Positions 1 to 34,982 of a DNA stretch of 34,982 nucleotides are shown piece by piece. Each line of letters starts with the position of its first letter. Within the stretch, counting starts at the first letter, position 1. The translations under genes were made by a program, and so were the position numbers. The notes beneath the pieces were generated by a model. The model saw only the letters and a program-made list of their open reading frames with translations. It searched no databases and had not been told where the DNA came from. Location of the stretch: NCBI GenBank assembly GCA_936920195.1, contig CAKZHE010000114.1:1-34982 (forward strand), read 5' to 3'. Origin of the DNA: an uncultured cyanobacterium (lineage in GTDB: Bacteria; Cyanobacteriota; Cyanobacteriia; Cyanobacteriales; FACHB-T130).

Positions 1-435
1 TGATGGTGCGCTTGAGGTATTTATTCCGTTGATGACTGTATAGTTTGAACTTCAGCGTCTTCATGCTATGATTGTAGGCTCAAATTGCTCTCTGTGTCAC
101 GCAGGGCAGCAGCAATTACATAAAATTAAATAAAAAGCCGTCCTAGAAGGACGGGGCCTTAGACCCCACTAAATTATTGGTAAAAATCATCTCTTAAAAA
201 AAATACATTAGAAAATATTTAAATGGTTGTTCTCTAGAGAAAATAGAAACTTTTTCTAGAAGGGGGACTGAATGGCGAAGGATCGTTTTCACAATGCGAT
301 CGCCTTTTTCTTGGCTGTCCCATTGATGGCATCTAGCCAGCCAAGATGAAAAGAAAAATAAAGAAAATACCCAGATCTCACCAAAAAGGAGTAGAAAAGA
401 GCAAGTTGTATCCCTTTTAACCAAAAATCCTCACT
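1..435. other. Gene-poor left edge
   Basis: A short open frame at 2-43 ends in TAG and could be the last 13 codons of an off-window gene, but it is too short to identify. Positions 90-116 can form a small stem (CTGTG, loop TCA, CGCAG), followed by the hairpin at 135-166; this order resembles the non-coding right end of a TnpB element but is not proof. From 194 to 435 there is AT-rich sequence with one HIP1-like site and no convincing gene; the minus-strand open frame there has no recognisable features. Confidence 0.4.
135..166. repeat. IS200/IS605-type end hairpin (solo)
   Basis: A 7-bp perfect stem (CCGTCCT at 138-144, AGGACGG at 148-154) with a 3-nt loop is followed by GGCCTTAGACCC. On the minus strand this reads GGGTCTAA, two variable bases, then the CCCCGTCC stem, the same arrangement seen at 29747-29778 just ahead of a tnpB fragment. 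Known of the family: IS200/IS605 ends carry subterminal hairpins recognised by TnpA. Inferred: an isolated IS end or the right end of an element lying off the window; it could also act as a terminator for a gene ending near position 43. Confidence 0.5.
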
Positions 436-705
436 ATGGCAGACGACGTATTTTCATTTACAGTCACCAACAACTCTGAATTGGCTATTGCAGAATTGTG
501 GGCTTCCCCTGATGATGAAGAGTGGTTTCAATTTGGACTCCCCGAAGACGGGATTGAATCGGGTGAAACTGTGACAATTGTTTGGGACGAACGGACTAAT
601 GATTCCCCCTGCGAATGGTGGATTCAAATCGTTTTTGAAGATGAATCCGAAAGCGATCCCTATGTATTTGACTTCTGCCAAAATCCTGATTTAGTCGTAG
701 GTTAG
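436..705 (+). CDS. Small acidic protein of unknown function
   Basis: The protein has 89 residues, no signal peptide and no membrane segment. It is very acidic, rich in Asp, Glu and Trp (motifs WASPDDEEW, GIESGETVTI, DSPCEWW, FEDESESDP), and has two cysteines. The pattern 'unstructured start, N-N-S, E-L-W/Y-x-S-P, G-E-T/S-V, C-x-W, F-E-D, F-C' resembles small cyanobacterial beta-sandwich-like proteins that occur alone or as repeated C-terminal modules. That resemblance is from memory, and I assign no function. It stands alone, 80 bp from the convergent end of hom, with a repeat hairpin between them. Start: the only ATG in a frame open to the stop. Coding is supported by a composition quite unlike a random frame. 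Confidence 0.75.
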   Translation: MADDVFSFTVTNNSELAIAELWASPDDEEWFQFGLPEDGIESGETVTIVWDERTNDSPCEWWIQIVFEDESESDPYVFDFCQNPDLVVG

Positions 706-723
706 TTGGATTAATAGCGTTTT

Positions 724-753
724 GTAGGGGCAATCCCCCCGTGGTTGCCCCTA
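724..753. repeat. Dispersed GGGGCAA...TTGCCCC hairpin repeat
   Basis: This 30-bp imperfect palindrome (arms TAGGGGCAA and TTGCCCCTA around a C-rich loop) recurs at 16652-16681 and, altered, inside the MITE at 32744-32858. It lies between the convergent 436-705 gene and hom. It could end transcription from either side, but no strong T-run follows the stem. Confidence 0.7.
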
Positions 754-784
754 TTCCTTAAACCTGTTCATCAAATCTGGGGAA

Positions 785-2083
785 TTACAAAACCCGCAAA
801 ACACTAGGAATGCTATCGACTGAATTTAAGGTGCGAATTTCGTCTAGGGCTTGCCGAAAATTACCTTCGCGGACATCGTGAGTAACTACAACAATTTCGG
901 ATAATTCTCCTTGAAAACCAGTTTGGACAATGGATTCAATACTAACGTTGTGGTTGCCAAAGCAAGTACCTAATTTACCAATCACTCCGGGAAGGTCTTG
1001 GGTGAGGAAACGGGTATAAAATCGGGTAACTAAGTCGGCAATGGGCGCGATCGCACTGTAATGTTGATGAGAGCAACTTAATAGGGGATGCAGTGCCGGG
1101 GCAGGTTGCGTTTTCAAGGTAGCGGCAATATTTAAAATATCGGCAACAACGGCACTGGCTGTCGGTCCCGCTCCGGCTCCCCGTCCATAAAACATCACTT
1201 GTCCAATGGGTTCCCCTTCAATCAAAATGGCGTTATATACCCCGCTAACGCTGGCGAGGGGATGGGTATGGGGGACTAAAGTGGGATGAACTCGGACAGA
1301 TAAGATGTTCGCTTCCGGATCGCAACTTTGGGCGATCGCTAGCAATTTAATATTAAATCCCAATTTTTCGGCGTAGGCAATATCCGCCGCATCAACTTGG
1401 GAAATCCCTTCGCAATAGACATCTGCAAGTTTAATTCTGCCCCCAAAAGCTAGGGAAGCGAGGATAGCAATCTTATCTGCTGCATCTAACCCATCCACAT
1501 CGGTACTAGGATCGGCTTCCGCGTAACCTAATTTTTGGGCATCTGCCAAAATGTCCGCAAATTTGCCCTTTTCCGCTTGCATCCGGGTCAGGATGTAATT
1601 GGTAGTGCCATTGACAATCCCCATCACCGCGCTGAGACGATTAACGCTCAGAGCTTGTTTGAGGGGTTGAATCACCGGGATGCCTCCCCCCACCGAAGCT
1701 TCTAGGGCAACGTAAACCCCAGCTTGATTCGCCGCCGTAAAGATTTCATCGCCATAACGAGCAATTACCGCTTTGTTGGCAGTGACAATATGCTTACCGT
1801 GGGCGATCGCTTTTAAGAGCAGCGATCGCGCGGGTTCTATACCGCCAATCGCTTCCACCACAATATCAATTTCCGGGTCAGTGACAATCCCTTCCAGATC
1901 CGTTGTCAGGAGCGCTGCTGATAGGGCTAACGGATGATTTTGCAACCGTTCTAGCGATCGCCCACCGACTCGATAAATTTCAATTTCTCGCAACAGGGGA
2001 TTTCGTCCTTGCGGAGAAAGCAGAATCTCCGCCGTGCCACCACCAACTGTTCCCAGTCCCAGCAATCCGATTTTAAAAGTCAC
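785..2083 (-). CDS. hom: Homoserine dehydrogenase
   Basis: This enzyme reduces aspartate semialdehyde to homoserine with NAD(P)H, in the cytosol, on the route to threonine, methionine and isoleucine. It has 432 residues, the usual length for the ACT-containing monofunctional enzyme. An N-terminal Rossmann motif GLGTVGGG (about residues 8-15) is followed by the catalytic domain with GIVNGTTNYIL and DVDGLDAADK. A C-terminal ACT domain (about 350-432, containing DLPGVIGKL) is probably the threonine-feedback module. The start is GTG: an in-frame TAG lies two codons upstream, so no earlier start is possible. It lies 92 bp downstream of the cyanoexosortase-associated gene on the same strand and may be cotranscribed, though no functional link is evident. 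Confidence 0.97.
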   Translation of the reverse strand: MTFKIGLLGLGTVGGGTAEILLSPQGRNPLLREIEIYRVGGRSLERLQNHPLALSAALLTTDLEGIVTDPEIDIVVEAIGGIEPARSLLLKAIAHGKHIVTANKAVIARYGDEIFTAANQAGVYVALEASVGGGIPVIQPLKQALSVNRLSAVMGIVNGTTNYILTRMQAEKGKFADILADAQKLGYAEADPSTDVDGLDAADKIAILASLAFGGRIKLADVYCEGISQVDAADIAYAEKLGFNIKLLAIAQSCDPEANILSVRVHPTLVPHTHPLASVSGVYNAILIEGEPIGQVMFYGRGAGAGPTASAVVADILNIAATLKTQPAPALHPLLSCSHQHYSAIAPIADLVTRFYTRFLTQDLPGVIGKLGTCFGNHNVSIESIVQTGFQGELSEIVVVTHDVREGNFRQALDEIRTLNSVDSIPSVLRVL

Positions 2084-2175
2084 AGCCTAGCACTCAAATT
2101 TCTCTCCTTTTCTAGACTACAGGAAGAGGGAGATGGGGTGATGGGGAGGACATCCCGAACATTGAGCTTTTACAA

Positions 2176-2883
2176 TCAATTTGTGAATTCTGTCATTAAA
2201 GCAACTTGGAGTTTTTGTGCCAGGTGTTCGGCAATTGGACGAGCTTTTTCAATATCGCCCAAAGGTTCAATGGGGATTTTTAAGCTAATGGCTATCCAGG
2301 GGAGGCGACGGCGCTGCCATTGCGCGATTTGATCTGCCCAAAACCAATGACTGGGTTCGGGACTACCACCTTCAGACCAAGCATACCATTGGACAACGGC
2401 AAAGGTTTTTCGTTGCGTCCAGGCGCGAAAGTAATTGGCGGTTACTTTGGTAGTTGGTCGATTTTCGCTGGCGGCAATAGTCAAGTTTAACTGCCGAGCC
2501 GAGTCTCGCTGCCATTGCTCAAAACCATTAATATCCATCCATTCCACTTCAGGCTGTTCTTTGTGACTTTGCTGCGATCGCAGTTGCACAATTACCTGTT
2601 GATTGCCTGTGTCAAATTCTTGTACCAACCATTTATGTCCGCCAATCACTTCGGGATGTCGTTCTTGGGTTTTCCAATTGGGCAATTCTAACCCCACTAC
2701 CCGCAAATTCCTAATCCGATTCAGGTTGGCGACTTGGGGGGGATTTGCCCAAGACATTTTGCCGCTCAAGTAATTGGGAACGGCAGCCCCAGCTACCAAC
2801 AGGAGTAGGAAAGCCAGTACAATTAATCGGGAAATTGGCGATCGCGATCGCATCTGGGTAGTTAATTTCATAAAACTCGCCAT
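2176..2883 (-). CDS. Cyanoexosortase system-associated protein (probably type B)
   Basis: The protein has 235 residues. A basic N-terminus is followed by one hydrophobic segment (about residues 18-38), then a soluble, probably lumenal or periplasmic domain with IGGHKWLVQEF, QPEVEWMDINGF, FAVVQWYAWSEGG and PWIAISLKIPIEPLGD. These match my memory of proteins encoded beside cyanobacterial exosortases. Type B fits better than type A, but only a profile search would settle it. In known systems the partner is a multipass transpeptidase-like sorting enzyme acting on PEP-CTERM-like proteins. No exosortase is visible here; the neighbours are hom downstream and a divergent hydrolase upstream. ATG 2883 was chosen; a second in-frame ATG at 2871 is equally possible and would still keep the anchor. 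Confidence 0.72.
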   Translation of the reverse strand: MASFMKLTTQMRSRSPISRLIVLAFLLLLVAGAAVPNYLSGKMSWANPPQVANLNRIRNLRVVGLELPNWKTQERHPEVIGGHKWLVQEFDTGNQQVIVQLRSQQSHKEQPEVEWMDINGFEQWQRDSARQLNLTIAASENRPTTKVTANYFRAWTQRKTFAVVQWYAWSEGGSPEPSHWFWADQIAQWQRRRLPWIAISLKIPIEPLGDIEKARPIAEHLAQKLQVALMTEFTN

Positions 2884-2969
2884 CTAAACGAAAACATCGA
2901 CTTCTCCTTTGCGTCTTCGTGTCTTCGTGGTAAAATCACCAAACTCTTCCCCTCCATCCCCTCATAAAA

Positions 2970-4169
2970 ATGCCCTATATGTTGCAGGTAATTTGGCAAT
3001 TTTTTATTTCCATCTTCATCAGCATTAACCTGTTTTTGAGTGCTTGGATTGTTCTGCCTCCACCCAATATGTTTTTAGTTAAATTTGCCGTAGGTGCGCC
3101 AGAAGTCAGTCCTTGGTTAATTGCCCTAAATGGCATTGCCACTTGGATAGTTGCGGCATTGATGCGTCGTTCTCCTTGGCAAGTAGTCTTTTTGAGCGCG
3201 AGCTTGCTGGCACTCTTTTTCAGCACCCTCCCCTTACTGCAATTTCCACATACCAATCAGCGTTTTGCCGATGCCATGCGTTCAGCCTTGGGCAAAGACT
3301 ATCTCGAACGCATTCCCTCAAATATAGCAGCCGGAATGCGAAAACAACCCTTGGTCTGGCTAGATAGTTTGGGTGGAATGCCAGCCGATAAATGCCGGAT
3401 AGTAGAAGATATTCCCTTTGCCACCAAAGATGGGGTGGACTTGAAAATGAATGTTTATCAACCACCCCACCCAGGTAAATATCCCACCATTATCGCTATT
3501 TATGGCGGGGCTTGGCAAAGGGGTAAACCCAAAGATTATGCTAGGTTCAGTTCCTATATGGCGGCGCGGGGATATACTGTCTTTGCCATTGATTATCGCC
3601 ATGCACCTAAATATCGCTTTCCTGCCCAAATTGAGGATGTGGCAACAGCTTTAACTTTTATTCAACAGCATGGCAGTGAGTATGATGCAGATCTGAACCG
3701 GATAGCAATTATGGGCAGTTCCGCAGGCGCTCATTTGGCAATGCTGGCAGCTTATCAAGGGATATCGCCTTTGCCTATCAAAGCTGTAGTTGATTATTAT
3801 GGCCCCATTGACTTACCTGGCGGTTATGCTCATCCACCTTTTCCAGATCCTATCGATAATCGAGCCGTGTTGCGGAAACTTTTGGGCGGTACTCCAGCAG
3901 AGTTTCCCGAACCCTATCGCCAAGGCTCACCAATTAATTATATTCGGAAGGGGTTGCCACCCACTTTAATTGTGCATGGCCAGCGCGATAATATTGTAGA
4001 ATTCAGCTTTGCTCAGACCTTTCACCAGAAGTTAAAAGCATCTGGCAATATTGCCGTTTTGTTGGATATTCCTTGGGCTGAACACGCTTTTGATGTGGTG
4101 TTTCACGGACTTAGCAATCAACTAGCTCTGTACTATACGGAAAGATTCTTAGCTTGGGCGCTACACTAA
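2970..4169 (+). CDS. Membrane-anchored alpha/beta hydrolase (esterase/lipase-like)
   Basis: The protein has 399 residues. The N-terminal 100 hold about three hydrophobic segments (roughly 8-30, 46-64, 70-90), unusual beside soluble bacterial esterases of about 300 residues. The C-terminal part is an alpha/beta hydrolase of the BD-FAE/hormone-sensitive-lipase type: oxyanion motif YGGAW (178-182, with Tyr where His is usual), nucleophile elbow GSSAG (Ser251), acid Asp340 in HGQRD, and base His372 in EHAFD. It probably hydrolyses small acyl esters at the membrane; the substrate is unknown. It is divergent from the cyanoexosortase-associated gene (86 bp apart) and convergent with the GNAT gene, whose stop codon abuts its own with no gap. 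Confidence 0.88.
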   Translation: MPYMLQVIWQFFISIFISINLFLSAWIVLPPPNMFLVKFAVGAPEVSPWLIALNGIATWIVAALMRRSPWQVVFLSASLLALFFSTLPLLQFPHTNQRFADAMRSALGKDYLERIPSNIAAGMRKQPLVWLDSLGGMPADKCRIVEDIPFATKDGVDLKMNVYQPPHPGKYPTIIAIYGGAWQRGKPKDYARFSSYMAARGYTVFAIDYRHAPKYRFPAQIEDVATALTFIQQHGSEYDADLNRIAIMGSSAGAHLAMLAAYQGISPLPIKAVVDYYGPIDLPGGYAHPPFPDPIDNRAVLRKLLGGTPAEFPEPYRQGSPINYIRKGLPPTLIVHGQRDNIVEFSFAQTFHQKLKASGNIAVLLDIPWAEHAFDVVFHGLSNQLALYYTERFLAWALH

Positions 4170-4658
4170 CTATTTATTTTCGACTAATTTGGCGATCGCT
4201 TCCTCCGTAACTCGGCAAATCTGCCACTCTGGTAAAATCTTCGCACCCATTTGTTGATAAAAGGCGATCGCTGGGGCATTCCAATCTAAAACCGTCCATT
4301 CCATCCTGCCGCAATCCTTAGCTAAGGCGATTTTTGCCAATTCCCGCAGCAAGCTTTTCCCAATTCCCTGCCCTCGATACTCTGGCAAAACAAACAAATC
4401 TTCTAAAAAAAGTCCCGGTTTGGTGATAAAGGTGGAATAGCTATAAAAGAACAGGGCATAACCAACCACTTGCCCCGCCAACTCTGCTAAAATAGCTTCC
4501 ACGTAAGGGCGATCGCCAAATAAATGTTGGTGCAGTAACTCAACATTCCCAACTACTGCATCCGATAGTTTTTCATATTCAGCCAGTGCCTTAATTAATT
4601 CAAACAATGTTGGCACATCTTCAGGGCGAGCGCGGCGTAAAATTAATTCTGGCATCAT
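4170..4658 (-). CDS. GNAT N-acetyltransferase (SSAT/thialysine-like)
   Basis: The protein has 162 residues with the full GNAT fold. The N-terminal motif ILRRARPEDVPTLFELI is followed by a long linker as in diamine acetyltransferases, then FLEDLFVLPEYRGQGIGKSLL (acetyl-CoA pyrophosphate-binding loop R/QxxGxG/A at about 94-104), and then WNAPAIAFYQQMGA. The spacing and the LFLEDLF segment resemble spermidine/spermine or thialysine acetyltransferases, so an amine substrate is likely; this is inference. Two adjacent ATGs (4658, 4655) could start it. The stop at 4170-4172 directly abuts the stop of the convergent hydrolase. Confidence 0.9.
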   Translation of the reverse strand: MMPELILRRARPEDVPTLFELIKALAEYEKLSDAVVGNVELLHQHLFGDRPYVEAILAELAGQVVGYALFFYSYSTFITKPGLFLEDLFVLPEYRGQGIGKSLLRELAKIALAKDCGRMEWTVLDWNAPAIAFYQQMGAKILPEWQICRVTEEAIAKLVENK

Positions 4659-4707
4659 GGTTCAAAATTAACTACTAACTACTAACTTCTGGATTCTGGC
4701 TTTCACT

Positions 4708-4790
4708 CGTTCCTAGGCTCTGCCTCGTATGAGTGCCAAGCGAGGCAGAGCCTCTTGATCTCGGTTCCCAGGCAGAGCCTAGGAACCAGT
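4708..4790. repeat. GAGGCAGAGCCTC-family interspersed repeat
   Basis: This copy has nested, mutually exclusive hairpins. GTTCCTAGGCTCTGCC (4709-4724) is a perfect inverted match to 4771-4786. AGGCTCTGCCTCG (4715-4727) also matches CGAGGCAGAGCCT at 4741-4753. Other copies are at 8802-8850, 9022-9085, 12102-12209 and 33792-33954. It lies between the GNAT gene and pcxA. Confidence 0.85.
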
Positions 4791-4840
4791 TTATGTTATA
4801 TGCGGAGCAACTACGTAAGTCCTGCTGACTTCTGGGTTCC

Positions 4841-6211
4841 TTACTCATTCATATTCTTGTAAGTAGCCACCGCCGAAGGAGAAATCCCGTTTAAATAGCG
4901 GAAAATCCAGTATTTGATCATTGTATCTAAGATTACCGGAAAAGTGGCAATAAACAGAAAAATTAGTTGCCGATTTTCCGGAATGCCTAAATGTCTAGAA
5001 ATTCCCTCTAATAATACCTCCCAACCGTGGGAAGAGTGAAATCCCACGAAAACATCTGTAAATAAAATGATAATAAACGCTTTGGCACTGTCGCTTAAGC
5101 CATAGACAACGTTATCAATAAAAGATTTGAAAACGGCGATGTCTTTTTGACGGTTCACAATAATTCCTGCAAAGACTATAATTGCCACCACATCGGCACA
5201 AATATTTTTGATGGCATCGGAACTCCGGTGCTGATACTCTTCTGCTAATTCAACTGCTTTTTCTTTAACTTTTTCTTCTTTTTCTTCCGCTGACAATTTA
5301 GGAGTCAAGCCAATTAAACTCTTGAAATCCAACTCTTTTTCAAATCTTTCTAATTCAATAAAAGCTTCTTCTTTAAGATCAATATTCAAAAAAATCTCTA
5401 TTTTGGCACTATGCCAAGCCTTATCAACCAGCGGACTAAAAATAATATTCTTTGATACCTGTTGAGCTAGTAGCGGCACTAACATTAAAATTAAAATTAA
5501 TTTGATCGAAATGACTGTTTTGGCTTGAGAACTCCGAAAGTTCTTCACCGCTTCTTGCTCAGATCTGGGGTCAAGATCCTTTTGTAAGCGGTCAATAGTT
5601 CGCAGAATTGAGCGGGGGAGGACTCCGGTTTTATTCGCAAATGATTGAGTTCGACGGGCAGAATCCTTGAGACTTAAAGTGGCTTGTTGAATCGCAGTAT
5701 CTGTCCGATTGCTATTTTCATCCATAGACAAACTTGCTAAAAATGTTGATTGAGGAACAGTAATTAATGCTGATGAAATATCATATTTTTTTCGTCTAGA
5801 ATATTTGTCAATGATTTCATCAATAAAATTTAATTTCTCCAGTAAAATTGATGGCTGTTCGCGGTCGAGGTCGTTCCGGGGATACTTGGCAGAAGCTTGA
5901 CGATTTTTATCAGCAAAAATGCCTTCTTCTGATAAATTGATGACGGAACGACTAGCTTTAAATTCAGTTAATCTAACTTTAGCTATCTGAAGGTACTTCT
6001 TCAAGTCCGTCAGAAAAAAAGCCATAGTGTTATCGCCATAATCTTTGGTTTCAATAGCAATTCTTTTACCTTCAAAATACTCGTCTTCAATGGCTTTGAT
6101 TTTTAATGCCGCTTGATAGGCTTCATCCAAAGCTCTTTCCGGCGTTTTCGATAACCACTGATTGGCTTGGCGGAATGTATCGACTAGCTGGCTGAAAATA
6201 GGAATCTTCAT
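4841..6211 (-). CDS. pcxA: Proton extrusion protein PcxA (CotA/CemA family)
   Basis: This inner-membrane protein is needed for light-induced proton extrusion in cyanobacteria, and is related to chloroplast CemA. Length 456 residues. The N-terminal half is charged and soluble (about 1-230, with RALDEAYQAALKIKAIEDEYF and KDYGDNTMAFFLTDLKKYL segments). Four hydrophobic segments follow in the C-terminal half: VISIKLILILMLVPLLAQQV; ADVVAIIVFAGIIV; SAKAFIIILFTDVFVGFHSS; IFLFIATFPVILDTMIKYWI. The protein ends in the family-typical SPSAVATYKNMNE. ATG 6211 was chosen over a TTG two codons earlier at 6217. It stands alone, with repeat-bearing gaps on both sides. Confidence 0.96.
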   Translation of the reverse strand: MKIPIFSQLVDTFRQANQWLSKTPERALDEAYQAALKIKAIEDEYFEGKRIAIETKDYGDNTMAFFLTDLKKYLQIAKVRLTEFKASRSVINLSEEGIFADKNRQASAKYPRNDLDREQPSILLEKLNFIDEIIDKYSRRKKYDISSALITVPQSTFLASLSMDENSNRTDTAIQQATLSLKDSARRTQSFANKTGVLPRSILRTIDRLQKDLDPRSEQEAVKNFRSSQAKTVISIKLILILMLVPLLAQQVSKNIIFSPLVDKAWHSAKIEIFLNIDLKEEAFIELERFEKELDFKSLIGLTPKLSAEEKEEKVKEKAVELAEEYQHRSSDAIKNICADVVAIIVFAGIIVNRQKDIAVFKSFIDNVVYGLSDSAKAFIIILFTDVFVGFHSSHGWEVLLEGISRHLGIPENRQLIFLFIATFPVILDTMIKYWIFRYLNGISPSAVATYKNMNE

Positions 6212-6610
6212 GGTCAAAAAAGGGAATGGAGTTTTGATGTTTTTATTAAGAATTGCGATTAGTGGCTATAGCGGTTCTCAAATAGATGAGGTATAACAAT
6301 TATAGCGATGGGTAGGGGCGTTCGCATCGCAATGGATAGGCCGAAGCATTTGCGTTTTAAGCTATTAGTAAAATCAAGGATCTTCTTAGGAAATGCTTCG
6401 CCTCTACAGATGCTCCATTCTTTGTGTCTTTGTGCCTTGGTGGTGTCAGAATATTTTCATAACACAAGAACTTCGCCCTTGACTTTCAAGACAGTCGCTA
6501 CAGATTGCCTCCCAAAACTATCATTGACCTGGTTTCATCGATGTCAAAATTGAGAAGATAGAAATTTCGTGTATGGGCTATAATAGCAGATTGATTGAAA
6601 AAAATGATTT
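6212..6610. other. Intergenic region without a recognised gene
   Basis: This 399-bp gap lies between the divergent pcxA and the 6611 gene. A plus-strand open frame at 6308-6553 has no recognisable domain, no ribosome-binding site and a composition like non-coding DNA. A phrase such as 'ctttgtgtctttgtgccttggtggt' (6420-6444) recurs loosely near 2905-2935 and is a common cyanobacterial intergenic sequence. The only likely signal is a -10 box close to the 6611 gene. Confidence 0.5.
6579..6584 (+). promoter_or_regulatory. Candidate -10 box (TATAAT) for the 6611 gene
   Basis: A perfect TATAAT ends 26 bp before the GTG start at 6611. No -35 box at normal spacing is evident (TTGAGA at 6550-6555 would leave a 23-bp spacer), so this is a tentative call. 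Confidence 0.35.
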
Positions 6611-8788
6611 GTGGTGTCTAATTCGATTTGGATTGCTGGATCAACTCGCAGCGGCAAAACAACTTACCTGATTCAGCAATTTTCTCGCTGGGTGCAGGGA
6701 GAACTGAGCGCTGCCAAAGCCCAAGGCAGACGCTCACGGCAAACCAAGCCGGAAATTTTAGTTTTTGCGGCTAATGATGATAATCGCCGAGATTTGGCAG
6801 ATCGTCTAGCATCTGCTGTCAAGGGCAAGTATCCAGTCATTTCTCGGACACCTCTGGGGTTTTTTCAAGATGAGGTGATGCTATTTTGGCCTTTGTTGAT
6901 TCAAAAGTTGAATCTGCGAGCGCAATTTCCCCTGCGACTGCGCCCAGAAACTGAACAGGAATTGGCAACTCAGCTATGGAGTCAGGAGTTGGAGCAGGGT
7001 AACTGGCAGCAGACAGGGATGGGGGAATATCGGCTGGTGCGGCGGATTCTGGATTTATTGCAACTGGCAGCGATCGCTGGTACTCCCATTGAAGATATTC
7101 CTAGTATTCTAGAACAAGGTTTTCCTCCACCGATCCAGTTGGACGAAGAAGTTCCCCCAGATCATCGTTTAATTCCCCCGATGTTGGCAGGGAAGTTGTT
7201 GCAGCAATGGCGGGAATGGTGTTGGCAGCGGGGTTTGCTGACGTATGGACTGATTTGCGAACTGTATTGGCGGCACTTACTCCCCGATGCCCAATACCAA
7301 GAACATTTGCAGAATCGTTATTTAGGCATACTGGCAGACGATACTGATGATTATCCGGCGATCGCGCGCGATTTGTTTGAAGTGCTGTTGGATGGCGGCG
7401 CGGTTGGGGCATTTACCTACAATCCTGATGGTTTAGTCCGTTTGGGATTAAATGCCGATCCAGAATATTTAGCCGGATTAAAACACCGCTGTCAAATCGA
7501 AAACCTACTTTGGCGACCAGTAATTTGTCTTGCTGACAGTTTAGGCCATGAAGTGGCGCAGATGGTCGCCGATCCTAATTTTATCGCCCAATTGCCCGAT
7601 GCCATCCAATCGATCCAAACCGTTTCCCGCGCCCAACTGTTGCGGCGGGTGGCAGAGACAATTGCCGAAGCTGTCAAAAACAACTTGGTGGAACCCCAGG
7701 AAATCGCGATCGTTGCTCCTGGTTTAGATGCGATCGCTCGCTACACCCTAGTAGAAATTTTAGCTAACAAAGGCATCGCCATCGAACAAATCAACGATCA
7801 GCGCCCCCTCAATGCTTTCCCGATTGTCCGAGCGCTCCTCACCCTGCTGGCTTTAGTTTACCCCGGTTTGGGCAGGTTAGTAGACCGGGATGCGATCGCC
7901 GAAATGTTAGTTGTTCTCAGTCAACCCCAAAATCCCCCTGCCGATGAAGAACGCATCAAAGATACTTGGAAATTCACCGCTGATATTGATCCCGTGCGGG
8001 CAGGTTTACTGGCAGACTATTGTTATCAACCTGACCCAGAACAACCCCGACTCTTACCCGCTGCTGAATTTTCCCGTTGGGATAGATTGGGGCATCGGGC
8101 TACCACCGCCTACACCAAAATTGTAGAGTGGTTGGAGGTACAGCGATCGCAACAAACCCAACGTTTAATTCCTAACTGTATTGTCGTCCTCGACCGCGCC
8201 ATTCAACAATTTTTCTTCAAAGGCAGTCAACTCCCCTACGAACAATTAGCTGCCCTGAGAGAATTAATCGAAACTGCTCAACACTACTGGGATGTTGATG
8301 CTAGAGTTCGGCAAAGCGAACAAATTGATTCTCCTTTCCATACCACCATTGCCAAGTTTATTCAATTACTCCGCCAAGGCACAATTACCGCCAATCCCTA
8401 CCCCGTTCGTCCCCTCAACATCGCCACCCCTGCCGTCACCCTAGCTACCATCTTCCAATACCGGGCTAGTCGCCGCCATCACCGCTGGCAATTTTGGTTA
8501 GATGCGGGTTCTCCCCTGTGGTCAAAAGGTGGGGCTGCCGCTCTTTACGGGGCATTTCTGTTCCTGAAAGATTGGTCTGGCAATCCGTGGACAGCCGAAG
8601 ATATTTTAAATACCGACGAACAAAGATTACGGCGAATTTTACCGGATTTATTAGGTAGAGCGAATGAAAGAGTTTATCTCTGTCACAGCGATTTAGCAAC
8701 TAATGGACAAGAGCAAAATGGCTCCTTAATTACCTTAGTCAATGCTGCCACACCGTTGACTACAGAAAAGGCGATCGCTTATAATTAA
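6611..8788 (+). CDS. UvrD/AddB-like SF1 helicase-related P-loop protein
   Basis: The protein has 725 residues. Walker A is GSTRSGKT (10-17) right at the N-terminus. Further motifs fit a degenerate SF1 (UvrD/RecB/AddB-type) helicase core: LADDTDDYP (about 241-249) sits where motif II (VDEFQD-like) is expected, followed by FTYNPDGLVRLG where the GDxxQSIY motif III usually lies. IAIVAPGLDAIARY and RPLNAFPIVRALLTLLAL resemble the second RecA-like domain. YLCHSDLATNGQEQNGSL is near the C-terminus. No nuclease motif was recognised. Similar cyanobacterial proteins are often labelled 'recombinase'; a role in DNA repair is inference. Start: GTG 6611 (GTG 6614 is also possible); the ATG at 6604 is out of frame. 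No helicase-nuclease partner is adjacent. Confidence 0.7.
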   Translation: MVSNSIWIAGSTRSGKTTYLIQQFSRWVQGELSAAKAQGRRSRQTKPEILVFAANDDNRRDLADRLASAVKGKYPVISRTPLGFFQDEVMLFWPLLIQKLNLRAQFPLRLRPETEQELATQLWSQELEQGNWQQTGMGEYRLVRRILDLLQLAAIAGTPIEDIPSILEQGFPPPIQLDEEVPPDHRLIPPMLAGKLLQQWREWCWQRGLLTYGLICELYWRHLLPDAQYQEHLQNRYLGILADDTDDYPAIARDLFEVLLDGGAVGAFTYNPDGLVRLGLNADPEYLAGLKHRCQIENLLWRPVICLADSLGHEVAQMVADPNFIAQLPDAIQSIQTVSRAQLLRRVAETIAEAVKNNLVEPQEIAIVAPGLDAIARYTLVEILANKGIAIEQINDQRPLNAFPIVRALLTLLALVYPGLGRLVDRDAIAEMLVVLSQPQNPPADEERIKDTWKFTADIDPVRAGLLADYCYQPDPEQPRLLPAAEFSRWDRLGHRATTAYTKIVEWLEVQRSQQTQRLIPNCIVVLDRAIQQFFFKGSQLPYEQLAALRELIETAQHYWDVDARVRQSEQIDSPFHTTIAKFIQLLRQGTITANPYPVRPLNIATPAVTLATIFQYRASRRHHRWQFWLDAGSPLWSKGGAAALYGAFLFLKDWSGNPWTAEDILNTDEQRLRRILPDLLGRANERVYLCHSDLATNGQEQNGSLITLVNAATPLTTEKAIAYN

Positions 8789-8801
8789 TGCCATCTCCCC
8801 C

Positions 8802-8850
8802 CTCGTTCCTAGGCTCTGCCTGGGAACGCCATCCAGAGGCTCTGCCTCGC
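8802..8850. repeat. GAGGCAGAGCCTC-family repeat (short copy)
   Basis: CTCGTTCCTAGGCTCTGCC, TGGGAACG and then AGAGGCTCTGCCTCG match the modules of the copies at 4708 and 12102. This copy lacks the final GGTTCCCAGGCAGAGCC module. Confidence 0.75.
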
Positions 8851-8866
8851 GTGATTCCCTAGTATT

Positions 8867-8944
8867 AGTAGGGTGTGTTAGCGATAGCGTAACGCACCGC
8901 CTACCAGTTAACGGTGCGTTACGCTGCCGCTAACACACCCTACT
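8867..8944. repeat. Long inverted repeat (78 nt, near-perfect hairpin)
   Basis: AGTAGGGTGTGTTAGCG (8867-8883) is a perfect inverted match to 8928-8944. The next inner 16 bases (8884-8899 against 8912-8927) also pair with few mismatches, leaving a loop of about 12 nt. It begins 78 bp after the end of the 6611 gene. Similar 'GTAGGGTGTGTTAGCG...TAACGCACC' hairpins are widespread in cyanobacterial genomes. It may act as a terminator or as a structured RNA element, but it encodes nothing. Confidence 0.85.
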
Positions 8945-9021
8945 GGATATAGATTTGTGTCAATGATTTAGACGCATTCCGTTGACATAGTTATTGCATG
9001 AATAAAATTGCTCAAAAACTC

Positions 9022-9085
9022 GCAAAGTCAACAGCCTAGGCAGAGCCTCCGGAAAGCATTCCCAGTCAGAGACTGGGAACGAGAA
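9022..9085. repeat. GAGGCAGAGCCTC-family repeat, CATTCCCAGTCAGAGACTGGGAACGAG variant
   Basis: CAAAGTCAACAGCCTAGG is followed by CAGAGCCTCCGGA and then CCCAGTCAGAGACTGGG, a near-palindromic stem. The same modules occur at 33792-33954, where a 90-bp segment interrupts them. Confidence 0.8.
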
Positions 9086-9195
9086 AAAGTTTTCTTAAAG
9101 TTAGCTTCATAATATTAGCGCGTCTAGTCTAATTCGTATTCTTGGGGAGATCTAGCGGTACTATAGACCCACTAATTTTGGTAAAGTTGATTTCT

Positions 9196-9864
9196 ATGGC
9201 AAAACCAGACCAAAACCAAGTATTGCGGGGACTGCCGCTAGTTGCCGGGGGACTGGCGGGGGTACTGCTGCTCGCCAATCGCCTATTAACCCCAGAAATT
9301 ACTGAGGCGCAAGCTCGCTCGGATGCTTTAGGAGTCATTTTGAGCGCTTTGTTGATTTTGACAGGTTTGCTGTGGCAACAGGTGCAACCGCGATCGCCGG
9401 ATGTGGTACAACTAATGGGAGTAGAAGGCTTTGAACTAGCTCCCGATCTTCCCGAAGCGGTGAAAATTGAGTTAGCTTGGGCATCCCATCTCCTGCTGAC
9501 AAATACGGTGACGCGATCTCTGGTGGTTTGGTATGATGGCAAAGTCCTATTGCGACGGGGAATTTTAGGCAGCAATCCCCAAGTTAATCCTGGGGAAATT
9601 TTAAACCGGGCGATCGCCAAACAAAAACCCATCTACTTGGTAGCCCTCAAACTCTATCCGGGGCGAATCGAATTCGATTATCTACCAGATAACACCCAAG
9701 GGGTAATTTGTCAACCCATCGGCGATCGCGGCGCATTGATTTTAGGAGCCAATGCCCCCCGCAGCTATACCCAGCAAGATGAAAATTGGATAGCGGCGAT
9801 CGCGGATAAACTAGCCCATACCCTCAGTCGAGAATTTATTCCCTCAGATCGACCTCATTGCTAA
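9196..9864 (+). CDS. Cofactor assembly of complex C subunit B (CCB2/CCB4-type)
   Basis: The protein has 222 residues. Two N-terminal hydrophobic segments (about 12-30 and 46-62) are followed by a cytosolic or stromal-side domain with SLVVWYDGKVLLRRGIL, CQPIGDRGALILGANAPRSYT and ENWIAAIADKLA. This matches the CCB2/CCB4 family, which helps attach heme c(n) covalently to cytochrome b6 of the b6f complex in oxygenic phototrophs. I read it as the single cyanobacterial homolog. ATG 9196 is preferred to the TTG at 9142, because it places the hydrophobic segments at the usual distance from the N-terminus. It lies 74 bp upstream of desD on the same strand; cotranscription is possible. Confidence 0.85.
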   Translation: MAKPDQNQVLRGLPLVAGGLAGVLLLANRLLTPEITEAQARSDALGVILSALLILTGLLWQQVQPRSPDVVQLMGVEGFELAPDLPEAVKIELAWASHLLLTNTVTRSLVVWYDGKVLLRRGILGSNPQVNPGEILNRAIAKQKPIYLVALKLYPGRIEFDYLPDNTQGVICQPIGDRGALILGANAPRSYTQQDENWIAAIADKLAHTLSREFIPSDRPHC

Positions 9865-9905
9865 AGAATATCTTTCCCAAGATACTTGTTATCCCTAAAT
9901 CTAGG

Positions 9906-9911
9906 TATAAT
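9906..9911 (+). promoter_or_regulatory. Candidate -10 box upstream of desD
   Basis: A perfect TATAAT sits 27 bp before the desD ATG. TTGTTA at 9886-9891 could be a -35 box but leaves only 14 bp of spacing. This suggests desD can be transcribed separately from the gene before it. Confidence 0.35.
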
Positions 9912-9938
9912 AAGCCTATTTGAATAGATTTTGTTAGC

Positions 9939-11039
9939 ATGACCCAGACCAAAATTACTTTTGGCAAACCAGTCGGTTTCCGAAAAGAACTGAATCGTCG
10001 AGTAGAAGCCTTTTTTGCCGCTGAAAACATTCCTCAGCGCGATTGTCCCGAAATGTATTTGAAGGCGGCTTTCATATTTCTCTGGACTTTTGGGACATGG
10101 TTTGCCATTCTTTTTATCCCAGCCGCTGCACCCATCAAACTATTAGGCTGCGTATTTTTAGCCTTTGCGATGTCAGCCTTTATGTTCAATATCGGTCACG
10201 ATGCCATCCATGAAGGTTTTTCTAACAACAAATACGTTAATTACTTTTTAGGATTAACCTACGATTTTATGGGCGTTTCCAGCTATCTTTGGCGATATCG
10301 TCATAATACGCTGCACCACACTTATACCAACATCCCTCAGCATGACGTAGAAATAGATGGAGATGGCTGGGTAAGAATGTTTCCCGCTCAAGAATATCGC
10401 TGGTTTCATCGCTTTCAGCATATCTATATCTGGCTGATATATAGTATTGTTCCCCTTTATTGGTCCTACGGCGATGTCGAAGTGACTTTCAAAAAGGGCA
10501 AATATTACGATCATCCCATCCCCACCATGAAGCTTTCCGAAAAGCTAACTTTGTTGGCATTCAAAGTGGTTTGGATTGGATATGCAATTGTCTTGCCTTT
10601 AGCGATTGGTTATAGTCCGCTAGAAGTCTTGATTGGGTTTTTAGTTACCTACATCAGCTACGGGATCATCCTGAATGTGGTGTTTATGATGGCGCACGTT
10701 GTAGAGAAAGCGGAATTTTTAACCCCAGGTGCAGAAACAGGAGCCATTGAGGAAGAATGGGCAATTTGCCAAATGAGAACCACTGTTGATTTTGCTCCCA
10801 ACAATGCTTTTATTAACTGGTATGTCGGCGGGTTAAATTATCAAGTGGTTCACCATTTATTTCCTCAAGTCTGCCATATTCATTACCCCAAGATCGCGAA
10901 AATTCTTCAGGAAGTTAGCGATGAGTTTGGCGTAGAATATAAGGTCTATGACACCTTCAGAGAAGTTCTGGTTTCTAATTACCGTTTGCTGAAAAACTTC
11001 GGTGCAGAAGCGCGAGAATTAGAAATGGCGACGAAATAA
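9939..11039 (+). CDS. desD: Delta-6 fatty acid (linoleoyl) desaturase
   Basis: This membrane di-iron desaturase puts a double bond at position 6 of lipid-bound linoleate, giving gamma-linolenate, with ferredoxin as electron donor in cyanobacteria. Length 366 residues, as in known DesD. The three histidine boxes are HDAIH (87-91), HNTLHH (122-127) and QVVHH (302-306). The Gln at the start of the third box marks the front-end (delta-6) class rather than DesA, DesB or DesC. Flanking text such as LWRYRHN, HDVEIDGDG, EEWAICQMRTT and FPQVCHIHYP is close to Synechocystis DesD as I remember it. Hydrophobic pairs lie at about 43-82 and 210-250. There is no fused cytochrome b5 domain. Cold induction is typical of the family, but no element for it is evident. 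Confidence 0.95.
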   Translation: MTQTKITFGKPVGFRKELNRRVEAFFAAENIPQRDCPEMYLKAAFIFLWTFGTWFAILFIPAAAPIKLLGCVFLAFAMSAFMFNIGHDAIHEGFSNNKYVNYFLGLTYDFMGVSSYLWRYRHNTLHHTYTNIPQHDVEIDGDGWVRMFPAQEYRWFHRFQHIYIWLIYSIVPLYWSYGDVEVTFKKGKYYDHPIPTMKLSEKLTLLAFKVVWIGYAIVLPLAIGYSPLEVLIGFLVTYISYGIILNVVFMMAHVVEKAEFLTPGAETGAIEEEWAICQMRTTVDFAPNNAFINWYVGGLNYQVVHHLFPQVCHIHYPKIAKILQEVSDEFGVEYKVYDTFREVLVSNYRLLKNFGAEARELEMATK

Positions 11040-11052
11040 AGTGCATTTTAGT

Positions 11053-11100
11053 TAGTAATTAGGCTTTAGCTCCAATTATCGGGCTGAAGCCTAACTACTA
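11053..11100. repeat. Hairpin repeat after desD
   Basis: Twenty-base arms (11053-11072 and 11081-11100; core AGGCTTTAGC / GGCTGAAGCCT) pair with three mismatches around an 8-nt loop. It starts 14 bp after the desD stop. The GTAGTTAGGCTTCAGCCC arm is a familiar cyanobacterial intergenic sequence. A terminator role is possible, but no T-run follows. Confidence 0.65.
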
Positions 11101-11176
11101 TAATCAAGTGATTGATTTTTCATTCCCATGTTGGATTTTCAATCAGATCAAAACGCAAATTTGAACATCATCATTT

Positions 11177-11782
11177 TTATTTCTGCCCATCACTAGAATT
11201 ATCAGTTCCTGGGGTGACAGTTGGGCTACTAGGAACTACTGACGGGGAAACTGTTGGGCTTGGCGAACTACTAGGTTGTACTGGCGGCTGAGGAACATTA
11301 ATATTAACATTTGGTGCTGGTTGTGGAGGAACATTAATGTTCACCGTCGGAGCAGGTTGCGGTGCTGTTGCCCGTGGTTGAGGAACTGGCACAAATATTG
11401 GTACTTGCTCAATCGTTCTTTCTCTTTGAATAATTGTGGTCTGCTGGGTTTTAGGGGTTTGTGCAGCAGTTGGTGAAGGTACAGGTAGCGCAACTGGGGC
11501 AGCTACAGGTTTGCGCTGGCTAAAGAAGAAAAAAGCGCCCACTACCACTGCAACTAAAGCAGTCAGTGTAATCCCAATCAATAAGCCCCGAGCGGCATTG
11601 TCGTTATCGCGAATTACTATGTCTTCATTGTCGAGACGGCGCTCAATTATGCGCCCATGAACGTAACCATCACTATAAGAAGTTGCTTTATCAGTATCTA
11701 CATTACTGGTAGTATTAAGCCTGGGTTTTTGCTCTGGGGGAACTTGCTGATTATTAGGATTAGGATTGTTGAGTTTAGTCAT
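11177..11782 (-). CDS. Single-pass membrane protein with proline-rich tail
   Basis: The protein has 201 residues. The N-terminal part (1-65) is polar, with YSDGYVHGRIIERR and IVIRDNDNAARG. One strong membrane segment follows (about 66-88, GLLIGITLTALVAVVVGAFF), then an extracytoplasmic tail of about 110 residues rich in Pro, Val, Thr, Ser and Gln. The tail holds short internal repeats (APTVNINVPPQP / APNVNINVPQPP) and Ser-Pro-Thr stretches. I do not recognise a family. The architecture suggests a cell-envelope spacer or anchor. It is convergent with desD, with upstream repeats in the long gap before ribBA. A plus-strand open frame over the same region mirrors the repeats and is not a gene. 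Confidence 0.75.
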   Translation of the reverse strand: MTKLNNPNPNNQQVPPEQKPRLNTTSNVDTDKATSYSDGYVHGRIIERRLDNEDIVIRDNDNAARGLLIGITLTALVAVVVGAFFFFSQRKPVAAPVALPVPSPTAAQTPKTQQTTIIQRERTIEQVPIFVPVPQPRATAPQPAPTVNINVPPQPAPNVNINVPQPPVQPSSSPSPTVSPSVVPSSPTVTPGTDNSSDGQK

Positions 11783-12309
11783 ATTTACTGCCAGAAATTA
11801 TTGCCAGATAGATGAAGATGCAAGCGAATACCAAAAATCTTTTTGTTGCTAGCAGATTGGAAAATATAGGCAGTTCCTCAAGCCCAGATTGAAAACCAGC
11901 CAAACTATTGCCTTCAATTAGGGAATAAAACTTCTGTCCTGCTCCCTGGCTATCTCTACAGTAACCTTTTTAATAATGGCGATCGCTCTATCCAAAGAAT
12001 GGGTTATTGTCTTCACCGCAGTTTCCAAGGCGTAGAAGTAATTTAGCGGTGGGGGGCGGGTTGATTGAGATTATTGGTAAAACACTAACCCTACCGATTA
12101 CTCGTTCCCAGGCAGAGCCTGGGAATGCCTATTGAGAGGCTCTGCCTCGGATGACAAAGCGAGGCAGAGCCTCGCGATTCGGTTCCCAGGCAGAGCCTAG
12201 GAACCAGTTCAAAGGGGCAGGCAAATCGGTCAGGACAAAAAGCCATAAAGAGATAGAATGTTGTATAACTGGACTTTAAGAAACTTTATAATTCAGGTTA
12301 AACTCGTCT
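11783..12309. other. Intergenic region with repeats, no gene recognised
   Basis: This 527-bp gap lies between two divergent genes. Positions 12048-12080 (GGGGGGCGGGTT then GATTATTGG) resemble one arm of the hairpin at 23136-23201. Positions 12102-12209 hold the fullest copy of the GAGGCAGAGCCTC repeat. No open frame with a recognisable protein was seen. Confidence 0.6.
12102..12209. repeat. GAGGCAGAGCCTC-family repeat (fullest copy)
   Basis: Modules in order: CTCGTTCCCAGGCAGAGCCTGGGAA; GAGGCTCTGCCTCG (12136-12149), a perfect 14-bp inverted match to CGAGGCAGAGCCTC (12160-12173) with a 10-nt loop; then GGTTCCCAGGCAGAGCC, TAGGAACCAG. Several alternative stems are possible because GGCAGAGCC and GGCTCTGCC recur. 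Confidence 0.85.
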
Positions 12310-13995
12310 GTGGAATTGTCCTCGCATCAGCCCAACCCACCTACTCAATTTGACTCGATTGAATCCGCTCTCGCCGATCTAAAAGCTGGAAAACTCATAG
12401 TTGTGGTCGATGACGAAAGCCGGGAAAATGAAGGCGATCTCATCGGTGCTGCCCAATTTGCCACCCCGGACGCAATCAATTTTATGGCAGTCTACGGACG
12501 GGGATTGATTTGTTTGGCAATGACCGGCGATCGCCTGGATCAGCTAGACTTGCCCTTAATGGTGACAAATAATACTGATAGTAACCAAACTGCTTTCACT
12601 GTCAGTATTGATGCCGCTCCCCATTTAGGTGTAACTACGGGAATTTCTGCCGAAGACCGAGCGCGGACGATTCAAGTGGCGATCGCTCCGGCTACCCAAT
12701 CCAGCGATTTGCGTCGTCCTGGGCATATCTTCCCCCTGCGAGCTAAGGACGGCGGCGTACTAAAACGAGCGGGACATACCGAAGCAGGGGTTGACCTCCC
12801 CCAACTTGCCGGACTCTACCCCGCTGGCGTAATCTGCGAAATTCAAAATTCTGATGGTTCTATGGCGCGGCTACCAGAACTGATTGCCTATGCTCAGGAA
12901 CATCAACTGAAAATTATTAGCATTGCCGACCTAATTAGTTATCGTCTCCAACACGAAAGATTTGTGCGTCGAGAAACCATTGCAGATTTACCTACTCAGT
13001 TCGGTCATTTCAAAATTTACGCCTACCGCAACACCCTGGATAATTCCGAACACGTTGCCATTGTTAAAGGTACTCCCGCAGACTTTGAAGGTCAAACTGT
13101 GATGGTGCGGATGCACTCAGAATGCTTGACAGGGGATGCTTTGGGTTCCCTGCGCTGCGACTGTCGAATGCAGTTACAAGCGGCACTGAAAATGATTGAA
13201 AATGCTGGTTCCGGGGTGGTGGTTTATCTGCGACAAGAAGGGCGCGGCATTGGTCTAATTAATAAATTAAAAGCCTATTCCTTGCAGGATTTGGGGTTAG
13301 ATACGGTAGAAGCCAACGAACGTTTGGGATTTCCCGCCGATCTCCGGAATTACGGAGTTGGAGCGCAAATTCTCAATGATTTGGGCATCAATAAAATTCG
13401 CCTGATTACCAATAATCCTCGTAAAATTGCCGGATTAAAGGGTTATGGTTTGGAAATTGCCGACCGAGTACCGCTGTTAATTGAGGCCACATCCTATAAT
13501 TCCAGTTATTTGGCAACAAAGGCCGAAAAATTAGGTCATCTGCTTTTGCAAACCTATCTAGCCAGCGTTGCCATTCACTGGCTAGATGCGCCAGACTCGG
13601 TACAAGAGCGTTACGAGCGATTGGAAAAATTGCGCTATTTGGGGCAAACTCACCATCTACTGTTGCAGGAAGAGGCTAGACCATTGGCGATCGCGCTGTT
13701 TGGCAAACCCAATCTGACAGTTCATCTAGGCTTCGATCAAGCCCATTTAACTACCCCTGACTGGTATATCCACTCCAACCACCCCTACGTTCAAGCCTTG
13801 GCGGAAATCCTGGACGATTTGGCCACTTGGCCTCAAGTTGGCAGGTTGGAATTCTTAATTTCCGCCGGACTCGATCCCCTAACAGGTTTGCAAGTGCAGT
13901 TAGAACGGCTGACTTTCCCCTTAAATCAGCGGCCTTCGTCTATCTGCGATCGCTTAGAAACGCAAAAAATTTATAGTTTTGTGGCTGAGGGTTAA
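12310..13995 (+). CDS. ribBA: Bifunctional DHBP synthase / GTP cyclohydrolase II
   Basis: This protein catalyses both entry steps of riboflavin synthesis: ribulose-5-phosphate to 3,4-dihydroxy-2-butanone-4-phosphate, and GTP to the diaminopyrimidine intermediate. Length 561 residues. RibB domain about 13-205 with [14 protein letters not shown], the acidic metal-binding segment, and [11 protein letters not shown]. RibA domain about 225-410 with [20 protein letters not shown], whose three cysteines bind zinc, and [10 protein letters not shown] and [11 protein letters not shown]-terminal extension of about 150 residues lacks a known motif, as in other cyanobacterial RibBA proteins. Start is GTG. 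No FMN riboswitch was recognised upstream. It is the first gene of a tight run of four on the plus strand. Confidence 0.97.
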
Positions 13996-13999
13996 CACT

Positions 14000-14989
14000 A
14001 TGCAGCGGGCTTTATTCCTACCAATAACCTGCGGTTTATTACTGGTGGCTATTTCCCCTCCAGTACAGGCATCCTCAATTCTGATGGAGTCATCTTTCCA
14101 AATTGCCCAAGTGACGGCGGATGACTTGCTCAATCAAGGATTAGCCAAACTGAAACGGGGTAATAACAGCGGAGCGATTGACGATTTTAATGCCGTCATT
14201 GACCGCGCCCCGAATCTGCCAGATGGTTATTATTATCGAGGGTTGGCACGGAGAGAATTAAAAGATTGGCAAGGAGCGATCGCAGATTTTAACCAAGCCC
14301 TGCGCCTCGATCCTAGGGATGCCGCTGCCTATACCGACCGCGCCCTGGTCTATGTAGAATTAGGTAAAAAGCAAGCCGCTTTAACTGATTTAACCCAAGC
14401 GATCGCCCTGCAACCAATTAATTACAATGCCTATTATCAGCGGGGATTAATTCAAGAACGCTCCTACAATCGGGAAGCCGCGATCGCTGACTATTCCGCC
14501 GCCATTAACCTCAAACCAGATTACGCCCTAGCCTACCTGCGGCGGGGACTAAGTTATGAAGCTTTGGGACAAAATCAGTCAGCAATCGCTGATTTTACGG
14601 AGGCCATTAGGTATGACCCCTCATTGGTAGAAGCCTATGAAAACCGAGGGGTTGCCCGTCGCCAGAATCAAGATTTAACTGGAGCAATCGGCGATTATAC
14701 TCTTGCCATTAAATACAATCGGGTGAATCCTAATAGTTATTACAATCGCGCGATCGCTTATCAGCAGTTGGGGAATATGCAGGCAGCTATTTCTGATTAT
14801 ACAATGGCGACTCGCATCGACCCTAACTTTGCCAGTGCCTACGGCAATCGCGGAGCCTTGCGCTACCAATTAGGCGATCGCCCAGGAGCGCTAGCAGATT
14901 TGCGGACAGCAGCACGACTGTTTTCTAATCAGCGATTAACGGCTGAATTTCAGAAAACTGTGGAATTAATTCGACAAATTATGCCATAA
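14000..14989 (+). CDS. Secreted tetratricopeptide repeat protein
   Basis: The protein has 329 residues. An N-terminal signal peptide (about 1-24, QRALFLPITCGLLLVAI, PPVQASS) is followed by seven to eight TPR units of about 34 residues (from residue 42). Typical signatures: GNNSGAIDDFNAVIDRAPN, DWQGAIADFNQALRLDP, KKQAALTDLTQAIALQP, REAAIADYSAAINLKP, NQSAIADFTEAIRYDP. Such proteins are usually scaffolds for protein-protein contact, here probably in the periplasm or thylakoid lumen. ATG 14000 was chosen over a TTG at 13979, because it gives a proper signal peptide and lies 4 bp after the ribBA stop, suggesting translational coupling. The partner is unknown. Confidence 0.9.
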   Translation: MQRALFLPITCGLLLVAISPPVQASSILMESSFQIAQVTADDLLNQGLAKLKRGNNSGAIDDFNAVIDRAPNLPDGYYYRGLARRELKDWQGAIADFNQALRLDPRDAAAYTDRALVYVELGKKQAALTDLTQAIALQPINYNAYYQRGLIQERSYNREAAIADYSAAINLKPDYALAYLRRGLSYEALGQNQSAIADFTEAIRYDPSLVEAYENRGVARRQNQDLTGAIGDYTLAIKYNRVNPNSYYNRAIAYQQLGNMQAAISDYTMATRIDPNFASAYGNRGALRYQLGDRPGALADLRTAARLFSNQRLTAEFQKTVELIRQIMP

Positions 14990-14993
14990 CTAA

Positions 14994-15272
14994 ATGAATA
15001 TAGATCTGACTGCGGAACAGGAACAGTTCATCTACGAACAAATCAATCAAGGCAGATACGACAATGCCGAACAAATGATTACCGAAGCATTGCAACTGCT
15101 AGCCAAGAATCTCCGCCAACCAGAGCGGATACAAATTGAACAAATTCGTCAAAAGATTACCCCCAGGATTGAACAGCCTATGCCCAACCAAGTTACCAAT
15201 AGCGACCTAGTATTTGCTCGATTGCAAGAAAAAATTCGGACAATTTCTGAAGCTCAATCTTCTAAGATCTAA
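14994..15272 (+). CDS. ParD-like (CopG/RHH) antitoxin-type protein
   Basis: The protein has 92 residues. The N-terminal 40 (MNIDLTAEQEQFIYEQINQG, then YDNAEQMITEALQLL) follow the ParD ribbon-helix-helix pattern: a short beta strand followed by two helices, as in DNA-binding antitoxins. The C-terminal half is charged and would be the toxin-binding arm. No ParE/RelE toxin follows; the next gene is a Uma2 nuclease. It starts 4 bp after the TPR stop, so it is probably part of the ribBA-TPR transcript. It may be an orphan antitoxin, or may pair with the Uma2 protein. A shadow frame of the next gene overlaps its end. Confidence 0.75.
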   Translation: MNIDLTAEQEQFIYEQINQGRYDNAEQMITEALQLLAKNLRQPERIQIEQIRQKITPRIEQPMPNQVTNSDLVFARLQEKIRTISEAQSSKI

Positions 15273-15303
15273 AATAGAGCTATCAACCGCCAATGCCTTA
15301 GCC

Positions 15304-15963
15304 ATGACTATTGCCCAAGAACGCCCGTTTGCCAAAGATGATATCGACAAGATTATCTTTCCCCCTAGTGACTTATACAGTGACGAACCTCCCGTGGAAA
15401 CTGAACTGCATCTTCGGCAAATTATTCTGCTCTTGGAATGTTTAGAATGGTTATGGCGCGATCGCACTGATTTCTATGCCATTGGGAATCTTACCATTTA
15501 CTACAGTCCTCACCAACTCAAATCAGCAGACTTTCGCGGTCCCGACTTTTTTGTAGTCTTGGGAACTGAACGGAAAACTCGCAAAAGTTGGGTGGTTTGG
15601 GAAGAAAATGGTCAGTATCCCCATGTAATTGTAGAGATTATTTCCCCCAAAACCGCTAATGTGGATAAAGGGTTGAAGAAACAAATTTATCAAGACATTT
15701 TTCGGACTCCTGATTATTTTTTGTTTGATCCCTATACATTAGAATTGGCTGGATTTCATTTATTAGATGGCAAATATCAACCTCGAAAAGTAAATTCTCA
15801 AGGGCATTTATGGAGTCAGCAGTTAAATTTGTATTTGGGTGTTAATAACCAACAGTTACGCTTTTTCACCTCAGAAGGCAAGCTAGTGCCTACCCCTGAA
15901 GAGGTAGCAGAAAGATTAGCGGCTAAACTGCGAGAATTAAATATCGATCCCGAAACTGTATAG
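15304..15963 (+). CDS. Uma2 family (DUF820) PD-(D/E)XK endonuclease-like protein
   Basis: The protein has 219 residues. It shows the Uma2 core: an aspartate in RGPDFFVVLG (about 78-87) and the E-x-(x)-S-P-K/S pattern in IVEIISPKTANVDKGLKK, followed by YFLFDPYTLELAGFHL. Known: Uma2 proteins are greatly multiplied in cyanobacteria, have a restriction-endonuclease-like fold and no settled role. ATG 15304 was chosen because the open frame upstream overlaps the ParD-like gene and lacks family sequence. It lies 31 bp after the ParD-like gene. Whether they work together is unknown. Confidence 0.88.
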   Translation: MTIAQERPFAKDDIDKIIFPPSDLYSDEPPVETELHLRQIILLLECLEWLWRDRTDFYAIGNLTIYYSPHQLKSADFRGPDFFVVLGTERKTRKSWVVWEENGQYPHVIVEIISPKTANVDKGLKKQIYQDIFRTPDYFLFDPYTLELAGFHLLDGKYQPRKVNSQGHLWSQQLNLYLGVNNQQLRFFTSEGKLVPTPEEVAERLAAKLRELNIDPETV

Positions 15964-16012
15964 TAGGTTGGGTTGAACGATAGTGAAACCTAACACCAGA
16001 GAATCTGGCTTT

Positions 16013-16312
16013 TCAAATTTCGCTGATTCCAAAGTTAACGCGATGGTAAATGTCGCTAAAGTTAATCTGGAAATCTAAAGATGAGAACGCTAACACATCT
16101 GTCGCGGATTGGTACTCAGTTAGCACCCATTTATTATCGGTAGTTTTGGCAAATTGCTCAACATAATATTGATATTGATCTATTAAAATGTACTCTTTAA
16201 AGCTAGACAGCGAACGTTCTCCATCGTGGTATTCGCTTTTGTATTCCGCAGTTGCTTCTAATTCCAGGTATTCAACTGGGGTGTAGATCCGTTTCTCGGC
16301 TTGGACTTGCAT
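16013..16312 (-). pseudogene. Uma2 family remnant with internal in-frame deletion
   Basis: The 99-residue frame is intact but lacks the core. Residues 1-32 (YTPVEYLELEATAEYKSEYHDGE) are a normal Uma2 N-terminus. From residue 33 (RSLSSFKEYILIDQYQYYVEQ) the sequence is a normal Uma2 C-terminus. Family members have about 70-85 residues between these parts, including the catalytic Asp and the E-x-S-K segment. The reading frame is kept across the join. It is probably non-functional as a nuclease. It is convergent with the intact but quite different Uma2 gene at 15304. Confidence 0.8.
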
Positions 16313-16645
16313 CGCAATTCCTCAATATTATGATTATTGTAGTCCAGTTAGGAAGCAAGTGAGAAAGCGATCGCAGTTGGCGATGGTGACATTTTAAAAA
16401 AATTGGTTTAAAAAAAGCGATTTTACCCCCTTGCTAATTCTTGAGCAATTTGGTATGCTGTTCTCATAATGGAAAAGGTGCGCCCATATATCTGAATAAT
16501 CCTGCCACCCCAACTGATTGTCAAAGCTTTCCAGCCGATTTCCCCCAAGTCTTCCCTTCTGCTAACCCTTCCTAAAAGCCGCTTCGTGACTTTTTTTATT
16601 CTGACGATGTTTGTTGTCAATGCAATAACAATCTATTTTCTCCAC

Positions 16646-16717
16646 TGTTTTGTAGGGGCAATCCCCCCGTGGTTGCCCCTACAAAACACTATATGTAGAT
16701 GGTCTGCGTAAGTCCTG
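16646..16717. repeat. Hairpin plus one-ended MITE-like repeat
   Basis: TGTTTTGTAGGGGCAA (16646-16661) is a perfect 16-bp inverted match to 16673-16688. This is followed by CACTATATGTAGA and GGTCTGCGTAAGTCCTG (to 16717). The right half corresponds, in reverse orientation, to the 32744 end of the MITE at 32744-32858. The other terminal repeat is missing here. Confidence 0.75.
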
Positions 16718-16755
16718 ATAATATTGGATTTAGCAAGCGATCGCTATTGCTTTCG

Positions 16756-17091
16756 TTAAAACAAAGTAATAATTCCGGTATTAGGATTATCGCTTAAGAT
16801 GGCGATCTCATCATAGTTCTCTCTTAGTAGTTCCTCAATATTCCGCGTCGAGCAATTTCCCCGTCGTATCCAAATCACTTTTGGCGGAAAACCTAACCAT
16901 AAACTCAATTCACTGAAATCTGCATCTTTGGTAACGATAATATAGCCATGCTGAAGAGCATACTCCCAAACTTCGCGATCGCGTGCAGTAGGTAATCCAA
17001 TGCTATCGACATGAACACATCCGGGATAGATATCAGCAAGGAGATTGACAAGACGAGGAGAAAGATTTTGATCGAACAAGAGTGGTTTCAT
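16756..17091 (-). CDS. DUF5615 PIN-like toxin
   Basis: The protein has 111 residues. PIN-like fold signatures: LLFDQNLSPRLVNLL with the first acidic residue Asp7, DREVWEYALQHGYIIVTKDADFSE with the paired acidic residues, and VIWIRRGNCSTRNI. Known: DUF5615 proteins are Mut7-C/PIN-like nucleases that act as toxins beside DUF433 antitoxins. The stop of the upstream DUF433 gene and this ATG share one base (17091), a typical coupled toxin-antitoxin layout. The target RNA is unknown. Confidence 0.9.
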   Translation of the reverse strand: MKPLLFDQNLSPRLVNLLADIYPGCVHVDSIGLPTARDREVWEYALQHGYIIVTKDADFSELSLWLGFPPKVIWIRRGNCSTRNIEELLRENYDEIAILSDNPNTGIITLF

Positions 17092-17321
17092 TATCCAACA
17101 ACTAACATAAACCGCTCTCGTTTAGCAGCAAAACTCAAACAGGCTAAAATATCTTGTTGGGTGAGATAGGGAAAATCATCTAGAATTTCTTGATAAGTCA
17201 TCCCAGAGGCGAGATATTCCAACACATCATAAACCGTAATTCTCATCCCTCGAATACAAGGCTTACCACCACGTTTACCTGGTTCGATGGTAATGATATT
17301 AGCAAGGTCTTGTTCTGACAT
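17091..17321 (-). CDS. DUF433 antitoxin
   Basis: The protein has 76 residues of the DUF433 type, with a winged-helix-like fold: ITIEPGKRGGKPCIRGMRITVYDVLEYLASGM, split as the signature GKPCIRG and the helix MTYQEILDDFPYLTQQDI. It probably binds DNA and neutralises the DUF5615 toxin encoded directly downstream. It overlaps the toxin start by one base. A GGAAAG sequence about 6 bp upstream of its ATG can serve as ribosome-binding site. Confidence 0.92.
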   Translation of the reverse strand: MSEQDLANIITIEPGKRGGKPCIRGMRITVYDVLEYLASGMTYQEILDDFPYLTQQDILACLSFAAKRERFMLVVG

Positions 17322-17364
17322 GGTACTTTCCTGATTCCTATAAACTAAACTAAATGCGATCGCC

Positions 17365-18690
17365 CTACAATTGATTCCGAGCTTTTAATTGCAAATATCG
17401 GTCTACCAATTGGTTGCTGATTTGATTGGCTGGAGCATCCAAGACTAAAACCCCTTTTTGTTTCAGTTGGGCAAAAGCCACTTGCCTTTGGGCTAATAAA
17501 TCGAGGGCAACGGCACGATTATAGCCATCAGCAACGGTTAAACTGGGAGCATGGGCGATCGCATCCACTTGAGGATCTCGCAAAGTCACGCAAAAGGGCA
17601 AATAGCGGGGAACAAGTCGCCCTAAAGCTCCCAGCAATTCCGCCGAAGCCGTGACATCCACCAAATCGGTAATTAGCACCACCAAGGCGCGGCGACTTTG
17701 CTGATTAACCAATCTTGTCACTGCTCCCACATAATCCGGTTCTAGTAAAGTGGGTTGAATGGGAGTCAAACGATCGATTAATTTGGGTAATTGATTATTT
17801 CCCCGTTCTGGTGGAATCCAAGTCACAATTTCTCGGTCAAAAACCCCTACTCCCACCTTATCACCGCGATGTAGACCCGCCAAGGCGAGGGCAAGGGTGG
17901 CATTGAGTCCCCAATCAAATCGCTTTAAACCCTGTACTTGGGCGGTCATTAAACGCCCTCTGTCCAGTAAAATAATTAGAGTTTGCTCCTGTTCTGGCTC
18001 CAAAACTCGCACTTGGAGAGGTGGTGCTAGAGTAGCGGCGGCACGTCGAGCCGTGGCTTTCCAATCAATTAAGCGAGGGTCATCCCCCATCCGATATTCT
18101 CGCAGTTCGGCAAACTCCGTGCCAATCCCCATCCGCTTGCCTTGCTTCATCGTGCCAGTATTTTGTAAAGTCAGGCGAATGGTGAGCGATCGCAAGTTCA
18201 TTAAATCTGGATAAACTGCTACTTTAACGCTTTGGGGAATTTGCCAATTCATCCAAGTTAAACCCCATTGTCCCAACTGCCGCACTTGAATATTGCCCCA
18301 GGCAAATTCGCCTCGGTGGGTAGGATGGACGGTATAAGTTAATTCTTGAGTGCTATTTTGGGGTAGGGTAACGGCTAGGGGCGCAGACAATCCGCCAAAT
18401 TCTGTGGGATAATGGTCGAGAATTAGTAATTGGACAGGGCGATCGCCTGATTCAACCGTTAAAGTTACAGTATTATCTCTGCCAATCGAGAGTCTTCCTA
18501 GGGGAGAACGGGTAATTTTAACTTGATGAGGACGCGCTCGGAATTCATCCACTACCATCAATAGCAACAGAATTACATCAAAAATCAGCGCTCCGGCAAT
18601 GCCAGCCGATACCTGCCAAATATCAGAAATAGCGATCGCGATCGCCATCCCCAAGAATAATAATAAATAAACTCGTTGGGTAGGAATCAT
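17365..18690 (-). CDS. DUF58 domain protein
   Basis: The protein has 441 residues. Two N-terminal membrane segments (about 7-24 and 28-46) precede a beta-rich region (55-160) and the DUF58 signature GTEFAELREYRMGDDPRLIDWKATAR, here split at residues 193-202 and 203-218. A von Willebrand A-like domain follows (LIILLDRGR, ALVVLITDL; about 240-400). Known: DUF58 proteins often sit beside MoxR AAA+ ATPases and transglutaminase-like proteins; none is adjacent here. Function is not established. ATG 18690 is the only reasonable start. A DUF433 gene lies 44 bp downstream on the same strand. Confidence 0.93.
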   Translation of the reverse strand: MIPTQRVYLLLFLGMAIAIAISDIWQVSAGIAGALIFDVILLLLMVVDEFRARPHQVKITRSPLGRLSIGRDNTVTLTVESGDRPVQLLILDHYPTEFGGLSAPLAVTLPQNSTQELTYTVHPTHRGEFAWGNIQVRQLGQWGLTWMNWQIPQSVKVAVYPDLMNLRSLTIRLTLQNTGTMKQGKRMGIGTEFAELREYRMGDDPRLIDWKATARRAAATLAPPLQVRVLEPEQEQTLIILLDRGRLMTAQVQGLKRFDWGLNATLALALAGLHRGDKVGVGVFDREIVTWIPPERGNNQLPKLIDRLTPIQPTLLEPDYVGAVTRLVNQQSRRALVVLITDLVDVTASAELLGALGRLVPRYLPFCVTLRDPQVDAIAHAPSLTVADGYNRAVALDLLAQRQVAFAQLKQKGVLVLDAPANQISNQLVDRYLQLKARNQL

Positions 18691-18793
18691 ATCATGTCCG
18701 GTTGATTAACCTTGATATCTGGGTAAGGGCGGGTTTGGGGATGAATTTTGATCCTCACCAATAACCTCGATCAAACCGCTCCCACTCACTTCA

Positions 18794-19870
18794 CTATTGT
18801 AGAGTTTCGTTCAATCTAGCTGCTTCTGCCAATAATCTTATTGCTTCTTGCTGACCAATTTCATCCGGTGAGATTGCCCATAATTGCATTAACAATTGAG
18901 TAAATTCAGCGGCGGGTAAAACTGATACAGGTGTAAACCAGACTGTGGCTGAAGGAGTGGATTCCCCAAAGCGCGATCGCCAAAAGTTTTCTAGAATAGA
19001 AAGCTGGGCTTCCTGTCTACCTTCCTGTTTGCCTTCCTGTCTACCTTCCTGTCTACCTTCCTGTCTACCTTCCTGTTTCGCCGCTGCGAGTTTTTCCTGA
19101 AATACTGGGGCAATTGCCATAACTAACTCCCGATCTTCCGTTTCTAATTCCTGTGCTTGATTGCTGGCGAGATTGGACTGCAACTGATAAAGTAATTCTA
19201 GCGTGTTTGTCCGCAAGGCATCGCTCATGCTTAAAGCTGTCAATTCCGCGATCGCTTTTCTTTGCACTTTCCCTCGCCCTAAGAGCCTTAACCACAGAGT
19301 TTCTGATGTCGCGGGTAACTGATGAATTACCACAATTGCAGTTTTTAAAAACTCTCCTAAAAAATAGATTCCCGGCAACCAATTTTCTAAATCTGGGGTA
19401 GCGTGAAACCCCTGTAATAAAGTGGCTGATGCCGTCGGAGTCAGAATCCATAATTTAGGCATCGCCATTTCATCAACCCGAAGATTTTCTCTTCTAGCTC
19501 GCCGCTCTAGCTCGGCACTGACATCAAGTAACTTTCCCAAACAACTAGAAATTTCCGGGCTACTAACTGGATTGCGAAATGGCTCAAAAATGGCGGGGGA
19601 TGTGGCCATTTTACCTAATGTTCCCAGTTGCCGTACATAATCTGGGGCTGCGGTTGTGGGGGTAAAATAAATATCGACAAATCTGGCTTCGGAAGTGACT
19701 TCCCGATTGAGATTGACTACCCCTAAGCGAGAAAGCGCTTCTTCTAAATAATCTTTGGCAAATCTGTCGTGAATGAATCTAGTCATCAAACGTGACGTAT
19801 TTGTTTCTTGCCAGATTCTACCATTCCAAAAATCCAGATTGGGCTTTGATGACTGCGGGATTGTCGTCAT
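18794..19870 (-). CDS. PD-(D/E)XK-like protein with QEGR repeat linker
   Basis: The protein has 358 residues. The N-terminal part (MTRFIHDRFAKDYLEEAL, EARFVDIYFTP) carries an acidic pattern like the Rpn/transposase-associated PD-(D/E)XK nucleases that are abundant in cyanobacteria and often mislabelled 'flagellar assembly protein H'. Near residues 262-290 a tetrapeptide repeat (QEGR/QEGK, about six units) forms a charged helical linker, encoded by 12-bp DNA repeats at 19009-19080. The C-terminal 60 residues are helical (SPDEIGQQEAIRLLAEAA). No neighbour suggests a role. Family call moderate; nuclease activity is not shown. Confidence 0.7.
   Translation of the reverse strand: MTTIPQSSKPNLDFWNGRIWQETNTSRLMTRFIHDRFAKDYLEEALSRLGVVNLNREVTSEARFVDIYFTPTTAAPDYVRQLGTLGKMATSPAIFEPFRNPVSSPEISSCLGKLLDVSAELERRARRENLRVDEMAMPKLWILTPTASATLLQGFHATPDLENWLPGIYFLGEFLKTAIVVIHQLPATSETLWLRLLGRGKVQRKAIAELTALSMSDALRTNTLELLYQLQSNLASNQAQELETEDRELVMAIAPVFQEKLAAAKQEGRQEGRQEGRQEGKQEGRQEAQLSILENFWRSRFGESTPSATVWFTPVSVLPAAEFTQLLMQLWAISPDEIGQQEAIRLLAEAARLNETLQ
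19009..19080. repeat. 12-bp tandem repeat (six units) within a coding region
   Basis: Units of CTTCCTGTCTAC (plus strand), with the second and last units altered in 2-3 bases, encode the QEGR/QEGK repeat of the minus-strand protein. The unit is a multiple of three, so copy-number changes would keep the frame. Confidence 0.9.
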
Positions 19871-20079
19871 TAATGATTTGTACAGCTAGATTATCTATCT
19901 AGAATCACTTCCTAGGCAGGGCAAGCCCTCAAATATGCAAGAGCGTCGCTACAGCAGAAGCTAGAGATGCTCCCAAAAGAGAAAATCCCCCAATTGATAC
20001 ATTTGTGGCAGAGAGGTTGTTGGATCCCAACCATTGATTTATTCCGTCAAGTAACTTATTATTAAGGTGAACTCAGCTT

Positions 20080-20109
20080 TTGCTACCTATCCAAAATATA
20101 GTCTATAAT
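20080..20109 (+). promoter_or_regulatory. Candidate sigma-70-type promoter
   Basis: TTGCTA (20080-20085), an 18-bp spacer and a perfect TATAAT (20104-20109) precede the 20166 gene, leaving a leader of about 50 nt. Confidence 0.55.
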
Positions 20110-20165
20110 CACTTCTATTGGTTATATATCTCAGCAGGGACGCATCCAAATCTACCACTGGGGCA

Positions 20166-23066
20166 ATGAACACCACACAAGCACCACCGACCACAGAAAA
20201 TTGGCAGAACTATATTTGTCCAGACTTGACTGCCCATTGGCAACTAGGCAAGTTGAAGGACACCGGAGAAATCGTTCTCCAAAGTAAAGACGGTTCCCGA
20301 CAGTTGCGGCTCTCTGCTGATTGCGGTACGGTGCTGCAATACTGTACGGGAAAGTTCACTGCTGTCCAAGTGCAACAACGATGCGAACTGGAGTTGGGTA
20401 AAGGAATTTCCTCGAACTTTGTGTTTGAGGTACTCCAGAAACTAATTGATTTAGAAGTAATTCCACCTCCCACAGAGCCAGCAGTTGCCGAATCTAGCCC
20501 GACACCTGCCGCTGAAACAACGAACACGCCTCCCCCACCAGCTACTAGCCCCTATAGTCTTAAACCCTGCGTTCATTGGATCTTTCATCCCCAAGGATAC
20601 TGGATTTTACGCAATCCAGAAGATGTGACTTTTTTACAAGTAGATAGTCGGAGTAAAGCTGCTATTGAGGATTTAGCCTATCTTCCACCAGGGGAAGTTG
20701 CCCAAAAGCACCAAATCGATCAAAACCAATTGCGCTATTTACTGCAATTGCTCTCTGCCACGGCAATGTTGATAGGGACAACGCCACCCCCACCCAAGCC
20801 GAAACCTTGGCCTTTTGGTCCGGGCAAGTTTACTCCCATGTCCTTGCTGTTTTTTCAATTTTCTCTCTTCAATCCTGACCCGTGGTTAAGCAAACATATC
20901 GATAAGTTGCGGTGGATTTGGACGGGAATTTTTGGTTTCATCCTCTGCGCTTTTATAGGTTACTCCGCTGCCTTGGGATTGCATGAACAGCAAAGCATGA
21001 TTTCAGCTGGCAAGCGATTAATGCAAGAACAAGGAGCCTTGCTATTGCTACCTTTTGTTCTCTTGTCTTTGCTAGTTGTAACTATTCACGAACTAGGCCA
21101 TGCTTTTACTCTCAAGCACTACGGCGGCATTGTGCCAGATGTGGGAATGAGATTTATGCTGCTCATGCCTTCAGCCTATACCAATACTACCGATTCCTAT
21201 TGTTTGGTGAAACGCCGCCAGCGGGTATTGGTAGTGGGGGCAGGGATTATGGTACAGATTGTAATTTGGGCGATCGCTTTCTGGTTATGGAATATCTCTA
21301 GTGCTGGAACATGGTTATCTATTACCAGTTTACTCCTGATGGCGGCAGCCCTATTTACAGTTGCCATCAATCTCAATCCCCTATCTAAATTTGATGGTTA
21401 TTATTTAGCCTCAGCTTTGAGTGGGATTAATAATCTTCGCAGTCGCTCTTTTGCCCTCTATGGCAATTTGTTGCGCTTCCGCCCGATTCAGGAAAAGTTT
21501 AGCGACGCACTTGTTCTGATTGCCTATGCGCCTTTCAGTCTGGCTTACACCATCTTTGTCTTTGGTCATTTGTTAGGCTTTCTAGCTGAATTCAGTTTAG
21601 GAAATATTCCTTTTCTTACCCTAACATTATTAGGATTATGGGCAATTTATTTCTTTTGGCCTGAAGACAAAAATGCCACAAATACTGCTAATTCAAACCC
21701 TCCTACACCCATGAATAACCTAACTGCTCCACCAAAATCATCAGTGAAAACTGCTCCGCCAACCAATAACCAAAAGCCATCGGAACAGATTGTTAATAAT
21801 AACATCAGTGACCAGAAAGCTCCTGCCCCTAAACCTACTCCTGCCCCCCCAGTACCTAAAAAATCCTACCACTGGCAATTAATTATTGTGGCGGGTTTAG
21901 TTCTGGTAAGCTTTGTCAATGTTCCCTTTGATGTGGGTGGGACAGTACAATTAGAAACCAAAGAAGGTACTAGAGCATTGGCTCGCGCCCCCCTACCGGG
22001 AGTAATTCAAAAAATTCTGGTCAAACCAGGGGAGCAAGTCATCAAAGGACAAACCCTCGCCTATTTGTCTAGTGCTGAATTGGAAAAAGAGATTGCGGAA
22101 ACGCAACAAAGATTAGATGGTACGAAACTGCAATTAGAAGATATGCAGCGTCGGCAAGCCCAAACTAAAGCTGATTTGGCAAGAGCGGAAGCAATTAGTT
22201 TATCTGCCAATGAAAAAGCGAACCGTTATGGCGATCGCGCTAGTAGAATGAATCTAGGACAATTGCCGCCAGATATTCAATCCTTAGAAGCCCAAAAATC
22301 CCGATTGCAAAGTCTTGTCCGAGATGCTGAGGTGAGAGACAATCGGCGGCAAGAACTGGCTCGTCTTGGAGCTATATCCAGAGAAGATGCTGGCAAAGTC
22401 AGAACTGAAGTGGAATCTTTGCGAAATGATATCAGAGCCAAGGAAGAAGAAATTAATTATGCCAAACTCCGATTGCAGGATCATGCCTCTGAAACGCAAG
22501 CCGAGAGTTATACCCAAAAAACCATTCTTATTGGAGCGCAGATGGTAAGATCGGCTCAAGAGCAAATTAGTGCTTTTGAGAAAGCGATCGCCAACTACGA
22601 AGCCCGCATCAAACAACTTAAAACTGCCAAAGAATCTCTGATTCTCACCGCGCCTATTAGTGGCATTGTCCTAACTAATGACCTAGATAAGAAACAGTTC
22701 AAAGAATTAAGACCCAGCGATGAGTTTTTACTAGAAATTGCTGACTTGAAACAACTAACTGCTATCGTGGAAGTGCGAGAAGAAGATATGAAATATGTAG
22801 AAGTTGGCAAGTCAGTTACCTTTAGACCGTTACTAGATAAACTCCGGGCTTATAATGCCAAAGTTGAGCAGATCTTGCCGCAAGTTCAAATTGACCCCAA
22901 CCAGCAAAAGAAAGCTGTTTTAGTACGGATTGTGGTGGATAATACTGATGGTCAATTACTCCCAAAAGGCAGCGGTTACGCCAAAGTTTGGTCAGAGTGG
23001 ATTCCCTTATATCGCCGGATTGGGCGAGAAGTCAAGCGTCTAATTCCGATTGAAAAATTCCTATAA
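20166..23066 (+). CDS. PqqD-like x2 / M50 peptidase-like / HlyD adaptor fusion protein
   Basis: The protein has 966 residues. (1) About 18-100: PqqD-like winged helix (LSADCGTVLQYCTGKFT ... VFEVLQKLIDLEVI). (2) About 132-205: a second PqqD-like segment (NPEDVTFLQVDSRSKAAIEDL). (3) About 225-505: a membrane domain with the zinc motif HELGH (308-312) and NPLSKFDGYY (404-413), as in site-2 proteases (M50). (4) About 510-566: a Pro/Asn/Lys-rich linker. (5) One TM at about 571-589, then an HlyD-type adaptor: a split lipoyl/barrel (APLPGVIQKILVKPGEQV, APISGIVLTNDL) around a long coiled coil (about 640-800). Known: PqqD-like domains bind peptide leaders in RiPP pathways; M50-HlyD fusions occur with peptide export. 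No precursor peptide or ABC exporter is adjacent. ATG 20166 was chosen over a TTG at 20118. Confidence 0.88.
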   Translation: MNTTQAPPTTENWQNYICPDLTAHWQLGKLKDTGEIVLQSKDGSRQLRLSADCGTVLQYCTGKFTAVQVQQRCELELGKGISSNFVFEVLQKLIDLEVIPPPTEPAVAESSPTPAAETTNTPPPPATSPYSLKPCVHWIFHPQGYWILRNPEDVTFLQVDSRSKAAIEDLAYLPPGEVAQKHQIDQNQLRYLLQLLSATAMLIGTTPPPPKPKPWPFGPGKFTPMSLLFFQFSLFNPDPWLSKHIDKLRWIWTGIFGFILCAFIGYSAALGLHEQQSMISAGKRLMQEQGALLLLPFVLLSLLVVTIHELGHAFTLKHYGGIVPDVGMRFMLLMPSAYTNTTDSYCLVKRRQRVLVVGAGIMVQIVIWAIAFWLWNISSAGTWLSITSLLLMAAALFTVAINLNPLSKFDGYYLASALSGINNLRSRSFALYGNLLRFRPIQEKFSDALVLIAYAPFSLAYTIFVFGHLLGFLAEFSLGNIPFLTLTLLGLWAIYFFWPEDKNATNTANSNPPTPMNNLTAPPKSSVKTAPPTNNQKPSEQIVNNNISDQKAPAPKPTPAPPVPKKSYHWQLIIVAGLVLVSFVNVPFDVGGTVQLETKEGTRALARAPLPGVIQKILVKPGEQVIKGQTLAYLSSAELEKEIAETQQRLDGTKLQLEDMQRRQAQTKADLARAEAISLSANEKANRYGDRASRMNLGQLPPDIQSLEAQKSRLQSLVRDAEVRDNRRQELARLGAISREDAGKVRTEVESLRNDIRAKEEEINYAKLRLQDHASETQAESYTQKTILIGAQMVRSAQEQISAFEKAIANYEARIKQLKTAKESLILTAPISGIVLTNDLDKKQFKELRPSDEFLLEIADLKQLTAIVEVREEDMKYVEVGKSVTFRPLLDKLRAYNAKVEQILPQVQIDPNQQKKAVLVRIVVDNTDGQLLPKGSGYAKVWSEWIPLYRRIGREVKRLIPIEKFL

Positions 23067-23135
23067 AAATAGGATTAGTTGCCGTTCCCTTTGGTTTGTA
23101 GCGGTTCTCAATTGAGCAATTGACTTTAAACCTGC

Positions 23136-23201
23136 GTAGGGGGGCGGGTTTATTCAGGTTATTGGCAAGGATTAAAATTCCTGCCCAAACCCGCCCCCTA
23201 C
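23136..23201. repeat. GTAGGGGG-CGGGTTT hairpin repeat
   Basis: Arms GTAGGGGGGCGGGTTT (23136-23151) and AAACCCGCCCCCTAC (23187-23201) pair with one bulged G. It follows the M50-HlyD gene by about 70 bp and may end its transcript. A one-armed relative lies at 12048-12080. Confidence 0.75.
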
Positions 23202-23220
23202 ATAAATCATAGGCTCTGTG

Positions 23221-23898
23221 TTAGCGAAGCGTGTCAAAGGTATTTGCGCTCGCTCTATCGCCTGTTGATTGCTGCTCGTACATCGCTCTCAATACTGTGG
23301 CTGGGTCTACATAATTATTCGCATATTTTAATCCCCAGTGTAGGTGTGGGCCTGTGGTGCGTCCTGTCATCCCCACTCTACCAATTCGCGCCCCGGCGGG
23401 AATTTCCTGCCCTAACCAAAGGAGAATACCACCTTCGCGATCGCTTAAATATCTTCCTTCGGCAGAAGTTTCTACCCCACCTTTCATGTGACAATAAATA
23501 TGCTGCCATTCCCCAGATTTAATCGTAATTGAAGTGCCGCAGTTGGTATGATCGGAAACTTCTACCACTTTTCCCGCCCACCAATTGCGAATATAACTAC
23601 CTTGGGGAGCGGCAATATCTAAACCCCGGTGAAATTCCCAGCCAGAGGAACCAGAAGGCGATGGACGATAACCAAAGGGGGAAGTATAGGCTTGGAAATT
23701 TTCTACTGGGAAAGAAGCATTCCGCCAATTACCCTCAACGGCGGCGCGTTCAACAGGCACTTCTTGAGCGCTTACTCCTGGATTTAATATTCCCCCAACA
23801 GCGATCGCGCTGACAATCCCTAATCCCAACAACAGCAAAAGTTGCCCTAAACGCCAAAAACTTTTTCGGAAAGCTGTAATTGGGAACTTTAACTGCAT
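23221..23898 (-). CDS. M23 family metallopeptidase (LytM/peptidoglycan hydrolase-like)
   Basis: The protein has 225 residues. An N-terminal signal peptide or anchor (about 14-41, LLLLLGLGIVSAIAVGGIL, cleavage near VSAQE) is followed by a single LytM domain. Zinc ligands: His and Asp in HRGLDIAAP (about 117-125), the later His pair in IYCHMKGG and GPHLHWGL. All expected ligands are present, so it should be an active endopeptidase cutting peptidoglycan cross-links in the periplasm. ATG 23898 was chosen because GGAG lies 7 bp upstream; a TTG at 23919 would lengthen it by seven residues. It follows pheS on the same strand behind a terminator. Confidence 0.93.
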   Translation of the reverse strand: MQLKFPITAFRKSFWRLGQLLLLLGLGIVSAIAVGGILNPGVSAQEVPVERAAVEGNWRNASFPVENFQAYTSPFGYRPSPSGSSGWEFHRGLDIAAPQGSYIRNWWAGKVVEVSDHTNCGTSITIKSGEWQHIYCHMKGGVETSAEGRYLSDREGGILLWLGQEIPAGARIGRVGMTGRTTGPHLHWGLKYANNYVDPATVLRAMYEQQSTGDRASANTFDTLR

Positions 23899-23932
23899 AA
23901 ACCTACTCCTAAATCCCAACTTGATTGACTCC

Positions 23933-23966
23933 TAAAAGAAAATAGGGCAGACATCTTGCCTGCCCC
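23933..23966 (-). terminator. Rho-independent terminator after pheS
   Basis: On the minus strand, GGGCAG (complement of 23960-23965) pairs with CTGCCC (complement of 23945-23950) around a 9-nt loop and is followed by TATTTTCTTTT. It begins about 25 bp after the pheS stop and separates it from the M23 gene. Confidence 0.7.
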
Positions 23967-23990
23967 GTTATTGGTAGATGCACAAACTTT

Positions 23991-24995
23991 TCAAAACTGG
24001 CGCAAAAAGCGCAGGTCGCTACTGTAGAGGCGGCGAATATCATCTATTTGATGGAGTACCATCGCGAAGCGCTCTACTCCGAAGCCAGCAGCAAACCCCG
24101 TATAAACTTCTGGGTCGTAGCCCACTGCTTTCAGCACATTCGGGTCAACCATACCACACCCCAGCACTTCTAACCAGCGTCCCCGCCACTGCACGTCTAC
24201 TTCTGCCGAAGGTTCAGTGAAGGGGAAATAACTAGCACGAAAGCGGATGGGCAAGTCATCCCCAAACATTTGGGCGATGAATTCTTTTACAGTACCCTTG
24301 AGGTCGGTAAAAGTCAATCCCTCATCCACAGCTAAAATTTCAATTTGGTGGAAAACGGCGGCGTGGGTGGCATCTACCGTATCCCGGCGATAGCAGCGTC
24401 CCGGCGCAATAATCCGCACAGGCGGCTCATTTTCTTCCATGTAGCGAATTTGGACAGAAGAAGTATGAGTTCGCAGCAAATTGCCATCGGGCAAATAAAA
24501 AGTATCCTGCATATCCCGCGCCGGGTGGTCAGCAGGAGTATTCAGGGCTTCAAAGTTGTAGTAATCCGTCTCCATTTCTGGCCCTTGGGCGAGGGTATAG
24601 CCCAAACCGACGAAGATATCCACCACCCGGTCAATGGTGCTGTTAATCGGATGTCTGCGGCCTTGGGGACGATAAACAGCGGGCATGGTGACATCCAAGG
24701 TTTCCGCTGCTAACTGGGCTTGAATTTGCAGCCGCTGTAAGTCGTTACGCTTGCGGTCTAATTCAGTTTGCAGAGCTTCTTTGACTTCATTGGCAGTCGC
24801 CCCAATCCGAGGACGGTCAGCGGCATCTAATTTGCCCAAACCGCCTAAAACCTTGGATAATTGCCCTTTTTTCCCTAGGTAAGCGATCCGCAATTCCTCT
24901 AGGTGAGGTAAATTATCTGTGGTAGCGATCGCCTGAATTGCTTCTTGTTTGAGCGCAGCTAATTGATTCTCCAGCGCGGTGAGCGTAATAGTCAT
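23991..24995 (-). CDS. pheS: Phenylalanine--tRNA ligase alpha subunit
   Basis: This subunit charges tRNA-Phe in the (alpha-beta)2 complex. Length 334 residues, normal for bacterial PheS. The N-terminal coiled coil binds tRNA (about 1-85, [19 protein letters not shown]). The class II catalytic core starts near 90. Motif 2: [17 protein letters not shown]. Motif 3: [14 protein letters not shown] and [21 protein letters not shown] and [13 protein letters not shown] are family signatures. ATG 24995 gives the usual N-terminus. It is divergent from surE (101 bp between starts). PheT is not in the window, as is common in cyanobacteria. Confidence 0.98.
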
Positions 24996-25096
24996 TCAAT
25001 TTTGGATTTGAGATTTTCCCTACTTGCATCCTAGTTTAGCGAGTTAGTGGCTAGGGCAGTTAAAATAAAAAAGCCTTATCAGCTTCCATTCCCCCG

Positions 25097-25897
25097 ATGA
25101 AATTGCTCGTCAGCAACGATGATGGTATCTTCGCCCTCGGTATTCGGACTTTGGCAAATGTTCTCGCTAAAGCTGGTCACGATGTCACAGTAGTTTGTCC
25201 CGACCAAGAACGTTCTGCCACTGGTCACAGTTTGACTCTCCACCATCCCATCCGTGCTGAAATAGTTGACTCGCCCATGTTTCATCCAGAGGTGCAGGCT
25301 TGGTCTTGTTCTGGCACGCCTTCGGATTGCGTCAAGTTAGCTTTGAGTGCTTTGCTAGATAGTCCCCCCGATTTAGTCTTATCTGGCATTAATCATGGTT
25401 CCAATCTTGGCACTGATGTCCTCTACTCTGGCACCGTTTCAGCAGCGATGGAAGGTGTCATGGAAGGCATTCCTAGTATTGCCTTTAGTTTGACCAGTTA
25501 TACTGCCCGGGAATTTCAGGTTGCTGCCACCTTTGCCACTAATCTGTTGTTAAAACTGGTACAGCAACCCCTACCGCAACCGATGCTGCTGAATATTAAT
25601 ATCCCAGCGGTGGAATCAAAAGAAATTGCTGGGGTGATGATTACTCGGCAAGGCATTCGCCGCTATTTTGATGTGTTTGAAAAGCGGGTAGACCCACGAG
25701 GCAAAACCTATTATTGGCTGGCTGGTGAAGCTATTGAGGAAATCGACCAACCTAATAATAGTCAGTTGCCAGAGAGCATTATTACCGATGTTCAGGCAAT
25801 TCGCCAAAATTATATCTCAGTTACGCCTTTGCAATACAATCTCACTTCTGCGGAGGGAATATATAGTTTGCAAAATTGGGGGTTTGAAAAGTTATAG
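25097..25897 (+). CDS. surE: 5'/3'-nucleotidase SurE
   Basis: This cytosolic metal-dependent phosphatase removes phosphate from nucleoside monophosphates and is linked to stationary-phase survival. Length 266 residues. The metal site is VSNDDG (Asp8, Asp9), with the serine in [12 protein letters not shown] (Ser39) and the Asn in [22 protein letters not shown], all intact; [11 protein letters not shown] is also typical. It starts 101 bp from the divergent pheS and is convergent with the DUF2993 gene (50 bp gap, no clear terminator). Confidence 0.97.
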
Positions 25898-25947
25898 AAA
25901 TATCTAGTAGAGGTAACCTGCTAACTCCGCAAAATGGTTGAAACTAA

Positions 25948-26739
25948 TCAAAGAGGTGCAACTTGCACAAAGGTAGCTAATTCTATCTGTTGGCTATCAA
26001 TATTCAATTTTAAAATCCGCGCCAAGATTCCAGAACTTTCTAAGCTGCGAAGATCGAATTGCGTACCAATAGCACCAGTTAAAACTCGGACTAATTGGGG
26101 GGGGATTGGTTGTTCGTTAATGCTCAAAACTGGATTGACTAATTGCAAACTGCGCCCTGCTACCACATTTAAACCGGATTCCAAGCTCACAGCTAAGGGT
26201 TCAGCGTTGGTAGCGGTGAGTTGAGCTTGAAAGCGCAAGCGGTTTTCTGCCAAAAGTTTTACTTGGGGATTAACCAATTGGTAGCTTTGACCAGCTTGCG
26301 CCCCAGGTAATTGTAGCAATTTGCCCGCAATTTCCTGCAATTTTTCGTTGACAAGAGGCGATCGCAAAGCTCGGTTAATATCTTCTTCTGTCAGCGCTAA
26401 ACGCACTCCGGCTTGCAAGGGTTGTTCTAGCAGTTGTCTAAAAGAACCCCCAGCAGCTTGAGATTGACGAGCTAAATCCAGACTAACAGGATCGGTTTCC
26501 AGTTCCAAGGTATCCAGCCGAATATCTGGCGTTAGCCATGCTCCTCGGCTGGCAACGCGGACATGATTGGCTTTGCCTTGGAGAATTTGATGAGTAGGAG
26601 CATTATCAATCCGGACTTTTAACTGTTCTACTCGCTGAAATTGGGAGCGAATGGAACTTTCAGCGGTACTATCAGTCAGTAGTCCGCCCACGGAGACGAC
26701 GGTAAGCAAGCTAGAAAGTAATATGGTGAAAAATTCCAT
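25948..26739 (-). CDS. DUF2993 (LmeA-like) lipid-binding protein
   Basis: The protein has 263 residues. The N-terminus holds a signal peptide or anchor (about 1-22, FFTILLSSLLTVVSVGGLL). The rest matches the DUF2993 layout: ELETDPVSLDL, LTEEDINRALRSPLVNEKLQEI, LRFQAQLTA and LQLVNPVLSINEQPIPPQLV. Known: mycobacterial LmeA of this family binds phospholipid and supports lipomannan maturation; the cyanobacterial role is not established. It is probably exported or periplasmic. Convergent with surE. Confidence 0.85.
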   Translation of the reverse strand: MEFFTILLSSLLTVVSVGGLLTDSTAESSIRSQFQRVEQLKVRIDNAPTHQILQGKANHVRVASRGAWLTPDIRLDTLELETDPVSLDLARQSQAAGGSFRQLLEQPLQAGVRLALTEEDINRALRSPLVNEKLQEIAGKLLQLPGAQAGQSYQLVNPQVKLLAENRLRFQAQLTATNAEPLAVSLESGLNVVAGRSLQLVNPVLSINEQPIPPQLVRVLTGAIGTQFDLRSLESSGILARILKLNIDSQQIELATFVQVAPL

Positions 26740-26808
26740 TTAGTTTGTTGGGGGTAAAATTATTCTAGGACTGACGCAGCGTTCAAATTGCCAGAATTGC
26801 CACTTGAT

Positions 26809-27618
26809 TTAATTCAAGTCAATAATCGTTGGTCGTACTTGCTCAACATCTAGCTGCAAAATATCAGCAATTTCTTCAACGGAAAATCCTTTGGCTACCA
26901 AACGGGGAACTGTCTGCAATTTTCCTTCGGTAATACCTTCAATCTTCCCTTCAATCTTCCCTTCTGCAATTAACTCTTGAGCAAAGCGAGTTTTCTTCAA
27001 ATCATCAACGCCAAACATATCTTCTAACTCCTGCCGACTCATTTGGGGCAATTTAGCAACCACGATTGTCTCTAATAGATTTAACAACTGTAACCGCGCA
27101 GACTCTTCCGTGAATTGTTGTTGAACTTGCTCAATTAACTCCTTCGCTCTCTCCAAAAACTGTTTCTTTTTGACAACTATTAATTGAATGATTTTGATCC
27201 CTAAAGGAGTAGTATCGCTGACTTCTAACTCATTCAAGTATATACATCTAACCAGGTCAGAATCTAACAACGGTTGGACAGATTCTCGTTGTCTGGCATT
27301 GGGTTCAATGCTCCGACTCTTAAAGATGATTGTAGCTCGCCAGCGTAAATCGGGTTGATTTTCTCGTAAATATGTGAAAATCTCGGAAAATAACCGCAGA
27401 TAGATACTAGGATCTTTCTGAAATTGAACTTCGGTGAAATAAATGGGGCGATCTGGGTTATTGGGTAAGAACACCCCATCAATCCGAAAGGCTGTCTGTT
27501 TCAATTCTACGGAATCAAAACGGTAATGGTTGGTCTGTTCGGGAGATTCTGACCATAATTCAAAGAAGGTTTGGGGTAAGTCTTTAAAAATGCGATAAAA
27601 GATATGGTCTGTTTTCAT
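26809..27618 (-). CDS. DUF2887 / Rpn-like PD-(D/E)XK nuclease
   Basis: The protein has 269 residues. The N-terminus MKTDHIFYRIFKDLP and the catalytic pattern RIDGVFLP ... IYFTEVQFQKD (Asp, then E-x-Q) identify the DUF2887 branch of the Rpn/transposase-like PD-(D/E)XK family. The C-terminus carries EGKIEGKIEGITEGK repeats and a helix-turn-helix-like tail (VAKGFSVEEIADILQLDVEQV). Known: Rpn proteins promote RecA-independent recombination in E. coli; in cyanobacteria they are multicopy and of uncertain role. It lies 84 bp downstream of proS on the same strand, with a repeat hairpin between. Confidence 0.88.
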   Translation of the reverse strand: MKTDHIFYRIFKDLPQTFFELWSESPEQTNHYRFDSVELKQTAFRIDGVFLPNNPDRPIYFTEVQFQKDPSIYLRLFSEIFTYLRENQPDLRWRATIIFKSRSIEPNARQRESVQPLLDSDLVRCIYLNELEVSDTTPLGIKIIQLIVVKKKQFLERAKELIEQVQQQFTEESARLQLLNLLETIVVAKLPQMSRQELEDMFGVDDLKKTRFAQELIAEGKIEGKIEGITEGKLQTVPRLVAKGFSVEEIADILQLDVEQVRPTIIDLN

Positions 27619-27639
27619 GTTCTAGTTTTTTTGTAGGTT

Positions 27640-27694
27640 GGGCAATGCCCATCAGCATCTAAAAAGTTGATGTTAACATTGATAGGCATTGCCC
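27640..27694. repeat. GGGCAATGCC / GGCATTGCCC hairpin
   Basis: Perfect 10-bp arms (27640-27649, 27685-27694) are separated by 35 nt between proS and the DUF2887 gene. No T-run follows on the minus strand, so a terminator role is uncertain. Confidence 0.65.
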
Positions 27695-27702
27695 CTCTAC
27701 GG

Positions 27703-29730
27703 TTAATGACTAGCTTGGATGGCGGCATCAATCCATGCTTTCAAAGTTGTTGCTACTTCTGCCAAGGGAATTTCTTGGGCTTGTCGAGTAGCACGGGTGA
27801 CAACTTCTACTTGGCCATTTTTGAGAGATTTTCCGGTGACAATTCGATAGGGGATGCCAATTAAATCAGCATCTTTGAATTTTACTCCGGCTCTTTCATC
27901 GCGGTCATCTAAAAGGGTTTCAATTCCCGTTGCATTGAGTTGTTGATAAAGCTGTTCGGCGGCGGCGGTTTGTTCTCCATCGGAAATATTGGGAACAGTA
28001 ATGATAACTTGATAAGGAGCGATCGCTACAGGCCAAATAATCCCATCTTTATCATAAGATTGTTCGACGGCGGCTTGGGTGAGGCGGGAAACCCCGACTC
28101 CATAACAACCCATGACGAGGGGAGTTTCTTCTCCCTGTTCGTTGGTGTAGGTGGCTCCGAGGGCTTGGGAATATTTTGTCCCTAGCTGAAAAATATGTCC
28201 GGCTTCAATCCCCCTAGCTGATTGTAAGATTTGTTCCGGGTTATGAACAGCGCGATCGCCTGGTCTGGCTTTTTGGACATCAATGGCTGCGGGCAGTTCA
28301 AATTCTGTTCCCCAATTTGCCCCGACAACATGATATCCTGACTGATTAGATCCGGTAACAAAGTTCTTTAAATTAATCGCTGTCTGGTCTACTAAGCGTA
28401 GAAATTTCCCAGCCACAGATTCTCCTGACAATGATTCCAATGCCTTCTTGAGTGCGCGACGAGTTTGGGGTTGAATTCTGGTATCGGCGAGCTTAGTTTT
28501 CAGGGCAGCTTTGATATCCTGAGCGTCATACAATTTGATTACGCCTTTACCGGGAGAAAATTCCAATCCTGCCACTAATTCCCCAATAATCCGATCGGCA
28601 ATTCCCAAATCTCTTAAAGTGGTTCTATTGATCTTTTCGTTAGATTTGATGTAGTCGTCGGATAGGTTGGGGGCAATATAACCTACGGGTAAAGGTTTGG
28701 TTGCCCATTGTTCTTGAGCAGCCGTATCGGGAACTTTTAGCCCCACAATGGTTTTGGCTCCGTAGTTGGCAGCAATTTGGGTAAGATAGTTTTGCAGCTT
28801 GACTTCGTTGACATCGCGATCGCCCCGAATACTCACCAGTGCTAAAACTACTTTGCCATTATCGTAGACAACTTGGTAAATGACGTTTTTAACTACTTGG
28901 GTGGGAGAACAATTGAGGAATTTACAGATTTTCTCAATGGTATTAGTCTCCGGAGTTTTACGTTGTTCGTAACTGGTAAAACTAGAGGGAACTGCATCGG
29001 GAGGTAAAGAGATAGCTTTTTCCACATTGGCAGCGTATTTGCCATCTTCTGTGTACAAAACTTCATCTTCCCCAGCCTCGGCTAAAATCATAAATTCCTG
29101 GGAACCAGAACCACCAATGGCTCCGGAATCCGCATCAACGGCTCGAAATGCTAAACCACTGCGGCGCAGCATATTGCTGTAAGCTTGGTGCATCTCTTGA
29201 TAAGTCTTTTTGAGGCTCTCTTCATTGGCGTGAAACGAGTAGCCATCCTTCATAATGAATTCTCGCCCCCGCATCAAGCCAAACCGGGGACGAATTTCAT
29301 CCCGAAACTTAGTTTGAATTTGATAGAGGTGGAGGGGCAATTGCCGATAGGAACGAATTGTATCGCGAGCGATCGCTGTAATAATTTCTTCGTGGGTTGG
29401 TCCCAATCCCACTTCCCGCCCTTGTCTATCTGTCAAGGCAAACATAATCCCTTCTGCCTGGGTGTAAGTATCCCAGCGCCCCGACTCTCGCCACAATTCT
29501 GCGGGTTGTAGTTGGGGTAGCAGGCATTCTTGTGCGCCTGTGGCATTCATTTCTTCGCGGACAATTTGGGAGACTTTTTGCAGTACCCGCCACATCAGGG
29601 GAAGATAGGCATAGATGCCGCTACCGATGCGACGAATATAACCGGCACGCAGTAGTAATTTATGACTAGGAATTTCTGCTTCTGCCGGATCTTCCCGCAG
29701 GGTGACAAAAAACATTTGAGAGAGTCGCAT
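27703..29730 (-). CDS. proS: Proline--tRNA ligase with enlarged editing domain
   Basis: This class II synthetase charges tRNA-Pro and, in the bacterial type, clears Ala-tRNA-Pro. Length 675 residues, against about 570-605 for bacterial or cyanobacterial enzymes as remembered. Catalytic core: [26 protein letters not shown] (motif 2 region), [21 protein letters not shown]. The INS/YbaK editing domain spans about 230-470, then the anticodon-binding C-terminus (about 560-675, [18 protein letters not shown]). Within the editing domain, about residues 362-443 ([20 protein letters not shown] ... [14 protein letters not shown]) form an extra segment between [13 protein letters not shown] and [17 protein letters not shown], which are adjacent in usual members. 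An IS end lies 16 bp upstream of the ATG. Confidence 0.96.
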
Positions 29731-29746
29731 CGTTTATCAGAAAAAT

Positions 29747-29823
29747 GGGTCTAAAACCCCGTCCTTCTAGGACGGCTTGATGTATTTTATGCTAACATCA
29801 GGATGTGGTAATTGGTCAGTCCC
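29747..29823 (+). mobile_element. IS200/IS605-type left end of a tnpB element
   Basis: GGGTCTAAAACCCCGTCC with hairpin arms CCGTCCT (29759-29765) and AGGACGG (29769-29775) is followed by a short leader containing TATGCTAACAT, and then the tnpB start at 29824. The same TATGCTAACAT precedes the second tnpB fragment, about 45 bp before its ATG on the minus strand. Confidence 0.65.
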
Positions 29824-30340
29824 ATGATTGTCTACGAGTTCAAAGTCAAGGGAAAAGACAAGCAATATCGGGCAATAGACGAGGCTATTCGTACTAGTCA
29901 ATTCATCCAGAATAAGTGCTTGCGCTACTGGATGGATAACCAAGGCGCGAGTAGGTATGACCTCAACAAATATTGTGCAGTATTAGCTGCTGAGTTTCCT
30001 TTTGCCGATGAACTAAACTCAATGGCTAGACAAGCTGCTGCCGAACGCTCTTGGTCAGCAATAGCTCGGTTTTACGACAACTGCCAGAAGAAGATTAAGG
30101 GTAAAAAGGGTTTCCCTAAGTTTAAGAAAAATTGCCGTTCAGTTGAATACAAATCATCTGGATGGAAACTTTCAGAGGCTAGAAAAGCGATAACCTTTTC
30201 AGACCAGAAAGGAATCGGGACTCTGAAGCTAAAGGGAACTTACGATCTTAACTACTACGACATCAAGCAAATTAAGCGTGTACGGTTAGTGCGACGTGCT
30301 GACGGCTACTACGCTCAATTCGCAATTAATGTTGATGTCA
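29824..30340 (+). pseudogene. tnpB: Truncated TnpB (IS200/IS605, IS1341-type), 5' part
   Basis: About 172 codons of a TnpB N-terminus: MIVYEFKVKGKDKQYRAIDE, RTSQFIQNKCLRYWMDN, ARQAAAERSWSAIARFYDNC, SVEYKSSGWKLS, RVRLVRRADGYYAQF. TnpB is the RNA-guided nuclease ancestor of Cas12, normally about 400 residues. This copy ends before the RuvC catalytic core, so it is dead. From about 30341 the frame runs into antisense of a second copy. ATG 29824 is the equivalent of the second copy's start; a TTG at 29812 is not needed. Confidence 0.88.
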
Positions 30341-31146
30341 AGGTCGTTAGACTTGCATACGTTACGCGCCATTCTCTTGGCGTGTTCAATCCGTTGTCTA
30401 CTTACTTTTAAATGTTTTTTCGCGTAAACTTTTCTGGCTTTCCGTCTTCCCGATGAACCCTTGACTTTTTTATAGATTTGTTTCTGAGATTGCTTAATTG
30501 ATTTTTCAGCCTTTCTGAGAAACTTAGGATTAGGTTCTTGAGCGCCGTTCGAGTCTGTATAAAACGACTCAATGCCCACATCAAGTCCGATTTCCTTTCC
30601 AGTTTTCGGTTGAATATCAGTGACGGTAATGTTTAGACAAAATTGGGCGTAATAGCCATCAGCACGACGAATCAAACGCACTCGTTTTATGTCTTTAACA
30701 TTGTAGGTATGGATATCCCATTTCCCCAGCAATTTAAGTTTTCCAATCCCGTTTTTATCGGTAAAGGTAATTTGCCTTTTGGTTGGGTGTAATTTCCATC
30801 CCGATGTTTTATATTCAACGGAACGACAATCTTTTTGGAATCGGGGATATCCTTTTTTGCCAGAAATCTTTTTCCGACAATTGTCGTAGAAACGACTAAT
30901 GGCAGTCCATCCTCGCTCGGCTGCGGATTGGACTGCCATTGAATTTAGGTCGGCAACAAAGGGAAATTCCTTTCTGAGAGTTGTGGAATACTTGTTTAAT
31001 GCGAATTTATCAATTTTTAAATCTCTGGGCGCATCCATCCAATATCGAATCGCTTTATTGCGAATGAATTGGGTTGTACGGATAGCTTCGTCAATAGATT
31101 TGTATTGATTATGTTTACCTTTAACTTTGTATTCCAGAACTATCAT
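30341..31146 (-). pseudogene. tnpB: Truncated TnpB, second copy in opposite orientation
   Basis: About 268 codons of TnpB: MIVLEYKVKGKHNQYKSIDE, RTTQFIRNKAIRYWMD, MAVQSAAERGWTAISRFYDN, the first RuvC aspartate in EIGLDVGIESFYTD, then the bridge-like helix SGRRKARKVYAKKHLKVSRQ. It stops at ARNVCKSNDL, just before the conserved E-D-L segment, so it lacks the RuvC Glu, the last Asp and the zinc finger. Beyond the join it reads antisense of the first copy. ATG 31146 was chosen; the open frame extends upstream to 31275 only through intergenic DNA. The two copies are similar but not identical, so they come from different elements of one subfamily. Confidence 0.88.
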
Positions 31147-31234
31147 AAGGGATTTCCTCTGTTTTCGACCTGCTATAATGTTAGCATAGATTGGAGAAAT
31201 ATTCACGGGGTTAAAACCGCAGTCGCTTTGCTCC

Positions 31235-31305
31235 AATTCAAAATTCAAAATTATCAATTCAAAATTCTGATTCATTTTGAACTTTGAATTTTAAATTTTG
31301 AATTC
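31235..31305. repeat. AT-rich AATTCAAAATT direct and inverted repeats
   Basis: Repeated ATTCAAAATT units on the left (from about 31237) face ATTTTAAATTTTGAATT on the right (to about 31303), able to form an AT-rich hairpin. It lies upstream of the second tnpB fragment. Nothing coding is visible. Confidence 0.6.
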
Positions 31306-31374
31306 AGAAGAGTGTCGCTTTTCATCTCAGGTCTAAAGACGCTGAGTTTTCAATCTCCCATACTTGTCTTATAA

Positions 31375-32688
31375 TTAAACCGTAAATTCGGCAAATTCTC
31401 CATCGGGATCGCGATCGCCATCACTAATAAAGGCGGTGCTGCGAACTAAATCTTGCCAGGAAGTCCCCGGATTTTGCTGCCAAATATTTAGGGCGGTAAT
31501 CAAGTCTCGCACTACTTCCCGCGCTGTTAATAAAGTATCGGCTCCTAAGCGATTGGCAACTTCCTCCACAAAGGCTTGCAAATCCTTAGCAGTTAAAAAA
31601 TAGTCATATTTGTAATGCACCGCATGAACTTCTGCCAGTCGTTGCAATAACTGTTCAATTTCGGCTTTAGTCAAGGGATCTAGCCGGATGACTGGAGCCG
31701 TGGTATCCTGAAATTTACCTTGAATACGACTGCTACCAACTAAGCGCGATCGCCAAGCTTCATCACTATACAAACCCCGGCGAGGATCTTCTACAAACTG
31801 GGGCGTACCGCCAATAATTGTATAGAGATTTTCGGCTTTTCCTTGCATGGTATCGTTGAAGATTGCCAGCAACTTATCGTAGTTGCTTTGTCGGGATACC
31901 GCATGGGTAATTTTTAATAAATGGACAGCTTCATCAATGAGTACAATTAACCCTTTGTAGTCAATATCTGCCACAAATTTCGCCACCAACTTAATATAGT
32001 CATACCAAGTATCATCATCAATAATTACCCGCACTCCTAATTCGGTTTTCGCTTCCGTTTTCGTGGCAAATTCTCCCCGCAACCACCGCAATGCTGCATC
32101 CTTCAATCGGTCATTATCTAAGCGATATCCCCGCCAATAGGCACTAATAATATTGGCAAATTCAAAGCCGTGAACTAATCCTTCAATATCCTTGACTACT
32201 GCCCGAATTTGTGCTTCTACTTGATCGTCAAACCCTTCATCATTGGGGCGCATTCCGCTGGCTTGGGCAACTTGATTTTGAATCGTATTAATCCAACCTT
32301 CCAAAAGTGGTGCTAATCCCCCCCCATCCGGGCGCATTTTCGTTGCCAGATTCCGCATTAATTCCCGATAGGTAGCAACTCCCTGACGGTTGCCGCCAGC
32401 TAGACGGCGCTCTGGGGATAAATCCACATCTGCCACCACAAAACCCCTTTCCATAGCATGATTGCGGATTAGTTGCAGCATAAAGCTTTTCCCCGCTCCA
32501 TAGCGTCCCACAATGGTGCGAAATGCTGCGCCGCCTTCGGCAATGTTATCGAGATCTTGCAGGCAAGCGGCAATTTCTTTGGTTCTACCCACCGCAATAT
32601 ATTCTAGGCCGATTCTGGGAACCACTCCCGCCCCCAAGGAATTGAGCAGTGCCGTTGAGACTCGTTTAGCGATTTTAGGTTTGGTCAT
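31375..32688 (-). CDS. BREX-type (BrxC/BrxD, former DUF2791) P-loop ATPase
   Basis: The protein has 437 residues. Walker A VGRYGAGKS (about 60-68), DVDLSPERRLAGG (88-99), ATYRELMRNLATK, Walker B LIVLIDEAVHLL (Asp252, Glu253), a sensor-like IIGGTPQF (291-298) and candidate arginine finger in EAWRSRLVG form a complete ATPase of the family that includes BrxD of BREX-like defence systems; similar cyanobacterial proteins are often mislabelled 'biotin carboxylase'. Known partners elsewhere are helicases, methylases or PglZ-type proteins. None is in the window: TnpB debris lies downstream and a MITE upstream. It may be an orphan or the end of a broken defence locus. Defence function is inference. 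Confidence 0.8.
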   Translation of the reverse strand: MTKPKIAKRVSTALLNSLGAGVVPRIGLEYIAVGRTKEIAACLQDLDNIAEGGAAFRTIVGRYGAGKSFMLQLIRNHAMERGFVVADVDLSPERRLAGGNRQGVATYRELMRNLATKMRPDGGGLAPLLEGWINTIQNQVAQASGMRPNDEGFDDQVEAQIRAVVKDIEGLVHGFEFANIISAYWRGYRLDNDRLKDAALRWLRGEFATKTEAKTELGVRVIIDDDTWYDYIKLVAKFVADIDYKGLIVLIDEAVHLLKITHAVSRQSNYDKLLAIFNDTMQGKAENLYTIIGGTPQFVEDPRRGLYSDEAWRSRLVGSSRIQGKFQDTTAPVIRLDPLTKAEIEQLLQRLAEVHAVHYKYDYFLTAKDLQAFVEEVANRLGADTLLTAREVVRDLITALNIWQQNPGTSWQDLVRSTAFISDGDRDPDGEFAEFTV

Positions 32689-32743
32689 GGAAAAGTTGGA
32701 ATTGAGTACCCAGAAAATCAGTATATCAATCCCTTCAATATAT

Positions 32744-32858
32744 CAGGACTCACGCAGACCCTCTACATATAGTGTTTTTTAGGGGCAATCCCCCCGCGAA
32801 GCCCTGCGTGCGCGCTAGCGCTATCGCCCCTATTCCTAGGATAGTTGCGTAAGTCCTG
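32744..32858. mobile_element. MITE with 13-bp terminal inverted repeats
   Basis: CAGGACTCACGCA at the left end and TGCGTAAGTCCTG at the right end pair with one mismatch. TATAT flanks both ends (32739-32743 and 32859-32863), a likely target-site duplication. The 115-bp interior holds a GGGGCAATCCCCCC arm and no gene. It lies 56 bp upstream of the BREX-type ATPase start and may contain or displace its promoter. Confidence 0.78.
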
Positions 32859-33143
32859 TATATGTTGTTGTATCCGACTCGCGGGGAAGTGGAAAAAATT
32901 ATCCAGAGGCTGAAAGATAGGAGGAGAAAGGATTCTGGGAACTGAGTTGGGATTTTTAGGAAAAAATTGACCTGTAACTCGAAAAATTCCCAAATTGGGG
33001 TGGTAAAACGTCTAAAAAGTGTGAGCAGAAAAACTTTTAATTTTCGCTCCCACTCCCATGATAGCGGATTGGGCTAGATCCCGCCGATTGAAAGGAGTAA
33101 TTTGCTAGATCCTAACAATTTGTATAAAACTCAAGTGGCAACC

Positions 33144-33614
33144 ATGATGCAAAAATTGCAAAGAGTAATTATTGGAGTGCTGTTAACTGTTTTCTTAGCT
33201 ATTGGTTTCAGCACACCAGCATACGCACAGACAGTAGATGACATTAGCCCGAAGGGTTATCTATACAGGATAAATGTCTCCAGTCCTAGTAATGCTAAGA
33301 TGTTTTACGGTAAGATCTTGGGGATGAAAGAAGATCCAACTTTCCGTGTCTGTAGCGAACCCCAACAATGTTGGCTGGAGTTCTTGACTGGAAAGGAAGG
33401 AGTAAAGATCGGAACCTGGGTTAACCGTGAAGTGGGGACGGGGAAAGGAGTCATAACAATAGTGGTGAAGAATGTAGACAAAGCTAAAGCTTATTTGGAA
33501 AACCAAAAAGTGGATGTAGGTGAGGTTCAATCAGTTGGTAAAGGAGTGCGATTAGCATTTTTTAGCGATTTTGATGGCAACCGTTTAGCGATTCGTGATG
33601 AGAATGTCAAATGA
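33144..33614 (+). CDS. Secreted VOC (glyoxalase-like) family protein
   Basis: The protein has 156 residues. The signal peptide (VIIGVLLTVFLAIGFSTPAYA, cleavage AYA-QT) is followed by a single VOC-like half: YLYRINVSSPSNAKMFYGKILGM, CWLEFL, VITIVVKNVDKAKAYLENQ, VRLAFFSDFDGNRLAI. The F-D-G-N-R-L end is typical of glyoxalase/bleomycin-resistance proteins. Metal ligands are not clear, so activity is unknown. Start is ambiguous: ATG 33144 (or 33147) gives a clean signal peptide, but AAAGGAG at 33091-33097 sits correctly before a TTG at 33102. It stands alone. Confidence 0.8.
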   Translation: MMQKLQRVIIGVLLTVFLAIGFSTPAYAQTVDDISPKGYLYRINVSSPSNAKMFYGKILGMKEDPTFRVCSEPQQCWLEFLTGKEGVKIGTWVNREVGTGKGVITIVVKNVDKAKAYLENQKVDVGEVQSVGKGVRLAFFSDFDGNRLAIRDENVK

Positions 33615-33976
33615 TTCATACACATTTGACTTTTCGGGCTATACTATTTCTCCTCCATAACGAAGTTGGGTTAAGTTCCCTCTAGATAGGCTGTTGGCTC
33701 TGCGAGTTTTTGGGCAATTTTGTTCATACAATAGTTATGAAAGCCAATTTAAGGATCAGAAACTGTATGAACAGAAAACTCCTAAAAAGGCACAAAGTCA
33801 ACAGCCTAGGCTCCACTTTATCCTTGAGAAATCATCAGATGAACCTACACTAAACTTGGTAATTCCTTTGCTTTGATTGAGATTGTTGTTGAGTTGGAGG
33901 CAGAGCCTCCGGAGGGCATTCCCAGTCAGAGACTGGGAACGAGAAAAAAACGAACGAGAAACGAGGGAATCTAGAA
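33615..33976. other. Repeat-bearing gap between the VOC gene and nrtD
   Basis: This gap holds an interrupted copy of the GAGGCAGAGCCTC-family repeat (33792-33954). A small open frame at 33694-33876 overlaps that repeat and has no recognisable features. No gene is supported. Confidence 0.55.
33792..33954. repeat. Interrupted GAGGCAGAGCCTC-family repeat
   Basis: ACAAAGTCAACAGCCTAGG (33792-33810) and CAGAGCCTCCGGA through GACTGGGAACGAG (33901-33953) are contiguous in the copy at 9022-9085 but are separated here by 90 bp (33811-33900). The insert starts CTCCA and ends TGGAG followed by G; AGG stands at both junctions. Confidence 0.8.
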
Positions 33977-34837
33977 TTACTCGTCGTCGTGGGCAAAGCG
34001 ATGGTAGAGGAAATCGAGGGCGTGATTTCGCAGTTTATAGTATAGGGGATCTTCCATGATCCGAGCGCGATCGCGGGGTCGCGCAAAGGGAATTTCCAAC
34101 ACTTCGCCAATTTGAGCCGCCGGACCATTGGTCATCATTACCAAACGATCGGCTAAAAACAATGCTTCGTCAATATCGTGGGTAATCATTAACACTGTAC
34201 AACGGCGATCGCTCCAAATTTTCAGCAATTCTTCTTGCAATTCTTCCTTGGTAATCGCATCTAGCGCCCCAAAGGGTTCATCTAAAATTAATACTTGGGG
34301 ACGAATGGCTAAAGCGCGAGCAATGGAAACTCGCTGTCTCATCCCCCCGGACATTTGGGGTGGTTTTTTGTCGGCGGATTCTGTCAATCCTACCATAGCT
34401 AAATTATCGCGGACAATGGCATTTTTTTCAGCTTTGGATTTATGGGGATGAACTGCATTGACAGCTAAATAAACGTTTTCAAAAGCAGTCCGCCAAGGTA
34501 ACAAAGCGTAGTTTTGAAACACTACCATCCGATCTGGACCTGGTTTGGTAATGGGTTGCGATCGCAATCTGACTTGTCCCATTGTTGGTTTAGCAAATCC
34601 TGAAACCATATTCAACAAGGTGGATTTACCGCAGCCAGAGTGACCAATTACGCAAATAAATTCCCCTTCATAAACTGTCAGATTGACATCTTGCAATACT
34701 GTGAAGGGACCTTTAGCGGTGGGATAAATCTTAGAAACATTCTCAATCACCAAAAAAGGATCGCGGTTAATTGAGTTTTTGGGGGATTTTTCAGTGGGAT
34801 TGATGTAGCTAATATTCAGTGCTTTGGCGGTTGACAT
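33977..34837 (-). CDS. nrtD: Nitrate ABC transporter ATP-binding protein (NrtD-like)
   Basis: This cytosolic ATPase subunit drives nitrate/nitrite import with NrtA (binding), NrtB (permease) and NrtC. Length 286 residues. Walker A GHSGCGKST (about 63-71), Q-loop VVFQNYALLPW, signature MSGGMRQRVSIARALA, Walker B VLILDEPFGALD, switch His in ITHDIDEAL. ITKPGPDRMVVFQNY, MTNGPAAQIGEVLEIPF and the ending ALDFLYHRFAHDDE fit NrtD, with no fused NrtA-like domain (which NrtC has). The bicarbonate paralog CmpD is hard to exclude. The rest of the operon would lie upstream, beyond the right edge; the heptamer repeat fills the visible upstream DNA. Confidence 0.88.
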   Translation of the reverse strand: MSTAKALNISYINPTEKSPKNSINRDPFLVIENVSKIYPTAKGPFTVLQDVNLTVYEGEFICVIGHSGCGKSTLLNMVSGFAKPTMGQVRLRSQPITKPGPDRMVVFQNYALLPWRTAFENVYLAVNAVHPHKSKAEKNAIVRDNLAMVGLTESADKKPPQMSGGMRQRVSIARALAIRPQVLILDEPFGALDAITKEELQEELLKIWSDRRCTVLMITHDIDEALFLADRLVMMTNGPAAQIGEVLEIPFARPRDRARIMEDPLYYKLRNHALDFLYHRFAHDDE

Positions 34838-34852
34838 GGTGGTAAATGGGGA

Positions 34853-34976
34853 ATGGGGAACAGGGAACAGGGAACAGGGGGGGAGAGGGAACAGGGAACA
34901 GGGAACAGGGAATAGGGAACAGGGAAAAGGGAATAGGGAACAGGGAACAGGGAAAAGGGAAAAGGGAAAAGGGAGA
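34853..34976. repeat. Heptanucleotide tandem repeat (GGGAACA, STRR-like)
   Basis: About 16-17 imperfect copies of GGGAACA, with GGGAATA and GGGAAAA variants and one disrupted unit (GGGGGGGAGA), run almost to the right edge. They lie just upstream of nrtD. Short tandem heptamers are known in cyanobacterial genomes. Confidence 0.9.
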
Positions 34977-34982
34977 GGCGGG

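Follow-up and report, generated by a model that had tools for sequence, protein, structure and literature searches.

A gene in a 34,982-nucleotide stretch of DNA from an uncultured cyanobacterium (contig CAKZHE010000114.1; hereafter the window) encodes two RRE/PqqD-like modules, an M50 membrane protease core and an HlyD adaptor in a single protein, which raises the question of what such a protein acts on and whether what it processes also leaves the cell. Our preferred reading, to which we give a probability of roughly 0.7, is that giant exoproteins are processed, and probably exported, by a leader-directed route for which the fusion serves as the membrane platform.

Architecture of the fusion protein

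The ORF read in the window runs from an ATG to the stop (Table 1), and a TTG 48 bases upstream would lengthen the product to 982 aa. One match at E 1e-5 was obtained when the genome itself was searched with the protein. The two ORFs that flank the gene both lie on the minus strand, so that it stands alone. The preliminary description had given it its own promoter, but promoter-like matches in the region were at chance level (6 found against 5.6 expected), and this promoter is therefore unsupported. The absence of a nearby ABC transporter was borne out, none being found among the ten window proteins scanned against Pfam and NCBIfam (window 17365-31275).

Table 1. Features of the fusion gene, in window positions
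Feature	Position	Strand	Basis
Whole gene, RRE-RRE-M50-HlyD fusion protein	20166..23066	+	ORF, 966 aa
RRE/PqqD-like domain 1 (about residues 16-101), near-invariant CP at 18-19	20211..20468	+	AF2 and VIA fold match
RRE/PqqD-like domain 2 (about residues 128-205)	20547..20780	+	VIA fold match
M50/S2P membrane core (helices in residues 238-497)	20877..21656	+	Pfam M50, NF041824, AF2 helices
HELGH zinc/catalytic motif (308-312)	21087..21101	+	H308, E309, H312 invariant in 19 sequences
NPLSKFD motif (404-410)	21375..21395	+	N404, P405, D410 invariant
Low-confidence Pro/Asn-rich linker (residues 505-586)	21678..21923	+	pLDDT <50 in most of linker
HlyD/EmrA-like periplasmic adaptor (residues 583-955), long helices 636-825	21912..23030	+	Pfam, EmrA fold match

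In the AlphaFold models the two N-terminal modules are PqqD/RRE-type leader-binding folds, each with the three-stranded sheet and three-helix winged fold of PqqD and RiPP leader-binding proteins. Domain 1 (strands 25-29, 36-40 and 46-49; helices 51-58, 66-77 and 85-95 in the AF2 model) matched PqqD 5sxy with its predicted fold (residues 5-101, VIA Z 8.9, 92 residues, 2.8 A), a score exceeded by that of 8hkr, which is no leader-binding protein (Z 9.8); the sole match in a sequence-profile search of the PDB was PqqD 3g2b, with a weak E of 0.26. Residues 128-204 matched the leader-bound lasso B1 protein 6jx3 (VIA Z 10.8, 76 residues, 2.0 A) and 5v1u_A (VIA Z 10.0); the structures 6jx3_B and 5v1u_A both show a leader-binding protein of a RiPP pathway together with a leader peptide. 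The top Foldseek ranks fell in the same PqqD/leader-binding group, with modest E-values (best 0.013). The Pfam PqqD model PF05402 matched neither module of the fusion protein; it matched 2 of 35 relatives weakly, passed its cut-off once among ten planctomycete homologues (28.1 bits) and gave 22.8 bits on one plasmid homologue (cut-off 23.4). The fold of residues 18-205, for which unlikeness to PqqD had been set as the refuting test, is thus predicted to be PqqD-like in both modules.

The site-2-protease-like core has both motifs intact, as originally described: the six motif residues are invariant in the alignment of 19 sequences, the fusion protein included, and HExxH plus NP....D is present in 77/80 related loci. 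As in the family generally, D410 would be the third zinc ligand. Pfam Peptidase_M50 scored 25.0 bits, slightly below its cut-off of 27.2, which some homologues pass (31.4 bits for a plasmid protein, 36.8 for a planctomycete one). Of the NCBIfam models, NF041824, for the intramembrane metalloprotease of daptides, scored best (126.4 bits; cut-off 300), and the epipeptide M50 protease NF058609 reached 41.9 bits (cut-off 225). Searching PDB sequences with the M50 profile returned chance-level matches only.

The HlyD adaptor also stood up, since HlyD_D23 (PF16576, 64.7 bits) and HlyD_3 (PF13437, 48.7 bits) were over cut-off and the region matched EmrA 4tko (Z 17.8, 322 residues, rmsd 9.1); barrel-sandwich and HlyD domains with a helical hairpin are present. 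Fold matches of the region to toxin-complex and Smc coiled coils were taken as long-helix matches and set aside. The fusion is real, its ORF, folds and catalytic motifs all being established by computation. It is not unique: the M50 and HlyD halves are neighbouring genes in 45 of the 80 related loci and one fused gene in 3, and homologues tested from Planctomycetota and Proteobacteria include the one-chain form. The low-confidence linker is where the separate genes of relatives meet, their M50 genes ending at about 497-505 and their HlyD genes starting at about 516-564 (fusion-protein numbering). No HlyD was found next to the protease in the remaining 32/80 loci, some of which end soon past the protease.

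Leader-bearing giant proteins as candidate substrates

The absence of a substrate gene noted earlier holds for the window as far as examined and fails for the genome, in which four proteins of 803-3477 aa, all on other contigs, carry a common N-terminal tag, AFILEPILTPSG. The copies differ in synonymous codons and have dissimilar flanks. The shared element lies about 20-50 residues from the start and has the cyanobacterial form F-x-L-E-x-I-x-T-P-S, preceded by a basic stretch; a candidate leader peptide containing LE reads KAFILEPILTPSGLVD. Nine of 13 pattern matches in the genome were set aside, as no giant ORF starts there. The highest 15-residue hydropathy was 1.13-1.32 in the four giants and at most 1.14 in the leaders of 35 relatives, against 2.81 for a control M23 peptidase of the window by the same measure; the giants may be made without a Sec signal, none being evident. 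We propose that the fusion protein acts in trans on at least these four giants, as the preliminary description had anticipated for a substrate encoded elsewhere; the link to these substrates is strong.

Leader-bearing ORFs occur near the PqqD-M50 gene in 36/80 related loci. When stop-to-stop ORFs were limited to those at least 600 aa long and complete at the 5' end, the motif was carried by 34/68 within 4 kb of PqqD-M50 and by 0/43 others in the same loci. The giant family is present in 47/80 loci, and 16 of its 51 members do not match the regex, many of these beginning at a contig or locus end. A looser regex has chance matches (real 38, reversed motif 13, shuffled 3.1), and two matches, on the minus strand of L074 and in L097, were discarded as such. 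Sampled cyanobacterial genomes gave the same computed association: canonical leader ORFs were found in 13/21 genomes with the protease and 0/271 without (p 1.5e-17), or, counted by genus, in 8/16 and 0/100 (p 2e-8), p-values that are too strong because the genomes are related. The canonical pattern is absent from 8 of the 21 protease-bearing genomes, 4 of which have variant leaders beside the gene. It also matched 13 protease-less genomes, never in a long leader ORF; these matches and those in G072 were set aside. One protease-less genome retains a 74-codon remnant.

The short peptide substrate expected earlier was not what the linkage revealed, the linked proteins being giant, multidomain and apparently of a surface type. 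That the fusion is a RiPP maturation protein with an overlooked small precursor could be argued from its M50 part, which is closest to NF041824, and from the RRE-S2P fusion assigned as leader peptidase in the available daptide literature. However, no family of ORFs shorter than 150 aa recurred in more than 7 of the 80 loci (clustered ORFs of at least 45 aa), which speaks against a small-peptide precursor and compares with the 47 loci holding the giant family, and the NF041824 score is far under its cut-off; we regard this alternative as very improbable. Neighbour cluster 2 (30 ORFs in 24/80 loci) resembles PAS/sensor kinases by eye and was treated as generic.

The association extends to other phyla. 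Of 119 Planctomycetota genomes, 28 have the protease, and the 13 that encode LEPR-XLL proteins all belong to these 28 (p 4.8e-10). On proteobacterial plasmids, tagged giants, HlyD and PqqD-M50-HlyD share operons with TolC, a SecA-like ATPase or both, and the tag was present on 11 of the 12 giants whose starts were read in plasmid PqqD-M50-HlyD loci. The LEPR-XLL model (NF012209, cut-off 17 bits) had no match over cut-off in the own genome, matched 0/9 cyanobacterial N-termini and did not match three N-termini of the form LE-x-R-x-x-F-D-[AG]-A.

M50 proteases commonly perform regulated intramembrane proteolysis, and the fusion could have some other membrane protein as its substrate, with the giants only carried along in the same islands. 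The giants lie in trans in the own genome, however, co-occurrence is seen in two phyla, the N-terminal motif is common to otherwise unlike proteins, and HlyD stands beside giants, all of which makes such a role highly unlikely.

Probable export and its possible energy source

Under the preferred platform reading, we infer that two cytosolic RRE domains would bind the N-terminal leader of a giant, after which the M50 core would cut at or near the leader within the membrane; the HlyD/EmrA-like part would couple the cleavage site to TolC, through which the remaining chain would leave the cell. In this inferred form, the combined recognise-cleave-export logic of the preliminary description is supported.

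The fusion may instead be involved in processing only, the RRE-M50 part trimming the leader while the giants are exported by an ordinary type I (ABC) or Sec system from another locus, to which HlyD is an accessory adaptor. Lineages without an adjacent HlyD still have PqqD-M50 and leader giants, the HlyD part resembles DevB/MacA/EmrA adaptors that serve ABC or MFS pumps, and a single outer-membrane factor ORF is present elsewhere in the own genome. On the other hand, HlyD is fused or adjacent in 48/80 loci, and in three genomes with HlyD away from M50 the distance from HlyD to a leader giant is 0.5-0.75 kb. A simple motif search that required both Walker A and LSGG[QEM] revealed no ABC-ATPase-like ORF in the 80 homologous loci (flanks up to 10 kb); on this test the other refuting condition of the preliminary description, homologues consistently next to an unrelated transport system that accounts for the fusion, did not apply. 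In the annotated plasmid loci, no ABC gene separates the genes for the giant, HlyD and M50. We consider processing only a real possibility, at somewhat less than even odds. Counting against the platform reading, no HlyD of the fusion's family was found at E 1e-25 in 6 of the 21 protease-bearing genomes (G072, G091, G195, G203, G278 and G016), and the match in G039 (5e-27) is no better than those in 4/15 protease-less genomes. A type I ABC gene lies about 5 kb off in a Phyllobacterium plasmid locus, and other ABC genes follow farther downstream in two Rhodobacterales loci.

As for energy, a dedicated SecA-like ATPase is probable in Planctomycetota and many Alphaproteobacteria. In a bolder form of the platform reading, such an ATPase (in cyanobacteria the housekeeping SecA) would push giants through an inner-membrane passage made by M50, or docked to it, straight into HlyD-TolC. 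SecA-like genes adjoin PqqD-M50-HlyD in 9/16 plasmid loci and lie 1-3 kb from the protease in 5/5 LEPR-positive Planctomycetota tested, and no second SecA-like gene was found in 2/2 protease-positive LEPR-negative and 3/3 protease-negative genomes of that phylum. Against this, 7/16 plasmid loci have none nearby, and a dedicated SecA was rejected for the cyanobacteria tested, as no second gene was found in 30 genomes at E 1e-10, only the housekeeping type (G016 gave no match; where two matches were listed, the places shown were pieces of one gene). A passage formed by M50 is also a supposition, and SecA could equally feed SecYEG, so we hold this form to be rather unlikely.

More tentatively still than the platform itself, the three groups may share one widespread secretion route for the giants of cyanobacteria, planctomycetes and proteobacteria, in which an LE-x-[IR] leader would be read by RREs, M50 would cut and also be part of the inner-membrane passage, the chain would pass through HlyD-TolC, and a dedicated SecA paralogue would drive it where present; the version in the window would be a reduced one-gene form serving several giants in trans.

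Relation to known systems

LEPR-XLL proteins (NF012209) are similar in having an N-terminal LEPR-x-LLSAD-type tag on large proteins and in their link to PqqD-M50-HlyD in Planctomycetota and Alphaproteobacteria, but their model misses the cyanobacterial LEPILTPS form and names a domain without a stated function. EmrA/MacA adaptors share the fold of the C-terminal part, here fused behind an RRE-M50 module. EpeP, taken here to be the YydH protein, is not known to have an RRE or HlyD part. The epipeptide M50 protease (EpeP / YydH-LiaK) is thought to cleave and export (available text of PMC10885120), and differs in its peptide substrate and in the low NF058609 score of the fusion.

The accessible part of the daptide paper (PMC10036551) assigns leader removal to an RRE fused N-terminally to an M50 intramembrane protease (MpaP/DapP, NF041824), with a leader motif ELExMEAP that in our own comparison resembles LEPILTPS (L-E-x-hydrophobic-x-x-P). 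In contrast, that part describes short peptide substrates with modification enzymes and no HlyD part, and the cyanobacterial fusion has two RREs. Type I secretion (ABC, HlyD and TolC) shares the HlyD/EmrA-like adaptor and the presumed TolC exit, and C39/PCAT exporters couple leader cleavage to export (available text of PMC8277102); here, however, there is no linked ABC gene, the N-terminal leader would be read by RREs and has no GG, and the protease is M50, not C39.

No description of the system was found in the literature searched, which was mostly outside subscription journals and covered bioRxiv as PubMed Central copies; the available text of PMC3482391 has no occurrence of M50, PqqD or HlyD, and the papers that use the word LEPR-XLL mention it in passing. 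Because of this, the lack of a linked ABC exporter and the far too low daptide score, the system appears to be novel, and leader-directed processing and probable export of very large proteins is apparently an undescribed way.

The LEPR-XLL tag of NCBI and the undescribed cyanobacterial tag can be seen as candidate leader peptides, for which a receptor, a protease and an adaptor can be proposed, and since candidate substrates and receptor are named, the question is directly testable. The results suggest that recognition guided by RREs, familiar from small natural products, also serves some of the largest bacterial proteins, and they raise the possibility of a double-membrane exporter that has no ABC transporter.

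Results

The giant family, built by single linkage on shared domains, was the commonest neighbour in the 80 named loci with homologues of the protease (RRE-RRE-M50-HlyD, where RRE is a PqqD-like leader-binding domain), as it occurred in 47 loci with 51 ORFs. The next families were a sensor-kinase-like one (judged by eye; 24 loci) and one of 230 aa (15 loci), which we read as PEP-CTERM-like. Among relatives, the large proteins (1500-2250 aa) close to the protease had a common N-terminal tag. The regex motif was present in 35 of the 51 giant-family ORFs, many of the remainder beginning at a contig or locus end, and a motif-bearing ORF in 36 of the 80 loci (the regex gave 37, one judged chance). 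Over 1335 ORFs there were 38 matches compared to 13 for the reversed regex and a shuffled mean of 3.1. When stop-to-stop ORFs of at least 600 aa with a complete 5' end were compared, the motif was found in 34 of 68 at most 4 kb from the protease and in 0 of the 43 others in the loci.

In the own genome, the degenerate pattern LExIxTP had 13 matches compared to 10 for the reversed control, and four of the 13 were close to starts of long ORFs. All four share AFILEPILTPSG, an agreement extending past the search pattern, and their leader codons vary synonymously (38 differences in total across six pairwise comparisons of 27 bases). These leader giants of 1484, 803, 1681 and 3477 aa are on contigs C8, C64, C117 and C166, respectively. 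Each has subtilase and DUF4114 domains and some also P-domain, Calx-beta, C-type lectin, PPC and beta-propeller domains, a domain set of predicted surface or extracellular type. Pfam gave no match for a fifth giant, from Nostoc (L106). No strongly hydrophobic N-terminal stretch was found in the four giants, and no NCBIfam model matched nine cyanobacterial leader N-termini. Searches of the own genome gave one outer-membrane factor ORF and a single match to the fusion protein (E 1e-5). The preliminary description gave the fusion gene its own promoter, which we do not retain, since promoter-like matches around the gene were at chance level.

Features of the fusion gene and its surroundings in the window
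Feature	Position	Strand	Remark
RRE-RRE-M50-HlyD fusion gene	ATG 20166 to stop 23066	+	ORF, 966 aa
Upstream ORF	18794-19870	-	no family above its cut-off
Downstream M23 peptidase ORF	23221-23919	-	
Imperfect palindrome gtaggggggcgggttt ... aaacccgccccctac, 3' of the fusion gene	23135-23210		spotted by eye; perhaps a dispersed repeat or terminator
TnpB-family RNA-guided endonuclease gene	30286-31275	-	NF040570, 124 bits

The protease was matched (E 1e-20) in 21 of the 292 sampled cyanobacterial genomes. A stricter leader pattern (FxLExIxTP plus two bases) matched 27 of the same genomes, of which 14 carry the protease and the other 13 do not. Frames read around the fetched matches, some ends being unseen, gave a long open leader ORF in 13 of the 21 protease-bearing genomes, and the fourteenth match (G072) was due to chance. 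None of the 13 protease-less genomes with a pattern match had a TPS leader in a long ORF; FxLExIxTPS occurred in four, in frames of 20-54 codons (three) or 74 codons (G027), and a protease profile search of seven of the 13 gave only one marginal match (E 9e-4). The 74-codon frame (L167), with MASQSKKQRLAAETFLLEPILTPS close to its start, is an apparent remnant of a leader-giant gene in a genome where the protease was not found. Fisher's p for the co-occurrence was 1.5e-17 when genomes were counted and 2e-8 when genera were (8/16 vs. 0/100), values that are not clean probabilities because the genomes are kin. Within genus g9, both traits were found in G039, G195 and G203 and neither in G099, and within g35 both in G157 and G262 and neither in G255.

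A canonical leader was missing from eight of the 21 protease-bearing genomes. Variant leaders, searched for in protease-bearing genomes only, were near the protease in four of the eight (LERLNTPS in G045 and G135, LDENISPS in G091, LDDIISPS in G072); of the others, G062 had broken reading frames for M50 and HlyD, G229 and G278 were on short contigs, and G016 had a distant match only. In Kastovskya (L135/L047; G062), where stops fragment the M50 and HlyD genes and the canonical leader pattern is absent from the genome, the whole system has apparently decayed.

Twenty longer loci were fetched from protease-bearing genomes, and in 11 of them (including G062, with its broken frames) a separate HlyD gene followed the RRE-M50 gene. 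Among the 80 named loci (79 cyanobacterial by title, one Phycisphaerales), HlyD was a separate neighbour gene in 45, fused in three (L067 and L073, Coleofasciculus; L077, Limnofasciculus) and not found beside the protease in 32, some of them truncated by contig ends; by Pfam the Phycisphaerales locus turned out fused. In three genomes (G002, G066, G207) HlyD was not beside M50, and its relative elsewhere (E 5e-69 to 8e-78) sits 0.5-0.75 kb from a leader giant of the TPSG (G066) or TPGG form (G002, G207). HlyD is probably part of the system. An HlyD of this family (E 1e-25) was absent from six of the 21 protease-bearing genomes, and the G039 match was at the level of those in four of 15 protease-less genomes, which counts against this family of adaptor being indispensable. 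Microcoleus/Tychonema-type proteases (L114-L117, L119-L121, L124, L127, L129, L130, L132, L141, L143) align only from residue ~95-132, apparently lacking the first RRE; no adjacent HlyD was found, and they go with FILE[KR]I[VI]TPSA-type leaders.

Outside cyanobacteria, ten planctomycete homologues were scanned (nine of ten frames picked, all open and of 723-782 aa, and 710 aa of the Phycisphaerales locus L145): HlyD scored above the cut-off in eight and weakly in a ninth, the tenth gave no HlyD match, and PqqD was above its cut-off in one. L145 has a 943-aa ORF with RVDSLEERILMSAS, scoring 17.1 with NCBI's LEPR-XLL tag model in the genome scan (cut-off 17) and 15.3 as an 80-aa piece. Among 119 Planctomycetota, 13 genomes had LEPR-XLL above its cut-off and 28 had the protease (E 1e-15), and the 28 included all 13 (p 4.8e-10). 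In most of the 13 the two were on separate contigs or distant. A second SecA-like gene lay 1-3 kb from a protease match in all five LEPR-positive genomes tested (in G322 with just 27% identity to the query), and no such second gene was found in two protease-positive LEPR-negative and three protease-negative ones; none of the cyanobacteria tested showed a second SecA gene.

A match was obtained in 69 plasmid records, of which we selected 16 for examination, 13 of them annotated. A same-direction upstream gene for a protein of ~4000-16,000 aa was present in 10 of the 13; the others had a 1412-aa gene (Phyllobacterium), a long unannotated open frame (Pseudohalocynthiibacter) or none annotated (plasmid M382). 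A TolC-family gene was annotated in six of the 13. The tag was found in 11 of the 12 giants whose start was read, Phyllobacterium being the exception: six have the form [LIM]EPR-x-LL-[SNA]-AD and the other five LE-x-R-x-[LM]-[FY]-D-[AG]-A. Three of the giants carry the NCBI label LEPR-XLL. In Alisedimentitalea (L287, NZ_CP123586.1), the giant's annotated start seems to be placed too far downstream; an in-frame LEPRLLLAAD leader precedes it.

A SecA-like gene adjoins the protease in nine of the 16 plasmid loci (L246, L247, L250, L273, L275, L276, L277, L280, L281), encoding ~640-710 aa with SecA DEAD and preprotein cross-linking domains and annotated as SecA, prepilin peptidase, DEAD helicase or without a name. 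The LL-x-AD form was found in all five SecA-bearing loci with a readable leader and [FY]-D-[AG]-A in five without SecA close by. The leaders fall into two subclasses, LL[SNA]AD beside a SecA-like gene and [FY]D[AG]A where none is close by, from which Thalassospira alone deviates (LL-x-AD, SecA gene not annotated nearby). DUF3467 annotations occur in L248, L250, L275, L276 and L280. Matches were also seen on 18 Escherichia and eight Citrobacter plasmid records, with equal identity among the matches listed. The one examined of these, E. coli plasmid NZ_CP081687.1 (L279, L290), encodes a 4459-aa Ig-like protein with RFALESRQLFDGA close to its start, followed in succession by a TolC-family gene, two adaptors and an M50/HlyD protein.

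Discussion

Pfam indicated clear HlyD domains in the fusion protein, M50 slightly under the cut-off and no PqqD, and the top NCBIfam family was the daptide intramembrane metalloprotease NF041824 (126.4 bits, cut-off 300). The two PqqD/RRE-like modules proposed earlier are supported by AlphaFold models (full chain pTM 0.50, mean pLDDT 81.4; residues 1-210 pLDDT 88.4), in which both N-terminal units have three strands and then three helices. In VIA-align, predicted unit 1 superposes on PqqD (5sxy, Z 8.9, 92 residues) and predicted unit 2 on leader-bound lasso B1/TbiB1 proteins (6jx3, Z 10.8; 5v1u, Z 10.0), and the same structural class ranked top in Foldseek with modest E-values (best 0.013). 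A methyltransferase chain (8hkr) scored higher than PqqD for unit 1 (Z 9.8), and thus the fold alone does not prove the function. EmrA matched modelled residues 583-955 (Z 17.8, 322 residues, rmsd 9.1). The HELGH and NPLSKFD motifs are intact, as had been described, their key residues being invariant in a 19-sequence alignment.

No description of the system was found in the literature searched; the component families are known, and their combination and the protein substrates appear undescribed there. Daptide biosynthesis is the nearest precedent for the leader-directed mechanism, as its RRE-S2P fusion has been assigned to leader removal with the leader motif ELExMEAP (PMC10036551). In our comparison, L-E, a hydrophobic residue and P are equally spaced in it and in the cyanobacterial LEPILTP, a likeness that may be convergent. 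For EpeP, an M50 protein that both cleaves and exports has been proposed (PMC10885120). Based on these two precedents, we infer that the RREs would hold the leader, perhaps via strand addition, and the M50 would cut it. HlyD-TolC would then take the chain out of the cell.
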